NCBI GenBank assembly: GCA_029194535.1 | Contig: JARFXR010000001.1 | Coordinates: 620,001-684,000 of the forward strand | Source of the DNA: Nitrospira sp. | GTDB taxonomy: Bacteria; Nitrospirota; Nitrospiria; Nitrospirales; Nitrospiraceae | Reading direction: 5' to 3' | DNA: 64,000 nt | Shown here: piece by piece, positions 1 through 64,000 of the stretch | How the letters are laid out: the number at the start of each line of letters is the position of its first letter | How positions within the stretch are numbered: the stretch's first letter is position 1 | Notes under the pieces: generated by a model | The model's database searches: none | Told to the model about the DNA's origin: nothing | The model's input: the letters and a program-made list of their open reading frames with translations, nothing else | Program-made: the position numbers and the translations under genes

Positions 1-478
1 AGAATAAGGGAGTTCCTAATGTCTCAAGTTGCACACGGCATTGGTTCCAAGATTTGTCCAGAATGTGGTCATGCGGGAAGGCCGCTTGATGCTCTATTCT
101 TCTTGGAATCAGCGGCCATGCTGATTCCGATGACGCTATTCCCGCTTAGGAAGCTCCTGTCCCCTCTAACGCTGAGTTCCCTTAGCTCTACGACAACTAT
201 CGTCCGACAGTCGCTCTAGCCTATGGATACAAATCAGAAATCTACCTTAGGGGCTGAATTGACAGGACGGACCACGTTTTTCTAATTCGAAATCTTATGT
301 CAACCAGCGAGACTGCCAGAGATTACTAACAGCTAGGTCGATCGGGTTGGTGATGATCGGATCGTACATTCTTGAGGGAGGAGGTGACATATGACCTAAG
401 TCGCACGATCCCTTCGACACTGAGTTCCTCTCTGACGCATCCCGGAAATTTACTGCACAACAACTGAAGGGAGGAAAC
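1..478. other. Island segment without a confident gene
   Basis: A 66-codon frame at 19-219 (+) follows a GGGAG-like site and begins with a CPECG zinc-ribbon-like motif, but the rest looks non-coding, so I do not call it. A purine-rich GGAGGAGGTG at 376-388 precedes only ATG-ACC-TAA. The minus-strand frame 295-528 shows no recognisable features. The segment may be a leader or the decayed end of a preceding island gene. Confidence 0.3.
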
Positions 479-547
479 GTGAGCCAAATTACCCGCCGAT
501 TGTGCACGTCTAGGCCCACTCGTGTCATAGGATTGCGAGCATCGTGA
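479..547 (+). CDS. Putative 22-aa leader peptide coupled to the island ATPase
   Basis: A GTG codon 4 nt after a strong GGGAGG site opens a 22-codon frame whose TGA stop (545-547) overlaps the GTG start of the ATPase (544). The large gene has no good Shine-Dalgarno sequence of its own, so the short frame could deliver ribosomes to it by stop-start coupling. The peptide is basic and has no recognisable domain. The same arrangement occurs ahead of the excisionase-like gene at 2350. The call rests only on ribosome-site quality and the overlap. Confidence 0.3.
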   Translation: MSQITRRLCTSRPTRVIGLRAS

Positions 548-2190
548 CTGGTAACCAGAAGCCCATGCGACCTAAAGATGAGGACTCAGCGATTCGCACA
601 TTTCGGAAGCAGGTTCGTCGGATACTGAAAAGGGGGCATGACTTCAGTTGGGTAGATAATGAGGACGATATTACCGAGTATTTGAGAGCGGTTCTACAGC
701 AGATAGGAGATTTCTATCGGACCGCCGAGGGTGTCCCGCTTTTCTTCCGTAAGCAAAATCGTCGTCTGTATGAGATTAACTCGCGGCCAGAGAGCGAGTT
801 CAGTCACCTCGTGACCTTCCTGTCAGATCTGAGTTCTAAATTGGCCACAATCTTGCGCTGCGTGGATCGCTTGCGAGCTGATATTTCGCAGAATGCCGAG
901 ATTGTCACCGTACACTCCCTTGCCTATAACAACGCCGATGCTAGCGTCATTGCAGTGAACGACTTCGGCGGCGGTATGTGGCATCGGAAACGCGGGGGAG
1001 AATGGGAATGGAAACCAAATGGCTCAGAAGGAATTATCTTCTGGCTTCCGGTCAATCATGTGGAGCCCTGGAAGCCAGAAATAGTGGAATCCGATGAGCT
1101 AAGTGCATTGGATTGGTTGCTTAAACAACCACACTTTGCTGAAGATACGCTGACCATCGAAGATCAACAGTTACTCCTTTGTGTGTTGTTTCTGGCTCCG
1201 CTCTTTCCATCAAGAAACAAGGTTCGACCGATCCCCGTGCACTTGGGAGGTGGGAAAGGCCGCTCCTACGACACTGGGAAGACCATGACCGGAAAGATGA
1301 TTGGGGCAGTTTGGGCTGGCAGTGCATTCGAGCCTACTCCCGTTCGACGTGCAGGAGACCGGGGAGAGGAAGATTTACAGCTTACGTTGATGAATCAGCC
1401 CTACGTTCTACTGGATAACGTCGATACCGACCTCAAATGGTTAAATGACTTTCTCGCGACCTATGCCACAGGAGCACGGGCCACGAAACGGATGCTGTAT
1501 CACGATACGGACGTGGTTCACATCGACTACCGGGGTCGCCTAACAATCACGAGCCGTGACCCAAAGTTCAAACGTGAAGACGTGGCATCTCGTCTGATCC
1601 CCCTTCGGTTTCGTCCGATTGAGGATCATGAAAGGAAAGAGGAGTGGGATTTGCTCGCGCCGGTCTTAGATAAGCGCAGCCAAATCTGGGGCAGTATTTT
1701 GACGGTGGCTGGTAAGACGCAAGATGCTCTACCAACATTGATTCCTCCACGGCTACCAGGGCGGTTGGCTGATTTCATCCATTTTGGTTGGGTTGTCTCA
1801 GCCGTGAGAGATAAATCAAGTGCCTGGGAAGAGATGGCTTCCCGGTTGCGAGTGGCCCAAGCGGGATTTGTGATCGACGACGAGCCATTGTTTGCCATCC
1901 TAGGAACCCTTCTGACGAGAGATGACATCAGGGACATCCGAACCTCTGACTTTTATGCATTGGTTCGGACAACGGCACAGGGACTAAAACTTGAGTGGCC
2001 AAGAGACGCGGCCTCCTGTACGAGGAGGATTAAAGAAGTTAAGGAATTGATTGAGGGTAGGTTGGATGTACAGATCACTCTGAGAACGTTAAATGGGCAC
2101 AGTCTCGTCTCGATTGAGCGAGGGAAGACCTGGCCGAAGGAAGAAGAGGTGAGCGAGGTGACCGGGTATGATGCTTCTTTAATGAGTTAG
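544..2190 (+). CDS. SF3/D5-like P-loop ATPase, putative replication helicase of the island
   Basis: The 548-aa protein has a Walker A-like motif GRSYDTGKT (residues 239-247), a hydrophobic Walker B VLLDNVD (288-294), a sensor-like LTITSRDP (333-340) and a following arginine at 350. This arrangement is that of superfamily-3/AAA-type helicase domains in phage and plasmid primase-helicases (P4 alpha / D5-like). The first ~200 residues match nothing I recognise and no primase motif is evident. In small integrative elements such a protein opens the origin after excision. The GTG start overlaps the stop of a short upstream frame; the ATG at 565 is an alternative start. The ATPase call is good, the replication role is inferred. 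Confidence 0.65.
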   Translation: MTGNQKPMRPKDEDSAIRTFRKQVRRILKRGHDFSWVDNEDDITEYLRAVLQQIGDFYRTAEGVPLFFRKQNRRLYEINSRPESEFSHLVTFLSDLSSKLATILRCVDRLRADISQNAEIVTVHSLAYNNADASVIAVNDFGGGMWHRKRGGEWEWKPNGSEGIIFWLPVNHVEPWKPEIVESDELSALDWLLKQPHFAEDTLTIEDQQLLLCVLFLAPLFPSRNKVRPIPVHLGGGKGRSYDTGKTMTGKMIGAVWAGSAFEPTPVRRAGDRGEEDLQLTLMNQPYVLLDNVDTDLKWLNDFLATYATGARATKRMLYHDTDVVHIDYRGRLTITSRDPKFKREDVASRLIPLRFRPIEDHERKEEWDLLAPVLDKRSQIWGSILTVAGKTQDALPTLIPPRLPGRLADFIHFGWVVSAVRDKSSAWEEMASRLRVAQAGFVIDDEPLFAILGTLLTRDDIRDIRTSDFYALVRTTAQGLKLEWPRDAASCTRRIKEVKELIEGRLDVQITLRTLNGHSLVSIERGKTWPKEEEVSEVTGYDASLMS

Positions 2191-2317
2191 AGGTAGTTAA
2201 ATTAATGAGTTTACCTATTTGGCGGTCACTTCGATCACTTATGCGTCAACCCTAAGCCCAGAGGCCATCGCGTGTCTATCGGCGAGAGGAAGGCCCCTCA
2301 AAAAGGAGGTCTCGAAC

Positions 2318-2350
2318 ATGCCAGCGTTAAACAATGAGGTTGGAAGGTAG
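2318..2350 (+). CDS. Putative 10-aa leader peptide ahead of the excisionase-like gene
   Basis: AAAGGAGGT is followed 7 nt later by an ATG that opens a 10-codon frame ending in TAG at 2348-2350. The last base of that stop is the first base of the GTG start of the next gene. The strongest ribosome-binding site in this region therefore belongs to the short frame rather than to the excisionase-like gene. It could be a coupling peptide or simply a chance ATG. Confidence 0.25.
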   Translation: MPALNNEVGR

Positions 2351-2607
2351 TGTCCGAGCGAGACGGTTTCCACGACCTAGCTTCCAGTGAGCATGAGAGT
2401 TCAAATAGTTCCAAGAGTGGCTACATGCCTCTCCGCGAGGCGGCACGGTGGGCGGGGGTGTCGCCAAAAACGATGCAAAGATGGTTCGCACGAGGCTTGG
2501 CGCATTACCAGGCCGGACCGCGTGAGAAGGTACTAGTACGGCGTGAAGATATAGACGGGTTTCTTCTCAAGAATATAGTGCGCGGGGGTATAGGGGCAGC
2601 GACGTAA
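2350..2607 (+). CDS. AlpA/excisionase-like helix-turn-helix protein
   Basis: This 85-aa protein carries a winged-helix, MerR-like DNA-binding segment at about residues 26-75. It has the pattern of excisionases and AlpA-type regulators: PLREAARWAGVSPKTMQRW, then a basic wing and a terminal helix with VRREDIDGFL. Such proteins direct integrase towards excision or activate its expression. It lies 310 bp from the integrase gene and downstream of the ATPase. The GTG start at 2350 overlaps the stop of a short leader frame. The family call is fairly secure; which function applies is not. Confidence 0.65.
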   Translation: MSERDGFHDLASSEHESSNSSKSGYMPLREAARWAGVSPKTMQRWFARGLAHYQAGPREKVLVRREDIDGFLLKNIVRGGIGAAT

Positions 2608-2631
2608 CTGTTAAGGACGGGGCGAAACCTA

Positions 2632-2820
2632 CTACTTGGACTTGGGGAGTAGCCCCTTCCGTTCGAGATCCGCGACATGCCCTCTAAGAATATCCAGGAC
2701 ATAACCGGGGAGGCCCTTTCCTTCAAGCGCGGCAGCGGCTCTGAGTTTCCGAGCAAGATCTCGCGGGGTTCCGCGTAGATAAAGAACCGTAGAGTTCGTT
2801 TCGATTTTGGAATGAGGCAT
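2632..2820 (-). CDS. Small ribbon-helix-helix DNA-binding protein (putative repressor or antitoxin)
   Basis: The 62-aa product has the Arc/MetJ pattern: a short beta strand (TVLYLRG, residues 11-17), a first helix (TPRDLARKLRAAAALEG) and a second helix introduced by LPGYVLDIL. It is transcribed divergently from the integrase, and a perfect TGATTA-5-TAATCA palindrome lies over both promoters. A control role for integrase is therefore plausible. FitA-type antitoxins share this fold, but no toxin gene is adjacent. The ATG start is the only in-frame choice of sensible length. Confidence 0.55.
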   Translation of the reverse strand: MPHSKIETNSTVLYLRGTPRDLARKLRAAAALEGKGLPGYVLDILRGHVADLERKGLLPKSK

Positions 2821-2850
2821 AGGGTGGACGATATCATGGCATGTACGAAC

Positions 2851-2900
2851 TTGACAAGCAAGCGATGATTATAGTGTAATCAATGCTAGCAAAGCAATCA
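2851..2900. promoter_or_regulatory. Overlapping divergent promoters with a palindromic operator (RHH gene / integrase)
   Basis: On the plus strand TTGACA (2851-2856) is followed after 18 bp by TGTAAT (2875-2880), reading towards the integrase. On the minus strand TATAAT (complement of 2868-2873) has TTGCTT 18 bp upstream, reading towards the RHH gene. The inverted repeat TGATTA / TAATCA (2866-2871 and 2877-2882, 5-bp spacer) covers both -10 elements, so one bound protein could silence both genes. Confidence 0.5.
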
Positions 2901-2916
2901 TTTAGCGGGGTGACAG

Positions 2917-4176
2917 ATGGGGCTAGTAAAGCGGGCAGCACAGAGAAATGGATCGAGGTACTTTGTTTACTATGTGCAGTTTAACGTTCGAGAGACTGAC
3001 GGAAGACTATACCTGGACAAGCGAGGTAAACGAAGGCGATGGTCGGCGGGTCGAGACAAGCGTCAAGCGCGAGCCCAGGAAGCTATAGTTAGGACCAAGC
3101 TGTTGCATGGGTGGGAAATTGCACCAGAACAGCCCGTGGTGGTAACGCTGCGGGAGTTTGTCGAGAAATGGAAGAAGGGAGCCAAGCGGGACCTGGCGCA
3201 GAGAACATACGCAAGCTATGAACAAATCCTCGATCTTTACATCCTGCCTGTGTTTGGGGACCGGGACATAAAATCGCTAGCGTGGGCTGATGTAAAGTCG
3301 CTGCTCATAGAGAAGCAGCAGCAAGGTTATAAGCACAGTAGAAAGGGACAAGAGAGAACTATCCGAAGGTCGTACAGTTCAAATACTCTCAGGTTAATTC
3401 GGGCTACGCTCTCAACCATTCTAAGCGAGGCTGCTGATCAAGGGATCACCTCAACAAATCCGCTCATCGGTCAGCGGCAGCGACGACGAGGAGGTAAATC
3501 AGCCGTGCCGGAAGTCCGAGTATTGAGTTGGGAACACAAGCAGCAGTTCGAGACCAAGCTGGATGAATTAGAGGGGGCGGGCCAGTTATCACCGTCGTAT
3601 TCGGCACTATTGTTTTTGATGCTCCATACGGGACTACGTCCTGGAGAAGCGCAGGCTTTGAAAATAGGGGATATTGATTTTCAAAGCGCCCGACTCCGTA
3701 TTGAACGTTCAGCCACTGTAGGTGGTCTTGTCAAAGGCACGAAGACGGGGGAGCCTCGCTGGGTAGATCTTGGGCCGAAGACCCTTGACCGGCTGCGGAA
3801 GCATCTCACCTGGGTTGAGGCTGAGGCCATTGCCCATGAGCGGGAAAATGAGTGGCTCTTTCCTTCAGAAACAGGAACCTTGCTGGATGATCGTCATATT
3901 GCTAGATCTATGCGGAGCGTTCTGAAGAAAGCTGAGCTACCCGCGTTTAGCCCTTACGATCTTCGGCATACGTACGCAAGCCTTCTTCTCTCGCAGGGAG
4001 TGCCATTGCTGTACGTTGCACAGCAGCTAGGCCACGCGAAACCCACGATCACGCTAAGGTACTATGCTCGATGGATTCCTAGCGGTAATGCTAACCATGT
4101 CGGTCTCTTGGAGAGGACACCAGTACGGACACCAAGTAGAGTGTCCGTTGAGGTAAGTTCGTCAGGCGTAGTGTAA
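2917..4176 (+). CDS. Tyrosine recombinase (phage-type integrase)
   Basis: This 419-aa site-specific recombinase cuts and rejoins DNA through a phosphotyrosine. It has an N-terminal arm-binding region, a SAM-like core-binding domain (about 75-175) and a catalytic domain. Visible catalytic residues are R241 (TGLRPGE), K276 (GTKTGE), R350 in YDLRHTYAS, H373 (LGHA) and the nucleophile at Y382/Y383 (LRYYAR). The usual first histidine of the HxxR box is tyrosine here, a tolerated variation. The gene ends 14 bp from the 3' end of tRNA-Lys, which identifies the probable attachment site. The ATG follows a GGGG-type site. Confidence 0.93.
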   Translation: MGLVKRAAQRNGSRYFVYYVQFNVRETDGRLYLDKRGKRRRWSAGRDKRQARAQEAIVRTKLLHGWEIAPEQPVVVTLREFVEKWKKGAKRDLAQRTYASYEQILDLYILPVFGDRDIKSLAWADVKSLLIEKQQQGYKHSRKGQERTIRRSYSSNTLRLIRATLSTILSEAADQGITSTNPLIGQRQRRRGGKSAVPEVRVLSWEHKQQFETKLDELEGAGQLSPSYSALLFLMLHTGLRPGEAQALKIGDIDFQSARLRIERSATVGGLVKGTKTGEPRWVDLGPKTLDRLRKHLTWVEAEAIAHERENEWLFPSETGTLLDDRHIARSMRSVLKKAELPAFSPYDLRHTYASLLLSQGVPLLYVAQQLGHAKPTITLRYYARWIPSGNANHVGLLERTPVRTPSRVSVEVSSSGVV

Positions 4177-4190
4177 GTGATTGATTATTT

Positions 4191-4266
<76 letters not shown>

Positions 4267-4383
4267 CACCGGATATTCGATATTCAATTGTCGCCGAACT
4301 GTGCCCGGACGCTTGCCGGCCACCGACGGATCTGCTGTTCCCACGAACGGGCGTCAGAGCTCCGAAGCGGGTCGAGCAAGGGA

Positions 4384-4460
4384 TGGTGCGCCTGACAGGA
4401 TTTGAACCTGTGGCCCTCAGCTCCGGAGGCTGATGCTCTATCCAGCTGAGCTACAGGCGC
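4384..4460 (-). tRNA. tRNA-Arg (anticodon CCG)
   Basis: On the minus strand acceptor GCGCCTG pairs with CAGGCGC. The anticodon loop CTCCGGA gives CCG (codon CGG), the T loop is TTCAAAT and CCA is encoded (4384-4386). It lies 117 bp upstream of tRNA-Lys in the same orientation, so the two may be co-transcribed. Confidence 0.94.
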
Positions 4461-4527
4461 TCCCGCAAGCCACAAGGGTCCACCATAGCATAGGAATTTG
4501 AAAAGTGTCTAGGTGCAGGAGTACAGA

Positions 4528-5070
4528 TTAGAACCCACAATTTTGCAGGAACCCATAGGGCAGGAGCACCTCTTCTCCCGGCGTCGGCCGTGACAGTCTG
4601 ATCTGGTGCAGGGCCGCCGCCTCATGGCCTGCCATTGTCTCTTCCTCTTTCCGGAAGGAAGCTGGGAGGCGGCGAATCGGAACGAATGTCTGGACCGAGC
4701 AGGCGCCGAATGTCTGAGCGTGTTCTTCGACGGGAATTCCCATGGATCGGCAGGTCAACGGCCGGTTGTCGTAGAGACGGCAGAGGCCTTTGGCACTCAA
4801 CGCGGGACATGGAGCGCTCTGCAGCCGGGCGACCAATCGATCGACTTCGGCATCGGGGAGCTGATCGATGAACGGCGTTTGTCTCAACGAAGGGGACGCG
4901 ATCTCGAGGACGGCGGTTTGCTCGGCGGCGATCCGCTGAATGTCCTCCCGTTCATGCTGTTCGAGTCGGGCGAGCCCTTCATGGAGAGCGTGGACATCGA
5001 GCACGGTAATGGCGAACGGGCCGATACAACAATGGGAACAGCCGGCTCGACAGGGGATTGCTCCGAGCAA
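4528..5070 (-). CDS. YkgJ-type cysteine-cluster protein
   Basis: The N-terminus carries CRAGCSHCC (residues 7-15), the CxxxCxxCC signature of the zinc- or iron-binding YkgJ family. Further cysteines occur in ALSAKGLC and RPLTCRSMG in mid-protein. The biochemical role of the family is not established; metal chelation is inferred. The only in-frame start near the conserved motif is TTG at 5070. The frame stays open upstream almost to the previous gene without an ATG or GTG, so the true start is uncertain. It follows the 5136-5699 gene by 65 bp on the same strand. Confidence 0.7.
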   Translation of the reverse strand: MLGAIPCRAGCSHCCIGPFAITVLDVHALHEGLARLEQHEREDIQRIAAEQTAVLEIASPSLRQTPFIDQLPDAEVDRLVARLQSAPCPALSAKGLCRLYDNRPLTCRSMGIPVEEHAQTFGACSVQTFVPIRRLPASFRKEEETMAGHEAAALHQIRLSRPTPGEEVLLPYGFLQNCGF

Positions 5071-5135
5071 AGCAGCCTCGGCCCGTTGAAACCAGCCGTC
5101 GGTCCGGCGCTGGAGTGACGTCGAAAGCGTGAGCC

Positions 5136-5699
5136 TTATTCCTCTTCGGACATGGGCGCTAGATCCACGATCAGTTCGCCCTTGGGAGAAAAGAATCCTT
5201 GATCGTCGACTTCGACGATTCCGTTGCAGTTTTCTTGGTAAAATTCAAGGATCCAGCCGTTGAAATCGTATCCCTCGTCCGTGATGTCCGCCTGATCGAT
5301 CCGCGTGGTCAGCACGAAACGCGACCGCTTGAGGGATTCCGCCACGAGCGAGGCTTCGATGGCGTCGTGGGCGTTCAGCACTTCCAGGAATTGATCGCGG
5401 TCCTGCTCGAAGGCCTCCTTGTAGGTGCCGCGGTCTCTGAAACAGAAGACTTGAATCGGTTTTCTGGCCTTATCGTATCCTAGGGACACTTGGACCCAGG
5501 CCCATTCGTCCAGGGCCGCTTCGTCCACCTCCGGCGGCGTGATCGGCAGCTGCCCTCTCGATTTCAAGAATTCGATCAAGAGCCGCAGGGGAGGCGAGTT
5601 TTCCTTCTGACAAAACACACGTGAGTAAAGGAATTTTTCTGCCGAGACCGCTGTCGCCGGCTGTGCCGAGGCCGGTAGAATGGGAAGCTCTTTACCCAT
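5136..5699 (-). CDS. Conserved-looking hypothetical protein (187 aa)
   Basis: I recognise no family. The protein is soluble-looking and acidic overall, with no signal peptide or membrane segment, and its codon use resembles neighbouring genes. The middle has aromatic-rich segments (DEWAWVQVSLGY, NGWILEFYQ) and the C-terminus ends in MSEEE. It is first in a two-gene unit with the YkgJ-like gene. The ATG at 5699 is the only strong start. Confidence 0.6.
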   Translation of the reverse strand: MGKELPILPASAQPATAVSAEKFLYSRVFCQKENSPPLRLLIEFLKSRGQLPITPPEVDEAALDEWAWVQVSLGYDKARKPIQVFCFRDRGTYKEAFEQDRDQFLEVLNAHDAIEASLVAESLKRSRFVLTTRIDQADITDEGYDFNGWILEFYQENCNGIVEVDDQGFFSPKGELIVDLAPMSEEE

Positions 5700-5986
5700 C
5701 GGAATTCCTCAATAATGTATCAGAGATCGCAGCATCATCTGCTTATCGTACGGAGTACTGTACGATGCTTGGTCTCGAAACTGCAAGAGGAAGCTGGTGG
5801 TGTTTCCCTACGTCTGGAGCGTGTTTTTCCGGTTGACAGCCAACGGATGCTTGGATAGACTCCCGCAGGTTTTCGCCGCTTGAACGTGTCACGACGATTC
5901 GTCTGCCACATTTTTTTCGAGTCCAAGCGAAGTCAAGAGAGGCGATTCACAGTCCACCACTTTTCGTCCTTAAGGAGGTTGCTCGT
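5700..5986. other. Divergent intergenic region with a small palindrome
   Basis: This is the divergent promoter region between the hypothetical gene (minus) and the HU gene (plus). It contains the inverted repeat ATCGTAC - 8 bp - GTACGAT (5745-5751 / 5760-5766), a candidate operator about 45 bp upstream of the minus-strand start. I see no gene. Confidence 0.3.
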
Positions 5987-6274
5987 ATGGCTAAATCAAT
6001 GACCAAGTCGCAGATTGCCGATCACCTGGCTCAAAAGTCAGGGCTGACCAAAAAGGCGGCTGTTCAACTGCTGGACGATTTTGCCGCCTTGGCCTATCGC
6101 GAAGCAAAGAATGTCTTCACCGTCCCCGGTATCGGCAAGCTTAAGTTGGCCAACCGGAAGGCGCGCATCGGCCGCAATCCTCAGACCGGCGAGGAAATCA
6201 AGATTCCGGCCAAGCGCGTGGTCAAGTTCCGTGTGGCCAAGGTGGCGAAGGACTCCATCCTCGGCAAGAAATAA
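5987..6274 (+). CDS. HU-family histone-like DNA-binding protein
   Basis: The 95-aa protein has the complete HU/IHF layout. Two N-terminal helices (TKSQIADHLAQKSGLTKKAA) are followed by the FTVPGIGKL strand and the beta-arm RIGRNPQTGEEIKIPAK, with conserved Arg and Pro at the tip that intercalates into DNA. It bends and compacts DNA as a dimer in the nucleoid. The start follows a strong AAGGAGG. A good intrinsic terminator about 50 bp downstream suggests a single-gene unit. HU, rather than IHF alpha or beta, is inferred from the generic sequence and isolation. Confidence 0.93.
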   Translation: MAKSMTKSQIADHLAQKSGLTKKAAVQLLDDFAALAYREAKNVFTVPGIGKLKLANRKARIGRNPQTGEEIKIPAKRVVKFRVAKVAKDSILGKK

Positions 6275-6325
6275 GCCGCGAATATCGCTCGGATCTCATC
6301 TGGCTTGATCTCGGGCAGGAGAAGA

Positions 6326-6360
6326 GGGGCCGGCTCCCAAAGGGGCGCCGGCCCCATTCT
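6326..6360 (+). terminator. Intrinsic terminator of the HU gene
   Basis: GGGGCCGGC (6326-6334) pairs perfectly with GCCGGCCCC (6347-6355) around a 12-nt loop. A T-rich ATTCTTTT tract follows. Confidence 0.8.
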
Positions 6361-6367
6361 TTTGGCA

Positions 6368-6400
6368 GGCTGTTGAAAAGGCATTCTGGCGGCGTTCTCA
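6368..6400 (+). repeat. Partial copy of an interspersed element (one end only)
   Basis: The segment runs from TGTTGAAAAGGC through CTGGCGGCGTTCTC. It resembles one end of the 116-bp element at 13926-14041, which begins TGTTGAAACTGCC and continues CCAGCGTTGTTCTC. The remainder of the element is not recognisable, so this looks like a decayed half copy. The comparison is by eye. Confidence 0.4.
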
Positions 6401-6444
6401 ACTGCCGGCCCGTGTGATCGAGGGCTCCCCTGCCTCAACCTGCT

Positions 6445-6720
6445 TCAGGAATGGGTGGGGCCGAGACCGCTGCCGCCGAATCCGTCGTGTCCGACCAGCC
6501 GAATGGCGTCTCCGTCGTGGACCAGCGAGTCGTCGCTGGCGATTCGCTTGTTGATCGTGACGAGAACTTTCTTCTCTCGGATCAGCTGCAGGAGGTGGCG
6601 CAGCTGTAAGCCCTGGCGTTGGATCACTTGCCGGACCGACATGGGCGCGGCGAGTTCGACGGCAAGATCCCGTTCTCCGTCCACCGTCTGCAGTTGTCCC
6701 ATCAGCGAAATCGTCACCAT
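6445..6720 (-). CDS. MoaD/ThiS-like beta-grasp protein with a C-terminal tail after Gly-Gly
   Basis: This 91-aa ubiquitin-like protein has the sulfur-carrier ending: VTINKRIASDDSLVHDGDAI, then LVGHDGFGG. In MoaD and ThiS the two glycines are the last residues and are adenylated and thiocarboxylated. Here they are followed by eight residues (SGLGPTHS). Such a carrier would need proteolytic trimming, as in carriers paired with JAMM peptidases; no peptidase or E1-like gene is adjacent. Alternatively it is a non-carrier beta-grasp protein. The ATG at 6720 is divergent from the gene at 6790. Confidence 0.65.
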   Translation of the reverse strand: MVTISLMGQLQTVDGERDLAVELAAPMSVRQVIQRQGLQLRHLLQLIREKKVLVTINKRIASDDSLVHDGDAIRLVGHDGFGGSGLGPTHS

Positions 6721-6789
6721 GTGTTTCGAGTACTCCTTCCCCGTACCGGCGTTGACTCCGCCCCGCTTGCCGACGATAATGCCCTAGCC

Positions 6790-7209
6790 ATGCCGTCGTT
6801 GGATGTCCAGCAGCCCGGTATGCCGGACCTGCAATTCGTTCTCTTCGTCTCCGCGCTCTGCACGTCCGATGTCCAGACAATCAACGTGCCCGAGCCGGTT
6901 CGCCGAGCCATCTTCGATCGCTGTTGGGCGCTGGTCAATGCCGGCCCTCCGCCTCAGGACCCGAAACAACGGGTGCTCGATTTACGGGACGGCACGGAAT
7001 TGACGCTCGATGCCTGTATCGCCACCATCCGGTCGCTCTTCTCGGAGGCTGGGATCACCAGATTGGTCTGGGACAATCCGGTAAGTGAACCGAGCAGGGA
7101 GAGCACGCCCGCCGCGAAGCCGTTGATTGAGCGGCTGGGGCGATTGTACCCTGAGCGCCCGGACATCGTCGATCCCCCGGCGGAACCGCCGGTTCCCGAT
7201 CCTCGCTGA
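6790..7209 (+). CDS. Hypothetical protein (139 aa)
   Basis: I recognise no family. A mixed alpha/beta core (PDLQFVLFVSALCTSD, PVRRAIFDRCWALVNAG, DACIATIRSLFSEAG) is followed by a proline-rich C-terminus. There is no signal peptide. I chose the ATG at 6790; the frame is open further upstream to 6619, but that part overlaps the divergent MoaD-like gene and looks non-coding. The two genes share a 69-bp divergent spacer. Confidence 0.5.
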   Translation: MPSLDVQQPGMPDLQFVLFVSALCTSDVQTINVPEPVRRAIFDRCWALVNAGPPPQDPKQRVLDLRDGTELTLDACIATIRSLFSEAGITRLVWDNPVSEPSRESTPAAKPLIERLGRLYPERPDIVDPPAEPPVPDPR

Positions 7210-7290
7210 CGGTCATATAACGGTAGGGACTCCCATGTGCGCGAACCAATCCAAGATTTCCTGTCCAAGATTCCGTGAAGGCACCATCCC

Positions 7291-7878
7291 TTGCCCTTGC
7301 GCGTAACCACCATCGACATTCCCGGCCTGTTGGTGCTTGAACCGGCGGTCGTTCGAGACCACCGGGGACTCTTCGTGGAAACCTACCACGTCCAGCGTTA
7401 TCAGGACGCTGGCATTATGGAATCGTTCGTCCAGGACAATATTTCCCGGTCGGTGCGGGGGACGTTGCGCGGGCTGCATTTTCAGGAGCCTCACGCACAG
7501 GGCAAGCTGGTCATGGCCGTGGAGGGAAGCGTCTACGATGTGGTGGTCGACATCCGCGTCGGGTCCCCGACCTTCGGACGATGGTACGGCCTCGAATTGT
7601 CCGATCAGAACCTGCGGCAGATCTACATCCCGACCGGGTGTGCGCACGGCTTCTGCGTCACGAGCGAAACCGCAATCTTCCTGTACAAGTGCACGGACTA
7701 CTATTCGCCCAAGGATGAGCACGGGGTGCTCTGGAACGATCCGGCGCTGGCGATCCCCTGGCCGGTCACCAATCCGATTCTGTCCGCAAAGGACCGGCAA
7801 TACCTTCCGTTGGCTCAAGTGAAGGACGAGTTGCCGTTGTACAAGGAGACCGAGTCCAGAGGCGGGGAAAGGCGTTGA
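7291..7878 (+). CDS. rfbC: dTDP-4-dehydrorhamnose 3,5-epimerase
   Basis: This RmlC-type cupin converts dTDP-4-keto-6-deoxyglucose to dTDP-4-keto-rhamnose for surface polysaccharide. Family hallmarks are DHRGLFVETYH near residue 25, QDNISRSVRGTLRGLHFQ with the catalytic His, VVDIRVGSPTFG, and PTGCAHGFCV. At 195 aa it has the usual length. No other rhamnose gene is adjacent. The start is a TTG, at 7291 or at 7297; there is no ATG before the conserved region. Confidence 0.92.
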   Translation: MPLRVTTIDIPGLLVLEPAVVRDHRGLFVETYHVQRYQDAGIMESFVQDNISRSVRGTLRGLHFQEPHAQGKLVMAVEGSVYDVVVDIRVGSPTFGRWYGLELSDQNLRQIYIPTGCAHGFCVTSETAIFLYKCTDYYSPKDEHGVLWNDPALAIPWPVTNPILSAKDRQYLPLAQVKDELPLYKETESRGGERR

Positions 7879-7990
7879 TCCTGCCTGGATGGCTGCGCTA
7901 TCTTATGCAAGGTCGACATATGACATCGGCATTTGGCGGTGGCGGCAGAGCGTCACAGGCGTCTCTCGATCGAACCAAGGAGGCTGGGCA

Positions 7991-8416
7991 ATGGGGAAGA
8001 GTTTGAATGGAACCAAGAGTCACGACAATCTCAAACATGCATTCGCGGGCGAATCGCAAGCTAACCGCCGATACCTGTATTTTGCCCGACGGGCAGATAT
8101 CGAAGGCTATCCCGACGTCGGTGGACTGTTTCGCGACACGTCGGAGGCGGAGACGGGCCACGCGTTCGGGCACCTGGATTTTCTGAAGGAAGTGGGCGAC
8201 CCGGCCACCGGCGTGGCGATCGGGAACACCGAAGCCAATCTGAAGTCCGCCATCGAAGGGGAGACCTACGAGTATACGCAGATGTATCCCGGCATGGCGA
8301 AGACGGCGCGTGATGAAGGCTTTGCCGAGCTGGCCGAATGGTTCGAAACCTTGGCCAAGGCCGAGCGGTCGCACGCGAATCGCTTTCAAAAGGGACTCGA
8401 CAGCCTCAAAAGCTGA
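7991..8416 (+). CDS. Rubrerythrin-like ferritin-fold protein without a rubredoxin domain
   Basis: The 141-aa four-helix protein has di-iron ligands typical of rubrerythrin: E in AFAGESQA, ExxH in SEAETGH, E in EGETYEY, and ExxH in AKAERSH. These oxidise iron or reduce peroxide in the cytoplasm. The C-terminal rubredoxin domain of classical rubrerythrin is absent, so electrons must come from a partner. The next two genes (Fe-S oxidoreductase and DUF3501) are its common neighbours in many bacteria. I chose the ATG at 7991 because it follows AAGGAGG; the frame upstream is not conserved-looking. Confidence 0.88.
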
Positions 8417-8511
8417 ACGTGTGCTTCGGCATTCGACCGCTGGGTTCACCGCGGCACACCACGAAGGGGGTGTCGCAGTGACGCCGGTGGGCTGATCGGC
8501 GACCTGCCTGT

Positions 8512-9789
8512 GTGTCCATGAAAGCCCTCAGTCTCATCACTCCCGTCGATCCCGTCAAACTGGACAGGGAAACGCTCAGGATCTATGAGATATGCGAAGG
8601 CTGCCGGCGCTGTTTCAATCTGTGCCCTTCCTTCAACACGCTCCTCGACCGCATCGACAGCTACGAGGGCGCCGTCGCCAAACTGACGCCGGAGGATCAC
8701 CATCGGGTGGTGGACGAGTGTTACTACTGTAAACTCTGCTTCAACCACTGTCCGTACACGCCGCCTCATCAGTACGATCTCGACTTTCCCCTGCTGATGG
8801 TGCTGTGGAAGAAGCGGTTGGCGGCGGAACGAGGCGTGCGCTGGCGGGACCGCCTCTTGATCATGACCGACCTCATCGGACAACTGGGGAGTCTGACGGC
8901 CCCCCTGACGAACCGTCTCCTGGAAAGCAGGCTGGCTCGCCGCCTGCTCGAACTCATCCTAGGTGTCCATCGAGAGCGGCACGTGCTCCATTTTGCGCGC
9001 GAGACATTTCCCGTTTGGTTCGGCCGGCGTGGGGTGCCGCCTCGACCGGCCCCGATCCGCAAGGTGGCCCTGTTTTCGAGTTGCTTGGTGAACTACCAGG
9101 CGACGGATGTCGGAAAGGCGACGGTGCAGGTGCTCGAAAAGAACGGGGTGGAGGTGGTGTTGCCGGAGCAGCGTTGCTGTGGCATGCCGAGCTTCGACCT
9201 TGGCGACAACCGGGCGATCGGCGTCGCCGCACGGGCGAATGTGGACTCGCTCTATCCCTGGGTTGCACAGGGCTACGACGTCGTCGTTCCGACCGTCAGC
9301 TGCAGCCTCATGCTCAAGCGGGAGTATCAGGAAGTGATCTCCGACGAGAAGACGAAGCGGCTCGCCGAACGAACGTTCGACATATGCGAATATCTGATGA
9401 AAATGAAAAAGGACGGTCAGCTGTCGACCGATTTTAGACACAAGCCAGGACGCGTCGCTTACCAGGTTCCCTGCCATCTGCGGGACCAGAACATCGGGTT
9501 CAAATCCAAGGAATTGATGGAATGTGCCGGCGCGCAGGTCGACGTCATCGAGAAGTGTTCGGGACATGACGGGACCTGGTCGGCAAAAACCGAATTCTTC
9601 CCGCTTTCGCTGACCATCGCCGCCAAAGCCGTTCGGGTCATCGAGAAGGCTCCGGCCGACGTGATCGCCTCCGACTGTCCTCTGGCGGGCCTGCAGTTGG
9701 ATCAGGCCGGCGCGTCGGCCCACGTCGGGGGGAGAGCTTCGCTCCATCCGATCCAGATTGTTCGTGACGCCTACGGGTTACCCAAGTGA
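8512..9789 (+). CDS. GlpC/HdrD-like Fe-S oxidoreductase
   Basis: The 425-aa protein starts with two [4Fe-4S] motifs, CEGCRRCFNLCP and CYYCKLCFNHCP. Two CCG-type domains follow. The first is intact (QRCCGMPSFD); the second keeps CHLRDQN but has KCSGHDGTW where CCG is usual. Such proteins relay electrons to quinone or to partner enzymes. Between rubrerythrin and DUF3501 it probably supplies electrons to rubrerythrin. The stop overlaps the next start by 4 bp. The physiological donor is unknown. Confidence 0.85.
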   Translation: MSMKALSLITPVDPVKLDRETLRIYEICEGCRRCFNLCPSFNTLLDRIDSYEGAVAKLTPEDHHRVVDECYYCKLCFNHCPYTPPHQYDLDFPLLMVLWKKRLAAERGVRWRDRLLIMTDLIGQLGSLTAPLTNRLLESRLARRLLELILGVHRERHVLHFARETFPVWFGRRGVPPRPAPIRKVALFSSCLVNYQATDVGKATVQVLEKNGVEVVLPEQRCCGMPSFDLGDNRAIGVAARANVDSLYPWVAQGYDVVVPTVSCSLMLKREYQEVISDEKTKRLAERTFDICEYLMKMKKDGQLSTDFRHKPGRVAYQVPCHLRDQNIGFKSKELMECAGAQVDVIEKCSGHDGTWSAKTEFFPLSLTIAAKAVRVIEKAPADVIASDCPLAGLQLDQAGASAHVGGRASLHPIQIVRDAYGLPK

Positions 9790-10376
9790 AGCGGTTGATT
9801 CAAGAGGATATTCTCTCCATTGAGGAGTATGAACGGCAGCGGGAGCGGTTACGGTCCGGGATCATCGAACTCAAGCGCCGCCGGCGGATTGCGCTCGGAC
9901 CGGTCATCACGCTGGTCTTCGAGAACCGCGAGACGCTGCAGTTCCAAGTCCAGGAAATGATCCGCGTGGAACGTATCATGGATCCGCGCAAGATCCAGGA
10001 CGAGTTGGACGTCTATAACGAGCTGTTGCCCTCACGCGATGAGCTCAGCGCCACCCTCTTGATCGAGATCACCGAGGAAGCGAAGATGAAGGAGTGGCTC
10101 GATCGATTCATGGGACTGGACCAGGGCGAGAAGCTGGCTATTGCGAGCGGGGCCGAGCGGGCCGTTGGGCTGTTCGAAGGGGGCCATAGCCATGAAACCA
10201 AGATCAGCGCAGTGCATTTCGTGCGGTTCCGTCCGTCGGCTCGATTGAAACGTGCCTTGGCGGATCTGCGCCAAGCCGTCACCATCGTGGTCGATCACAA
10301 CGGGTATCGAATGGACGTACCCGTGCCGGGAACCATGCGGGAAGAATGGCTTGCCGACTTGCGCGAAAGCCCGTAA
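9786..10376 (+). CDS. DUF3501 family protein
   Basis: The sequence matches the pattern I know for DUF3501: LIQEDILSIEEYERQR at the start, RRRRIALGPVITLVFENRET, then QVQEMIRVERI and a C-terminal domain with YRMDVPVP. Function is unknown. The family is regularly encoded with rubrerythrin and the CCG-type Fe-S protein, as here. The GTG start overlaps the preceding stop (GTGA), indicating translational coupling. A peroxide-defence or iron-related role follows from context only. Confidence 0.85.
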   Translation: MKRLIQEDILSIEEYERQRERLRSGIIELKRRRRIALGPVITLVFENRETLQFQVQEMIRVERIMDPRKIQDELDVYNELLPSRDELSATLLIEITEEAKMKEWLDRFMGLDQGEKLAIASGAERAVGLFEGGHSHETKISAVHFVRFRPSARLKRALADLRQAVTIVVDHNGYRMDVPVPGTMREEWLADLRESP

Positions 10377-10401
10377 TTTTGATAACGCACAATTCACAAC
10401 T

Positions 10402-11154
10402 ATGGCTCCCGTTCTCTTGACCAAACGGATCGAATTCGCGGCCGCGCACCGCTATTTCCGGCCCGAATGGGACGAAGCTAAGAATCGCGCGGTATTCGGG
10501 CGCTGCTTCAACCCTCCCGCGCATGGGCACAATTACCTGCTCGAAGTCACCGTGTCGGGCGACGTGGATCCCCAGACCGGCATGGTCATCAACCTCTTCG
10601 ATCTGAAGCGCGTGCTGCTGGGGATGATCGAGGAGTTCGATCATAAGAATCTCAATCTCGATATGCCGTATTTCGTCGACCGGATCCCCACGTCGGAGAA
10701 CCTGGCGCGAGTTCTGTGGACCAAACTCGAGTCTCAACCCGATATCGGCACGCTGCACGCCGTCCGGCTGTATGAGGATGAGGATCTTTTTGCCGAGATC
10801 ACGGCTGCCGGCGGGTTGGATACGGTCAACGTCACCCGGCGCTATTCCTTCACAACGATGCAGGAAGACAATCAAGGCCGGCAATGGGATTGTTTCGTGA
10901 CCGTTCAAGGACACATCGACCCCGTCACCGGGATGGTTACCGACATTGCGGTTTTGAATCGGTTGGTGGAGGAGCATGTTCTCGCGATGTTGGACCGACG
11001 GGACCTTCGCGAGGTCTTTGCACGGAACGCCGTAACCGGGCCGTCTCTCATCGAATTCATCTGGACCTCGCTCGTCTCGCGCATCCCCTCAGGGAAGCTC
11101 GTCCATCTGCAGCTCGTTCATTCGCGCGATCTCTCCTTCAGTTACTCGGCGTGA
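10402..11154 (+). CDS. Tandem-domain 6-pyruvoyl/6-carboxy-tetrahydropterin synthase-like protein
   Basis: Two PTPS/QueD-like domains lie in one 250-aa chain. The first (residues ~1-125) has the zinc histidines in FAAAHRYF and PPAHGHNY, the catalytic cysteine in FGRCFNP and the DHKNLN segment. The second (~130-250) begins RRYSFTTMQ and keeps TVQGHIDPVTGMVTD and LDRR but lacks the zinc histidines, so it is probably structural or a substrate lid. Products of this family feed queuosine or biopterin synthesis. The ATG at 10402 follows a weak site 25 bp after DUF3501. QueD versus PTPS activity cannot be decided here. Confidence 0.8.
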   Translation: MAPVLLTKRIEFAAAHRYFRPEWDEAKNRAVFGRCFNPPAHGHNYLLEVTVSGDVDPQTGMVINLFDLKRVLLGMIEEFDHKNLNLDMPYFVDRIPTSENLARVLWTKLESQPDIGTLHAVRLYEDEDLFAEITAAGGLDTVNVTRRYSFTTMQEDNQGRQWDCFVTVQGHIDPVTGMVTDIAVLNRLVEEHVLAMLDRRDLREVFARNAVTGPSLIEFIWTSLVSRIPSGKLVHLQLVHSRDLSFSYSA

Positions 11155-11404
11155 TCCAACGCATCGGGCGATCGGAGATGGCGCAGACGGTGCGTTGCTC
11201 GCGTCATCGCACTCCCGCGCTCTAGCTGTAGGCACGCACAGCTGGCGTCACCCGAACCGCTCGCAAGCGATCAAGAACGGATCAACTGGATCCGTGTCCC
11301 GTGACCATCCGAGGTACGGAGCGCGGCCTCCAGCCTGGCGTGATGCTTCAGCGACTGTGCTGCGAAGCCAATGATCGGCGCGACCATGCCGAGTCGCCTG
11401 GTCT
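11155..11404. other. Convergent intergenic region
   Basis: This gap between the QueD-like gene (plus) and the histidine kinase (minus) shows no convincing gene, tRNA or terminator. A short imperfect hairpin (AGCTGT ... CAGCT near 11225-11243) is visible but lacks a T tract. Confidence 0.3.
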
Positions 11405-12910
11405 CTAGCGCGCGGCGCCGGGCAGGAGCAGTTCGTGAACCTTTTCGATGAGGGTACTAGGAAGGAACGGTTTCTGAAGAAACGGGACACCATCGGCGAC
11501 TCCGTTGGCCTGCAGCGTGTCCCCGGCGTAGCCGGACATGTACAGCACTTTGGTCTCCGGCCTCATAGCCTTCACGCCCTCGATGAAGGCGGCGCTCTTC
11601 ATCCGCGGCATGATCACGTCGGTAATGACCAGGTCGCATCGACCCTTCAATGTCTGCAGTCGCTGAAGCGCTTCGATGCCGTCGACCGCCGACAGCACAT
11701 GATACCCCTGGTCCTGCAAGATGACCGCGATGAGTTTTCGGATGCTCTCTTCGTCTTCCACGACCAGGATCATTTCTTGAGCGACGGACTGGTGCGCGTC
11801 TTTTTTCAGCGGTGCAGTTTCGGTGGTCGATCGTTCGACACGCGGGAGGTACACGCAGAAGCGGGACCCTCGTCCGAGCTCGCTTGTGACTTCGATGTAT
11901 CCCTGGCTTTGCTTCACGATGCCGTAGGCGGTGGCCAATCCCAACCCGGTTCCCTTATCCGGCCCCTTCGTCGTAAAGAACGGCTCAAAAATACGGGACA
12001 TCGTCTCGGCGCTCATGCCGCATCCCGCGTCCTGTACCACAAGCTTGACATAGGATCCGGGTTTGGCACCTGGATGCAGACGGGCGAACTCCTCGTCCAA
12101 CTCCGCATTGTCGGTTTCGATGTTGAGCAAGCCTCCATCCGGCATCGCATCGCGGGCATTTAAGACCAAATTCATGACCACCTGTCCGAGCTGCACCGGG
12201 TCGGCGAGGGCATGCCCCGTATGGGGATGAAGGACGACGACGGTCTGAATCTGTTCGCCGATCAGCTGTCGAAGAATATCTTCCATCTCTCGGATCGCTT
12301 GGTTGACGTGAAGCTCCTTTGGCTCGAACACCTGTTGCCGGCTAAAAGTCAGGAGCTTCTTGGTCAAGGCCGCCGCCCGCATACCGGCCTGGCTGATCCG
12401 TTCGAGTTCTTGCCTGGCCGGGTGTCCCCCGAGCTGCTGCAGGACGCGGTGGGCATGTCCGATGACCACCATCATGAGGTTATTGAAATCATGGGCGATT
12501 CCGCCGGCCAGCCGGCCCACGGCTTCCAGCTTCTGCGACTGACGCAGCGCATGCTCGGTTCGTTTGCGCTCGGTGATATCGACGATCGTTTCGATCACGT
12601 GGGTCCGACCGTCGGCCGTTGCGGCCTTGGACCAATGGATCAGGAGGTGCTTGTCGCCGGGGAGGGCCACCTCCTGCGACACGACCGAGTCCGTGGCCAG
12701 CGCCTCCGGCATGCGACAAAAGATACAGGGAGAAGTGCAATCGGCGAGCTTCTTGTAACAGGCTTGACCGGCGATGTCGCCGAACTTCTTGAAACCTGTC
12801 TCATTTTGAAACTGGACATGATACGTCGCCGGGTCGATGACCGTCACACTGACCGGCTGGGAGTTCAGCAGCGATCGAGCGTCGTACTGTGGATGCTTGC
12901 TCGGTGACAT
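11405..12910 (-). CDS. Hybrid histidine kinase (PAS - HisKA - HATPase - receiver)
   Basis: The 501-aa protein has no membrane segment. A PAS-like sensor (~15-115) is followed by HisKA with the phospho-histidine at H140 in GIAHDFNN, a HATPase domain (NLVLNARDAM, GTGLGLA) and a C-terminal receiver with acidic residues VVEDEES and phospho-acceptor VITDVIMP. It is a cytoplasmic sensor, possibly ending in phosphorelay to another protein. The PAS region has four clustered cysteines (C51, C58, C62, C65), suggesting metal or redox sensing. No response regulator with a DNA-binding domain is adjacent. Confidence 0.92.
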   Translation of the reverse strand: MSPSKHPQYDARSLLNSQPVSVTVIDPATYHVQFQNETGFKKFGDIAGQACYKKLADCTSPCIFCRMPEALATDSVVSQEVALPGDKHLLIHWSKAATADGRTHVIETIVDITERKRTEHALRQSQKLEAVGRLAGGIAHDFNNLMMVVIGHAHRVLQQLGGHPARQELERISQAGMRAAALTKKLLTFSRQQVFEPKELHVNQAIREMEDILRQLIGEQIQTVVVLHPHTGHALADPVQLGQVVMNLVLNARDAMPDGGLLNIETDNAELDEEFARLHPGAKPGSYVKLVVQDAGCGMSAETMSRIFEPFFTTKGPDKGTGLGLATAYGIVKQSQGYIEVTSELGRGSRFCVYLPRVERSTTETAPLKKDAHQSVAQEMILVVEDEESIRKLIAVILQDQGYHVLSAVDGIEALQRLQTLKGRCDLVITDVIMPRMKSAAFIEGVKAMRPETKVLYMSGYAGDTLQANGVADGVPFLQKPFLPSTLIEKVHELLLPGAAR

Positions 12911-13023
12911 AGCGGGAAATGGCCGGCGAAATGATGCCGTGCTTCGACATTACTATACGGTGGTATTGAGTCAAGAAAGTGGCGGGTTTTTAGATGAGGG
13001 CTTGGGTAGCAGCTTCAGGGAGC

Positions 13024-13365
13024 TCAGGCGGTCGATGACGGCAGCAGGTGGTCTGAGATCAGCGAGGCGAGTTCGGCCGGCGCCACCACTCCTTCTCGGG
13101 TCAGAAGCAGTTTACCGTGGGCAAAGAAATGTGTGGTGGGATAGGTCTCGAACACGTGGGTTTTCTTGATCTCGCGACATCGCCCCGGCACATGCATCTT
13201 GGCCTTGCCGACTTTGACCGTTGGAAACCGCGCGGCGATCTCTTCCAGGATCGGATCGTAGGTCTTGCAGGGTTCACAGGTCGCGAGGCCGTAGGCGACC
13301 ACCGAACCGGCGCCGTTCACGAATTCCTTGTAGTTCTCGTCGTTGACGTCCAGTACGGTACTCAT
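13024..13365 (-). CDS. Thioredoxin-like protein
   Basis: The 113-aa protein has a thioredoxin fold with active site CEPC (C30-C33), a cis-proline region (ETYPTTHFF) and a final helix. It would reduce disulfides in the cytoplasm and could recycle the peroxiredoxin encoded just upstream. The start is the ATG at 13365. The 71-bp gap after the peroxiredoxin gene is filled by a strong inverted repeat whose pairing would cover this gene's ribosome-binding region. Confidence 0.82.
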   Translation of the reverse strand: MSTVLDVNDENYKEFVNGAGSVVAYGLATCEPCKTYDPILEEIAARFPTVKVGKAKMHVPGRCREIKKTHVFETYPTTHFFAHGKLLLTREGVVAPAELASLISDHLLPSSTA

Positions 13366-13368
13366 AGG

Positions 13369-13432
13369 CAGTGCTGAGTGCTGAATGCTGAGTGTGAGAG
13401 AAGAAATTCCCTCAACTCAGCACTCAGCACTG
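13369..13432. repeat. Tandem-word palindrome at the peroxiredoxin-thioredoxin junction
   Basis: The left arm (13369-13393) consists of repeated TGCTGAG-type words and the right arm (13415-13432) is its near-perfect reverse complement. About 16-17 bp can pair. It occupies almost the whole gap between the upstream stop (13437) and the downstream start (13365). No T tract follows, so it is not a standard terminator. Confidence 0.75.
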
Positions 13433-13436
13433 ACGG

Positions 13437-13907
13437 CTAGTTCAGCTTCGCCAACGCGGCGAGAATATCCTTGTCCTCGCGCGCAACCTTGATTTCCTGC
13501 ACTTTCACATAGGCGACCTTGCCGTTCTTGTCCACGATCACCGTCGCACGTTTCGAACAGTTCAGCGGCTCGAAATACAGGCCGTATGCCTTCGCCGTGG
13601 TGCGATGGACGTCCGACAGCAACTGATGCTTGAGGTCCATCGCGTCAGCCCAGGCCTTGTGGGAAAAGAAACTGTCGCAGCTGATGCCGAACAATTCGGC
13701 GTGCGCGTTTTGGAACTTGGGGAAGTCGTCCGAGAGGCACTTGTTCTCTCCCTGGCACACGGGGCTCCAGTCCAGCGGATAGAAGCAGAGCACCACGTTC
13801 TTCTTGCCGCGGTAGTCGCTCAACTTCACGTCCTTCTGATCCTGGTCCTTCAAGTTGAAATCGGGGGCGGTGTCTCCAACCTTGATTTCAGGGGCTACGT
13901 CGCTCAT
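13437..13907 (-). CDS. Peroxiredoxin (AhpC/TSA family, Bcp/PrxQ-like)
   Basis: The 156-aa thiol peroxidase has the peroxidatic cysteine at C51 in PLDWSPVC and a second cysteine at C57, close to the C-x4-C arrangement of Bcp/PrxQ. Other family marks are [28 protein letters not shown] and the FGISCDS segment. It reduces peroxides using thioredoxin, and a thioredoxin-like gene follows on the same strand. The ATG at 13907 follows AGGAGG. The regulatory region upstream overlaps a 116-bp interspersed element. Confidence 0.9.
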
Positions 13908-13925
13908 CAGATGTCCTCCTTTACG

Positions 13926-14041
13926 AATGTTGAAACTGCCGCCAGCGTTGTTCTCGCATCACTCGGGCGCTCGACGTACAACAAACGTACGCCTCGCTTC
14001 CTCGTTGGTTGCGGCCGCGCTGGACGGCCAGTTTGAACATT
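13926..14041. repeat. 116-bp interspersed element with terminal inverted repeats
   Basis: The ends are imperfect inverted repeats: AATGTTGAAACTGCC at one side and GGCCAGTTTGAACATT at the other, with inner CCAGC / GCTGG. The interior contains GGCCGC and the GCGAGGCGTAC motif (minus-strand reading). Related but shorter copies occur at 27824-27892 and partially at 6368-6400. It lies just upstream of the peroxiredoxin start, in its leader or promoter. I associate such elements with Nitrospira genomes from memory, unverified. Confidence 0.6.
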
Positions 14042-14196
14042 CGATGTAGTGTGTTGTTGGCGTTTGCTTAGAGGCCTTCGGGAGGGTCCTCTATCCGACC
14101 TTCGACTTTTGTACCGTGCTCGTTGAAAGCTTGTCAACGGCCCTGAAGGCCTAGCCGATCCGGTAAACTCTCTAACTGGCTGATATCGCAGAAGAT

Positions 14197-14946
14197 CTAT
14201 GCCTTGATCTCCCGGAACCCCTGCATGCGCCCTGTTGGTGCGGCAGTGCGATGATTGGTGACCCTGATGGTGCGTCCGACCATCGGCAGGTGAAACGCCG
14301 TGCCGATTTTCGGGGAGACGCCGATCCGGATCATTTCATGAGCGGATTCTGCCAGCAGATCCTTGGACTGTTGCTCGGAGAGTCCCTTCGGCTGGAAGGT
14401 CTCCAGCTCGTCTATCCCGAATTTGGCGAGCCCCAGCGTGTACCACCATGTGTGGTCTGGCCTGGCCTCGTCGTCCTGGGCGACCGTGACATGGTCGTCG
14501 ACGACGAACTCCGTGAGGGTGCGGTCTTTCCAGTCCGAAGGATTCAAGTATTGGCGGGTCGCCAAGTCGTGGGCGGTGCCCTGAGTCAGGAGCGTCAGCC
14601 CGCGGGTCACCCGCGCGGCGAAGAGCACCGAATCGGGCATCTCGCGCGGGGTCGTCACCGACGGCGCGACCGCTCCCATCGATTCATGCTCCCATGCCAG
14701 CTGGTCTTTGAGCCCGGCCTGATGGGAGGCCGGAAGGGGAATGACGACATGCGCAGTCCAGGGTCCATGGCTGAGACGCCAGGACTCCGGCGAGTCCTCT
14801 TCGGGTCTGATGAACAGGGGACCATGATACTCGAGATCGTACCAGGTCTTGAGTTCCTCGGCGCCGGGCGCGCTGCCTCGATAGCCGATGAAGTAGAGCG
14901 GCGGCCGTTTGGAAGAAGGTTTGGGGCCTTTCTTCTTGATTCTCAA
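14197..14946 (-). CDS. Hypothetical protein (249 aa)
   Basis: I recognise no family with confidence. The N-terminus is basic (MRIKKKGPKPSSKRP), followed by GYRGSAPGAEELKTWYDLEYHGPL. The protein is soluble and rich in Trp and His. A central segment (SVLFAARVTRGLTLLTQGTA) and a late one (GLAKFGIDELETFQPKGL) look like helices of a compact domain. It lies 87 bp downstream of typA on the same strand, so it may be co-transcribed with it. The start is a single good ATG. Confidence 0.5.
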   Translation of the reverse strand: MRIKKKGPKPSSKRPPLYFIGYRGSAPGAEELKTWYDLEYHGPLFIRPEEDSPESWRLSHGPWTAHVVIPLPASHQAGLKDQLAWEHESMGAVAPSVTTPREMPDSVLFAARVTRGLTLLTQGTAHDLATRQYLNPSDWKDRTLTEFVVDDHVTVAQDDEARPDHTWWYTLGLAKFGIDELETFQPKGLSEQQSKDLLAESAHEMIRIGVSPKIGTAFHLPMVGRTIRVTNHRTAAPTGRMQGFREIKA

Positions 14947-14958
14947 GTCTGTCGTCCC

Positions 14959-15024
14959 TCGTGAATCGTCTCTCGCCAGTTGCCGCTCACCTCTTTAAGC
15001 GCTTCACGAGCGATGTTTCACGCA
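14959..15024. repeat. Degenerate tandem-word palindrome after typA
   Basis: Words of the TCGTGAA type (14959-14968) face TTCACGA and GTTTCACGC words at 15002-15022. The vocabulary matches the clear palindrome at 19740-19806, but pairing is weak. It sits between the typA stop and the next start. Confidence 0.4.
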
Positions 15025-15032
15025 TCACACAC

Positions 15033-16889
15033 TCATTTCCCGGCTTTGCGGGCCTTGCGGCGGTCTTCAGGATTGAGCAGTCGCTTCCGGATGCGAAGGT
15101 TGTGAGGAGTAACTTCGACCAATTCATCCTGTCCGATGTACTCCAAGGCAAACTCCAGCGACATCTCTCGAGGCGGCGTCAGGATCAAGGCCTCATCCGA
15201 TCCGGAGGCGCGCATATTCGAAAGGTGTTTCTCCTTGCAGACGTTGACGTCGAGATCCTCGTCGCGGCTGTTCTCGCCGACCACCATCCCGCGGTACACC
15301 TCGACGCCCGGGCCGATGAACATCACGCCGCGTTCCTGAGTCATGAATAGAGCGTAGGCGGTGCTGGCCCCGTCTTCGAAGGCGCAAAGCGATCCATGGG
15401 GTGTGATGAGCAAGTCCTCCTTGTCGGCCGCTTCGTAGGACTTGAATACGTGATGCATGATCACCGTGCCTCGCGTCTTGGCCAGTAGAATGTTCTTCAG
15501 TCCCATGATGCCGCGGGTCGGAATGTGGTATTCCAGATGCATTTCGCTCGGCCCGGCGTCGGAATGAACCAGCCTCATGTGGCGCATTTCGCCGCGACGC
15601 TTGCCCACCTCCTCGATGACGGCGCCCTGATAGGTTTCCGGCACCTGGATCGTGAGCTCTTCATACGGCTCAGTGACCTTGTCTCCGTCGCGATGAAGAA
15701 TGACTTCAGGCTGGCTTACCTGCAGTTCGTACCCTTCTCTCCGCATTTGTTCGATCAGCACCCCAAGATGCAGTTCCCCGCGGCCGGCGACGAGAAATCG
15801 GTCGGCGCTGTCCGTCTCCTGTACGCGCAGGGAGACGTTGGTTTCGAGCTCCTTGAAGAGTCGTTCCCGCAGATGGCGTGAGGTGAGGAACTTACCCTCA
15901 CGTCCGGCAAACGGACTGTTGTTCACGGAAAAGGTCATCTGGACGGTCGGCTCGTCGATCGTGACTCGCGGCAAGGCCAACGGTTGTTCCGCATCCGCCA
16001 CGGTGTCCCCGATATTGACCTCGTCCAGGCCTGCGACGGCGACGATCTCCCCGGCCTCGGCCTGCTCGACGTCCGTCCGTTCCAGGCCCGAGTACACCGC
16101 GAGGTCCGAAACTCTGCCGGGATACTGCGCGCCGTCCTTCCCGACGACGATGACCTGTTGCCGTCGCGCGATCGAGCCCGATTGGATCTTGCCCACGGCC
16201 ATCTTTCCTTTGTAGGAATCGTAGGCCAACGCCAGGACCAGGATCTGAAGGGGTGCCTTGCTGTGAATGGTGGGAGCCGGAATCTTCTGCAAGACCGTAT
16301 CGAGCAAGGGGGTGATGTCGGTGCCGGGCTTGTTGACATCGAGCGTCGCGATGCCCCTGATGGCGGACGTGTACACGAGGGGGAAGTCGAGCTGCTCATC
16401 CGTAGCGTTCAGATGCACGAACAGGTCGAAGGTACGGTTCACCACGTCGTCGATGACCGCGTCCGGCCGGTCGATCTTGTTGATGACGACGATGGCTTTG
16501 TGACCGAGCGCCAGCGCCTTGCGCAGCACGAAGGTCGTCTGCGGCATCGGCCCTTCCTTCGCGTCGACGAGAATGAGAACCCCATCCACCATCCGCAGCG
16601 TCCGTTCCACCTCGCCGCCGAAATCCGCATGGCCCGGCGTATCGACGATGTTGATCTTGACGCCCTGATAGGTAACGCTGGCGTTCTTGGCTCGGATCGT
16701 GATGCCGCGTTCACGCTCCTGGTCCATCGAATCAAGAATCCGCTCCCCCATATCCTCGATCTTGCGATGGACTCGGGTCTGGCGCAGCAGGGCGTCGACG
16801 AGCGTGGTCTTGCCGTGGTCGACGTGCGCGATGATGGCGATGTTGCGGATATCGTTTCGTCGATCGTGAGGGGCGCGTAAGTTCGACAT
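15033..16889 (-). CDS. typA: Ribosome-associated translational GTPase TypA/BipA
   Basis: The 618-aa GTPase is related to EF-G. G motifs are [10 protein letters not shown] (G1), the GITI region of switch [13 protein letters not shown] (G3), NKIDRPDA (G4) and TSAIRG (G5). The C-terminal BipA-specific part includes [17 protein letters not shown] and [10 protein letters not shown]. It acts in ribosome assembly and stress or cold adaptation. I set the start at the ATG at 16889 ([11 protein letters not shown]); the open frame further upstream crosses a terminator hairpin and is not conserved. That hairpin suggests attenuation. Confidence 0.95.
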
Positions 16890-16910
16890 GATCGTAGCGT
16901 TCGTCCGGCG

Positions 16911-16937
16911 AAAAAAAAGACGCCCCTGTCGGGCGTC
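16911..16937 (-). terminator. Intrinsic-terminator hairpin in the typA leader
   Basis: On the minus strand GACGCCC pairs perfectly with GGGCGTC around a 5-nt loop and is followed by eight Ts (complement of 16911-16918), 21 nt before the typA ATG. No minus-strand gene lies upstream that it could terminate, because PBP1A is divergent. It is therefore best read as an attenuator or leader terminator for typA. Confidence 0.75.
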
Positions 16938-17076
16938 GGAAAGCAGTATACCCGAAGCGCCGGCGAGGGAACAAGCGGAACCGCGACGGCTGTTTGCTTG
17001 AGTTTTCGGACCTCCCGGGGTATGGTGAACTCCACGAATTCCTACCCATGACCGGGCCCGACAGGGCATCAATCCA

Positions 17077-19470
17077 ATGTCAACGATCGATCGGCCAGTT
17101 CAACTCTCGGATACCCCTCGCCGACCACCGCCCAAGCGACACTGGCGCTGGTGGCAGATCGCGGTGTTGTGCGTGCTTGGGCTCGGACTGGCCGGGGTGC
17201 TCGCGCTGGCGGGCTTGCTGTGGCACTACTCTCAGGACCTGCCGGACTTGAATCAGCTGCAGAACTACCAGCCAAGCCTCGTGACGCAGGTGTATTCGTC
17301 AGACCGCCAGCTGATCGGCCAGTTCTTCATCGAGCGCCGGATTTTGACGCCGCTCTCGGCCGTCCCGGAGCAGCTGCGACGAGCTGTCATCGCGGTCGAG
17401 GACGTCCGGTTTTTTGAGCACCCAGGTCTGGACTATATCGGCATCCTGCGGGCGGCCTGGACCAACGTGCGCCGCGGTGGAAAAGTCGAAGGCGCCAGCA
17501 CGATCACGCAGCAACTGGCCCGCTCGCTCTTCCTCTCTTCCGAGCGGACGTTCGATCGGAAAGTGCGGGAACTGGTGGTGGCCTACAAGATGGAGCTCGT
17601 GTCGTCCAAGGAACAGATCCTCGAGCTGTATCTGAATCAGATCTATTTCGGTCAAGGCGCGTACGGAGTGGCCTCCGCGGCGCAGTCCTACTTCGGCAAG
17701 GACCTGTCCGCGCTGTCCGTGGCGGAAGCGGCGTTCCTCGCCGGGCTTCCCAAATCGCCCAATCATTTTTCTCCGTTCAAGAACTTCGAGCGAGCCAAAA
17801 AGCGCCAAGAGCATGTGCTCGCCCGCATGGAAGATGCCGGATTCCTGACCGGCGTGGAACGCGAGAAAGCCGCCTCGGAGCAGTTGAACTTTCGACGGCC
17901 CGGCAGCGAGCAAGTCGCGCCGTATTTCGTGGAATATGTCCGCCAACTGCTGATCGCGAAGTATGGGGAGGCCATGGTCTACAAGGGTGGACTCAAGGTC
18001 ATGACCACGCTGAATCTGGAGATGCAGCAAGCAGCGGAATCCGCTTTTGCCGCGGGGTTGCGCGAGATCGACAAGCGTCAGGGCTGGCGCGGGCCGGTTC
18101 GGACTGTGGACCTCGCTTCGGTGCCTCCGGCCGCGGCGGTGGGTGCCTCGTCCCAGCCGGTGAAGGTGGGGGACTACCGGGAAGCCGTGGTCGTCAAGAT
18201 CGGAAAGGATTTCTATGACATCCAGGTCGGAGACACCCAGGCCAAATTGACGTTCGACGACATGGCCTGGGCCAAGCGGAAGCTGACAGGGCCCGACGCA
18301 ACTAAAGATTTCGTCGTCAATCCGAATCCGAAACAGATTCTCAAGCCCGGCGACGTGGTCGAGGTCGCCGTCAAGAAGGTCGAGAAGGACATCGTCTTCG
18401 TCCAATTGGAACAGACCCCGCTTGTAGAAGGGGCATTGATTGCGATGGAGCCCGGCAAGGGTGCCATCCGAGCCATGGTCGGGGGCTTCGACTTCAATCG
18501 TAGCGAGTACAATCGCGCGGTGCAGGCCCACCGGCAGCCCGGCTCCGCCTTCAAGCCGCTGATTTACGCGGCGGCCGTCGATCAGGGGATGAGTCCCGCC
18601 TCCGTCGTGTTGGATGCTCCGGTCGTGTATGAGCAAATAGAAGAGGAGAAGACCTGGAAGCCGGAGAATTACGGCAAGCGATTCCACGGCTTGGTGAGCC
18701 TTCGCGATGCGCTGGCCCAGTCGCACAACCTGGCCACCGTCCGGTTGCTGGAGAAAGTCGGCGTTAGGAACGTCATCGAGTTCTCCAAAGCGGTCGGGAT
18801 CTCCAGTCCGTTGGCTTCCGACCTGTCGCTGGCGCTGGGATCCTCCTCGGTCGGGCTGATGGAACTGACGTCGGCGTACGGTGTGTTTCTCAACCAGGGC
18901 AATCGCGCCGAGCCTTATGCGATCTTTTTTGTGAAGGACAACCAGGAGAAGGTGCTCGAGCTCGCGGAACCGGAGGGCCAGGATGTCATTTCCAAGGAAA
19001 CGGCCTATTTGATCACCAACATGATGGAAGACGTCGTGCAGAAGGGAACCGGTCAGGCGGCCAAAGCGCTGGGACGTCCCGTTGCCGGAAAGACGGGCAC
19101 GACTAACGATTTCATCAATGCCTGGTTCATCGGCGGGACGCCCAATCTGGTCGCGGGTGTTTTCGTGGGTTTCGACGACCGCCGTTCACTTGGAGAAACG
19201 GAATCCGGTGCCCATGCGGCTCTGCCGATCTGGATCAATTTCATGAGGACGGCGTTGAAACAGGTTCCGGTGGTGCCGTTCGTCATCCCGGAAGGCATCA
19301 CGTTCGTCAAGGTCGATCCCTCGACCGGGCTGTTGAACAACGACGTGGAAGATCAGCCGGGCAGCGTTGAGATCTTTACGAAAGGCAGTGAGCCGACACA
19401 GGCGGCCCAGCGGCGATTGGATCCGACGGATTTTTACAAGCTGGATCAGATAGCGGAAGGAAGTCAGTGA
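17077..19470 (+). CDS. mrcA: Class A penicillin-binding protein 1A
   Basis: This 797-aa bifunctional murein synthase has one N-terminal membrane helix (WQIAVLCVLGLGLAGVLALA, about 25-44). The glycosyltransferase domain (~70-245) has catalytic EDVRFFEHPG, the GASTITQQLAR motif and QIYFGQGAYG. An OB-like insertion is followed by the transpeptidase with SAFK (catalytic Ser in RQPGSAFKPL), SHN and KTGTTN. It polymerises and cross-links peptidoglycan in the periplasm. The gene is divergent from typA. The symbol is by family; ponA is the equivalent name elsewhere. Confidence 0.95.
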   Translation: MSTIDRPVQLSDTPRRPPPKRHWRWWQIAVLCVLGLGLAGVLALAGLLWHYSQDLPDLNQLQNYQPSLVTQVYSSDRQLIGQFFIERRILTPLSAVPEQLRRAVIAVEDVRFFEHPGLDYIGILRAAWTNVRRGGKVEGASTITQQLARSLFLSSERTFDRKVRELVVAYKMELVSSKEQILELYLNQIYFGQGAYGVASAAQSYFGKDLSALSVAEAAFLAGLPKSPNHFSPFKNFERAKKRQEHVLARMEDAGFLTGVEREKAASEQLNFRRPGSEQVAPYFVEYVRQLLIAKYGEAMVYKGGLKVMTTLNLEMQQAAESAFAAGLREIDKRQGWRGPVRTVDLASVPPAAAVGASSQPVKVGDYREAVVVKIGKDFYDIQVGDTQAKLTFDDMAWAKRKLTGPDATKDFVVNPNPKQILKPGDVVEVAVKKVEKDIVFVQLEQTPLVEGALIAMEPGKGAIRAMVGGFDFNRSEYNRAVQAHRQPGSAFKPLIYAAAVDQGMSPASVVLDAPVVYEQIEEEKTWKPENYGKRFHGLVSLRDALAQSHNLATVRLLEKVGVRNVIEFSKAVGISSPLASDLSLALGSSSVGLMELTSAYGVFLNQGNRAEPYAIFFVKDNQEKVLELAEPEGQDVISKETAYLITNMMEDVVQKGTGQAAKALGRPVAGKTGTTNDFINAWFIGGTPNLVAGVFVGFDDRRSLGETESGAHAALPIWINFMRTALKQVPVVPFVIPEGITFVKVDPSTGLLNNDVEDQPGSVEIFTKGSEPTQAAQRRLDPTDFYKLDQIAEGSQ

Positions 19471-19494
19471 GGCGCGGGCAGGTCGGCGCGTTCC

Positions 19495-19713
19495 TCAGCC
19501 CTGTGAATCTTTGAACTCTTCATGCCAGGCCATTTGAATCGCTTCCAGAATTGATTCTATCCCATCACGCCGCTTCGGATCGTCCTTGAAGTCCGGCAGG
19601 GCGACGATCCAGGCATGCATGTCGGTGAAGCGGACGGTGAGAGGATCCGTCTCAGGATGTTCTTCCACCAGCCGAATCGCGATCTCCTCCGCATCCTGCC
19701 ACTTCAAATCCAT
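19495..19713 (-). CDS. iscX: IscX, iron-sulfur assembly accessory protein
   Basis: The 72-aa acidic protein matches IscX over its full length: MDLKWQDAEEIA, PLTVRFTDMHAWI, LPDFKDDP and ILEAIQMAWHEE. It binds iron and IscS and modulates cluster assembly on IscU. I chose the ATG at 19713 because IscX proteins begin there; the open frame upstream runs into a palindromic repeat. It is the last gene of the isc operon, downstream of hscA. The ferredoxin gene usually found between them is relocated. Confidence 0.93.
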   Translation of the reverse strand: MDLKWQDAEEIAIRLVEEHPETDPLTVRFTDMHAWIVALPDFKDDPKRRDGIESILEAIQMAWHEEFKDSQG

Positions 19714-19739
19714 GCATGACTCCTTCGTCTCTCGTCGTT

Positions 19740-19806
19740 CGTGAAGCGTGAAGCGTGAAGCGTCCAGATGGTTTTGCGAGATACGTTTCACGAGCGACGC
19801 TTCACG
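19740..19806. repeat. Tandem-word palindrome at the hscA-iscX junction
   Basis: Three tandem CGTGAAG-type words (19740-19763) face ACGTTTCACG and ACGCTTCACG (19783-19806). The arms are reverse complements of each other in vocabulary, with at least 10 bp of perfect pairing. The outer arm contains the hscA stop codon (TGA within CGTGAAGC). No T tract follows. Confidence 0.7.
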
Positions 19807-21622
19807 TCACCTCGGTGATTTTCTTGCCCTGTAAGCCGCGTTTCAACGAATCGTTCAGCAGTGCAACGGTCAGATTTTTCGCCGCCTGTTCGAGTTCCGT
19901 CATTTTTCCTCTGACGGCTCGGGGATCGGCACCATCTTTGGCAAGAGACAGGTTCGAGACTGCGACCCGTACCGCAGCCGCTTCTTCCTGGGAAATCAGG
20001 CCGGCCGAGTCTTCCAACGACTTTTCCGTGGCGGTGATCAGCGCGCCGGCGTCCAACCGGGCTTCGATCAGTTTGCGGGCGTTGACGTCCTCCATCGCAA
20101 ACTTGAACGAGTCTTCGATCATTTGTTCGACTTCTTGGTCGGACAGACCGTACGAAGGCTTGACCTCGATCGACTGGCTCTGCTCCGTCCGCATGTCTTT
20201 GGCCGCCACATTCAGAATGCCGTTGGCGTCGATCAGAAATGTGACTTCGATGCGCGGCACTCCGGCCGGTAGCGGCGGAACTTTGAGGCGAAACCTCGCG
20301 AGGCTGCGATTGTCTTTGACGAGCTCGCGCTCCCCTTGCAGGATGTGTATGTCCACCCCCGTTTGCCCGTCGACATAGGTCGTGAACATTTCCTTGGCGC
20401 TGGCCGGGATCGTGGTGTTGCGTCTGATCAAACTGCTCATGACCCCGCCCATCGTTTCGATGCCCAGCGAGAGGGGGGTCACGTCCAACAGCAGCATGTC
20501 CGTGGTCCCGCCGCCCAGAATGTCCGCCTGCACGGCAGCGCCGAGCGCGACGACCTCGTCCGGATTCAGATCACAGTGGGGTTGTTTGCCGAACAAGGCC
20601 TCGACCTGCCGGCGGACCAGCGGCATGCGGGTGGCTCCGCCGACCAGGACGACCTCGTCGATCCCCTTCGGTGACAGACCGGCGTCCTTCAGGGCCATAC
20701 GACAGGGGGCCAGGGTGCGATCGACAATGCGCATCGTGAGGGATTCCAACTGATCGCGGGTCAGCTCCCTCGTGTATAGGCCCTTGCCGTCCGGCAGTTC
20801 GAGGGAAACGGAGGTGATCATCACATCCGACAGCTTGATCTTGGCCCGTTCTGCCTCGAGACGAGCGGCCTGGAGATGGTCCGGATAGGCTCCCAGGTCG
20901 ATGCCGTAGGTCCTCTGGATGTCCGCGACAAAAGCATCGACGATCAGGCGGTCGAGATCGTCGCCTCCCAAATGCGTGTCGCCATTGGTGGCCAACACCT
21001 CGAAGATCCCGTTCTTCAGCTTGAGGATCGAAATGTCGAAGGTGCCGCCCCCGAGGTCGTAGACGGCGATGGTGCCTTGGGTTTTCTCTTGCAGCCCGTA
21101 GGCCAGTGAGGCGGCCGTCGGCTCATTGATGATCCGAAGCACCTCCAGGCCGGCGATCATGCCGGCATCCTTTGTGGCCTGTCGCTGACTGTCGTTGAAA
21201 TAGGCCGGAACCGTGATGACGGCCTTGGTGATGCTCTCGCCGAGATGCGCCTCGGCCCGCGCCTTCAGCTCCTTGAGCACCATCGCCGAAATTTGTGGAG
21301 GCGAATAGGTCTTCCCGCCCATTTTGATGCGAATGACGCCGCCTTGCTCGCTCACCTGATAGGGGAAATAGGCCAACTCCTCCTGCACATCCGCCAGTCC
21401 CTTGCCCATGAAGCGCTTCACGGAATAGACCGTTCGTTCCGCGCTGCGCGTCAAATATTCCTTCGCGGCATCGCCGACGATGAGGCCGTTATCGGTGAGC
21501 GCGACGACGGAAGGAACCATCGTGCGGTCGTTGCGGCCGGCAATGACGCAGGGCCGCCCGTCCTTCATGTAGGCAATCAGCGAGTTGGTCGTTCCGAGGT
21601 CTATGCCGACGATTCGCGCCAT
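19802..21622 (-). CDS. hscA: HscA, Hsp70-type chaperone of iron-sulfur assembly
   Basis: This 606-aa Hsp70 begins VGIDLGTTNSLIAYM, with phosphate loops VYDLGGGTFD and VVLVGGATRMP, and a substrate-binding domain starting near LLDVTPLSLG. HscA releases the cluster from IscU, recognising its LPPVK motif, with HscB as co-chaperone. The position downstream of hscB and upstream of iscX distinguishes it from DnaK, and it is shorter than DnaK. The stop codon lies in a palindromic repeat. Confidence 0.93.
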   Translation of the reverse strand: MARIVGIDLGTTNSLIAYMKDGRPCVIAGRNDRTMVPSVVALTDNGLIVGDAAKEYLTRSAERTVYSVKRFMGKGLADVQEELAYFPYQVSEQGGVIRIKMGGKTYSPPQISAMVLKELKARAEAHLGESITKAVITVPAYFNDSQRQATKDAGMIAGLEVLRIINEPTAASLAYGLQEKTQGTIAVYDLGGGTFDISILKLKNGIFEVLATNGDTHLGGDDLDRLIVDAFVADIQRTYGIDLGAYPDHLQAARLEAERAKIKLSDVMITSVSLELPDGKGLYTRELTRDQLESLTMRIVDRTLAPCRMALKDAGLSPKGIDEVVLVGGATRMPLVRRQVEALFGKQPHCDLNPDEVVALGAAVQADILGGGTTDMLLLDVTPLSLGIETMGGVMSSLIRRNTTIPASAKEMFTTYVDGQTGVDIHILQGERELVKDNRSLARFRLKVPPLPAGVPRIEVTFLIDANGILNVAAKDMRTEQSQSIEVKPSYGLSDQEVEQMIEDSFKFAMEDVNARKLIEARLDAGALITATEKSLEDSAGLISQEEAAAVRVAVSNLSLAKDGADPRAVRGKMTELEQAAKNLTVALLNDSLKRGLQGKKITEVT

Positions 21623-21652
21623 GGACTCAAGCAGTCGAGGTGATGTTCGCCG

Positions 21653-22324
21653 TTACTCGATCGTGGCGACGAGGTCGCGAACGATGTTGCCGATGTAGGT
21701 GCGATGGGACAGCAGGTCGCGCATCTCTTTCAGCAGCCGCTCTCGTTCGCTTCTGGACTCGTTCGTCGCTTCGCCGCAATCCTGCAATTCGTCCCATTGA
21801 GTGAACAGTTGGTGGAGTTGCGTCTCGATGGCTTTCGCCCGTTCCTCCAGCTTGCGTTGTTCGGATTGGAGCGCCGGGCGAAGTCGCTGCGCGGCATCGG
21901 AGGCGCGGTCCACAGCCCGGTATTCGTCGAGAGTGTCCTGCAATGCCAGGATTTCTTCGAAGAGATCGGCGGGAGGCGAGGTTCGGATGTCCTTCACGGA
22001 GCCGGCTTCCAGCGAGAGCAGATATTCCGCACGCTGAATCGGGTCGCGAAGCGTCCGATAGGCGGTGTTCAGGGTGGCGGCGTTGCCGAGGCTGATGGCC
22101 TGTTCCGTCTCAGTCTTATTTTGGTAGAAGTCGGGATGAAACGCGCGGCTGAGCTCGTAGAATGAGGCCTCCAGCTTCTGTACGTCGAGGTTCAGCCGCC
22201 GGGGAAAGCCCAGGCAGCTGAAGTAGTCGGCGTCTTTCGAAACCGGTTGCACCTTGACGCAACGCTCGCAGAAATATTCGCCGGACACTTCGGATTGACA
22301 GTGCCAGCACATGCTGCGAGCCAT
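21653..22324 (-). CDS. hscB: HscB, J-domain co-chaperone with N-terminal zinc finger
   Basis: The 223-aa protein carries CWHC...CERC (residues ~6-24), the zinc finger also found in eukaryotic HSC20. A J domain follows (YFSCLGFPRRLNLD, FHPDFYQ with the HPD motif), then a C-terminal three-helix IscU-binding domain. It delivers IscU to HscA. I chose the ATG at 22324; the ATG at 22387 lies within a terminator hairpin and the one at 22366 lacks support. The hairpin separates this gene from iscA and may lower hscBA expression. Confidence 0.92.
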   Translation of the reverse strand: MARSMCWHCQSEVSGEYFCERCVKVQPVSKDADYFSCLGFPRRLNLDVQKLEASFYELSRAFHPDFYQNKTETEQAISLGNAATLNTAYRTLRDPIQRAEYLLSLEAGSVKDIRTSPPADLFEEILALQDTLDEYRAVDRASDAAQRLRPALQSEQRKLEERAKAIETQLHQLFTQWDELQDCGEATNESRSERERLLKEMRDLLSHRTYIGNIVRDLVATIE

Positions 22325-22370
22325 CTGCAGTTCACGTCTGTCGGAAGGATGCGTATGTGGGACCATGAGC

Positions 22371-22400
22371 AAAAACGGGCATGGCATCTCGCCATGCCCG
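22371..22400 (-). terminator. Intrinsic terminator inside the isc operon (after iscA)
   Basis: On the minus strand a perfect 10-bp stem (CGGGCATGGC with GCCATGCCCG, complement of 22376-22400) with a 5-nt loop is followed by TTTTT. It lies between the iscA stop (22433) and the hscB start (22324). It would end part of the iscRSUA transcription or act as an RNA-stability element. Confidence 0.85.
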
Positions 22401-22432
22401 CTCCATCGAGGATCAATCTTGTAACGGCAGCC

Positions 22433-22786
22433 TTAGGCCGAGAAGGACTCTCCGCAGCCGCAGGTCTTATTGGCGTTCGGATTGACGAACTTGAACGAGC
22501 CGCCCATCAGATCCTTCTGGTAATCCAGTTGGGTGCCTTGCAGATAGATGGCGCTCTTTGCATCAACGATGACTTTGACCCCTTCGAAATCATAGACCTG
22601 GTCGTACTGCCCGATCTTTTCGTCGAAATTGATCGTGTAACTCAGGCCCGAGCAGCCGCCGCCTTTCACCCCCAGGCGTAACCCGCCATCCGTGATGCCC
22701 TGAACGTTGATAAGCCGCTTGACCTCTTTCAACGCGGCATCGGAGAGGGTGATGACCGGAGTCTGGGTTGTCGCGTCCTCGTTCAT
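22433..22786 (-). CDS. iscA: IscA, A-type iron-sulfur carrier
   Basis: The 117-aa A-type carrier has the three conserved cysteines: one in GGGCSGLSY and two in the C-terminal CGCGESF. It accepts clusters from IscU and passes them to apoproteins. The N-terminus (TQTPVITLSDAALKEVKRL) matches the HesB/IscA family. It follows iscU by 27 bp and precedes an intrinsic terminator. IscA rather than ErpA is chosen from operon position. Confidence 0.93.
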   Translation of the reverse strand: MNEDATTQTPVITLSDAALKEVKRLINVQGITDGGLRLGVKGGGCSGLSYTINFDEKIGQYDQVYDFEGVKVIVDAKSAIYLQGTQLDYQKDLMGGSFKFVNPNANKTCGCGESFSA

Positions 22787-22813
22787 ATCGAGCGTCCCCT
22801 TTCTCGTGTCGGC

Positions 22814-23197
22814 TTACTTAGTCTCCGACTTTTTTTGATAGTCGGCCAAGGCCGCTTTGATCGCGTCCTCCGCCAGGACGGAACAATGGATCTTGACGGG
22901 CGGAAGATTGAGTTCCTGCACGATGTCGGTGTTCTTGATCTTTTGCGCTTCTTCGAGCGTCTTTCCCTTCAGCCATTCCGTCGCCAGGCTAGAGCTGGCA
23001 ATGGCAGAGCCGCAGCCGAACGTCTTGAACTTGGCGTCGACGATCGTATCGTTCTGCACCTTGATCTGGAGTTTCATGACGTCGCCGCACTCCGGCGCTC
23101 CCACCATTCCGGTACCGACGCCGTCCTCCTCCTTCTTGAAACTCCCCATGTTCCGTGGATTATTGAAGTGATCTACTACTTTATCGCTGTACGCCAT
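22814..23197 (-). CDS. iscU: IscU, iron-sulfur scaffold
   Basis: The 127-aa scaffold has all three cluster cysteines (GAPECGDVM, TFGCGSAIAS, VKIHCSVLAED), the aspartate after the first cysteine and the LPPVK motif for HscA. It receives sulfur from IscS and builds [2Fe-2S] clusters. Length and sequence are typical of IscU rather than SufU. It lies 45 bp after iscS. Confidence 0.96.
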   Translation of the reverse strand: MAYSDKVVDHFNNPRNMGSFKKEEDGVGTGMVGAPECGDVMKLQIKVQNDTIVDAKFKTFGCGSAIASSSLATEWLKGKTLEEAQKIKNTDIVQELNLPPVKIHCSVLAEDAIKAALADYQKKSETK

Positions 23198-23242
23198 GGT
23201 CCGCCTCCGTGAAGATTCGACGTTCCGGTTTGAGAATTGTGG

Positions 23243-24460
23243 TCAATGAGCCGCCCATTGAACCGTTTTCAGGTCGACGCCGTCTTTGGCCATTTCATAG
23301 AGTGGTGACATCTCTCGAAGCTTGGTCACTACCTCAATAACCTTCTTGACCGTATAGTCAATCTCCTCTTCGGTGTTGAACCGACCTAGGCCGAATCGGA
23401 TCGAAGAGTGGGCCAGTTCCGTTCCGACGCCCAGCGCCCGCAACACATAGGACGGCTCCAGGGTCGCCGACGTGCAGGCGGAGCCGGACGAGAGCGCGAT
23501 ATCTTTCATGCCCATCAACAACGATTCACCTTCGACGTAGGCGAAAGAAATGTTCAAGTTCCCCGGCAGTCGATTGGTCGGGTGACCGTTGAGATAGGTT
23601 TCTTCGAGGGCTCCCATGATGGCGCTCTGGAGCCGATCCCGCATCTTGGTCAACCGCTCGGTTTCGGCCGCCATCTCCTGTTCGCAAATCTCGCAAGCCT
23701 TGCCGAATCCGACGATCAACGGGACAGCCAGCGTTCCTGAGCGCATACCCCGCTCGTGCCCGCCGCCGTCCATTTGGGCGGCAATCCTGACCCGGGGGTT
23801 TTTCTTGCGCACGTAGAGGGCCCCCACGCCTTTGGGGCCGTAAATCTTGTGGGCCGAAAAGGACATGAGATCGATGCCCATGTCCTGTACGTCCACTGGG
23901 ATCTTGCCGACGCCTTGCGTGGCGTCACAGTGGAAAAGGACGCCTTTTTCTTTGGCGATCTTCCCGATCTGCTTGATCGGGTTGATCGTTCCGATTTCAT
24001 TGTTGGCCAGCATCACGGAGATCAGAATGGTTTTGTCGGTGATGGCGTTGCGCACGTCCTCGGGATTGACCATGCCCTGCTTGTCGACCGGCAACAGCGT
24101 CACGGTGGCCAGGCCCTTTGCCTCCAGCGCCTTCGCCGTATCGAGCACGGCACGGTGCTCGGTCAAGGCGGTGATGATGTGCGTGCCCTTCTCCTTGTAC
24201 ATCTCGAGCACGCCTTTGATCGCCAAATTATCGGATTCGGTGGCGCCGCTGGTGAAGACGATCTCTTTCGCGTCGGCCCTGATCAGCTTGGCGATCTGCT
24301 TCCGGGCCTTGTCGACTGCTTCTTCGGCCTCCCATCCGAAAGCATGGTTGCGGCTGGCGGCATTGCCGAACTTTTCGGTGAAGTATGGGAGCATGGATTC
24401 CAGCACGCGCGGATCCATGGGGGTGGTGCTGTGGTTATCGAGGAAAATCGGAAGCTTCAT
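23243..24460 (-). CDS. iscS: IscS, cysteine desulfurase
   Basis: This PLP enzyme (405 aa) converts cysteine to alanine and passes persulfide sulfur to IscU and other acceptors. The PLP lysine lies in [10 protein letters not shown] and the catalytic cysteine in [10 protein letters not shown]; the N-terminus [14 protein letters not shown] is canonical. Two ATGs are adjacent. AAGGAG is 4 nt from 24463 and 7 nt from 24460, so I take 24460. It is separated from iscR by 11 bp. Confidence 0.96.
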
Positions 24461-24471
24461 CATTCGACTCC

Positions 24472-24942
24472 TTATTGGACTCCTTGCGCCGTGGATGACT
24501 GAATGGTTATTAGCGGTGTGCCGCCCAGCATGTCCTGGAGCGTCATGTTGTTGAGCAACTGATAAATGCTGTCTTGCACCTTCAATAACGGCGTGCGGAT
24601 ATTGCAGTGCTCCCGCTGTGAGCACACATCGCCGTCCTTCTCGTGGGAGCAGTCGGTAATACCCAGAGGGCCTTCAATGCTCTCAAGAATTTGCGCGATC
24701 GTAATCTCGCCGGCGCTTCGCCCCAACACATAGCCTCCCTTGGGGCCATTGTGACTTTCGATCATGTCATGCTTGGCCAGGGTCTGAAGCACCTTGGCCA
24801 GGAGTTCGAGTGGAATGTTGTACTCCTCCGCAATCTCTTTGGTGTTGACCACACGGCCCGGAGTGACATCGCCTGACTGGACCGATGCGATGTGCTGAAG
24901 GGCCATCAGGGCGTAATCAGCTTTTTTTGAAATCTTCAACAT
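24472..24942 (-). CDS. iscR: IscR, Rrf2-type regulator with iron-sulfur ligands
   Basis: The 156-aa regulator has an Rrf2 winged helix ([19 protein letters not shown], then [19 protein letters not shown] and [10 protein letters not shown]) and three cysteines in the linker ([13 protein letters not shown]) that hold a [2Fe-2S] cluster. With the cluster bound, IscR represses the isc operon. It is the first gene of iscRSUA-hscBA-iscX. A 27-bp palindrome with IscR-site geometry lies between it and the divergent ferredoxin gene. IscR also binds non-cluster sites, which cannot be judged here. Confidence 0.94.
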
Positions 24943-24947
24943 GGGTA

Positions 24948-25033
24948 TTGCCGATCGGATGGATCGGAGACTATAATGATCTCCGATCGTGTAGGTCGGA
25001 CTAACGATAACACGGGCTCTTCAGTACTGTCAA
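24948..25033. promoter_or_regulatory. Divergent iscR / ferredoxin promoter region with IscR-type palindrome
   Basis: GATCGGAGA (24962-24970) and TCTCCGATC (24980-24988) form a perfect inverted repeat with a 9-bp spacer; the inner GACTATAATGATC fits the 25-bp layout of IscR type-1 sites. It covers TATAAT (24972-24977) of a plus-strand promoter whose -35 is TTGCCG (24948-24953, 18-bp spacing). For iscR, TTGACA (complement of 25028-25033) and TGTTAT (complement of 25007-25012) are candidates, with a short 15-bp spacing. Confidence 0.55.
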
Positions 25034-25088
25034 CTGCGGTAGAGCTGGCTCTAATCCCTCAGTCGCACGGAAGAAAGGAATGAGTTCA

Positions 25089-25505
25089 ATGGGAGGCACG
25101 AACCCTTATATTGAGAAAAGCGACGTCGAGTTACCGACACGTCCCTATAGTGTCACCTTTGTAGCACCGAACGGCGCGGTGACCAAGGTTCAGGTGGACC
25201 CCAGCAAGATCCCCTTTGGGGTGACCGGATTGCCGGGGAGTCTCCTTGATATCGCGATGGGACACGGAATCGAATTAGAGCATGTTTGCGGGGGAGTCTG
25301 TGCTTGTTCTACTTGCCATGTGATCGTCAAACAAGGTTTGGAGAGCTGCAATGAAGGTACGGACGATGAATTCGACCAGCTTGACGAGGCTCCGATGACG
25401 ACCCTCCAATCACGCCTCGGCTGCCAGTGTGTGCCCAATGGAACCAAGGATATCGTGGTGGAGATCCCTGCCGTGAATAAGAACTTGGTCAAGGAAGGTC
25501 ATTGA
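25089..25505 (+). CDS. fdx: Adrenodoxin-type [2Fe-2S] ferredoxin
   Basis: The 138-aa ferredoxin has ligands in CGGVCACSTC and a fourth cysteine in LGCQC, the Fdx/adrenodoxin pattern. An N-terminal extension of ~25 residues is unusual. It would supply electrons for IscS/IscU assembly. In many bacteria fdx lies between hscA and iscX; here it is divergent from iscR, so both could share one operator. The ATG at 25089 is 9 nt from AAAGGA; the ATG at 25080 directly abuts that site and is less likely. Confidence 0.92.
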   Translation: MGGTNPYIEKSDVELPTRPYSVTFVAPNGAVTKVQVDPSKIPFGVTGLPGSLLDIAMGHGIELEHVCGGVCACSTCHVIVKQGLESCNEGTDDEFDQLDEAPMTTLQSRLGCQCVPNGTKDIVVEIPAVNKNLVKEGH

Positions 25506-25562
25506 ATCCCAGGAGCGGCTCCGACCGGTCGCGGGTTGCTGTAGTGCACTGGTCCCGCATCT

Positions 25563-26267
25563 TCAGTCATATGTTTCAGTCTTGACCTCCTTCCGTTCAT
25601 ATCCTGCCTCGACGAAATAGGCCCGCAGCGGCCGCACGAAGTTTTTGGTTCCGCACAGCATAGGCAGCATTGTGGGGCCCCCGCTCATCAACGGGCGCAG
25701 CATCGAAAGAACCAGATCGACGCCCTGTTGCGCTCCACCAGCCGCGACCAGCGGCAGATACCGGAAGCCCGGATGGTGGACGGCCAAGGTCAAGAACTCG
25801 TGATGAAACAGCAGTTCATCCTCGTCCGGAGCGACCGCGATCAGCAGAACGGATTCCGTTCGCTGCTGCGAGTACATCTGCTTCAGCATACAGCGGATGG
25901 GGACCAAGCCCGTAAAGCGACCGATGAGCAGGAGTTCGTGGTCGAGTCGAGGAGGAAGCGTAAAGTTGCCATAGGGACCGGACAATTGGACGTCGTTGCC
26001 TGGACTCAGTCCGTAGAGATAGCCGGATCCCAGCCCTTCGACGACCCGATCCAATATCAGCGTGAGTTCGCCCGAAGCCGTACCCGGCGCCGCCATCGAG
26101 TACGCTCGGTTGAGCGGAGGGTTGGGGCCCACCGGTAGTTTGAGCGAGACCCATTGACCCGGGCTGAACGAGAGCGGACGCTCTTTCGGGAGCAGTACCA
26201 GCTGCCGAACTTGCGGTGTGAGATCGGTGACGGACAGCAGCGTAGCCCACTGAGTGAGTTCCGCCAT
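25563..26267 (-). CDS. Ferredoxin-NADP reductase-like flavin oxidoreductase
   Basis: The 234-aa protein has the FAD-binding RxYS motif (NRAYSMA, about 55-61), the SGPYGNFTLP segment and an NAD(P)-binding half (ELLLIGRFTGLVPIRCML). The usual GGTGxxP nucleotide motif is altered to GRFTGLVP. The C-terminus has the CG motif (LPMLCGTKNFV). It probably transfers electrons between NAD(P)H and an iron-sulfur partner. It converges on the ferredoxin gene, making Fdx a candidate partner, but that is inference. Confidence 0.8.
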   Translation of the reverse strand: MAELTQWATLLSVTDLTPQVRQLVLLPKERPLSFSPGQWVSLKLPVGPNPPLNRAYSMAAPGTASGELTLILDRVVEGLGSGYLYGLSPGNDVQLSGPYGNFTLPPRLDHELLLIGRFTGLVPIRCMLKQMYSQQRTESVLLIAVAPDEDELLFHHEFLTLAVHHPGFRYLPLVAAGGAQQGVDLVLSMLRPLMSGGPTMLPMLCGTKNFVRPLRAYFVEAGYERKEVKTETYD

Positions 26268-26394
26268 ACGATTCGATTCATATCAGAAGGGCGCGCCGGA
26301 AGAAAGGGTGCCCACGAGTCACATTGCTGTACAAGACTTTTCAGCCCATGTTATAGATACGCCCCCTATCATCACGATGTCGCAAAGGTAAACC

Positions 26395-27810
26395 ATGTCC
26401 GAGGTCCGTGTCCGATTCGCGCCGAGTCCCACCGGGTTTCTCCATATCGGTGGGGTCAGGACGGCCCTCTTCAATTGGCTCTTTGCCCGCCAGCAGAACG
26501 GAGTATTCGTTCTGCGAATCGAAGATACGGATCAAGGCCGATCGACGGAGGAATCGATCGCAGCCATCATCGAAGGGATGAAATGGGTCGGACTGGATTG
26601 GGATGAGGGGCCCTTCCGTCAGACCGAGCGCGTGGACCTCTATCGCCACCATGCCATGACCCTGTTTGAGCAGGGGCGCGCCTACTGGTGCGTCTGCAGG
26701 CCCGAGGAGCTGGAGACGCGTCGACGGGAAGCCGAGACATTGGGACTCTCGCCGCGCTACGACGGTCGCTGCCGCAACCTCGGTATCGCCCATCCTACCG
26801 GAGAGGCCGCCCTCCGCTTCAAGGCGCCGCAGGACGGCCAGACGGTGGTCGACGACCTGATCAAGGGGAAGGTGGTGTTCGACAACTCGGTATTGGATGA
26901 TCTCATCATCCTTCGGTCGAACGGCTATCCGACCTATAATTTCTCCGTCGTCATCGATGATGCGTTGATGGGGATCACCCACGTCGTACGCGGGGACGAC
27001 CATCTGACCAATACCCCGCGCCAAGTCCCGATCTTCGAGGCTCTTGGTTTCCCGGTTCCCCTGTTCGGCCACTTGCCGATGATTCTGGGGGCGGACAAGG
27101 CCCGCCTCTCGAAGCGACATGGGGCGACGTCGATCATGGCCTACAAAGATATGGGGTATCTGCCCGAAGCCATGGTGAATTATCTGGTTCGACTCGGATG
27201 GTCTCATGGCGATCAGGAGGTTTTTACCAGACAGGAACTGATCGAGAAGTTTTCCTGGGACCACGTACAGAAGTCCGCCGCGGTGTTCAGTCCGGAGAAG
27301 CTTCAGTGGTTGAATGCCGAATATATCCGGACCAGCCGGCCGGAGCGGGTGGCTGACGCGCTGGTTCCTCTACTGGAGTCGGCCGGATTGACGGAGCAGG
27401 TTCGCTCGGTGTCGAAGGAATGGTTGGCCCAAGTTGTCGTGCTGGTCAAGGAGCGGGTAAAGACGCTGGCCGATATGGTGATGTGGGTTACGCCCTATTT
27501 CGGCGAAGCGGTCCCATTCGATGAGGAGGCCGCAAAAAAATTCCTGACGCCGGCCGCCGCTCCGGTTCTGGCAAAGCTGTTGGCGCGGTTCGAGGCGTTC
27601 CGGACCTATTCTAAGCCGGATTGGGAGGACACCTTCAAGAAGCTGGTCGAAGAGGAAGGGTGGAAGATGGGACAACTGGCGCAGCCGGTCCGCGTCGCGC
27701 TCACCGGCCGTACTGCGAGTCCAGGCCTCTTCGAAGTGATGGAGGTACTCGGTCGGGACCGAACTCTATTCAGGCTTCAGCAGGGGATCGAACGGGCGAG
27801 AAACTCCTAG
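26395..27810 (+). CDS. gltX: Glutamyl-tRNA synthetase
   Basis: This 471-aa class I synthetase has the HIGH motif in PSPTGFLHIGG, KMSKS equivalent LSKRH (ADKARLSKRHGA) and the anticodon-binding alpha-helical C-terminus. It charges tRNA-Glu. Two tRNA-Gln genes follow, and a separate GlnRS is present at 33.8 kb, so this enzyme need not mischarge tRNA-Gln. The ATG at 26395 follows AAAGGTAAACC. Its promoter lies in the divergent gap shared with the flavin oxidoreductase. Confidence 0.96.
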   Translation: MSEVRVRFAPSPTGFLHIGGVRTALFNWLFARQQNGVFVLRIEDTDQGRSTEESIAAIIEGMKWVGLDWDEGPFRQTERVDLYRHHAMTLFEQGRAYWCVCRPEELETRRREAETLGLSPRYDGRCRNLGIAHPTGEAALRFKAPQDGQTVVDDLIKGKVVFDNSVLDDLIILRSNGYPTYNFSVVIDDALMGITHVVRGDDHLTNTPRQVPIFEALGFPVPLFGHLPMILGADKARLSKRHGATSIMAYKDMGYLPEAMVNYLVRLGWSHGDQEVFTRQELIEKFSWDHVQKSAAVFSPEKLQWLNAEYIRTSRPERVADALVPLLESAGLTEQVRSVSKEWLAQVVVLVKERVKTLADMVMWVTPYFGEAVPFDEEAAKKFLTPAAAPVLAKLLARFEAFRTYSKPDWEDTFKKLVEEEGWKMGQLAQPVRVALTGRTASPGLFEVMEVLGRDRTLFRLQQGIERARNS

Positions 27811-27823
27811 GCTGCGCGTCGAA

Positions 27824-27892
27824 GGATGCTCAAAACGGTCACCAACAAGGCCGCGGCGAGCGGGGATGCGAGGCGCACGCTTTTCAGCACCC
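27824..27892. repeat. Compact 69-bp copy of the interspersed element
   Basis: The ends GGATGCTCAAAA and TTTTCAGCACCC are imperfect inverted repeats. The interior AAGGCCGCGGCGAGC and GCGAGGCGCAC matches the interior of the 116-bp element (reverse complement of 13926-14041). It lies 13 bp after the gltX stop. The match was made by eye. Confidence 0.5.
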
Positions 27893-27938
27893 TTCAACTT
27901 GACGGACTCAGGACCCTTATATTACTGTGAATGCCGGT

Positions 27939-28012
27939 TGGGGGATCGTCTAGCGGTAGGACGTCAGTCTCTGGATCTGACTACCTAGGTTCGATTCCTA
28001 GTCCCCCAGCCA
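27939..28012 (+). tRNA. tRNA-Gln (anticodon CTG)
   Basis: Acceptor TGGGGGA pairs with TCCCCCA; the anticodon loop CTCTGGA gives CTG; the T loop is TTCGATT and CCA is encoded. One mismatch closes the anticodon stem. It is about 130 bp downstream of gltX. Confidence 0.93.
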
Positions 28013-28063
28013 ATAATCTTTTTTCTCACGTCTCATCTGCTATCGTGGAGTCCCATGCCGCGC

Positions 28064-28137
28064 TGGGGGATCGTCTAGCGGTAGGACGCCGGCCTTTGGA
28101 GCCGGCTACCTAGGTTCGATTCCTAGTCCCCCAGCCA
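28064..28137 (+). tRNA. tRNA-Gln (anticodon TTG)
   Basis: It is nearly identical to the preceding tRNA except in the anticodon arm. The loop CTTTGGA gives TTG and the stem GCCGG/CCGGC is perfect. CCA is encoded (28135-28137). An integrase remnant begins one base beyond the 3' end, marking this gene as a former attachment site. Confidence 0.94.
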
Positions 28138-28350
28138 TTATCTTCGCCCTGTACTGGCTCCAGGTCGCAGCACATCCTCCTCCTCGGTCCTCTCCTTCCC
28201 TGTGGGCGTGGTTGCGGTTTTGGTATCGGTCCCACTCAAACTTCCTCGGTTCACGGCTTCGCGCAGATGCTCCGAAGCGAGATGGAATGACCGGAGTGTG
28301 GTTTGAATGTTCCGGTGGCCGAGGCTCGTTGCCGCATCATGTGACTTGTC
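28138..28350 (-). pseudogene. C-terminal remnant of a tyrosine recombinase at tRNA-Gln
   Basis: The minus-strand frame ending at the TAA at 28138-28140 reads SLGHRNIQTTLRSFHLASEH and then a tail of ~45 residues. The LGHRNIQTT segment is the box around the last catalytic histidine of integrases; the nucleophile tyrosine position is Phe here (LRSFHLA). Upstream the frame soon meets stops, so R and HxxR boxes are gone. The fragment abuts the 3' end of tRNA-Gln, the same geometry as the intact integrase at tRNA-Lys. Confidence 0.7.
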
Positions 28351-28490
28351 ACATCTCCTAGATCATACGGCGCTTTCCCCTCCGTCCCGGGGCCCCGTTC
28401 GCGCGATTGCGATTGTCACTCCCGCTGCTTCATACCCTCCGGCCCACAGGTTTTGGCGAGTCCGCCATTCCTTGTGGTAGACTTGCTCCG

Positions 28491-28835
28491 ATGCAACCTC
28501 TCAGGTCATCTGTCCCAGTCCTCTGGCTTGCCCTGCTCTTGTCGCTGTCAACCACCGCCGATCGGGTAATCGACCTCGTATTTGAAGAACCGGAGCCTAC
28601 CGCGTCCGTCCCAGCAACGACCGAGGAACCTGATAACGCCGCAGAACATCTCCTCATCCCGTCGCAGCGTGCCGTCGAAAGTACCGCGGACACCATCGTG
28701 ATATCCGCGACAACGGCCCTCGCGCTTACGACCATCACGGTCGCTCCAATGATCGACGGTTTTCTGAGAGCAGCTTCGCCGCCTCACCGCGCCCGCAGTA
28801 GTCCCGTCTCTTTCACCGTCCCACTTCGCATCTAG
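28491..28835 (+). CDS. Small exported hypothetical protein (114 aa)
   Basis: The N-terminus has a signal-peptide or membrane-anchor segment (SSVPVLWLALLLSLSTTA, ~6-23), followed by an acidic stretch (FEEPEPTASVPATTEEPD) and a hydrophobic segment TTALALTTITVAPMI. I recognise no family. It precedes the Omp85-like gene by 75 bp in the same direction and may belong with it. The ATG at 28491 is chosen to place the hydrophobic segment near the N-terminus. Confidence 0.45.
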   Translation: MQPLRSSVPVLWLALLLSLSTTADRVIDLVFEEPEPTASVPATTEEPDNAAEHLLIPSQRAVESTADTIVISATTALALTTITVAPMIDGFLRAASPPHRARSSPVSFTVPLRI

Positions 28836-28910
28836 AGCATCCAGCGTCTCCACGTCTTGCGCTCGTCCAGAGTAGTGGATGAGCATGTCATCGTCTCATG
28901 GAGGCCTGTG

Positions 28911-30215
28911 ATGCAACACGTCTTTGTCACGCACTATGGCGTATCCGTCTTCCTACGGGTTTTCGTCACGTTGTGTGCGGGGTGGACATTCACACACTCA
29001 TTCGCCTGTTGTGCATTTGCCGCAAATCGTATCGCGGAGGGGGAAACGATCTGGATCACAACGATCCATCTTGAGGGATTGCTTCATACGAAACCGGAGA
29101 CCGTTGAGCGGTTACTGCCTCGCCCTGTGCCCGCAGAATTCAGCCAGGTCGAGGTGGACGAGTTTGAGCGTCGAGTGCGGAATCTCAGTTTGTTCGATCA
29201 TGTGCAGGTGCGACGAGAGGACGAGATCCTGACCGTGACGGTTCAGGAAAAGATTACCCTCGCGCCCATCTTGAGCTTCACCAGCGGGTCCTCGCTCAAA
29301 GACCTGAATGCGACAGTCGGCCTGGTTGAGTACAACCTCTGGGGAACCGGCACGCAACTCGGGGGACAGTTCAATTACAGTCAACGAGGGCCGAATGTCG
29401 AACTGTGGCTTTCGCAACACGCCTTTGAACCCCATCGCTGGGCCAAAGAGATCAAGGGATCCTACAATGTGAATGGGATTCGGTTTGCTGATTCAACGGC
29501 AAGCTGGAACCGGAATCGCATCGGGACTGAACTCGAGCTGAAGGGGCCCTATCGGTATGGGTCGCCCCTGCGGTATGAGGTGGTCGTCAAATTTTACCGC
29601 GAGCTCGTGGAGCGCGAGACCGGACCGAACCAACCGCCCAACGGGTATTACGTCGGGATCATCCCGGAACTAACCTGGGACCAGTATCACTGGCACGATC
29701 TTGTACCTCGCGGGTACCGAATCGTCCTCGAACTTCGGCCTGGATACTTCTTCGGGCCGAATCAGCAGCGTCATGAAGCTGAGTTACGGTATCTCCAAGG
29801 TATCCCCTTGGGATCCTCCACCGTCTTCATGATCAACGGCGTGGCCGAGGCGGTCAACGTCACCGACAATCCAAACCACAGTTTATTGATCGGCAGCATT
29901 ACCGGCGTCAGAGGTCTATCCGACAACCTATATCGGACGAGGGCCCAGTCCTACGCCAATCTGGAACTCCGGCACGCCGTCAGACTGGCGCCGCGTTGGG
30001 CCGTGCAAGGTGTGCTCTTTTCCGATGTTGGGACGTTTCAGCCGTTTGCCTCAACAGGACGTCCAGAGGATTGGCAAACGGCAGTGAACACAGGTGTCGG
30101 GGTTCGGATCATTCCGACCTTTCTGTCGAACACCTTGTTCCGTCTGGACCTGGCCCAACTGTGGAGACCTGAACCGAACAGTCTCGTCCAGATCGGTATC
30201 ACGCAATATTTTTGA
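28911..30215 (+). CDS. Omp85/TamA-like outer-membrane beta-barrel protein with one POTRA-like domain
   Basis: The 434-aa protein has a signal peptide (HYGVSVFLRVFVTLCAGWTF region). One POTRA-like domain follows (IWITTIHLEGLLHTKPETVERLL, FERRVRNLSLFDHVQV), then a beta-rich barrel from about residue 120 ending GITQYF, with the terminal aromatic residue that BAM recognises. BamA has five POTRA domains, so this is not BamA. It may secrete or insert a partner protein; the PKD lipoprotein gene downstream is a possible client by position only. Confidence 0.75.
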   Translation: MQHVFVTHYGVSVFLRVFVTLCAGWTFTHSFACCAFAANRIAEGETIWITTIHLEGLLHTKPETVERLLPRPVPAEFSQVEVDEFERRVRNLSLFDHVQVRREDEILTVTVQEKITLAPILSFTSGSSLKDLNATVGLVEYNLWGTGTQLGGQFNYSQRGPNVELWLSQHAFEPHRWAKEIKGSYNVNGIRFADSTASWNRNRIGTELELKGPYRYGSPLRYEVVVKFYRELVERETGPNQPPNGYYVGIIPELTWDQYHWHDLVPRGYRIVLELRPGYFFGPNQQRHEAELRYLQGIPLGSSTVFMINGVAEAVNVTDNPNHSLLIGSITGVRGLSDNLYRTRAQSYANLELRHAVRLAPRWAVQGVLFSDVGTFQPFASTGRPEDWQTAVNTGVGVRIIPTFLSNTLFRLDLAQLWRPEPNSLVQIGITQYF

Positions 30216-30820
30216 ATGAAAATATTCGACAAAAAACATCCCTCTGAACCCTCAAGGCCAAGGCGCCTAACACGTGCACCGCCCCACGCCGGCGACGCCC
30301 AGTTATCCGGTCGGATCCGAAAAAGCCTGACCTGTCAGATAGCGCACGCATTCCCTGGCTCAAAGAACAAGGCGAGCGGAAATTCGGTGTCGCTCTCCAC
30401 TTGGACGTTGCGAATGGGAAAGTGGAGGGTCTGACGGACCGTGGCAAGGAAGTCGGAATGGGTGCCGGGGTGCGTTGTGCTGAACAGGGTCGGCCGCCGT
30501 GTGTGCCAAGGCCCAGTCCATAATAGAACACGACCTGAGCAACCGAGGGCTGTATGGTCATCCCTCCACGCATGACGAATTCGACAATGTGACCAGCCGG
30601 GCCATCAGTCAAATTATGTTTATGTATCAGTAGCTTACAAGCCGCTCGCGAGTTAGTATGATTCACCAGTCAGCTCCTACAGGTCGAATACTTACTGCGG
30701 TCTCCCCTCATCAAAAATAGATCACTAAAAATAGGTCACTTACTTGCCATGCACCGTCATGGCATAGGCTTTGCTGTTGCCTCACCCGACCTTCATGATG
30801 ATGACCAGTATTGAGAAAGC
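30216..30820. other. Gap of about 600 bp holding a decayed gene
   Basis: Apart from the frameshifted minus-strand remnant at 30335-30600, the region is featureless to me. The part at 30690-30800 is more AT-rich and probably holds the promoter of the PKD lipoprotein gene. Confidence 0.4.
30335..30600 (-). pseudogene. Frameshifted remnant of an unidentified gene
   Basis: Two minus-strand frames look protein-like in succession. The first reads GHIVEFVMRGGMTIQPSVA up to about 30480; the second (shifted by two) reads FLATVRQTLHFPIRNVQV and ends PLALFFEPGNACAI at a TGA (30335-30337). One frameshift near 30470-30490 would join them. No family is recognised. A sequencing error would have the same appearance. 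Confidence 0.35.
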
Positions 30821-32704
30821 ATGTTGAACCGCAATCGGGGGCGCGCTGCAGACATCGTGCGGGTTGCCCTATTTGTTTTCGCATCAACCGTCGGTCTGAT
30901 TGGTCTTAGCGCTTGCGGCGAGGGCGGCAATGTTGCTGTTCCTCCCGCTGACGTCCCGGCCAGTACCACACCAGTCGCCAACGCGGGCCCGAACCTGGTG
31001 AATATCCCCGCTGGCACCCCCATTACCCTGAACGGCAGCGCCAGTACCGACCCGCTTGGTCATCCACTTGCCTACAATTGGACCCTCGTCAGCAAGCCGG
31101 CCGGCAGCGGCGCGGACCTGGCGAATCCGGCGAGCGTCTCCCCAAGCTTTACGGTCGACCGCGACGGCGTCTACAAGGCCCAACTCGTCGTCAACAATGG
31201 CGTGGAAAACAGCGTGCCTGATACCGTGAACATCTCCACCATGAATGAGCCGCCGGTGGCCAATGCCGGCCCAGATCAGGGAGTCAAGGCTCTGGGATCG
31301 TTCGTCACCCTGAACGGCAGCGCGAGCAGTGACCCCAACGGGGATCCGCTCACCTACAGTTGGACTCTGCTCAGCAAGCCGGCCGGCAGCGGCGCGGACC
31401 TGGCGAATCCGGCGAGCGCCTCTCCAAGCTTTACGGTCGACCGCGACGGTACCTATACGGCGCAACTCACCGTGAACGATGGCCGGCAGAACAGCGCTCC
31501 CGATACTGTGAAGATCTCCACCGCGAATGTTCCCCCGGTGGCCAACGCCGGTTCCGACCAGACGAGCAAGGCCGTCGGATCGCTCATTACCCTGAACGGC
31601 AGTGCGAGCAGTGACCCCAACGGGGATTCGCTCACCTACAGTTGGACTCTGGTCAGCAAGCCGGCCGGCAGCGGCGCGGACTTGCCGAATCCGACCAGCG
31701 CCTCTCCAAGCTTTACAGTCGATCGCGACGGCACCTATACGGCGCAACTCGTCGTGAACGATGGCACGCAGAACAGCGCCCCCGACAATGTGAACATCAC
31801 TACGGTGAATGAGCCGCCGGTGGCCAAGGCTGGACCTGACCAGGCGGGCAAGGCCATCGGATCGCTCATTACCCTGAACGGCAGTGCGAGCAGTGACCCC
31901 AACGGGGATTCGCTCACCTACAGTTGGACTCTGCTCAGCAAGCCGGCCGGCAGCGGCGCGGACCTGGCGAATCCGGGGAGCGCCTCTCCAAGCTTTACAG
32001 TCGATCGCGACGGCACCTATACGGCGCAACTCGTCGTCAACGATGGCCGGCAGAACAGCCCCCCCGACAGCGTCATCATCACCACGGTGACCAACGGGGG
32101 CACCGTCCGCCAGACGCTCGCCGCAGACAACTTCAATCGCTCCGACAGTGCGGATTTGGGAAGCGCCTGGGGATCCGGCTACACCGACAAAGTCCCAGCG
32201 ATGATCGTGTCGCAACAGGTGCGGGCCATCGATACCAATCTAGCCGACCCCAAATCGGCGGAATCGTATAACGCCGTGGCGCCTCCGAGCGATCAGTGGT
32301 GCCAAGTCACGCTGGGAACATGGACCGGCTCGGAGGATCGAGAACTCGGCTGTATCTTGCGCGCGCAACCTGCCCCCACGGTCGACTGGTACTGGTGTTA
32401 CGCACGCGCCAACGGGGCCCGCAATGCGGCGATTGTCAGCCATCACCCGGGCGGTGCGGGCGATACCAACCTGGCGAGTGATTTTTCGGTGGAGTGGGCC
32501 GCGGGCGACAAGCTCCGCTGTGAAGCCCAAGGCACATCGCTCCGTCTTTACCGGATTCCCGCCGGCACCAGCACTGAGACGCTGCTGCTGTCCGCGACGG
32601 ACGGCGAATTTACCGGCGGCAGGACCGGACTTCTGCTATGGATGAAAACAGGCGGTGATTTGTCACATGCCACGGTGGATGATTTTTCGATGGGCCGGTT
32701 TTAG
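30821..32704 (+). CDS. Lipoprotein with four near-identical PKD-type repeats and a lectin-like C-terminal domain
   Basis: The signal peptide ends in a lipobox LSAC (Cys32), so the 627-aa protein is probably membrane-anchored. Four 94-residue repeats follow, each with ANAGPDQ, TLNGSASSDPNGD, YSWTLLSKPAGSGAD and FTVDRDGTYTAQL motifs of PKD/Ig-like domains. The last ~190 residues (DNFNRSDSADLGSAWG onward) resemble a concanavalin-like beta-sandwich. Such proteins act in surface adhesion or glycan binding. The repeats are almost identical in DNA, indicating recent duplication or gene conversion. Confidence 0.85.
   Translation: MLNRNRGRAADIVRVALFVFASTVGLIGLSACGEGGNVAVPPADVPASTTPVANAGPNLVNIPAGTPITLNGSASTDPLGHPLAYNWTLVSKPAGSGADLANPASVSPSFTVDRDGVYKAQLVVNNGVENSVPDTVNISTMNEPPVANAGPDQGVKALGSFVTLNGSASSDPNGDPLTYSWTLLSKPAGSGADLANPASASPSFTVDRDGTYTAQLTVNDGRQNSAPDTVKISTANVPPVANAGSDQTSKAVGSLITLNGSASSDPNGDSLTYSWTLVSKPAGSGADLPNPTSASPSFTVDRDGTYTAQLVVNDGTQNSAPDNVNITTVNEPPVAKAGPDQAGKAIGSLITLNGSASSDPNGDSLTYSWTLLSKPAGSGADLANPGSASPSFTVDRDGTYTAQLVVNDGRQNSPPDSVIITTVTNGGTVRQTLAADNFNRSDSADLGSAWGSGYTDKVPAMIVSQQVRAIDTNLADPKSAESYNAVAPPSDQWCQVTLGTWTGSEDRELGCILRAQPAPTVDWYWCYARANGARNAAIVSHHPGGAGDTNLASDFSVEWAAGDKLRCEAQGTSLRLYRIPAGTSTETLLLSATDGEFTGGRTGLLLWMKTGGDLSHATVDDFSMGRF
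30971..32098 (+). repeat. Four tandem 282-bp coding repeats (PKD units)
   Basis: Unit boundaries fall at 30971, 31253, 31535 and 31817, each exactly 94 codons. Units 2-4 share long identical stretches. Unit 1 is the most diverged. Exact spacing and identity make copy-number variation by recombination likely. Confidence 0.9.
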
Positions 32705-32934
32705 ACGACAGCTCAATCGCCTCCCAGTGCCACCCTGACCCTGGTCCTTCTGCCGCTTGCTTCAGCCGTCGCTTCGTTCACTGACATGCCCATTGCAGCG
32801 AGGCCAGGTCGATGACCCGCCCCATTACCCGCCATGAAACGGAGGAGCGACTATCGATGGTAGCCGCTGAAGCGGGATTCGGGGTAGTCTGTGAGAGTTC
32901 CGGTAAGGTAGGCCGATCGCCGGGGCGATCCGAC

Positions 32935-33150
32935 TCAGATCTGCGTATTCTTGCCCACCTGTTGGCCGGCTTCCTGAGTCGATTCTCCGGAAGGTTCTGA
33001 GGGCAGTTCCATCGTCAAGTTCGGTCCCGGCACACGGTATTCTTCCGCGGCCCAGGTGCCCAGGTCGGTGAGCTGGCAGCGTTCCGAGCAGAACGGACGC
33101 CAGGGGTTGGCTTTCCACGTCGTCGGTCGGCGGCACAGGGGGCAGTTCAT
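32935..33150 (-). CDS. yacG: YacG, zinc-binding DNA gyrase inhibitor
   Basis: The 71-aa protein has four zinc cysteines at C3, C6, C21 and C25 (MNCPLC and FCSERC), followed by the YacG signature [16 protein letters not shown]. YacG binds GyrB and blocks DNA binding by gyrase. The C-terminal tail is variable in the family, as here. I set the start at the ATG at 33150 directly before NCPLC. No coaE neighbour is visible. Confidence 0.9.
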
Positions 33151-33286
33151 GCCCGGAATTTTATCATAGTGGGTTGGCACCCTTCCCCGCCTTCATGCGC
33201 GGTGTCCGTCCTCTTTCGACTAACCTGTCAACGGCCTGCTCACAAGGAAAGGCATCGTCACGAACGATGGAGCCTGCCCCGAGGGA

Positions 33287-33622
33287 TCAGCTGGGCCGGG
33301 GCTGACTCAAGTTGGTGGTTTGAAGCAACCGATGTAGGCGGTGTTGATCGATTTCCGACAGGCCCATGAATTCAACCCCGAATTCTCCGTGCTCGCTCCA
33401 GCGCACCGCGGCCGACTCGATCGTGATGGGCGATCCCAAATCCGTGGCGCGAATCAAAATCCTTACCGCCGAGCCCGACCGGACGGAGGTCGTGCTGGCG
33501 ACCGCGCAGCCGCCTGCAGAGAGGTCGTACATCGTACCCTCCCGAATCAGCCTGTTGCCGGTCGTGGAGAAGTAGACCTGCATATCGACGGGGACACGAG
33601 GATGCATACGACATTCAATCAT
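33287..33622 (-). CDS. PilZ-domain protein
   Basis: The 111-aa single-domain PilZ protein has the c-di-GMP signature. RxxxR lies in RMHPR (residues 5-9) and D-x-S-x-x-G in DLSAGG (33-38). Partner proteins, often for motility or polysaccharide, are not encoded nearby. The ATG at 33622 follows AAGGAG and places RxxxR at the N-terminus; longer frames upstream are not conserved-looking. Confidence 0.88.
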   Translation of the reverse strand: MIECRMHPRVPVDMQVYFSTTGNRLIREGTMYDLSAGGCAVASTTSVRSGSAVRILIRATDLGSPITIESAAVRWSEHGEFGVEFMGLSEIDQHRLHRLLQTTNLSQPRPS

Positions 33623-33792
33623 TCGGTAGTCTCCTTCGTTTGAAACGAGACCGCGACTGCCCTGAGTGTAACAAACCCGCTGGTGCGGTAAAGCAATCAA
33701 AGGGTTTCGGCGGCAGGGAGACCAGACCGGAAACGAAATAGCGGAGTCCTCCGAGGAGGGATAGCTCAGAAACAGCGGAGGCCGGAACGAGA

Positions 33793-35487
33793 TCACGTTG
33801 GCCCGGGCCGCTTCACCGCTTTGGCCCAGGCATCCTTGAGCGACACCGTCCGATTGAAGACTGGTTTCCCAGGCATGGAGTCCGAATCCGCGCAGAAATA
33901 GCCCAGCCGTTCGAACTGAAACTTGGCACCGGGCACAACCTGATTGAGGCTCGGTTCGACCAAGCAGCCGGTCAGGACTTCCAAGGACTGCGGATTGAGA
34001 TAGGCGGTCCAATCGTGATCGGGAGGCACCTTGGCCAGATCCGTCGTGAGTAACGGGTTGTAGAGGCGGACTTCCGCTTTGGCGGCGTGTGCAGCCGAGA
34101 CCCAGTGGATCGTCGCTTTCACCTTTCGTTTGGCCTCTGCCGCGCCGCTCCTGGTTTCGGGGTCGTAGGTGCAGTGCAGCTCGGTGACCTGGCCGCTGAC
34201 CGGGTCTTTGACGACGCCAAGGCACTTGACGATGTACGCGTATCGGAGCCGGACTTCTCGTCCCGGAGCGAGACGGAAGAATTCTTTTGGAGGCTCTTCG
34301 AGGAAGTCGTCTTGTTCGATATAGAGCGTCCTGGAGAACGGAACCTTTCTGGTGCCTGCGGAGGGGTCCTCAGGATTGTTGACGGCATCCAGCTCTTCCG
34401 TCTTGTCGGCCGGATAGTTCTCAATCACAATTTTCAGCGGCTTCAGCACCGCCATGACACGATGAGAACGCTTGTTGAGGTCCTCGCGGATGAAATACTC
34501 GAGCAGCTGCATCTCCACCAAGGCATCGCGTTTGGCCACGCCGATGTGATCACAGAATGCGCGGATGGCTTCCGGTGTGTAGCCGCGCCGGCGAAGCCCT
34601 TTGATGGTCGGCAGCCGGGGATCGTCCCAGCCGGCGACCAGCTTGCGCTCGACCAGTTCGAGCAACTTGCGTTTGCTCATGACCGCCTGCTCGATGTTCA
34701 GCCGCGCGAACTCGATCTGCTGCGGGCGATGCCGAGTCTCGGCTTCCGCCACGACCCAGTCATAGAGCGGTCGGTGATCTTCGAACTCCAGAGTACAGAT
34801 CGAGTGGGTGATGCCCTCGATGGCATCGGACAGCGGATGGGCGTAGTCGTAGGACGGATACAGGCACCAGGTCGAGCCGGTCCGATAATGGGCTGCATGC
34901 CTGATGCGGTAGAGCACCGGATCGCGGAGATTCATATTGGGAGATGCCATGTCGATCTTCGCCCGGAGCACGTGCGTCCCGTCGGGAAATTCTCCCGCCC
35001 TCATCCTCCGGAAGAGCGTCAGATTTTCCTCCACGGGCCGGTCGCGATAGGGGCTGTTCTTCCCCGGTTCCGTCAGAGTCCCTCGATAGCTCCGCATCTC
35101 ATCGGCGCTCAGGCTGTCGACATAGGCCAGGCCCTTCGTGATCAACCGCTCGGCGACGCCATAGAGCTGTTCGAAGTAATCGGACGCAAAGAACATCTTG
35201 CCCTGCCAATCAAACCCCAGCCATCGCACGTCGTCCTCGATCGACCGGACGTACGAGAGATCCTCGGTCGTGGGATTGGTGTCGTCGAACCGGAGATGGC
35301 AGACCCCCTTTGGATCTTCTTGAGCTAATCCAAAGTTCAGACAGATCGACTTGGCGTGGCCGATGTGGAGATGGCCGTTCGGCTCCGGCGGAAAGCGTGT
35401 GATGACGCGACCGCCGTGCTTCCCGGCCGCCCGGTCGGCCAGCACGATGTCGCGGATGAAATTGGAGGCGGCGGTCGAATCGGTCAC
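33793..35487 (-). CDS. glnS: Glutaminyl-tRNA synthetase
   Basis: The 564-aa class I synthetase has the HIGH motif in [15 protein letters not shown], the KMSKS equivalent VMSKRKL and the two-barrel anticodon-binding C-terminus. It charges both tRNA-Gln genes at 28 kb directly. Many bacteria lack GlnRS and use GatCAB instead, so its presence is informative. The start is the ATG at 35487 ([10 protein letters not shown]). It is a stand-alone gene. Confidence 0.96.
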
Positions 35488-35556
35488 TTTGGTCCTGTAC
35501 TGATAGGAAACAGGTCTGCCGGCTGTTCTATCACAAGAATCAGCGGCGGTGAAGGG

Positions 35557-35970
35557 CTAGGAAGCCGGATGAGGCTGGAGCTGCATCACATTGAAGTCTT
35601 TCTGCGCGATGAGATGTCCTTCCATGCGCAGACGGAACTCATATCGTCCCGGAGCCGGAAAGATCAACGACGGGATATTGATGCCGAAATCGGAGATCTG
35701 TAGGCGATCCCCAATGATGATGTTCGGCAGCGTGGCGCGGCACACCGGTTGTTCCGCGTTCAGATAGACCAAATCGATGTCGAACCGGTAGGTTCCCTCG
35801 GCGTCGGTCAGGCAGAAGTACAGGCCCATCTGTTGATGTTGGAAGGGAAAGGCCGCAGCCTGGAGGTGCGTGAACAGCCCGATCAGGCTCTTTTTCTTCG
35901 TGACGCTGTCCTCGATCACCTGATCGCACACCAGAAAGGCCTGGACGCTGGGTTTGACGATATCGGTCAT
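35557..35970 (-). CDS. DUF6941-like hypothetical protein
   Basis: The 137-aa protein has the beta-rich pattern I associate with DUF6941: KPSVQAFLVCDQVIEDS, SLIGLFTHL, YFCLTDAEGTYRFDIDLVY and FPAPGRYEFRLRMEG. Function is unknown. The ATG at 35970 is chosen; the ATG at 35979 would add MVP. It follows the 36072-36581 gene by ~100 bp in the same direction. The family assignment is from memory and moderate. Confidence 0.55.
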   Translation of the reverse strand: MTDIVKPSVQAFLVCDQVIEDSVTKKKSLIGLFTHLQAAAFPFQHQQMGLYFCLTDAEGTYRFDIDLVYLNAEQPVCRATLPNIIIGDRLQISDFGINIPSLIFPAPGRYEFRLRMEGHLIAQKDFNVMQLQPHPAS

Positions 35971-36071
35971 CGGCACCATTGTACGAGACTTTTCCTGCTT
36001 GTCAAAAGGGATGCGGTTCTTCACAGGCGCCGGCCGAGACGAATGTGAGGATGAGAGCGTACACGAAGCGG

Positions 36072-36581
36072 TCAACCGATGGCGGCCGTGCCGCCTCGAC
36101 TCTCGATGACGTCGCCGAAGCGCGCGAATCCCGTGCCGACCCGACAATAGTGTGGGCTGATGAAAACGCATTCTCCCTTGTGCGAATAGAACTGGCCGGA
36201 GACGATGCGGATCTTCCGCTGTTGGAACAGGTAGGCTTCGATGAGCGTCCGTCCTGTCTGCCGATCCACGACCATCACGTTCAGCGCGTCGTTGATCGTC
36301 AAATCCGGCGCCCTGTTGGAGGACACCGCGAACCTGGCCGCCGAAGACGCAGACACGGCATTTCGACGAAGATGCCCGATGCGCCGTCCCTGTTCATCGT
36401 AGATGTCCATGGTCAGAAAGAGGGCGGGAGGATCGGGTCGGATTTCAAGGACCAAATGCTCCTTGCCTTGAACCGTTACGACACCGTTGGTCGTGCGAAA
36501 CACGTTCGAGCCGACGTGTAACTCAAGGCCTCGTTCGGCTTTCGCATCCTCAATCGTTCCACGTGGAGTATCCAGTTGCAT
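36072..36581 (-). CDS. Hypothetical protein (169 aa)
   Basis: I recognise no family with confidence. The protein is beta-rich, with an N-terminal domain (LELHVGSNVFRTTNGVVTV, LFLTMDIYDEQGRRIGHLRR) and a C-terminal part with QTGRTLIEAYLFQQRKIRI and GQFYSHKGE. There is no signal peptide. Codon use matches the host. The ATG at 36581 is the obvious start. Confidence 0.5.
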   Translation of the reverse strand: MQLDTPRGTIEDAKAERGLELHVGSNVFRTTNGVVTVQGKEHLVLEIRPDPPALFLTMDIYDEQGRRIGHLRRNAVSASSAARFAVSSNRAPDLTINDALNVMVVDRQTGRTLIEAYLFQQRKIRIVSGQFYSHKGECVFISPHYCRVGTGFARFGDVIESRGGTAAIG

Positions 36582-37005
36582 CGGATCAGTGTCGAGCCAG
36601 TCCTACATGCCGGAAGTTTTTCGGCGATCGAATCAGTCCTATAGTCGAAAACAGATGTGAATACCACACGTTAGGCCATGTGCGCCTAGCTGTCAAGATG
36701 GCGGCGGCGGGCGGATCCTCATCTGCCTGAAGCATAGCTTTCGCACCACCTGGTTAAGGTGCCGTCCTAAGAGATTCCCTTCCAGGGGACTCGGCTCGTC
36801 GGCCGATCCTTGATACGTGGCGCCGGAGTGAACGAGGACGGAGGAACGCTCCGTGTCATCGCGTTGAATCACACTCCGATCAGCGTTCCCCTTCGATGCC
36901 TCACCGGTGCGTGCCGCCCACTACGTATCGACTTATTGCAATCGATGTAAACGGGGAGAACCGTCCGGTGACCTCGAAAGGTGGATGGGTGTGAGCCAGC
37001 CTGCG
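36582..37005. other. Non-coding stretch upstream of tRNA-Glu
   Basis: There is no convincing gene on either strand. It must contain the promoter of the minus-strand hypothetical gene near 36640-36670. I see no further structure. Confidence 0.35.
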
Positions 37006-37033
37006 TTGAACCAGCTTTGAAGCCTGTGATACA
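37006..37033 (+). promoter_or_regulatory. Probable tRNA-Glu promoter
   Basis: TTGAAC (37006-37011) is followed after 16 bp by GATACA (37028-37033). The tRNA starts about 30 bp further on. Confidence 0.4.
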
Positions 37034-37063
37034 GTCAGCCCTCTTCGTCTTGCCGACCATCTT

Positions 37064-37141
37064 GGTCCCATCGTCTAGCCTGGCCTAGGACGGAGCCCTC
37101 TCAAGGCTCAGACACGGGTTCGAATCCCGTTGGGACCACCA
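37064..37141 (+). tRNA. tRNA-Glu (anticodon CTC)
   Basis: Acceptor GGTCCCA pairs with TGGGACC. The anticodon arm GAGCC-CTCTCAA-GGCTC gives CTC, the T loop is TTCGAAT and CCA is encoded. A duplicated structured repeat begins 2 bp after the 3' end. Confidence 0.94.
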
Positions 37142-37143
37142 AA

Positions 37144-37379
37144 CCGCACTTCGTGAGAGCCGCCCGCTATTCAGGCGCAGCCTTTCTTCATTGAGCGGGC
37201 GGATAAACACCACATGCTCTCCTATTTGATTCGGAGCTTGCTCGTGCCGTGCGCTGTTCTTCCATGGTTGCGCACGGATAGACCCCTCCCGTGGTTGCTA
37301 CTTTTGATCCCGCACTTCGTGAGAGCCGCCCGCTAACCAGGCGCAGCCTCTCTTCAGTGAGCGGGCAGAGAAGCACCTC
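37144..37379 (+). repeat. Two direct copies of a ~70-bp structured repeat after tRNA-Glu
   Basis: Copies at 37144-37213 and 37310-37379 share CCGCACTTCGTGAGAGCCGC, then CAGGCGCAGCC and AGCGGGC. Each folds as GCCCGCT pairing with AGCGGGC (37162-37168 / 37194-37200 in copy 1) around an inner GGCgcaGCC hairpin. The 96 bp between copies contain no gene. There is no T tract, so terminator function is doubtful. Confidence 0.75.
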
Positions 37380-37413
37380 CAGGAACTCTCTGACTGCCAA
37401 ACCAAGCGTTGCC

Positions 37414-37450
37414 TTGACGGAGATCGTATGACGAGAATATGATCGATCAT
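37414..37450 (+). promoter_or_regulatory. Toxin-antitoxin promoter with palindromic operator
   Basis: TTGACG (37414-37419), an 18-bp spacer and TATGAT (37438-37443) precede the antitoxin gene. The perfect palindrome ATGATCGATCAT (37439-37450) overlaps the -10 and fits autorepression by the toxin-antitoxin complex. Confidence 0.5.
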
Positions 37451-37471
37451 GAATTGGTAAGGAGGTTCTCC

Positions 37472-37681
37472 ATGGCCACGACGACGATTTCGCCGAAGTT
37501 TCAAATCGTGATCCCCAAGGAAGTCCGGGAGAAGCTCCATCTTGCCCCCAGCCAGCGGTTACAGGTGGTGGAGAAGGGCGGTGTCATCACCCTGGTGCCG
37601 GAAGTGCCGCTCAAATCGCTCAAAGGCGCACTCAAGGGCATGTCCAAGACGGATCTCCGGGAAAAGAAAGACCGATTGTGA
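37472..37681 (+). CDS. AbrB/MazE-type antitoxin
   Basis: The 69-aa protein has a swapped-hairpin AbrB DNA-binding domain (TTISPKFQIVIPKEVREKL, then LQVVEKGGVITLVPE). The C-terminal tail (LKSLKGALKGMSKTDLREK) would wrap and inhibit the toxin. It is translated from an ATG after AAGGAGG and overlaps the toxin gene by 4 bp. It binds its own promoter in related systems. Confidence 0.88.
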   Translation: MATTTISPKFQIVIPKEVREKLHLAPSQRLQVVEKGGVITLVPEVPLKSLKGALKGMSKTDLREKKDRL

Positions 37682-38049
37682 AGGTCGTGCTGGATTCCAG
37701 CGGGTGGATCGAATTCTTTACCGGCGGACCGCTCGCCGACCGTTATGCCGCCTATCTCGCGCCTCGATATCAGCTCATCACACCGACCATCGTGCTGTAC
37801 GAAGTGTACAAGAAGATCAAACGAGAGCGAGGGGAGGAGACGGCGTTATTGTTTGCGGGGCGGATCAGCGCGACTCAGCTCATCCACTTGACGGAGTCGA
37901 TCGCCTTTCTTGCAGCTGATCTGTGCTTGCGTCACAGCCTCGCGATGGCCGATGCGATCGTTTATGCGGCGGCCAAAGATCAGGGCGCTGAGGTAATCAC
38001 AGGCGACGCAGATCTCAAGGATCTTCCCGGAGTCGTCTACGTCAAGTAG
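37678..38049 (+). CDS. VapC-like PIN-domain ribonuclease toxin
   Basis: The 123-aa PIN protein has acidic active-site residues in VVLDSSGW, VLYEVYKKI, MADAIVYAAA and TGDADLKDL. VapC toxins cleave tRNA or rRNA in a Mg-dependent way; the target here is unknown. The GTG start overlaps the antitoxin stop (GTGA). The AbrB-type antitoxin plus PIN toxin pairing is typical of type II systems. Confidence 0.9.
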   Translation: MKVVLDSSGWIEFFTGGPLADRYAAYLAPRYQLITPTIVLYEVYKKIKRERGEETALLFAGRISATQLIHLTESIAFLAADLCLRHSLAMADAIVYAAAKDQGAEVITGDADLKDLPGVVYVK

Positions 38050-38540
38050 ATTTCAAAGGCAGTTCTCAGTTCCAGGGGTAAGTAGACTACCAACTGCTTT
38101 GAGGTTCCTAACCATCAACGATGAAATGCTTTCTGGCCTTAATGCCACGCCAACCTTCCGTTGACCCGGCACTTCTTCAGCCACACTCTGTTCGTACCGA
38201 AGTCTGAGGTCTCTCCATACTCCCGTAACCGGATGGAAAGCACAGAGCCTGTCGTGCGTTTCCGCTCAATGGGCACAGTGAGAAGTGCTCTCACCGCGCC
38301 GCAATGGACCGTTTCTCACCGCGCGCCTCAGCCTAAGTGCCTCTCGCACTGGTAGTTCTATCAAGCAAGAGAATCGCAGAAGCCCTCTCACGGGAGGCAT
38401 GGGAGTTGCCCATCCTCGAAGAGGGAATCTCTCGGTAGAGTAGAATGGTGTGGAGTCAGCTGCTCGAGTCTGTGCCGCTCAGGACGACGATGGGAGGATT
38501 GGGAGCTACGCAATGAATTAGCTTGGCAGGAGGTCTGCGC
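38050..38540. other. Non-coding gap of about 490 bp
   Basis: I see no credible gene, tRNA or repeat. The 64-codon plus-strand frame at 38161 lacks a ribosome site and has Ser/Arg-rich, non-coding composition. The promoter for the PII-like gene should be in the last 100 bp. Confidence 0.4.
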
Positions 38541-38843
38541 GTGAAAATGCTGATCATTGTTGCCCGGGATTCAATGTTAACTGAGTTGGAAGAACTCCTG
38601 CGTCACAATGGCATCGGTGGGTACACCATTCTGAGACACGTACTGGGTAAGGGGGTCACTGGTCGAGTGCATGGGACCTTCCTCCACCCTTCCATCAATT
38701 CCATCATTTTTGCGGTTCTTCCCCCCAATCAAGCGGACAAGGCAGTGAGCGCGCTGACGGCGTTGCACATTGCACGAGGTGAGGCGACTCAGCAGCCGGT
38801 TCCCCTCAAAGTATTTACGTTCCCCTGTGAAGAACATGTCTAG
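38541..38843 (+). CDS. Small PII/PG0541-like protein
   Basis: The 100-aa alpha/beta protein resembles the ferredoxin-like PII superfamily members annotated near transporters: MLIIVARDSMLTELEELL, GIGGYTILRHVLGKG, INSIIFAVLPPNQADKAVSAL. No transporter is adjacent, but a CBS-domain protein follows, hinting at nucleotide-responsive regulation. The GTG start at 38541 is 8 nt from AGGAGG; the ATG at 38547 is the alternative. Fold call moderate, function unknown. Confidence 0.6.
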   Translation: MKMLIIVARDSMLTELEELLRHNGIGGYTILRHVLGKGVTGRVHGTFLHPSINSIIFAVLPPNQADKAVSALTALHIARGEATQQPVPLKVFTFPCEEHV

Positions 38844-39034
38844 CGTCATGTTCCACACAGATGATGAGCCTGATGCAACGTCCTGCCGACATGACCCTCA
38901 CCGAGGATAGGGATCCGTCGGGCAGGCTCGGAGAAGAACCATTCGCGTATGACCATGACCTACTGATGCGCACGGATGGCCCAAGGCATCGATTAACCAC
39001 AAGTGGTGAACAACACTTGACCAGGAGGTCTACA

Positions 39035-39466
39035 ATGCCGATCCAAGAGGGCGTACCAGCCGGAGGATTTCAAACAGTCGGTCAAATTGATGGAACGAAT
39101 GTCCTGCGTTTCTATGCCAAGCAAAGCGGATTAGCCATAGCGGTCGAACTGTTGACTTCTCATAGTTCTGGCGCGCCCATCGTTGATGACAAGGGGAGGT
39201 TCGTTGGATTTGTCAGCGAGTTCGATCTCCTTGGCGCCATCGAGTCCGGGAAGGACTTGAACAAGGTCACGGCCGATCAGCTCATGAACAAGGATCAATT
39301 TGTCGCTGACGAATCGACCACCATTGCCGATGCCGTTCGGCTGATGAAGGAGAAGCACTTGCTCAACCTGCCGGTCATCAAGAACGGCGTGGTCGCCTAT
39401 TCTGTCACACGTCACGACCTGCTCAGGGCACTCATAGGACTAGGACCAGGCATCGAGGAGGCGTAG
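39035..39466 (+). CDS. Two-CBS-domain protein
   Basis: The 143-aa stand-alone CBS pair has a first motif SGAPIVDDKGRFVGFVSEFDLL and a second HLLNLPVIKNGVVAYSVTRHDLL. CBS pairs bind adenosine nucleotides or metals and sense energy charge. The ATG at 39035 is 6 nt from AGGAGG; the open frame further upstream is not conserved. It lies 191 bp after the PII-like gene on the same strand, so joint regulation is possible. Confidence 0.87.
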   Translation: MPIQEGVPAGGFQTVGQIDGTNVLRFYAKQSGLAIAVELLTSHSSGAPIVDDKGRFVGFVSEFDLLGAIESGKDLNKVTADQLMNKDQFVADESTTIADAVRLMKEKHLLNLPVIKNGVVAYSVTRHDLLRALIGLGPGIEEA

Positions 39467-39731
39467 GCAGTCACAACGTAGTGCCTTTGGACAATCCGAA
39501 TTCTCTTCCGATCGCCTGAGCAGAACTGTCCAGAAGGCCCATGCCTCGCCATGGAGTGGCCGGGCCGTGGTTGGCGAACGCCACCATCTCGCGAGCGGCG
39601 ATATTCACTCAGCCGGGATTACCTATATGGGACTGGTCACGGAGGCGCACGATATCTTCGAGTTCAGCAACCGTTAAGGTCCTGTTGCAGACTCGACTCA
39701 ACCCCCTTCATGTGCGGTCGGAGGTTCCGAT
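39467..39731. other. Convergent gap at the end of the catabolic supercluster
   Basis: I see no convincing gene. A weak AGGCA / TGCCT pair just after the CBS gene stop is followed by TT only. Confidence 0.35.
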
Positions 39732-41453
39732 TCAGCTACTCTCGGTAAATTGATGCTCTCGGTAGACGGCCAACGCGGAAGCGAGGCGGGTTTTCAACTC
39801 CAGGCGCTTGGGTTTCCCGGTCGAGGTGTAGGGAAGGTCGCGGCCGAAAATGAAGACTTTTGGACATTTGGAGAATGGAAGCGACCGGCGGCAGTACTCC
39901 TGTAAATCCTTCTCGTTCGGCTCAGAACGCCCTTCTCGCGGAACCACGTAGGCGGCGATCTCCTCTCCATAGTAGCGATGTTCGAATGGAACGGCCATGG
40001 CGAACTGCACAAGCGGATGGCGCTTCAATACATCATCGATCTCCAGCGGTGAGATGTTGATGCCGCCTCGAATGATCAATTCTTTCAGTCGGCCTGAAAT
40101 GAAGAAAAACGGTCGTCCCCTCTTGTCTCGTTGAAAGAAGCCCTCGTCCCCGGAACGGAACCAGCCCCATCGAAACGCGGCCTCGTTGGCGTCGTCCCGT
40201 TTATAGTAGCCACCGCAGACGGTCCGGCCGCGGATGCAGATTTCTCCTCTCGCTCCCTCCGGCAGTGAGCGCCCCTGTTCGTCGATGATCGCCATCATGT
40301 TGTGTCGCAACGGCACTCCGATTGAGGGGAACTCGTAGGCGCTCAGCCAGTGACGATGCTCTTCAGGCGACAGATCGTTCGGCAGGAAGCACGAGTAGCA
40401 GGTCGTTTCCGATAGCCCGTAGCCGTGGCGGATCGGAAAACGGAATCGTTCTTCGAAGCGAACAGCGGTATCCTTCAATAACGGTCCGGCGCCGCAGATG
40501 AAGCCTCGAAACCGCTCCAGTCGGTAGGGAGTCAGGTCTTCGTCGGCGTCCAGCAAGAACTCGAGAAGCGTGGGCACGACGCTGACACAGGTGACGCCCT
40601 CCTCATGCAGTCTCCGCCAGAAGGTCGTACTCTTGAATTTGCGATTCAGGACGACGCTTCCTTTGCAGTAGAAAGGCGTGAGAAGCGTGACGACCGTGCC
40701 GTTCACATGGTGGATGGGGAGCACGCACATGAAGCGATCATTCCCGTCGAAGCGATGCCAGTCGGCGATCGCATCGGCGTCGGTCAGGAGATTCTGGACG
40801 GTGAGGATCACCCCCTTGGGTGCTCCCGTAGTTCCGGACGTATAGACGATGAGGGCTTCATCGCTCAGACCGGAGGAGTGCGACGCGGGGCGAAAGGTGA
40901 TCGAGGTCGCTTCCTTGAATCCTTCCGCTCCGTGCCCGGCAACGTCTCGAAAGCCGTCATCGTTCAATGGAACCACGTGCCGCAGGGTCGGCAGGTCTTT
41001 CTGCAGTTCTCGTACTTGTTTGACAATCGTATGCCAACAGCACACGGCCGAGGCCTCCGAATGCTCCAGGATGAACCGCTGCTTATCGGGCGGCTCGTCG
41101 ATGTTGATCGGCACGACCGTGATGCCTGCTGCCCAGGCGGCGAAGTACAACACCACGGTGACGTCATGGTTGAAGAGAATCGTCGCCAACCGGTCCCCGC
41201 GCCGAAGCCTGATCCGGTCGTGGAGAAACGACGCGGCGCGCTGGACGATGGTGCCGAATTCAGCATAGCTGTACGTGGAGTGGAGCTGCCGGTCGTCGTC
41301 GCAGTAGGTCAGGAACGGTCGGTTGAGCAGGTCCCGATCATAGACCCGCGATCGGAAGAAGTCCGCGAACGAGTTCCACGGCAGGGCAGGGGGGCCGTCT
41401 TCCATCTGCCGCGCCGCGGCCATGTCATCAGCGACGGTGATCGATGTCGACAT
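39732..41453 (-). CDS. AMP-forming acyl-CoA synthetase
   Basis: The 573-aa ANL-family enzyme activates a carboxylate with ATP and transfers it to CoA. Motifs are YTSGTTGAPKGVI (P-loop), GYGLSETTCYS, RSGDEGFF, GRLKELIIRGGINIS and the C-terminal catalytic lysine in TSTGKPKRLELK. The substrate is not predictable; after prpC a propionate or medium-chain acid is plausible, while long-chain ligases look similar. It is the last gene of the supercluster and overlaps prpC by 26 bp. Confidence 0.85.
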   Translation of the reverse strand: MSTSITVADDMAAARQMEDGPPALPWNSFADFFRSRVYDRDLLNRPFLTYCDDDRQLHSTYSYAEFGTIVQRAASFLHDRIRLRRGDRLATILFNHDVTVVLYFAAWAAGITVVPINIDEPPDKQRFILEHSEASAVCCWHTIVKQVRELQKDLPTLRHVVPLNDDGFRDVAGHGAEGFKEATSITFRPASHSSGLSDEALIVYTSGTTGAPKGVILTVQNLLTDADAIADWHRFDGNDRFMCVLPIHHVNGTVVTLLTPFYCKGSVVLNRKFKSTTFWRRLHEEGVTCVSVVPTLLEFLLDADEDLTPYRLERFRGFICGAGPLLKDTAVRFEERFRFPIRHGYGLSETTCYSCFLPNDLSPEEHRHWLSAYEFPSIGVPLRHNMMAIIDEQGRSLPEGARGEICIRGRTVCGGYYKRDDANEAAFRWGWFRSGDEGFFQRDKRGRPFFFISGRLKELIIRGGINISPLEIDDVLKRHPLVQFAMAVPFEHRYYGEEIAAYVVPREGRSEPNEKDLQEYCRRSLPFSKCPKVFIFGRDLPYTSTGKPKRLELKTRLASALAVYREHQFTESS

Positions 41454-42585
41454 AGGCCTCTTTCGCGGGCCCCGTATACAAGGCCCGCGGACGGATCAGC
41501 CGGTTGTGATCTTGCTGTTCGATCACGTGGGCGCACCACCCGGTAATGCGAGAGCAGACGAAGACCGGCGTGTAGAGCCGGCGAGGAATGCCCATCAGGA
41601 GGTAGGCCACCGCCGCATAGAAATCGAGGTTCGGGTAGAGCCCTTTCTCCTGCCGCATGATGCGCTCGACGGCCAGGGCGATCTCATACCATCGGCGGTC
41701 GTCGCAGGTCCGGCTCAACCGCTCGGCGTGCCGCTGAATGATCGCCGAGCGCGAATCGCCCTTCTTGAGGACGCGATGGCCGAAGCCCATGATCCGGTGC
41801 TTGCCGGCCAGCCGCTCCCGAACCCATCGCTCCGCGTTGTCGGGGCTCCCAATCTCGAGGAACATCTCCGCGACGGCCTCATTCGCCCCTCCGTGCAGCG
41901 GTCCCTTGAGCGTGCCGATCGCCGACGTGACGGCCGAGTAGAGGTCCGTCATGGTCGAGGCGGTCACCCGCGCCGAGAAGGTCGAGGCGTTGAATTCGTG
42001 CTCCGCGTAGAGGGTAAGGGATACGTCGAGCGCGCGAGCCATCAGAAGCCCTTTGTCGCCGCCTTCTCGGCCGGTCAAGAGGAAGAGCAGATTCCCCGCA
42101 AAGCTCGCATCCGGCCGCCGCTCCTTGCGCGGCGTCCCGTTCACGAGCCGATGCGCGGTCGAGATGATCAGAGGGATGCACGCGAGTAGCCGGATCGCTT
42201 TCTGGAGATTCGCCTCATGGGAATGATCCTCGGCATCAGCGTCGATCATCCCCAACAGAGACACGCTGGTCCTCAGAATGTCCATGGGGTGGGCAGCGGC
42301 AGGAACCGTGCTCAGGAACGCTTCGACAGGACCGGGGAGCACGGCCTGTGCCGCGAGCCGCTCCTCGAAATCCTTCAACTCCTTCACGGTCGGGAGCTTG
42401 CCAAAGAGCAGCAGATAGGCCACTTCTTCGAAAGTCGCCCTGTCCGCCAAATCGTCGATCGCGTACCCGCGATACCTCAGACCTCCCTCGTCTTCATCGA
42501 CATGACAGAGGGCCGTTTCACCGGCGAGGACTCCGTCGAGTCCCGCGGCGTGCGCGGGAGTTGTGTGAGGCTCACTCGTGGCCAT
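41428..42585 (-). CDS. prpC: 2-Methylcitrate synthase / citrate synthase
   Basis: The 385-aa citrate-synthase-fold enzyme has GLRYRGYAIDDLA, LNFDCitrate-type segments EHEFNASTFSARV and GFGHRVLKKGDSR, with catalytic His and Asp in these blocks. The position directly after prpB, overlapping it by 14 bp, indicates condensation of propionyl-CoA with oxaloacetate. Sequence alone does not separate it from ordinary citrate synthase. The start codon lies inside prpB. Confidence 0.88.
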   Translation of the reverse strand: MATSEPHTTPAHAAGLDGVLAGETALCHVDEDEGGLRYRGYAIDDLADRATFEEVAYLLLFGKLPTVKELKDFEERLAAQAVLPGPVEAFLSTVPAAAHPMDILRTSVSLLGMIDADAEDHSHEANLQKAIRLLACIPLIISTAHRLVNGTPRKERRPDASFAGNLLFLLTGREGGDKGLLMARALDVSLTLYAEHEFNASTFSARVTASTMTDLYSAVTSAIGTLKGPLHGGANEAVAEMFLEIGSPDNAERWVRERLAGKHRIMGFGHRVLKKGDSRSAIIQRHAERLSRTCDDRRWYEIALAVERIMRQEKGLYPNLDFYAAVAYLLMGIPRRLYTPVFVCSRITGWCAHVIEQQDHNRLIRPRALYTGPAKEAYVDIDHRR

Positions 42586-43486
42586 GGTCGTCTCCCATCA
42601 AGTGAAACTGCCGATCGCGTTGTTCATACTCCGCGTACCGCAGGAGGTCATAGAGTTGCTCTCTGGTATGCATCCGCTCCAACAGGTCGCGCTGTGAACC
42701 GCGGTGTCTCAGTTCCGACAGCATCTGATCGATCGCCTTTGTGGCCATCCGCAAGGCGGTGACGGGAAACAGGATCACACGATAGCCGAGGTCTTCAAAT
42801 TCGCCGACGCTCAAATAGGGAGTCTTGCCGAATTCCGTCATGTTGGCGACCAGCGGAGCCTTCCCGCCTTCTTTGGCGAACTGTCGGGCGAAGGCGCGGA
42901 ACTCGTCCGCCGATTCGAGAGCTTCGGGGAAGATCGCGTCCGCACCGGCGTCGATGTAGGCTCGCGCCCGTCGCACGGCCGCGTCCATTCCTTCGACGGC
43001 GCGCGCGTCCGTGCGGGCGATGAGGAAAAACTCCGGATCCTGCCTGGCGTCGCTCGCCGCGCAGATCTTGCTCACCATGTCGCTCGTCGTGACCAGCCGC
43101 TTTCCAGGCAGGTGCCCACATTTCTTGGGCAATTCCTGATCTTCGATCTGCATCCCCGCCAACCCGGCCTTCTCGAATTCCTTCACGGCCCGCATCACGG
43201 CGAGGGGAGGACCGAAGCCCGTGTCCGCGTCCACGATCGCGGGAATCGCCACGGCCTTGGTGATGGTGGCCGCGTCCGACACCACTTCCGCCAAGGAGAG
43301 CAGCCCGATATCCGGCAATCCTCGTGCGGCCGACAGGCCGGCGCCCGACACGTACAGAGCCTGGAAGCCGGCACGCTCGATCTGCATGGCCGTCAGGGCA
43401 TTGAAGGCCCCGGGGAGGACGAGCGTCTGCCTGTCAAGCAGCGCGCGGAAACGGTGGGGTCTTCTGGGTCGTCGCGTATCGCTCAT
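42572..43486 (-). CDS. prpB: 2-Methylisocitrate lyase
   Basis: The 304-aa member of the PEP-mutase/isocitrate lyase superfamily has the catalytic motif PKKCGHLPGK, VDADTGFG and ARTDARAVEG. It splits 2-methylisocitrate to pyruvate and succinate. It is flanked by prpC and prpD, completing a methylcitrate core; oxaloacetate hydrolase or carboxyphosphonoenolpyruvate relatives are excluded by context. It starts 6 bp after prpD. Confidence 0.93.
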   Translation of the reverse strand: MSDTRRPRRPHRFRALLDRQTLVLPGAFNALTAMQIERAGFQALYVSGAGLSAARGLPDIGLLSLAEVVSDAATITKAVAIPAIVDADTGFGPPLAVMRAVKEFEKAGLAGMQIEDQELPKKCGHLPGKRLVTTSDMVSKICAASDARQDPEFFLIARTDARAVEGMDAAVRRARAYIDAGADAIFPEALESADEFRAFARQFAKEGGKAPLVANMTEFGKTPYLSVGEFEDLGYRVILFPVTALRMATKAIDQMLSELRHRGSQRDLLERMHTREQLYDLLRYAEYEQRDRQFHLMGDDHGHE

Positions 43487-43492
43487 CGCCTT

Positions 43493-44998
43493 TCACCTCT
43501 CGGTGATTCTGAGCAACGGCATCAAGGCACTGATGTCTTTGAGCTGCTCCAGCGCCCAGACCGATCGCATCACCTTCCTCATGCGGACCTGATCCAATTT
43601 CCCGCCGGCCAGTAAGCGAAACTTCTCCTCGACATGGCGGTCGGACATCGGGTTCTTGGGATGGCCGAGGGGATAGTCCGCCTCGTGGAGATAGACCGTT
43701 CCCGCTTTCGTCCGAACCGTGATGCGCGTCGGCATGGCCTGCGGATAGCGGCCGACGAAGTCAGGCTGCGGAACGACGCGCACCTTTTGTATCAACTCGC
43801 GCAGCGCCGGGTCGGTGAGGCGCGCATTGTCGAAGGAGCGCAGCGTGATCCTGCCGTCCAGGAGCGCCGCCGCCACACAGTACGGAAAGCTGTGGTCGGC
43901 GGTTTCTCTCGTGCGAGGGCGCCACTTTTCCGGATCGCGCCCGATGATTTCGATCGCGACGTCATAGCTGGCGATTTCGATGTCGGTGATGGAGGCCGGC
44001 GCGTCGTCGCCCTCTGCTTTGAGCAGATCCTCCCGGATGGCCAGCGCGGCCTCCACCGCCGTCTGTGCGTGATATTCCACCGGATAGTGTTTGATGTAAG
44101 TGTCCAGGATCTTGAACGAAGGGGACTGGTTCCAGGGGCCTGACCCCCTTCCCCCGGGGTCTGTCCCCGTCGTAGAGGGACAGGCACCGGCCTCCAGCCG
44201 GAGCCAGCCCCTGGGTGCCTGTTCCCGCTCCCCCGCGAATCGGAAGAGATCCAACGGCCCCGAGACCAGTTTCATGAAGCCCTTCTCCCCTTCGAAGATC
44301 GGGGAGGGCCCCGTCATGCCGCGTTGCGCCAGCGTCGCGGCAAATACCCCGTTGCGTGCCGCGTTGGAAAAGGCGCAGGCCTTCCACATCGAGATATCGC
44401 CGACTCGCGTCTGGCGCAACGCGATATTCGCCACGCCCGCAAGGTTGACGGCCTGCTGAGTCTGCGCGACGGAGAGGTTCATCACCTTCGCCGCCCCGAG
44501 GGCCGATGTGAAAGGACCGTAGGTGACGTGGTCCCAACCACGCGGTCGCAGCGCCGCGGCATCGCAGAGGCGGCATTGCACTTCATAGGCGATCGCGACG
44601 GCCTGAATCACGGACTTCCCCGACGCACGGGACGCCTCGCCGGCCGCAAGGATGGCCGCAAGGTTGTCCGAAGGGTGCGCCGGTTCCTGGGCGAGGTACG
44701 TATCGTTGAAATCGAGATACCGGACCAGCGCGCCGTTGGCGAAGGCCGCGAGATCGGGCAGCGTCTTATGATGCGTGCCCCAGAGCGTCGCGCCGCCGGC
44801 GACTCTGACGGATTCTGCAATGCGACGCGCAATCCGGCAGGGCGGTGCATTCCAGGCTCCCAGCGCGCAGCCGAGGCTGTCCAAAATCCGCCGCTTCACC
44901 TCGTGCACGACGGCCTCGGGCAGGTCTTCGTATCGGAGATTGCGGCTATATCGGGCGAGACGGTTCGCGAGCATCGGCTCTCCCGTCGATAAAGTCAT
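43493..44998 (-). CDS. prpD: 2-Methylcitrate dehydratase with an internal palindromic-repeat insertion
   Basis: This MmgE/PrpD-family protein (501 aa) dehydrates 2-methylcitrate. Family blocks are LDFNDTYLAQEPAHPSDNLA, AIAYEVQCRLCDAAALRPRG and YIKHYPVEYHAQTAVEAAL. Between the FRFAG block and FKILDTYIKHYP it carries about 38 extra residues (near 255-292), rich in Gly, Pro and Arg and encoded by a cluster of palindromic words. The frame is kept. I start at the ATG at 44998; TTG at 45010 is less likely. Whether the enzyme is active with the insertion is unknown. Confidence 0.88.
   Translation of the reverse strand: MTLSTGEPMLANRLARYSRNLRYEDLPEAVVHEVKRRILDSLGCALGAWNAPPCRIARRIAESVRVAGGATLWGTHHKTLPDLAAFANGALVRYLDFNDTYLAQEPAHPSDNLAAILAAGEASRASGKSVIQAVAIAYEVQCRLCDAAALRPRGWDHVTYGPFTSALGAAKVMNLSVAQTQQAVNLAGVANIALRQTRVGDISMWKACAFSNAARNGVFAATLAQRGMTGPSPIFEGEKGFMKLVSGPLDLFRFAGEREQAPRGWLRLEAGACPSTTGTDPGGRGSGPWNQSPSFKILDTYIKHYPVEYHAQTAVEAALAIREDLLKAEGDDAPASITDIEIASYDVAIEIIGRDPEKWRPRTRETADHSFPYCVAAALLDGRITLRSFDNARLTDPALRELIQKVRVVPQPDFVGRYPQAMPTRITVRTKAGTVYLHEADYPLGHPKNPMSDRHVEEKFRLLAGGKLDQVRMRKVMRSVWALEQLKDISALMPLLRITER
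44121..44235. repeat. REP-like palindromic cluster inserted in prpD
   Basis: Successive palindromic words occur: GGGGCCTGACCCC (44135-44147) and GGGGTCTGTCCCC (44156-44168). They are followed by GGGACAGGCACC (44177-44188) facing GGTGCCTGTTCCC (44214-44226), with an inner CTCC-AGCC-GGAG hairpin. This vocabulary is known from REP-type repeats of many bacteria. No other copy was noticed in the window. Confidence 0.7.
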
Positions 44999-45011
44999 GT
45001 CATGCCTCAAT

Positions 45012-45102
45012 CGTCACTCGTCAATCATGGGAATGAAGAAATAGCCTTCGGCAATCTGTGCTGTCCCCGTTTTCGTTTTCGATTCATGGTTGACGAATTA
45101 CG
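45012..45102. repeat. Word palindrome at the enoyl-CoA hydratase-prpD junction
   Basis: CGTCACTCGTCAATCATG (45012-45029) faces CATGGTTGACGAATTACG (45085-45102), about 14 of 18 positions complementary. The right arm contains the stop codon of the upstream gene (45098-45100), and the left arm lies just before the prpD start region. Confidence 0.6.
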
Positions 45103-45883
45103 TCTCTCGCAAGCCCGCAAACTTGGGTTGCCGCTTTTCGAGAAATGCCTGCACGGCTTCCTTCTTGTCGTCAGTGGCGCACAACCGGCCGAACAATTCG
45201 GCCTCCCTGGCCAGCCCTTCGGACAGGGGGATGTCGAGCCCTCCGCTGGTCGCGTGCAGCGCCGCTTCGATCGCGGGTTTGCCCCGCTCTGAAATGAGAG
45301 TCGCGATCGCTTCAGCCTGGGGCATCAACTCGTGCCGCGGCACGACTCGGTTGACAAGCCCGATTCGCTGCGCCTCCTCCGCAGGCATACTCTCGCCCGT
45401 CAAGATCATCTCCGCCGCTCGTGCCGCTCCGACGACTCTCGGCAGTCGCTGAGTCCCGCCGAAACCGGGAATGAGGCCCAGCTTGACTTCCGGCAACCCC
45501 ATCATGGCTCCGCTGACGGCCATCCGAATGTGACAAGCCAAGGCGAGTTCCAGCCCTCCGCCGACGCAGGTGCCGTTGATGGCCGCAAGAATCGGCTTTC
45601 CCGATCGCTCGACTCGGTTGAGTACCGCCTGGCCGCGCACGGCAAATTCGGCGCCGCCATGCACGGTGTTGAGATGAGCCAGCTCGTTGATATCGGCCCC
45701 GGCACAGAAAAATGGCCCTGTACCGGTTACGATCACGACCCGGACGAACTCGTCCTCCTCCACTTCGTTCAGGACCTGCTCCATCTCTTTGAGCACGGAC
45801 AGACTGAGCACGTTGGCCGGAGGATTATGGAGGGTGACTCGCGCGATGTGATGAGAGATGGTCAATAATAATTGTTGAGGCAT
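45098..45883 (-). CDS. Enoyl-CoA hydratase/isomerase
   Basis: The 261-aa crotonase-fold protein has the oxyanion-hole blocks FCAGADINELAHL and NGTCVGGGLELALACH, and the GGTQRLPRVVG helix. It hydrates 2-enoyl-CoA in acyl chain or branched-chain oxidation. I start at the ATG at 45883 with GGGAGG 5 nt upstream. It stands between the meaB region and prpD. Substrate unknown; it is one of two crotonases in the cluster. Confidence 0.9.
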   Translation of the reverse strand: MPQQLLLTISHHIARVTLHNPPANVLSLSVLKEMEQVLNEVEEDEFVRVVIVTGTGPFFCAGADINELAHLNTVHGGAEFAVRGQAVLNRVERSGKPILAAINGTCVGGGLELALACHIRMAVSGAMMGLPEVKLGLIPGFGGTQRLPRVVGAARAAEMILTGESMPAEEAQRIGLVNRVVPRHELMPQAEAIATLISERGKPAIEAALHATSGGLDIPLSEGLAREAELFGRLCATDDKKEAVQAFLEKRQPKFAGLRET

Positions 45884-45925
45884 AGCAGCCTCCCCTTGTT
45901 GCGTCCCGGGAATTCTTGCCCTCAG

Positions 45926-46006
45926 CCGTTCGCCCTGAGCTTGTCGAAGGGCGCGCGCTTTCGAGGGGTTTCGTTCATACGGTTCGACTGGGCTCACCGC
46001 GAACGG
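45926..46006. repeat. Inverted pair of TTCGAC..CTCA..GAACGG-type repeats at the meaB 3' end
   Basis: CCGTTCGCCCTGAGC continuing to TTGTCGAAGGGC (45926-45952) faces GGTTCGACTGGGCTCACC continuing to GCGAACGG (45981-46006). This is the widespread GAGC/TCGAA repeat type found in many bacterial genomes. The second arm encodes the last ten residues of MeaB. Confidence 0.75.
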
Positions 46007-46808
46007 ATGTCTGCTCCGCCCCACGACCCTCGCGCGCCGACGGACTTTGGAGATCGTGAAATCGCTCATGCTCGGTAATCGCCGCGACGAGTTCCGGAAT
46101 CCCTTCGCCTGTCGTGGCGACGGTTCGGAGCACGGTTGGACGGCAGTCCCGAAGGTCACGCAAGGTCGCGTCCGCGCCGGGAAGGTCCCCTTTGTTGACC
46201 ACGACGATGTGAGCCACTTCCAACAATCCGGCTTTCATAGCCTGGACCTCGTCACCCAGGCCGGGCGCCACGACTGCGACCACGGTATGGGCGACGTCCA
46301 TGATCTCCACTTCGCCCTGACCCACCCCGATAGTTTCGATCAGAATGACCTCATAGCCGGCTGCTTCCAGCACGAGGGCAGCCTCGTGGGTCGCCGGGGC
46401 GAGTCCTCCGTGGTGTCCGCGAGTGGCCATGCTCCTGATGTACACCCCGCGATCGAGCGCATGGTTCCCCATCCTGATGCGATCGCCGAGCAAGGCGCCG
46501 CCGGTGACGGTGCTGCTGGTATCGACGGCCAGCACTCCGACTGTCTTGCCCAAACGCCTGTAGGCTGCCACGAGTTGAGTCACCACCGTGCTCTTACCTG
46601 CTCCAGGATAGCCGGTAATGCCGATTACGTTGCCATGGCGCGAGTCTGAATCAAGCAGGCGAAGGACTGCAGCGCCGGCTTGGTCTCGACTCTCCAACAG
46701 CGTAATCAGCCGAGCGACGCACCGGGCGTTTCCGGCTTTGACCTCTCCAGCCAAGGTCACGACGTCAGCGATCTTCCGTCCGGATAGACGCAGGTCTGAG
46801 GCAGTCAT
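45975..46808 (-). CDS. meaB: MeaB-like methylmalonyl-CoA mutase chaperone GTPase, C-terminally shortened
   Basis: This G3E-family GTPase protects and reactivates methylmalonyl-CoA mutase. Motifs are GYPGAGKS (residues 66-73), VDTSSTVTGGALLGDRIRM, IETIGVGQGE, the base-recognition NKGD and TVATTGEGI. At 277 aa it is ~50 residues shorter than usual: the C-terminal dimerisation arm is missing. The last residues (SVRGEPSRTV) are translated from an interspersed repeat. The gene overlaps the HMG-CoA lyase gene by 4 bp. Activity after truncation is uncertain. Confidence 0.88.
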   Translation of the reverse strand: MTASDLRLSGRKIADVVTLAGEVKAGNARCVARLITLLESRDQAGAAVLRLLDSDSRHGNVIGITGYPGAGKSTVVTQLVAAYRRLGKTVGVLAVDTSSTVTGGALLGDRIRMGNHALDRGVYIRSMATRGHHGGLAPATHEAALVLEAAGYEVILIETIGVGQGEVEIMDVAHTVVAVVAPGLGDEVQAMKAGLLEVAHIVVVNKGDLPGADATLRDLRDCRPTVLRTVATTGEGIPELVAAITEHERFHDLQSPSAREGRGAEQTSVRGEPSRTV

Positions 46809-47749
46809 GTCACCGACTCATACGAGGTTCGGTCGGCTTGGATGCGCGACAATCGAGAAGCGAGCGGACGGTTCAGCGCCCTTGCGACCTGTCCGGCTGC
46901 CGCGATCACCCTCTGCTCGTCTACCACAAGGGCGGCTCCGGAGGCCTTCAAGGCATAGACCACGTCTTCCGTCGCCACGTTGCCGGATGCTCCCGGCGCA
47001 TAGGGGCAGCCGCCCAGCCCGCCGGCGGCCGTATCAAAGGCTTCGATCCCATAGTCCATCCAGGCGGCCAGGACATTGGCCACGGCCATGCCGTAGGTGT
47101 CATGGAAGTGCAGCGAGAGCCGGCTTCGCTCAATGTGCGGCATTGTTTTATCCAACAGCCTACGCACATCGTTCGGAGCAGCCTTTCCGATCGTGTCTCC
47201 AAGAGAAATTTCATCGACTCCGATGTGCAGCAGGCGTTGCATGACCTCGGCCACGCGGTCAGGATCAATGGCCCCTTCAAAGGGGCAGTGGGTCACGGTG
47301 GAGATGTAGCCGCGCACGGTCATGCCGTCCCGTTTGGCATGGGCCACCACCGGCGCGAACCGGTCGATCGATTCCAGGACCCCGCACCTGATGTTGCGTC
47401 GAGCAAACGTCTCCGAGGCTGCGGTGAAGACCGCGATCTTTTCCATCGCTGCGGCCCTCGCCCGCTCCAATCCCTTCTCGTTGGGCACCAAGGCGGAATA
47501 GGTGACACCGGGGTGGCGTTCCATCTTGCGAGCCACCTCATCTGAATCGGCCAGCTGCGGGATCGCCTGGGGGGACACGAAAGAGCCGATCTCAATTTCC
47601 GCCACGCCTGTTCGAGACAGAGCGTTCACAAACGACACCTTGTCCATGGACGAGACGATGGCCGGTTCATGTTGGAGTCCGTCTCGCGGACCGACTTCGA
47701 TAATGCGGATCGGCCGCGAGGCTGTACTACGCCTGCTGTTTAACAACAT
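46805..47749 (-). CDS. Hydroxymethylglutaryl-CoA lyase
   Basis: The 314-aa DRE-TIM enzyme cleaves HMG-CoA to acetoacetate and acetyl-CoA, the last step of leucine breakdown. Signatures are EVGPRDGLQHE, the metal-binding HFHDTYGMA and GGLGGCPYAPGASGNVATED with the conserved cysteine. The ATG at 47749 lies within the end of the preceding hydratase gene (23-bp overlap). A longer frame upstream is ruled out by that gene. Confidence 0.93.
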   Translation of the reverse strand: MLLNSRRSTASRPIRIIEVGPRDGLQHEPAIVSSMDKVSFVNALSRTGVAEIEIGSFVSPQAIPQLADSDEVARKMERHPGVTYSALVPNEKGLERARAAAMEKIAVFTAASETFARRNIRCGVLESIDRFAPVVAHAKRDGMTVRGYISTVTHCPFEGAIDPDRVAEVMQRLLHIGVDEISLGDTIGKAAPNDVRRLLDKTMPHIERSRLSLHFHDTYGMAVANVLAAWMDYGIEAFDTAAGGLGGCPYAPGASGNVATEDVVYALKASGAALVVDEQRVIAAAGQVARALNRPLASRLSRIQADRTSYESVT

Positions 47750-48560
47750 CGTGCGATTTTCCTTGCTCGCTTGGCATCGCCGTCCAGACGGGAGGGCGTC
47801 GTTCAAGAAAAGCCCGGAGTCCTTCTTGCGCCTCGGCCGAGAGACGGGCATGTGCGTTGGCATCCACACAAGCGCTCCATCGCTCATCGTCGGAAAGGGC
47901 GAGCAGTCTGCGGAGCAACACTTTTGTGTCCCTGGCCGCTTGCGGCGCGAGACGCAGGACCATCTGAATCAACTCATCGACGCGAGCATCGAGATGAGTC
48001 CTCTCGACGACATCGTGAACGAGGTTGCTCTGTTTGGCGGCCGATGCAGAGAATGATTCACCGGTCAGACAGAATCGTCGCAGGAACGATTCGCCGGTCT
48101 TCCGGAGGAGAAAAGGAGCAATCACCGCCGGCACCATCCCCAAACGGACCTCGCTCAAGGCGAAGGTCGCATCCTCGACCGCCACGGCGATATCGCAAGC
48201 TGCGACCATGCCGACTCCGCCTCCGAAGGCCGGGCCCTGGATACGCGCGATCACGGGACAGGGACATTCGTCGATGGCACGGAACATCGTCATCAGCCGC
48301 TCCGCATCTTGTTGCGCCTCCGAAGCGGACAGAGTCCCATCCGATCTCATCCAATCGAGATCTGCCCCGGCGCAAAACGCGGCTCCGGCTCCCGCCAGCA
48401 CGATCGCACGGACCGAGGGGTCTCGACCTACCTCGGCGAAGGCCCGGCACAGTTCTTCGACCATACCGGCGTCGAACGCGTTCCGCTTGTGAGGACGGTT
48501 CAGCGCCACGCGGGCCACACCGCCGTTTGATTCAATCAGGATGGCGACGGGGTTCTTCAT
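47727..48560 (-). CDS. Methylglutaconyl-CoA hydratase-like enoyl-CoA hydratase
   Basis: The 277-aa crotonase-fold protein has FCAGADLDWMRSDG and GPAFGGGVGMVAACDIAVA, close to the LiuC/AUH pattern that hydrates 3-methylglutaconyl-CoA. It lies between the carboxyltransferase and HMG-CoA lyase genes, in the order of the leucine pathway. The C-terminus includes RPPVWTAM. It starts 7 bp after the carboxyltransferase stop. Substrate assigned mainly by context. Confidence 0.85.
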   Translation of the reverse strand: MKNPVAILIESNGGVARVALNRPHKRNAFDAGMVEELCRAFAEVGRDPSVRAIVLAGAGAAFCAGADLDWMRSDGTLSASEAQQDAERLMTMFRAIDECPCPVIARIQGPAFGGGVGMVAACDIAVAVEDATFALSEVRLGMVPAVIAPFLLRKTGESFLRRFCLTGESFSASAAKQSNLVHDVVERTHLDARVDELIQMVLRLAPQAARDTKVLLRRLLALSDDERWSACVDANAHARLSAEAQEGLRAFLERRPPVWTAMPSEQGKSHDVVKQQA

Positions 48561-48567
48561 GCGCTCC

Positions 48568-50172
48568 TCACATGCGAAACACCGGCGGGTGCGACGGACG
48601 GATCGGCGCAGTCATGCCGATATCCAAACAGAGGCCGAGGATGCGGCGCGTGTCTAAGGGATCGATGACCCCGTCATCCCAGAGGCGGGCGGTACTGAAA
48701 TAGGGACTGCCTTCCCGTTCATACTGGGACAAGATCGACTCGCTCATCTTCCGCTGCTCGTCCTCGGAAAGCATGAGCTTCTCTCGCTCCCGTTGCTGCC
48801 GCTTGACGGTTGCCAGCACATTGGCGGCCTGCTGCGCCCCCATCACCGAGGTCCGCGCGTTGGGCCAGAGGAAGAGGAATCGCGGCCCATAGGCGCGGCC
48901 GCACATCGCGTAATTGCCGGCACCGTGGGAGGCGCCGATGATGACGGTGAACTTCGGCACGTCGGCGGTCGCCACCGCCTGTACCATCTTGGCGCCGTCC
49001 TTGATGATCCCGCGGGCTTCGTAGTCTTTGCCGACCATGAACCCTGCAATGTTCTGTAGAAAGATGAGCGGGATGCGTCGCTGGGAGCAAAGCTGGACGA
49101 AGTGCGCGCCCTTCAAGGCGGCTTCCGACAGCAGCACGCCGTTATTGGCGACGATGCCGACCTGATGTCCCGTCCAGCGGGCGAATCCGCACGTCAGTGT
49201 TTGGCCGTAGCGCGCCTTGAACTCGTGAAATCTGCTTCCGTCCACCAGCCGGGCGATCACCTCGTGGGCCTCAGCCGTCCTCCGAGGATTGCTTGGGATG
49301 AGTCCATAGAGGTCACTGGCCTGGTAGAGCGGTTCTTCGCTCTCACCGTCACGCCGTCTGGCCGGCCGTCGAGGCAACGTGGCGACGATCGACCGGCAGA
49401 TCTCCAGCGCATCCTGGTCGTTTTCGGCCAGATGGTCGCTCACGCCGGACAGTCTCGTATGTAGATCGGCCCCGCCGAGTTCTTCAGGGGTGACCTCCTC
49501 GCCGGTGGCAGCCTTTACCAGAGGCGGGCCTCCCAAATAAATGGTGCCGGTTCCCTTGACAATGACATTCTCGTCGCACATCGCCGGCATGTAGGCGCCG
49601 CCCGCGGTACACATGCCCATGACCACGGCGATCTGTGGAATGCCCAGTGCGGACATCCGCGCCTGATTGTAGAAGATCCGTCCGAAATGATCCTTGTCCG
49701 CAAAGACCTCGGCCTGCATGGGCAGGAAGACTCCTCCGGAGTCGGCCAGATAGATCGCGGGCAGCCGGTTCTCCAGGGCGACCTCCTGAGCCCGCAGATG
49801 TTTCTTGATCGTCATCGGGAAATAGGTGCCGCCCTTGACCGTGGCGTCATTGGCGGCGATGACGCAGGGTCGTCCCGCCACGAAGCCGATGCCGCTGATC
49901 AGGCCGGCGGCTGGAACCTGCTCGTCGTACATCCCGCAGGCGGCGAGGGGGCTCAGTTCGAGCCACGGGGAATCCGGATCCAGCAACGCCGCGACCCGCT
50001 CGCGAACCGTCAGCTTGCCACGTTGTTTGTGGAGGGCGACGGCATCGGCCGGACCACCGGCCCTGGCGAGGGTGAGATGTTTATCGAGATCGGCTCTCAG
50101 GCCTTCATAGTGGGCCACATTCGACGAGAATTCTTCGGATGTCGTGACGAGCGAGGTCTTGATGATACGCAT
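48568..50172 (-). CDS. Acyl-CoA carboxylase carboxyltransferase (methylcrotonyl-CoA type)
   Basis: This 534-aa biotin-dependent carboxyltransferase subunit has oxyanion blocks [25 protein letters not shown] and [18 protein letters not shown]. The sequence and the LiuC and HMG-CoA lyase neighbours favour methylcrotonyl-CoA carboxylase; propionyl-CoA carboxylase is the alternative. The biotin carboxylase/carrier subunit is not in this window, so it must come from elsewhere. The start is the ATG at 50172. Confidence 0.88.
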
Positions 50173-50178
50173 GACTGG

Positions 50179-50586
50179 TCAACCCTTCGCGTTGAGCCTC
50201 TCCACGAAGTCCACGATTTCATGCATGGAGGCTCCCGGTCTGAACAGGGCCTTGACGCCGGCCGCTTTGAGAGCGGGAAGGTCGTCGTCGGGAATGATGC
50301 CGCCGCCGAACAAGGCGATGTCGTCGGCGCCCTGGTCTTTGAGCAGCTCCAACACACGCCGGAAGAGCGTATTGTGCGCCCCCGAGAGGATGCTCAGGCC
50401 GATCGCATCGACATCTTCCTGAATCGCTGCGCCGACGATCTGCTCCGGCGTCTGATGAAGGCCGGTATAGATGACTTCCATTCCGGCATCACGCAAGGCC
50501 CGCGCGATCAACTTCACTCCCCGGTCATGGCCGTCGAGACCGACTTTCCCGATCAAGACGCGAAGGGGTTGTGTCGTCACTGCCAT
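50179..50586 (-). CDS. Cobalamin-binding subunit of methylmalonyl-CoA mutase
   Basis: The 135-aa B12-binding domain has the D-x-H-x-x-G motif (GLDGHDRG, the lower axial histidine), the SILSGAH segment and the GGG of [10 protein letters not shown]. It pairs with the large subunit at 51753-53348 to isomerise methylmalonyl-CoA to succinyl-CoA. The two subunits are separated by an unrelated hydrolase gene. It overlaps that gene by 10 bp. Confidence 0.93.
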
Positions 50587-51422
50587 GCCTTCACCTCCTG
50601 GAGGAAGTACTTGCCCTCTGGATCCTTTTTGACATGACCGGCCTGGATCCTCGGATCATGTTCGAACAACAACAGCCAGTGCTCGTCAAACGCCCGATCC
50701 AAGACCCAACGTTTTGTCTCCAGCGTCTGGATCGGGAACAGATCGTAGCCCATGATGTACGGCAGGGGGAGGTGCGACACGGTCGGAATCAGATCGCCGA
50801 GGAACAAGGCGGTCTGTCCCTTCGATTCAATCTTGACGGCCTGGTGGCAGCGGGTATGACCGGCGGTGACGACGGCGGTGATGCCGGGAAGCAGCTCCGT
50901 GTCGCCATGTAGAAATTCCCACCGATTCATGTGGGCGATCGGGGTGAAGTTGTCGCGCCGGTAACTGGCCTTGGTCCGTTCATTGGCTCGTGCGGCATCT
51001 TCAAACTCGCCCTGCTGGACGAAATATTGGGCTTTGGCGAATGCGGGGACAATGGTCCCGTTCTCGCTCATCGTGTTCCCGCCCGCGTGGTCGAAATGCA
51101 GATGGGTGTTGATCACGATATGGACGTCGTCCGGTCCCACACCCAACCGTCCCAAGGAGTCCAGCAACGTCGGTGTCCGCTCGACGGCGAACAGGCGCTG
51201 AAACTTGGCGTCCTCCTTGGAGCCCAACCCCGTGTCCACGAGGATATTTTTCCCATGGGCCCGGATCAGCAAACAGGTCAGACTCAACGAAATGCGATTC
51301 TGGTCATCGGCCTCGCAGCACTGTTGCCAGAGGACCTTCGGCACGACCCCGAACATCGCGCCGCCGTCCAGCCGGAACCGGCCGTCGCTCACCGGGTATA
51401 TTTCAAACGCGCCGAGCTTCAT
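50577..51422 (-). CDS. Metallo-beta-lactamase-fold hydrolase
   Basis: The 281-aa protein has the HxHxDH motif ([11 protein letters not shown]), a downstream zinc histidine in TAGHTRCHQ and LFLGDLIP. The pattern is that of lactonases and thioesterase-like MBL enzymes. Placed between the mutase subunits, it may hydrolyse a stalled acyl-CoA or lactone, but this is a guess. The region just upstream of its ATG holds tandem GTCAATC words. Confidence 0.85.
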
Positions 51423-51430
51423 AACACTCC

Positions 51431-51460
51431 GTCAATCGTCAATGGTCATTCGTCAATCGC
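51431..51460. repeat. Tandem CGTCAAT words upstream of the MBL-fold gene
   Basis: Three TCAATCG/TCAATGG-type words lie 9 bp from the start codon, using the same vocabulary as the palindrome at 45012-45102. No complementary arm is seen near the upstream gene, so this is a half element. Confidence 0.5.
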
Positions 51461-51752
51461 CATTTTCGCTTCCATCATTCATGCTGCGGATGACGATGAG
51501 CTGGGAGCGAGTCTCCCCTCTTCCGTCACCAAGGGAAGGATGGAACGCTGCGCACGCGACTTGTGCCGAAGCTCGGGGCACCGTCCATGCTGAGCGGATG
51601 CGGTCGTGCCCCACGACGGCGAGCACTGTTCGATGGTCCGTTGACGCAACGCGCCGACGGACCGAGTTGCGCAGCCGAGCCAGACGCGAAGCATAGGACG
51701 GTCGAGCCGAGGCACCTGGAGCGTGCAAGCATTCCATCCATCCATCCTCCCT
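51461..51752. other. Structured non-coding gap between mutase large-subunit and MBL genes
   Basis: This gap is conspicuous in an otherwise overlapping gene string. It contains an inverted repeat GGGGCAC / GTGCCCC (51575-51581 and 51606-51612) and GC-rich sequence open in several frames, but no credible protein. It may be another interspersed element. Confidence 0.4.
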
Positions 51753-53348
51753 TCACAACACCACCGGTTCTCTGTATACACCCAACACTTCCTTCAACGC
51801 CGCGCAAATTTCCCCCAGCGTCGCCTTCGCCTTTACCGCTTCGATGAGAGACGGCATGACGTTTTCACCGCACGAGGCGATTTCTTGCAGTTCCTCGACT
51901 GCGCCGGCCATCTTGAACGGATCGCGCGATTTGCGGAGGTCCGACAGGCGTCCGACCTGCTCCTGTTCGACTTCCGGTCCGACCCTCAGGATCGGGATCC
52001 GTTGTTCCTCCTCTTCTACATAATCGCTGACACCGACGACGATTCGTTCCGCCCGCTCTATGTCACGCTGATACTGCTGCGAGGCATCGAGAATTTCCCG
52101 TTGAGGGAACCCCTGTTCGATGGCTTTCACCATGCCGCCCATGTCGTCCAACCGTCGGAAGTAGTCGAGCGCCGCGTCCTCAAGACGATTGGTCAATGAT
52201 TCGACATAGTACGATCCCCCGAGCGGATCGACCGTGTTCGGCACTTCGCTTTCCTGGGCGATGATCTGCTGGGTACGGAGCGCGAGCTTCACCGCCGCTT
52301 CGGTCGGCAGGGCCAGAGTCTCATCCATGGAATTGGTATGGAGAGATTGCGCGCCGCCGAGCACTGCCGCCAGGGCCTGCAACGTGGTGCGCACCACGTT
52401 GTTCATGGGCTGCTGCGCAGTGAGCGAGCAGCCCGCCGTCTGTGCGTGGAAACGGAGCTGCAACGACCGCGGATCCTCGGGATGATAGCGTCGCTGCATC
52501 TCGCGCGCCCACAGCCTCCGGGCTGCGCGGAACTTGGCGACCTCCTCGAAGAGATCGTTGTGGGCATTGAAGAAGAACGAGAGTTGCGGAGCGAAGCTGT
52601 CGACGACAAGGCCGGCTTTGACCGCCGCTTCGACGTAGGTCAGCCCATCGTACAGGGTAAACGCCAGCTCCTGAGCGGCCGTCGATCCGGCCTCGCGAAT
52701 GTGATAGCCGCTGATACTGACCGGATGCCATTTGGGGACCCGTGTCGCGCAATACTCGATGGTGTTGATGATGAGGGCTAGCGAAGGTTCCGGGGGGAAC
52801 AGCCATTCCTTCTGGGCGATGTATTCCTTCAGGATGTCGTTTTGCAACGTTCCGCCCAGGCGATCGAACGGAATACCCTGTTTCTCCGCGACAGCCAGGT
52901 ACATGGCAAAGATGACGGCGGCCGGTCCGTTGATCGTCATCGAGGTGGTGACCTGGTCCAGCCGAATGCCGTCGAAGAGGCGTTCCATATCGGCCAATGA
53001 CGAGATGGCCACTCCGCAGTGTCCCACTTCGCCGTGGGCGCGCGGATCGTCGGCATCCATACCCATCAGGGTCGGCATATCGAAGGCGACGCTGAGTCCG
53101 TTCTGCCCCTGCTGGAGCAGGTATTTGAATCGGCGGTTGGTATCGGCAGCGGATCCAAAGCCGGCGAACTGCCGCATCGTCCAAAGACGGCCTCGATACA
53201 TGGTGGGATAAACTCCGCGAGTGTAGGGGAATTCGCCGGGCGAGCCGAGATCGTCCTTTGGTGACCAATCGTTCAGATCATCGTGGGAGTAGACACGGTT
53301 GACGTCCAATCCCGAGAGCGAGGCGAATCGAGGTTTGCGCTCGTGCAT
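51753..53348 (-). CDS. Methylmalonyl-CoA mutase large (catalytic) subunit
   Basis: The 531-aa TIM-barrel subunit has the acyl-CoA binding blocks [14 protein letters not shown] and [17 protein letters not shown], the catalytic [11 protein letters not shown] and RLWAREM. The B12-binding domain is a separate gene (50179-50586), as in archaeal-type and many bacterial split mutases. The product succinyl-CoA enters the TCA cycle. MeaB is encoded downstream. No epimerase gene is obvious in the cluster. Confidence 0.94.
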
Positions 53349-53397
53349 CGAGTCCTCCCTCCGGCTAGTTCAATCTCACGGGACGAAGGGCGAGGGA

Positions 53398-54297
53398 TCA
53401 CGTCCTGTTGCTCAGCGCCTCGCGTCTCTCTCCGCTCGTCTCGTAGAGATAGAACCCCCGACCGCTCTTACGCCCCAACCATCCCGCCTCGACGTAACGC
53501 CGGAGCAGGGGGCAGGGACGGAACTTGGCATCGTCCAAGTTCCGGTACAACACTTCACAAATGGACAGCACCGTATCAAGGCCTATCCGATCCGCCAGCG
53601 ACAAGGGCCCGACCGGATGGTTGGCTCCGGTCGTCATGGCGAGGTCAATGTCTGCGGCCGACGCAACCCCTTTCTCCAGCGCGAAGATCGCCTCATTGAT
53701 CATCGGAATGAGGATTCGATTCACGATGAATCCCGGCACGTCTTTGGCCACCACAGGGGTCTTCCCCAGCCGCTTCGCCAGGTCGAGAGCCAGAGTCAGC
53801 GTGCTCTCCGAAGTGTCGAGACCGCGGACGACTTCCACTAGGCGCATGACAGGGGCCGGATTCATGAAGTGCAGGCCCACCACCCGGTCGGGCCGACCGG
53901 CGGCCGCGCCCAGTTTGGTGATTGAAATCGACGAGGTGTTGCTGGCCAGGACCGCGTTCGGTCGGCAGACTCGATGCAATTCTGCGAAGAGGCGTTCTTT
54001 GAGCGAGAGGTCTTCGGGAATCGCCTCGATGACGAGCTGGACCTCGTGTAGCCGGTGGAGATCACCGAGCGGACGGATGAGCGCCTGCGCTTCTCCCGCT
54101 TGGAGATCGGTAAGACTGCCTCGCTCCACGGCATGTTCCAGACCGGCGCGGATCTTAGCGAGCGCCGCCGTGAGCGACGACTCGTCCACGTCCTCCAGCA
54201 GAACAGGGTAACCGGCGGTCGCACAGACCTGGGCAATGCCCCGACCCATCTGGCCGGCACCGACGATGCCGATTGTCTTGACGTCGTCGAGTCTCAT
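53398..54297 (-). CDS. 3-Hydroxyacyl-CoA (3-hydroxybutyryl-CoA) dehydrogenase
   Basis: The 299-aa protein has an N-terminal NAD-binding motif GAGQMGRGIAQVCA, the catalytic histidine in GLHFMNPAPVM, and the C-terminal domain with VVAKDVPGFIVNRIL and HPVGPLSLAD. It oxidises 3-hydroxyacyl-CoA and is adjacent to the thiolase gene, with which it forms a beta-oxidation pair. Only 15 bp separate the two. Confidence 0.93.
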   Translation of the reverse strand: MRLDDVKTIGIVGAGQMGRGIAQVCATAGYPVLLEDVDESSLTAALAKIRAGLEHAVERGSLTDLQAGEAQALIRPLGDLHRLHEVQLVIEAIPEDLSLKERLFAELHRVCRPNAVLASNTSSISITKLGAAAGRPDRVVGLHFMNPAPVMRLVEVVRGLDTSESTLTLALDLAKRLGKTPVVAKDVPGFIVNRILIPMINEAIFALEKGVASAADIDLAMTTGANHPVGPLSLADRIGLDTVLSICEVLYRNLDDAKFRPCPLLRRYVEAGWLGRKSGRGFYLYETSGERREALSNRT

Positions 54298-54312
54298 ACC
54301 CTCTTGCCTCGA

Positions 54313-55515
54313 TTATCTCCTTTCCACCACCACGGCCAACGCCTCTCCACCGCCGATACAGAGACCGGCTATCCCCCGTCTGGCGCCGCGAGCTTCCATT
54401 GCGTGCAGGAGGGTGGTCAGAATCCTCGCGCCGGTCGCGCCGATGGGATGGCCTAGGGCGACCGCTCCACCGTTGACGTTGACCTGCTTGGGATCGAGGC
54501 CCAATTCTCTGTTGACGGCGAGTGAGACGGCCGAGAACGCTTCATTGATCTCAAACAGATCGATGTCGCCGATGGAGAGACCGGCTGTCTTGAGCGCTCG
54601 CCCAATCGCCTCGACCGGCGCAATCGTAAACCACTCCGGCGCCAGCGCCGCTCCGGCGTATCCAACGATACGCGCCAGCGGCACGAGGCCGAGCCGCGCG
54701 GCTTCTTCTTCCGCCATGACGACAACCGCGGCCGCTCCGTCGTTGCAAGAAGGAGAATTGCCCCCGGTCAGGACCCCCTGTTCCTGGAACACCGGCTTGA
54801 GGTTGCGCAGGTTGTCCAGATCAACTCGCGTCGGCTCTTCATCCTCCGAAATGATCGCGGGCGCGCCTTTCCGCCGCGGCACCTCAACCGGGACAATTTC
54901 CCGCTTGAAAGAACCGGTCACGATCGCTTCCCTGGCCCGACGGTAACTTTCTAAGGCAAAGTCGTCGAGTTCCTGGCGCGTGAGCCGATACTTGGCGGCG
55001 CACAACTCGCCGGCGTTACCCATGTGAAAATTGTTGTAGACGTCCCAGAGTCCGTCCTTGACCAGGCTGTCCACCAGCTCCGCATGTCCCAGTCGATACC
55101 CCTGTCTGGCCTTTTCCAACAAATAGGGCGCCCTGGTCATGCTCTCCATGCCGCCGGCCACGACGACGCGCGCCTCGCCGAGCGCGATCGCTCTGGAGGC
55201 CATGATCACGGTCTGGAGGCTGGACCCGCAGACCTTGTTCACCGTCGTGGCGCCGACCGAGTGGGGGATTCCGGCTCCGATCGAGGCTTGTCTGGCCGGC
55301 GCCTGCCCGAGCCCGGCGCTGAGGACGCAGCCCATGTACACGTCGTCTACATGCTCGGGAGGCAGGCCGATGCGCGTCAACGCCTCCGCGATGACGATAC
55401 TCCCCAGCCTGGTAGCGGGCACGGGGCTGAACGCCCCGTTGAAGCTGCCTAGCGGCGTTCGTACCGCGCTGACGATGACCGCCCGCTGTGTTCGGCTCAC
55501 AGGATGGGCTCCCAT
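54313..55515 (-). CDS. Acetyl-CoA acetyltransferase (thiolase)
   Basis: The 400-aa thiolase has the acylated cysteine in NKVCGSSLQTV, GGMESMTRAPYLL, the NEAFSAV motif, GHPIGATGARI and the second catalytic cysteine in GLCIGGGEA. It cleaves acetoacetyl-CoA or 2-methylacetoacetyl-CoA. Two starts are possible: the ATG at 55515 (19-bp overlap with the E2 gene) or the GTG at 55500, whose GTGA overlap with the E2 stop is a classic coupling arrangement. Confidence 0.93.
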   Translation of the reverse strand: MGAHPVSRTQRAVIVSAVRTPLGSFNGAFSPVPATRLGSIVIAEALTRIGLPPEHVDDVYMGCVLSAGLGQAPARQASIGAGIPHSVGATTVNKVCGSSLQTVIMASRAIALGEARVVVAGGMESMTRAPYLLEKARQGYRLGHAELVDSLVKDGLWDVYNNFHMGNAGELCAAKYRLTRQELDDFALESYRRAREAIVTGSFKREIVPVEVPRRKGAPAIISEDEEPTRVDLDNLRNLKPVFQEQGVLTGGNSPSCNDGAAAVVVMAEEEAARLGLVPLARIVGYAGAALAPEWFTIAPVEAIGRALKTAGLSIGDIDLFEINEAFSAVSLAVNRELGLDPKQVNVNGGAVALGHPIGATGARILTTLLHAMEARGARRGIAGLCIGGGEALAVVVERR

Positions 55516-56657
55516 TGACTCTGTTCGAGATATCCTCTGACCTTCGCCATGAACTGATCCGCCGTCGCCCCGTCGATGACTCGGTGGTCAAACGAGAGGC
55601 TCAAGTAGCCCATTCTACGGATTGCGATGGCATCGTCGATGACCACGGCGCGCTTTAGGATTGCGCCGACGCCCAAGATCGCAATCTGGGGTTGGTGAAT
55701 GATCGGTGTGCTGAACAAGCTGCCGAATCCGCCGTGGTTGGTGATCGTAAACGTTCCCCCCTGGACTTCCTCGGGGCTCAATTTCTTGGTTCTGGCGCGG
55801 TCGGCCAAGTCCGCCACTTCTTTGGCCAACAGGGTGAGTGCCTTCCGATCCGCGTGACGCACCACCGGAACCAAGAGTCCCTCATCCAGCGCCGTGGCGA
55901 TGCCGATATGAATATCCTTCTTGATGACGATGCCGTGTTCTCCCCATGACGAGTTCACGATCGGCAGCTCTCGGATCGCACGGGTCACGGCTCGGATCAC
56001 GAAGGGCAGGTAGGTCAGGCCCTGCTCCGACCGCTGTCGAAGGGCTTCACGGAACTTGGCGATGCCCGAGAAGTCGGCTTCGAAGAACGTGGTGACATGG
56101 GCCGAGGTCTGCTTGCTTTTCACCATCCGGTCGGCGATCGTTCTCCGCATCTGTGTCAGAGGCCGGACGTCTTCACCCATCGACAGCTCGCCGCCGGGAG
56201 GCGGCGATACGGCTTGGCTTCCGGCGCAGGCGATGAACTCCTGCACATCTTTCTTGGTGATCCGTCCTCCCGTGCCGGTTCCCTTGATCTGCGACAGATC
56301 GATTCCATGCTCCCTGGCCAGTTGCCGCACGACAGGAGAGTGACGGGCTTCACCTTCCGCTATCGGTTGCGACGGACGGACGACGACTCCGCCGACACGG
56401 TTGATGACTTCGGAGGGAGGAGTGCTCTCGATCCGTGCCAGTAACGTTCCCACGGGGACAGTGTCGCCCTCTCGGACGATGATTTCGCTCAAGACTCCCG
56501 TAACCGGCGAGGGGATCTCCAGATCCACTTTTTCTGTTTCCACTTCCAAGAGGGCTTGATCCTTTTGAATGATTCCACCGGCTGGGATGAACCACTTCAC
56601 GACAGTTCCTTCAGCGATGCTTTCTCCGAGCTGAGGCATCGTAATGTCGGTCGCCAT
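55497..56657 (-). CDS. 2-Oxoacid dehydrogenase E2 (dihydrolipoamide acyltransferase)
   Basis: The 386-aa E2 has a single lipoyl domain (lipoyl-lysine in ETEKVDLE), an E1/E3-binding domain (ARHSPVVRQLAREHGI, GTGTGGRITKKDV) and the acyltransferase domain with catalytic SFDHRVIDGATADQF. With the two E1 subunits upstream it forms a branched-chain-type complex; pyruvate remains possible. No E3 gene is in the cluster. I start at the ATG at 56657 (MATDITMPQLG). Confidence 0.92.
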   Translation of the reverse strand: MATDITMPQLGESIAEGTVVKWFIPAGGIIQKDQALLEVETEKVDLEIPSPVTGVLSEIIVREGDTVPVGTLLARIESTPPSEVINRVGGVVVRPSQPIAEGEARHSPVVRQLAREHGIDLSQIKGTGTGGRITKKDVQEFIACAGSQAVSPPPGGELSMGEDVRPLTQMRRTIADRMVKSKQTSAHVTTFFEADFSGIAKFREALRQRSEQGLTYLPFVIRAVTRAIRELPIVNSSWGEHGIVIKKDIHIGIATALDEGLLVPVVRHADRKALTLLAKEVADLADRARTKKLSPEEVQGGTFTITNHGGFGSLFSTPIIHQPQIAILGVGAILKRAVVIDDAIAIRRMGYLSLSFDHRVIDGATADQFMAKVRGYLEQSQWEPIL

Positions 56658-56683
56658 GGATGAAGTTCTCAGTTCCAAGTATT

Positions 56684-56714
56684 GAGTGTTGAGTTTCCGA
56701 TTAACTCAACACTC
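56684..56714. repeat. Word palindrome at the E1 beta-E2 junction
   Basis: GAGTGTTGAGTT (56684-56695) pairs perfectly with AACTCAACACTC (56703-56714) around a 7-nt loop. Further TGAGT/ACTCA words flank it on both sides. It fills the gap between the E1 beta stop (56731) and the E2 start (56657) and has no T tract. Confidence 0.7.
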
Positions 56715-56730
56715 ATAACTCACAACTCGG

Positions 56731-57723
56731 TTAATACGCCGCCAACTTCCGCGCCGCTTCAACGATGTCGCCGGTCTTTGGGAGAAAGAATTCCTCCAAG
56801 GGTGTGCTGAACGGCACGGGCGTATCGGGTGGAGCAATGCGGACGATCGGACCGTCCAAGCAGTCAAAACATTCCTCGGCCAGGAGCGCCGCGACTTCGG
56901 CTCCGATTCCGCCCGTCTTGTTATCCTCGTGCAACAGGATGGCTTTACCGGTCTTGCGCACCGATCCGTAGACCGTCTCTTTGTCGAGCGGAATCAGCGT
57001 GCGCAGATCGACCACATCCAGATCGATCCCTTCTTGAGCCAGGAGCTGGGCGGCCTCCAGCGCCAGGTGGACCATCGCCCCGTACGTGATGACCGAGATA
57101 TCGTTCCCGGCTCGCTTCACGTCGGCCTTCCCGATCGGTACAATGTAATCGTGCTGCGGAAGCGTCGCCTTGATGCGCCGATAGAGAAACTTATGTTCGA
57201 AGTAAATGACCGGATTGGGGTCCCGAATGGCGGCCTTCAGAAGACCCTTCGCGTCATAGGGAGTTGAAGGGGCGACGAGTTTGAGCCCCGGCGAGTGGAA
57301 GAACCAGCCTTCAGGACACTCGGAGTGAAAGGGACCGCCGTGCACACCGCCCCCGAAGGGCGCGCGAATGACCATCGGCACCGCGGCCCCCCAACGGTAG
57401 TGATTTTTCGCCGCGACCTCGGTGATCTGGTCGAATGCGCAAGAAATGAAGTCGGCGAACTGCATTTCGACGACCGGCCGCAGGCCCATCATCGCGGCTC
57501 CGATGGCCGCTCCCACAAATCCAGACTCGGCCAGCGGGGTGTCCAAGACCCGCCACTCGCCGTATTTCTGGAGAAAGCCTTCAGTGATCTTGAACGCCCC
57601 ACCGTAGGCGCCGATGTCTTCGCCCATGAGGAACACTCGTTCGTCGCGGGCCATCTCCTCATCCAGAGCCTGCGAAATGGCTTCCAAATATGAGATTTCG
57701 ACCGACGTCGTGGCGGTCGTCAT
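56731..57723 (-). CDS. 2-Oxoacid dehydrogenase E1 beta subunit
   Basis: The 330-aa transketolase-like subunit has FLMGEDIGAYGGAFK, DTPLAESGFVGAAIGAAM, RAPFGGGVHGGPFHSE and LRTLIPLDKETV. With E1 alpha it decarboxylates a 2-oxoacid using thiamine diphosphate. The ATG overlaps the E1 alpha stop (ATGA), so the subunits are translationally coupled. Branched-chain specificity is favoured by the surrounding valine/isoleucine/leucine genes. Confidence 0.93.
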   Translation of the reverse strand: MTTATTSVEISYLEAISQALDEEMARDERVFLMGEDIGAYGGAFKITEGFLQKYGEWRVLDTPLAESGFVGAAIGAAMMGLRPVVEMQFADFISCAFDQITEVAAKNHYRWGAAVPMVIRAPFGGGVHGGPFHSECPEGWFFHSPGLKLVAPSTPYDAKGLLKAAIRDPNPVIYFEHKFLYRRIKATLPQHDYIVPIGKADVKRAGNDISVITYGAMVHLALEAAQLLAQEGIDLDVVDLRTLIPLDKETVYGSVRKTGKAILLHEDNKTGGIGAEVAALLAEECFDCLDGPIVRIAPPDTPVPFSTPLEEFFLPKTGDIVEAARKLAAY

Positions 57724-58721
57724 GATTGCACCTCTTCTTCTGAAGCGAACACTCCTTCCAGTACTTCCCGTCCTTCCGGCAGAGGACTGTGGTCGGCAAA
57801 CTCCAGGCCTGCTTCGACTTCTTTCTTCGCCCGGTCGGCGACCTCCTGAAAGTATCCTTCGTCGCCGTAGCCGAGTTGCGTGAGCAGGCGCTCGGCCTTC
57901 AGGATCGGGTCTTTCGCCTTCCACTCCTCCAGGAGTTCATGGGGAACGTATTTGGCCGCGTCGTGCTCGGAATGCCCATGCATGCGCATGGTCTTGAACT
58001 CGAGGAATGTCGGCCCTTCGCCCGCGCGGGCTCTCGCGGCGGCGCGCTTCGACGCCAGATACACGGCTGCCACGTCGTTCCCGTCCACGATCTCCCCCGG
58101 CATCCCATAGGCCATGGCCCGGTCTACCACGTCGGTAATCGCCATCTGCAGGCGTTGCGGCGTCGAATAGGCATATTGGTTGTTGTTGCAGAAGAAGACG
58201 ACGGGGAGTTTGCGCACCGCCGCGAAGTTCATGGCTTCGTGGAAGTCGCCGCGGCTGGTTCCGCCATCGCCGGTTCCGGCGACGACGACGCGGGATTCAC
58301 CTCGTATCTTGAAGGCCAGCGCCGCGCCTGTCGCGACAGGCAGATTGTCGGCCAAGTGGCTGACAAAGCCGAGCACGCCCCGCTTGAGATCACCCATGTG
58401 AACATTGCCGTCTTTCCCCTTCGTCGGCCCGGTTCGCTTGCCGAGATATTGGGCCAGGACTTCGCCCGGCGTGATCCCGCGAATGAGGAAGGCTCCCATG
58501 TCTCGATGGAATGGAGCGATGACATCATCGCGCTCGATGGCGGACGCATAGCCGACCGCAATGGCCTCCATGCCGTGGCTGGTATAGCACCCACCGACGA
58601 TACGTCCCTGCCGATAGAGTGCCGTGATGCGATCTTCCAGAGATCGGGTGAGAAGGAGGTAGTAGTACATCTGGAGGAGATCGGCTCGCTTGATGTGCTG
58701 GCTTACCATCTCGATGTCCAT
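57720..58721 (-). CDS. 2-Oxoacid dehydrogenase E1 alpha subunit
   Basis: The 333-aa protein has the thiamine-diphosphate motif GTGDGGTSRGDFHEAMNFA...NNN (GDG to NN) and HGMEAIAVGYASA. The loop HGHSEHDAAKYVP carries the phosphorylation-loop histidine region. It forms the alpha2beta2 E1 with the next gene. Similarity covers pyruvate, acetoin and branched-chain enzymes; context favours branched-chain oxoacids. It starts 28 bp after the phosphoribosyltransferase-like gene. Confidence 0.92.
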   Translation of the reverse strand: MDIEMVSQHIKRADLLQMYYYLLLTRSLEDRITALYRQGRIVGGCYTSHGMEAIAVGYASAIERDDVIAPFHRDMGAFLIRGITPGEVLAQYLGKRTGPTKGKDGNVHMGDLKRGVLGFVSHLADNLPVATGAALAFKIRGESRVVVAGTGDGGTSRGDFHEAMNFAAVRKLPVVFFCNNNQYAYSTPQRLQMAITDVVDRAMAYGMPGEIVDGNDVAAVYLASKRAAARARAGEGPTFLEFKTMRMHGHSEHDAAKYVPHELLEEWKAKDPILKAERLLTQLGYGDEGYFQEVADRAKKEVEAGLEFADHSPLPEGREVLEGVFASEEEVQS

Positions 58722-58749
58722 AGGCTCCTCCAGTTGGCGTCGAGTGTTG

Positions 58750-59502
58750 TCAGAGTTCCGGCATATCTTTCCAGGACAGCAAGGGTCTGTTCATCCCGCA
58801 CAGAGGACAATTCGCCTGTTCCCACTGCGGCATATCGAGATCCGTCGTGTAATAGAAGGGATACTGCGCGGTCAGGGCATTCATCAATGGGAATTGACCG
58901 CTATCCCGACGCGCAAAAACCATCATTCCGGCCAACAGGCCTCCGTTGTCGGTGATTACCTTGCCGAGTTTGCTGACACAGTTGCCGCGCGTGGTGACAT
59001 CGTTGAGCGCCAAGAATCGCTCGCCGGGTTTGATCGCGCCGCCGACGATGTCCGTCCCGATGCGCCCCGTCTCGTTGTTGTAGGGCGTCAGTGCCACGCG
59101 CAACCGCATCGTGTCGTGAAGGACATGTGCGACCCCCTCGGCGAGCCTTTCCGCGGCCGACGTGGTGGCAACGATGCCGGCGATCGGATCGCTGGCGAAC
59201 GCTGTTCGGATCCACTGGGCCATATCACCGGCCAACCAGCCGATCAGCTGCGGGGAACGGGCAACGGACTCGAACCGTAGATAGGTGGCCGTGTGATGAC
59301 CCGATACGACCTCGACGTGGGTATCAAAGAAGACCGATTGCGTGGTCCGCAAGATGCGAAGGATATCGGAAACGGTCAGTCGGGTGTGCAACCCCTCGCG
59401 AACGATCGCTTCCAACTTCGCGTCAACGGACGGTCCGCCGTAGAGCCGGCGGTGTCGTTCAGCCAATTCCGCGAGCGCCCGTTCAACCGTCAAGACACCC
59501 AT
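58750..59502 (-). CDS. Orotate phosphoribosyltransferase-like protein
   Basis: The 250-aa protein has a PRTase core with a PRPP-like segment FLALNDVTTRGNCVSKLGK in place of the usual VVDDVxTTG, preceded by AGIVATTSAAERLAEG. The C-terminus ends with a CPLCG motif, a possible half zinc site not found in classical PyrE. A role in amino-acid catabolism is unclear; it may be a regulator or salvage enzyme. It lies between the FAH-like gene and E1 alpha in the same operon. Confidence 0.7.
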   Translation of the reverse strand: MGVLTVERALAELAERHRRLYGGPSVDAKLEAIVREGLHTRLTVSDILRILRTTQSVFFDTHVEVVSGHHTATYLRFESVARSPQLIGWLAGDMAQWIRTAFASDPIAGIVATTSAAERLAEGVAHVLHDTMRLRVALTPYNNETGRIGTDIVGGAIKPGERFLALNDVTTRGNCVSKLGKVITDNGGLLAGMMVFARRDSGQFPLMNALTAQYPFYYTTDLDMPQWEQANCPLCGMNRPLLSWKDMPEL

Positions 59503-59518
59503 GCGCGCTTCTCTTCCG

Positions 59519-60505
59519 TCATGACGTGGATCTTACGATGCGGGTTCTGAGGACGCCGATGGGCTGAATTTCCAACTCCACCACGTCTCCCGGCTTCAAG
59601 TAACGGTCCATTTCGAGTCCGCATCCTCCACCTACGGTTCCGGAGCCGAAGATGTCTCCCGGATAAATCACTTCCCCGCGCGACACGTGTTCGATCATTT
59701 GCGGGAAGGACCAGTGAATCGTTCCGAATCGACCTCGCGACCATTCTTGTCCGTTCACCCGCGCGATCATGATGAGTCCGCCGAGATCGGCAATCTCGTC
59801 GGAAGTCACCAGGCAGGGGCCAAGCGCCGTCGCAAAATCTTTGCCTTTTGCGGGACCCAACCGACAGGCCATCTCTTGGAACTGGATGTCGCGGGCACTG
59901 AAGTCATTCATGATCGTGTACCCGGCGATGTATTCCTGCGCATCTCGTTCCGGAATGTCTCTGCCCTTGCGCCCGATGACACAGGCCAATTCCAACTCGT
60001 AATCCAGCTTTGTCGTGTCCAGGGGCCACGCCAGGTTCTGATCCGGCCCGATCATGGTTCGGTGATTGCCCTTATAGTAGACGGGCGCTTTGTACCATTC
60101 GGGGGGAATCGGCTGCCCGCGCTTCTTCGAAGTCGCCGCAATGTGGTCTTCGAAGGCGATAAAGTCGCGCAGGGAAGGTGGATCGACCAAGGGGGCCGTG
60201 AGCTGAACGTCGGATGAGAGATAGACGATCGTCTCACCGCACGGACCCGTGGCCGAAGGCGGGAGCGTGACGGCATAGCCCATTGCCCGCCGCGCGGCGG
60301 CCATCGTCGACGTCCCTCCTTCGAGAAACTGCAGCATATCCGAGGGTACCTGCGCGTTAGCCAAGCGGTGCGGTTGCGCTTCGCCTTGATCGGCCAACCA
60401 GCGCGCATAGGCCATGTTCAAGTCGACCAGGTTGGGGCCGTGCATGGCGCCCACCCGTGTGAACGGACCGACAGGTGTTGCAATCCGAAAACTGACGAGC
60501 TTCAT
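59519..60505 (-). CDS. Fumarylacetoacetate hydrolase family protein
   Basis: The 328-aa FAH-fold enzyme has metal-binding FEDHIAATSKKRG, the ELELACVIGRKGRDI block, NDFSARDIQ and the terminal GSGTVGGGCG. It would cleave fumarylacetoacetate (or maleylacetoacetate-derived product) to fumarate and acetoacetate. It overlaps hmgA by 4 bp (ATGA), strongly tying it to tyrosine breakdown. No maleylacetoacetate isomerase gene is seen. Start at the ATG at 60505 (MKLVSFRI). Confidence 0.92.
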   Translation of the reverse strand: MKLVSFRIATPVGPFTRVGAMHGPNLVDLNMAYARWLADQGEAQPHRLANAQVPSDMLQFLEGGTSTMAAARRAMGYAVTLPPSATGPCGETIVYLSSDVQLTAPLVDPPSLRDFIAFEDHIAATSKKRGQPIPPEWYKAPVYYKGNHRTMIGPDQNLAWPLDTTKLDYELELACVIGRKGRDIPERDAQEYIAGYTIMNDFSARDIQFQEMACRLGPAKGKDFATALGPCLVTSDEIADLGGLIMIARVNGQEWSRGRFGTIHWSFPQMIEHVSRGEVIYPGDIFGSGTVGGGCGLEMDRYLKPGDVVELEIQPIGVLRTRIVRSTS

Positions 60506-61611
60506 CGGCGGCTCCAACTCAGCGCATAGTCCTTTACTTCCACGGATTCCATCTCCGGCCGTACCGTGAACGGGGTCTTGGATTCGATCATCACCGCCAC
60601 TTCGCTTGTCTGCGTCTTTTCTTTGCTGGCTTGCACGGCCTGCGGCTGCGGTCCGTGGTGGATGCCCTGGGGGTGCAAGGTCAGCATGCCCGGCTGAATT
60701 CCCGCGCGGCTGAAAAAATCCCCCTGATGATAGAAAAGCGCTTCATCGTAGTCCGTATTGCGATGGTAGAACGGAACACGGAGCGCCTCAGGATCGCTTT
60801 CCAGCGGCCTGGGCGCGAAGGTGGAAATCAGGCATCCACCGGCTTTGAATGTTCCATGAACGCTCGGCGGCAAGTGGTAGCGGGGACTTGTGACCGGGCG
60901 AAAATCGCGCACGTTCAACTTGGCCGCCCACAGATCTCCTTTCCATCCGACCACGTCCATCGGATAGAAGGGGTAGACCACCCTCGTGGACTGCCCGAGC
61001 CGCTTGATGTGGACTTCCCACTCTCGGCCCTGAGCTTCCGATGGTTCCACCGTTCCCAATTCAGGAGCGACAAGGACACCCTTGTCGAACAGGGCATGCT
61101 GGCCGAGCGGCCCGCGATCCGGTACCGTGACGGATTCGGGCGTTTCAACGATGAGAGAGACAGATGGGCCGGCATCGACGTGCATGCGATAGGTCGTTCC
61201 TTTTGGGATTACGACGTAATCGCCCGTTTCGTAAGCAAGGGTCCCGTAGTCCGTCTCAAACCTCCCTGTGCCCTGATGAATGAAATGGACTTCATCTCCG
61301 TCGGCGTTGCGAACGAAATGGGTCATCGTCTCGGCCCGGTAGGACACGTATAGGCTCACATCGCGGCTCTGCATCATGAGGGTCGGCCCACTCGCTTCGG
61401 ATCGGGTGGTCGGGGTCAAGAGCCGGACGCAGGCAAAGGCTCGGGGTTTGAGCGGTCCATCGATCTTCAGCCACCCCGTTGGGGGATGGACGCGGTACAA
61501 ATGCGACACCGGTCCGGCGAACCCGTCTCGTCCATGCTCCTCCTCGCATAATCCTTCGGGAATGCCGACGTGGGCTTGATTGGGAACCTTGCCTTTTCTG
61601 TTGAGATACAT
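60502..61611 (-). CDS. hmgA: Homogentisate 1,2-dioxygenase
   Basis: The 369-aa cupin-type iron dioxygenase opens the ring of homogentisate. Signatures are FIHQGTGRFETDYG, YVVIPKGTTYRM, PFYHRNTDYDEALFYHQG and LHPQGIHHGPQP, which hold the iron histidines and glutamate. It is shorter than the ~440-aa mammalian-type enzyme but matches the compact bacterial type. The start is the ATG at 61611 (MYLNRKG), with AAGAGGG upstream. Confidence 0.92.
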   Translation of the reverse strand: MYLNRKGKVPNQAHVGIPEGLCEEEHGRDGFAGPVSHLYRVHPPTGWLKIDGPLKPRAFACVRLLTPTTRSEASGPTLMMQSRDVSLYVSYRAETMTHFVRNADGDEVHFIHQGTGRFETDYGTLAYETGDYVVIPKGTTYRMHVDAGPSVSLIVETPESVTVPDRGPLGQHALFDKGVLVAPELGTVEPSEAQGREWEVHIKRLGQSTRVVYPFYPMDVVGWKGDLWAAKLNVRDFRPVTSPRYHLPPSVHGTFKAGGCLISTFAPRPLESDPEALRVPFYHRNTDYDEALFYHQGDFFSRAGIQPGMLTLHPQGIHHGPQPQAVQASKEKTQTSEVAVMIESKTPFTVRPEMESVEVKDYALSWSRR

Positions 61612-61642
61612 GGCCGGGCCCTCTTGAAAGCCTAATGTGTTC

Positions 61643-62230
61643 CTACGAGGCACGCTTCAACGGTTTCTTCTCTCCTGGAGTCGAGGATGTCCGGTAATCG
61701 ATGATGGTCCGTTCCATTCCCGATGCTTGATCACGCTCGATGTCCTTGTAGAGAGACTCAACCGTGCTTCGGACGAAAGTTTTCGACTTCTCTTCTCCAT
61801 GGACCCGCTGGGTCAATTCAATGAACAACCCGCTCCCAGGGAACAGCGGAAAGGTGAATCGCTGTTTGAGAGGACCGAATCCGTCGCGTCCTTCCTTCAA
61901 CGATCCGCTGAACTTGACGCCATGAGCCTCCCATTCCCGACAGGCCGCCTCGATGTCATCGACCTCAAGAGCGATGTGTTGCACGCCCTGACCGTATTTC
62001 TCGATAAACTGACTGATCTGCGACTTTGTCGTCTTGTCCCGGCCCTGCATGAGCGCGATCTTGGCGCTGCCTCGCTGCACGACGACCGTATCCATCGAAG
62101 AGTTTTCAGTACCTACGTCCCGAGCCGACCAGATCGCCTCAAAACCGAGGACCTTGGTGAAGAGAAACTCCGCCGCATTGAGGTCCTCCACGCAGAGCGT
62201 GATGTGATCAATTCCAGTTGAATGGTCCAT
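61643..62230 (-). CDS. VOC-fold protein, half-size 4-hydroxyphenylpyruvate dioxygenase-like
   Basis: The 195-aa protein has the VOC/glyoxalase pattern: IDHITLCVEDL, GQGVQHIALEVDDIEAAC and GLFIELTQRVHG, giving the H, H and E metal ligands as in HPPD. HPPD normally has ~350 residues with two VOC halves; only one copy of each ligand block is present here. Ahead of hmgA it could produce homogentisate. Methylmalonyl-CoA epimerase, another VOC enzyme, is an alternative given the mutase in the cluster. First gene of the supercluster. Confidence 0.75.
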   Translation of the reverse strand: MDHSTGIDHITLCVEDLNAAEFLFTKVLGFEAIWSARDVGTENSSMDTVVVQRGSAKIALMQGRDKTTKSQISQFIEKYGQGVQHIALEVDDIEAACREWEAHGVKFSGSLKEGRDGFGPLKQRFTFPLFPGSGLFIELTQRVHGEEKSKTFVRSTVESLYKDIERDQASGMERTIIDYRTSSTPGEKKPLKRAS

Positions 62231-62437
62231 GATGACCCTCCTCCGGTGGAGCAGACTTCCGCCTCCGGTCGCCTCTCTCCGTTCTTGGCTCGTGAGAAGA
62301 TCATAACACGGAAGATAAATCGAATGATAGAAATATTATATTAAAAGGTAGAAATAAAATTCATTCGTGATGCTGCTCTATTGGGATGTATAAACATATA
62401 GAACATTATATCCATGAGTTAGGATATCTTGTGGCAG
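62231..62437. other. AT-rich divergent control region
   Basis: The segment 62290-62400 is markedly AT-rich compared with flanking DNA and contains TATTATATTAAAA-like tracts. A minus-strand TATGAT (near 62300) could serve the supercluster; no good -35 is seen. I find no gene. Confidence 0.4.
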
Positions 62438-62466
62438 TTGATCTGGTGATTAAGAAAGTATATCAT
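62438..62466 (+). promoter_or_regulatory. Promoter of the CADD/PqqC-like gene
   Basis: TTGATC (62438-62443), a 17-bp spacer and TATCAT (62461-62466) precede the ATG at 62531. The start has a strong GGAGGTG. Confidence 0.5.
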
Positions 62467-62530
62467 GTGGTGTGGGCATCATCTCAAGCGTCATGTCGTG
62501 TCCCGTCCTTTTGCCGTCTGGAGGTGACCG

Positions 62531-63262
62531 ATGACGTTCTATCAAGAAATGAGAGGAATCGTGCTGAAACACAGGGCGATCAACAATCCGTATCTCGATC
62601 GTTTTCAATCGGGCCATCTCACCGTCGCCGATCTGAAAGATTTTGCAATCGAGTTCTACAACTTTGCTCGGTTCTTTCCTCGGATCTTGATGTCCCAGCT
62701 TGTCAACACGGCGGACGAGAAGGTTGCCGAGGAGCTGACCAAGGTTCTGTACTCCGAATTGGGCAATGGACAGACTCAATATCGCCACGAGCTGCTGTAT
62801 CGGAACTTTTTGCGGTCCATTGGTATCGATGTGCAGGAAGCCATGTCGCGCCCCATGCTGCCTTCGACCCGCTGTTACATCGACGGGATGGAACAGTTGT
62901 ACAGCGACGGCAATCACGCCAAGGCTTTGGGCGCATCCTTCGGCCTGGAGAACATGGCCATTACGATGTGGGATCATCTCATTCCAGGGCTCGCCTATGT
63001 GAAATCTACTCGACATCCCCACATGGACCTCACGTATTTCACCTTTCATCGAGAACTCGAACTCTCCCACGAGGAGGCGATGGCGCATGCGGTGGAAGCC
63101 ATTGAAGGCGCGAACAACACCAGTATGTCCGATCAGGAAAGGGACGATTTCCGGTCAGGGGTCAACGCCGTCCTCGGATACCTCGAGGGGTTTTGGATCG
63201 GATTGACACACGGGGGATCTCCTGACCGTGAACCGCGGGAAGCCCGCTTTCACGCGGCATGA
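62531..63262 (+). CDS. CADD/PqqC-like heme-oxygenase-fold di-metal oxidase
   Basis: The 243-aa helical protein matches the layout of chlamydial CADD. Metal ligands E76, H86, E140, H173, E177 and H180 (SELG, YRHELL, GLENMA, YFTFHRELELSH) correspond to E81, H88, E142, H174, D178 and H181. Y21 (NPYLDRF) falls where CADD has the tyrosine it consumes to make p-aminobenzoate. The CADD lysine K152 position appears to be Leu. A role in pABA synthesis, as reported for the Nitrosomonas homologue, is plausible. It is divergent from the tyrosine genes. Confidence 0.78.
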   Translation: MTFYQEMRGIVLKHRAINNPYLDRFQSGHLTVADLKDFAIEFYNFARFFPRILMSQLVNTADEKVAEELTKVLYSELGNGQTQYRHELLYRNFLRSIGIDVQEAMSRPMLPSTRCYIDGMEQLYSDGNHAKALGASFGLENMAITMWDHLIPGLAYVKSTRHPHMDLTYFTFHRELELSHEEAMAHAVEAIEGANNTSMSDQERDDFRSGVNAVLGYLEGFWIGLTHGGSPDREPREARFHAA

Positions 63263-63312
63263 TCGTTTCCGGGACCGCTCAGGCTTAGACCGATCCGTGA
63301 GAGGAGTGATGC

Positions 63313-64000
63313 ATGTCGGAAGTCTCGAAGTATCTCGAAGCCATGAAGGAGCGGTTCGGTCTCAGCAGCGACTATGCGGTGGCGAAAAAGCTGGGTATCG
63401 CCCAGCCTGAAGCCAATTTGATCCGACGCGGTCTCAAGATTCCCAAGCCTGAGCTCTGCATCAAGATCGCCAAACTCCTCGACAAGAACCCGGTCGAACT
63501 CCTGTTGATCGCGCAGAAGGACAAGGCTCCGTCCACAGCCAAAGAATATTGGACCCTGGCGCTGACTGCCGTCGACGTCATGCTTCATGTTCCCAAGACT
63601 CCCAAATACATTCCGCGCAAGGTGGAGGCGATCGGGCGGGAGCTCCGTCAGCTTGAAATGCAAACGCTCACGTATGAAGGGGCGGAAGCAAACGCCGAGG
63701 CCGTCCGACTTGTTCAGACGGCCGAACGGTCCATCGATGCGATCATGGAACGCTGGAACATCTGGAAGAAAGGCGAAGCCCTCTATCCGAACTATCTGCT
63801 GGCCAACCAAGAGGCGGCCAAGCGGGGAGTGCGCATCCGCCGACTGTTGGTTCTGACACGCGAGCAAATGCGGCAGGAGTCGGTGGTGCGCGACGCCGTT
63901 CAGGTCATGGACGACCAGCAACGGGCCGGCATCGACATTTTCTTCGCGTTTCGCGAAGAACTCGAACGTGCGCCCGCATTTCAGCGATTCGAAGAGGATT
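63313..64000 (+). CDS. HTH protein with an unknown C-terminal region (partial)
   Basis: The gene starts at the ATG at 63313 after GAGGAG and runs off the window with 229 codons visible. Residues ~5-60 form a Cro/C1-type helix-turn-helix (SDYAVAKKLGIAQPEANLIRR, KIAKLLDKNPVELLLIA). A segment (TAKEYWTLALTAVDVMLH) and a helical region rich in Glu and Arg follow. I recognise no family for the remainder. It lies 50 bp downstream of the CADD-like gene and may be co-transcribed with it. Confidence 0.6.
   Translation, partial: MSEVSKYLEAMKERFGLSSDYAVAKKLGIAQPEANLIRRGLKIPKPELCIKIAKLLDKNPVELLLIAQKDKAPSTAKEYWTLALTAVDVMLHVPKTPKYIPRKVEAIGRELRQLEMQTLTYEGAEANAEAVRLVQTAERSIDAIMERWNIWKKGEALYPNYLLANQEAAKRGVRIRRLLVLTREQMRQESVVRDAVQVMDDQQRAGIDIFFAFREELERAPAFQRFEED

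Follow-up and report, generated by a model that had tools for sequence, protein, structure and literature searches.

Nested REP-like palindromes read in frame within prpD of a Nitrospira-type bacterium

The prpD gene of a Nitrospira-type bacterium contains, in frame and between two conserved domains, a nested set of palindromic repeats belonging to a family that is dispersed through its genome and those of its relatives. This segment is very probably explained by a nested pair of REP-type (BIME-like) insertion events. In the common ancestor with the nearest relative (G001), a single REP would have entered the linker that connects the helical and lid domains, directly past a conserved Gly-Glu; a complete two-REP unit would subsequently have landed within this older REP. 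Insertions that keep the frame would persist as neutral additions to the protein, with the others being purged; the arms of the repeat are free of stop codons and the linker is variable and predicted to be disordered, so that in-frame insertions could survive. The conversion of mobile DNA to protein is usually observed as an isolated, frozen event, whereas here many events of differing age are found at the same codons, and the same enzymes present bare loops alongside fresh near-perfect, eroded, replaced and nested repeats. With events of many ages in one family, insertion, tolerance, decay and possible use become testable by comparison and by enzyme assays.

The prpD insert and the protein around it

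The window analysed here is a stretch of 64,000 nucleotides (positions 620001-684000 of contig C1) from a genome of 3.98 Mb (G000) whose closest named relatives are Nitrospira. The product of prpD, which is accompanied by prpB-like and prpC-like genes (Table 1), has both the two-domain fold and the family score of an MmgE/PrpD protein. Pfam recognises one domain on each side of the insert, MmgE_PrpD_N (E 8.5e-89) at residues 17-252 and MmgE_PrpD_C (E 8.6e-50) at residues 309-486 of a 505-residue reading from TTG, with the extra segment between them. The reading frame is open across all of the palindromic words, in agreement with the initial annotation, which had both conserved flanks in one frame and had quoted palindromic words that are indeed all present (Table 1). 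Its estimate of about 38 extra residues encoded by 44121-44235 holds as regards the insert itself and was slightly too generous in extent: the repeat DNA spans 44121-44226 and encodes about 36 residues (258-293), and the excess length is 28-34 residues over typical relatives and 23 over G001, the loop of which is itself an eroded repeat. The motifs LVSG and DTYIK are separated by 51 residues compared with 17-28 in most relatives. Absence of the insertion from most relatives was also borne out: without a REP the linker measures 17-23 residues in most of them and the longer loops hold different repeats, so that the annotation's refuting condition, a segment of similar length in relatives or an ancient domain, does not hold.

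Proteins of the PrpD/cis-aconitate decarboxylase family consist of two domains that are loosely joined via a flexible loop (PMC7347537). As the extra segment falls between the two Pfam domains, it lies in this interdomain linker, which runs from the helical to the lid domain. An AlphaFold model (48 sequences) has a mean pLDDT of 84, falling below 50 at residues 260-291, such that the insert is predicted to be disordered. The best PDB matches of the model are PrpD (5mvi, 6s62) and ACOD1, cis-aconitate decarboxylase (6r6u), with TM scores of 0.72-0.81 by query length.

Table 1. Features of the prpD region, in window coordinates
Feature	Position	Strand	Details
prpC-like gene (citrate synthase family)	41428-42585	-	Pfam
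prpB-like gene (PEP_mutase/ICL family)	42572-43486	-	Pfam
prpD (MmgE/PrpD family, 2-methylcitrate dehydratase)	43493-44998	-	501 aa from ATG, frame intact
Outer, older REP, arm 1, GGGGACTGGTTCC	44121-44133	+	pairs with 44213-44226 in the minimum-energy fold; arms, eroded, also in G001 (L013)
Inner two-REP unit: REP-B, 8-base linker, REP-A	44134-44212	+	order and orientation as in free-standing units of G009 and the own genome
REP-B hairpin, GGGGACAGACCCC..GGAAGGGGGTCAGGCCCC	44135-44168	-	model match 44121-44168, 20.8 bits, E 0.007
REP-B word GGGGCCTGACCCC	44135-44147	+	read on + strand
REP-B word GGGGTCTGTCCCC	44156-44168	+	read on + strand
Linker GTCGTAGA of the inner unit	44169-44176	+	
REP-A hairpin, GGGACAGGCACCGGCCTCCAGCCGGAGCCAGCCCC	44176-44212	+	covariance model match 50.5 bits, E 4.4e-10
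REP-A arms, GGGACAGGCACC..GGAGCCAGCCCC	44177-44211	+	GGGACAGGCACC at 44177-44188
Outer REP, arm 2, GGGTGCCTGTTCCC	44213-44226	+	pairs with arm 1 in the fold
Word GGTGCCTGTTCCC	44214-44226		

The minimum-energy fold of the plus strand places the paired outer arms around the inner hairpins and reaches -33.5 kcal/mol, compared with -24.6 for shuffles (z -3.6; 0 of 200 shuffles as good). Inside these arms, the elements follow one another as they do in the free-standing two-REP units of G009, which read GGGGACTGACACCCTTC..GGTGTCTGTCCCC-GTCCGAAC-CGGGACAGGCACC..GGAGCCAGTCCCC, and G001 possesses the outer REP only, in a worn form (GGCACAGGCATCC..GGGAGCCAGTCCCCC). The simplest history is that of an old REP in the linker that later received a two-REP unit within it. 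Single words prove nothing, since the 12- and 13-mers by themselves are no rarity in the window and 15-19 of 100 shuffles attain their count; it is the hairpin model and the genome-wide copies that carry the case. Moreover, the covariance model behind the 50.5-bit score was built from 20 copies that included the one in prpD, and proof consequently rests on other loci.

The repeat family and known palindromic elements

The repeat has the form GGGACAGGCACC-loop-GGAGCCAGTCCC, and its loop stems covary, with both sides changed in seven sequences at each of two pairs. The covariance model, on which the census is based, was built from copies in the own genome and in L009, a soil relative; 96.5% of cells are paired in the hairpin, the score of which was attained by 0 of 500 shuffles. 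In the own genome the model recognises approximately 33 distinct loci with E values of about 1e-3 or better, most of them intergenic. Of 61 genomes searched, the own among them, 26 have matches, up to a maximum of 53 in one genome, and all of these 26 lie within two families of the order; a phylum-wide search of 148 genomes, with a stricter threshold and filters, returned matches in the same family only. Beyond the GGGACTGG side of the repeat there is no conservation, while the other side is followed by a conserved GTT(C), equivalent to a GAAC tag (T at the second base in 28 of 30 copies; end confirmed in G009). The unit accordingly reads GAAC-GGGGACAGGCACC-loop-GGAGCCAGTCCCC and measures 33-49 bp when single and about 95 bp when double, in which case REP-B and REP-A stand head to head in inverted orientation with GTCCGAAC between them, as seen in G009 and among own copies. 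The general features of REPs and BIMEs, many interspersed short imperfect palindromes that lie mostly outside genes and pair in inverted orientation, are all found, and the family behaves like a REP/BIME-like, non-autonomous and presumably mobile palindrome of the Nitrospirales.

Ten of the 30 best own copies start no more than 10 bases, and most no more than two, from the stop codon of a coding frame; REPs adjoining stop codons have been reported for other REP families (PMC3733652). At L076, L080, L087, L091, L093, L095, L097 and L100 of the own genome the REP lies within two bases of a stop codon or overlaps it, often TAG (a raw count). Several draft contigs of G009 (C6, C17, C32) end about 70 bases or less from a REP, which suggests that the REP breaks assemblies and that draft counts are low. 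Rfam identified only tRNAs in the window. A hit near 6325-6356 of the window fell on a G+C-rich hairpin, GGGGCCGGCTCCC..GGGGCGCCGGCCCC followed by ATTCTTTT, which is probably a terminator.

It is hardly credible that a G+C-rich low-complexity linker was simply expanded through slippage, with palindromes arising by chance. The Gly/Pro/Arg-rich peptide and a linker of variable length in all relatives would suit such a process, but it is refuted by a hairpin that recurs, with E of about 1e-3 or better, in at least 30 unlinked positions, by the free-standing two-REP units of G009 and by the sharp ends.

In the initial annotation the insert was likened to the Rickettsia palindromic elements (RPEs). 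The likeness is apt in so far as a palindrome absent from relatives is read in frame within a conserved, otherwise intact protein, and RPEs likewise are translated in frame in conserved proteins and tolerated, an RPE-decorated guanylate kinase still being active (PMC2229807). The prpD insert, too, is presumably translated in the cell. The likeness does not extend to membership: RPEs are Rickettsia-specific elements of 105-146 bp (Ogata et al., 2000, as reviewed in PMC2229807) and RPE-4/6 end in CGTC, whereas the host here is Nitrospira-type and, as compared by description, unit length, sequence and tag all differ.

With GTAG- and CGTC-tagged REPs the family shares a short imperfect palindrome, an unpaired tag at one end, head-to-head dimers and a location that is mostly intergenic or near stop codons, with some copies in frame in genes. 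It belongs to neither type, since there is no GTAG or GTGG 5' of the hairpin and no CGTC end tag, but instead a conserved GAAC. It is further set apart by its Nitrospirales host, by nesting in PrpD, by the finding of no flanked transposase or Y1/RAYT gene among the loci examined and by the filling of the same PrpD, UvrA and HisH loops in several separate lineages. The REPIN is reportedly a unit of two inverted REPs, as is the double unit here. A tetranucleotide at the hairpin foot is a further point in common with REPIN/RAYT systems (Bertels and Rainey, 2011, PMC3116915; subclasses PMC6006769), although the canonical GT[AG]G tag is absent here and the RAYT-type genes of most relatives are flanked by other inverted repeats. 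The enterobacterial RU-1, RU-2 and RU-3 are also small non-autonomous elements the frames of which fuse to host proteins, but they are of another type and 103-168 bp in length (PMC2759123).

Intragenic REPs as such are already known. GTAG- and CGTC-tagged REPs have been described inside genes of other phyla, uvrA included, and, at nearly coinciding positions, inside recB of two Xanthomonas; loops and linkers were suggested as places where they can be tolerated (Di Nocera et al., 2013, PMC3733652). A 2025 REP survey had N. moscoviensis among the scanned genomes, and the accessible part of it makes no mention of coding copies (PMC12306157). What is new here is a differently tagged (GAAC) family in Nitrospirota, its nesting, and the filling of the same codons time and again; that uvrA also carries insertions in unrelated phyla (PMC3733652) is a convergence that deserves explaining.

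GTAG-type REP families are tied to Y1 transposases (PMC6006769), and Y1 (RAYT-type) genes were found in 86 of 118 genomes searched with the own-genome protein. In this family-wide search no transposase gene flanked by the repeat was seen among the loci inspected, which cover part of the genes, and the repeat model gave nothing above 14.2 bits near 15 Y1 loci. The Y1 genes inspected have other inverted ends, GGGGTCGGGAGTC or GGTGTCAGGAACC, or no clear ends, and G009, the genome richest in the repeat, has no PF01797 match. The own Y1 transposases were rejected as movers on the same grounds, an identical pair having GGGGTCGGGAGTC ends and relatives GGTGTCAGGAACC or other ends. The two genes of this pair (L068 and L069, C1:759957-760625 and 771076-771744) are RAYT-like, lie 11 kb apart at different sites with the ends AAAAGGGGTCGGGAGTC / GACTCCCGACCCCTTTT, and have the appearance of a tyrosine transposase element, bounded by terminal inverted repeats, that moved recently.

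Recurrence at the same protein loops

Of 85 copies examined in relatives, 10 score as coding to either side, L331 doubtfully so; the other nine fall in uvrA (four), hisH (three), a second uvrA (one) and one other gene (one). In UvrA, the loop that separates the ABC signature from Walker B is 12 residues long in roughly half of the genomes, and in others it has 16-27 residues without a REP; REPs occupy it in G000, G001, G003, G009, G020 and G033 and, in eroded form, G002. The HisH loop before KVPHMGWN (baseline about 4-22 residues) contains REPs in G003, G009 and G020, and a loop of the ATPase B subunit has different REPs in G000 and G017. In the PrpD linker, recognisable REP DNA is present in 15 of 68 rows, which form about five separate groups in the Nitrospirales with differing REP types, sizes and frames: the own protein with G001; N. 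moscoviensis with the Nitrospira that have a 28-residue loop; the soil rows L009, L011 and L012; L010; and L008, the weakest at 19.4 bits. REP-A is found in L009, L105 and L113, a two-REP unit in L010, and REP-B in L114, the neighbours of which have REP-A. Copies outside the building set scored 53.7 (L011), 46.1 (L012), 43.9 (L113) and 35.1 bits (L105, N. moscoviensis). With apparently repeated gains in the PrpD linker and the UvrA and HisH loops, these proteins record mobile DNA becoming protein.

On a tree built without the linker columns, the REP states of PrpD require at least nine changes, which may be gains or losses. The AU test rejects a single clade, with p 2e-6 when all 15 REP rows are considered and p 2e-35 for the ten from Nitrospira, a result that rules out one gain without losses and is compatible with one gain followed by many losses. 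It is nevertheless unlikely that one ancient insertion, inherited and later lost or decayed, accounts for all REP-bearing PrpD linkers with no recurrence. Within the L105-L126 Nitrospira clade the frame (ERGQAP..SQSP) and the 28-residue length do recur, and L119 and L121 resemble deletions of that clade's REP; against this, L010 and L114 hold other REP types in other frames at the PrpD site, and the bare 12-residue UvrA loop keeps the same motif across lineages, which would be hard to regain by loss.

A possibility of some, albeit limited, weight is that REP segments owe their spread between species to homologous recombination among prpD alleles and not to new insertions. L009 and L011 are 98-100% alike over the linker and 76-97% elsewhere, while L025, a near neighbour of L009, is without a REP and diverges from it most around the linker (0.75-0.81 compared with about 0.93), which points to local recombination as a likely route of REP gain or loss in the soil group. 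This evidence comes from one group, however, and exchange of alleles leaves the differing REP types and the nested unit unexplained. A broader proposal, which at present appears doubtful, is that the PrpD linker, the UvrA loop before Walker B and the HisH and ATPase B loops are true hot spots, hit repeatedly by a single-strand transposase that would swap REP types at the same codons and maintain a standing supply of new loops in Nitrospirota.

Coding copies and tolerance of the insert

Copies were called as coding on the basis of the codon usage of 28 long frames in the window. Four of the 30 best own-genome copies lie well inside coding sequence on both sides; besides prpD these are in uvrA (C1:1167897), the V/A-type ATPase B subunit (C1:131203) and an N6/N4 DNA methylase (C1:390518), so that the insert has further coding counterparts in its own genome. 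At random at least 58% would be expected to be coding (a low value was chosen; P 4e-7), and insertions in genes are therefore purged. The repeat arms have no stop codon in any of the six frames, and 168 of 180 frame readings of copies are open, compared with 75.5% for random genomic pieces.

In five related Nitrospira with the 28-residue loop (14 codons each; pairs non-independent), differences at the three codon positions number 21/27/27 in the REP-derived codons and 456/279/1531 in the rest of prpD. Given this flat spread, the insert seems to drift neutrally within an otherwise conserved enzyme. Predicted disorder, the interdomain location and the lack of a third-position excess together make the insert look tolerated rather than selected, and it may be neutral for PrpD activity.

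Recruitment of the insert, as a functional enzyme loop or as an mRNA hairpin that tunes operon expression, is quite improbable. A 28-residue linker is kept in about ten Nitrospira species, and an mRNA role has been proposed for REP hairpins in other bacteria (PMC3733652), yet the insert has no codon-position bias, is predicted to be disordered and differs in sequence between species, with L152 eroded beyond resemblance.

Three further loci touch on coding by the repeat. At L096 (G000:C2:1135639-1135687) a REP encodes the N-terminus of a RimO-like protein, placing the start codon in or upstream of the repeat. The carbonic anhydrase frame at L084 (G000:C1:278620-278657), which matches only the start of the family profile and ends through the REP, looks like a decayed gene. 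Finally, L351 (contig C28 of G020, 1047-1098) is a coding REP within a 612-residue protein that is nitroreductase-like by eye.
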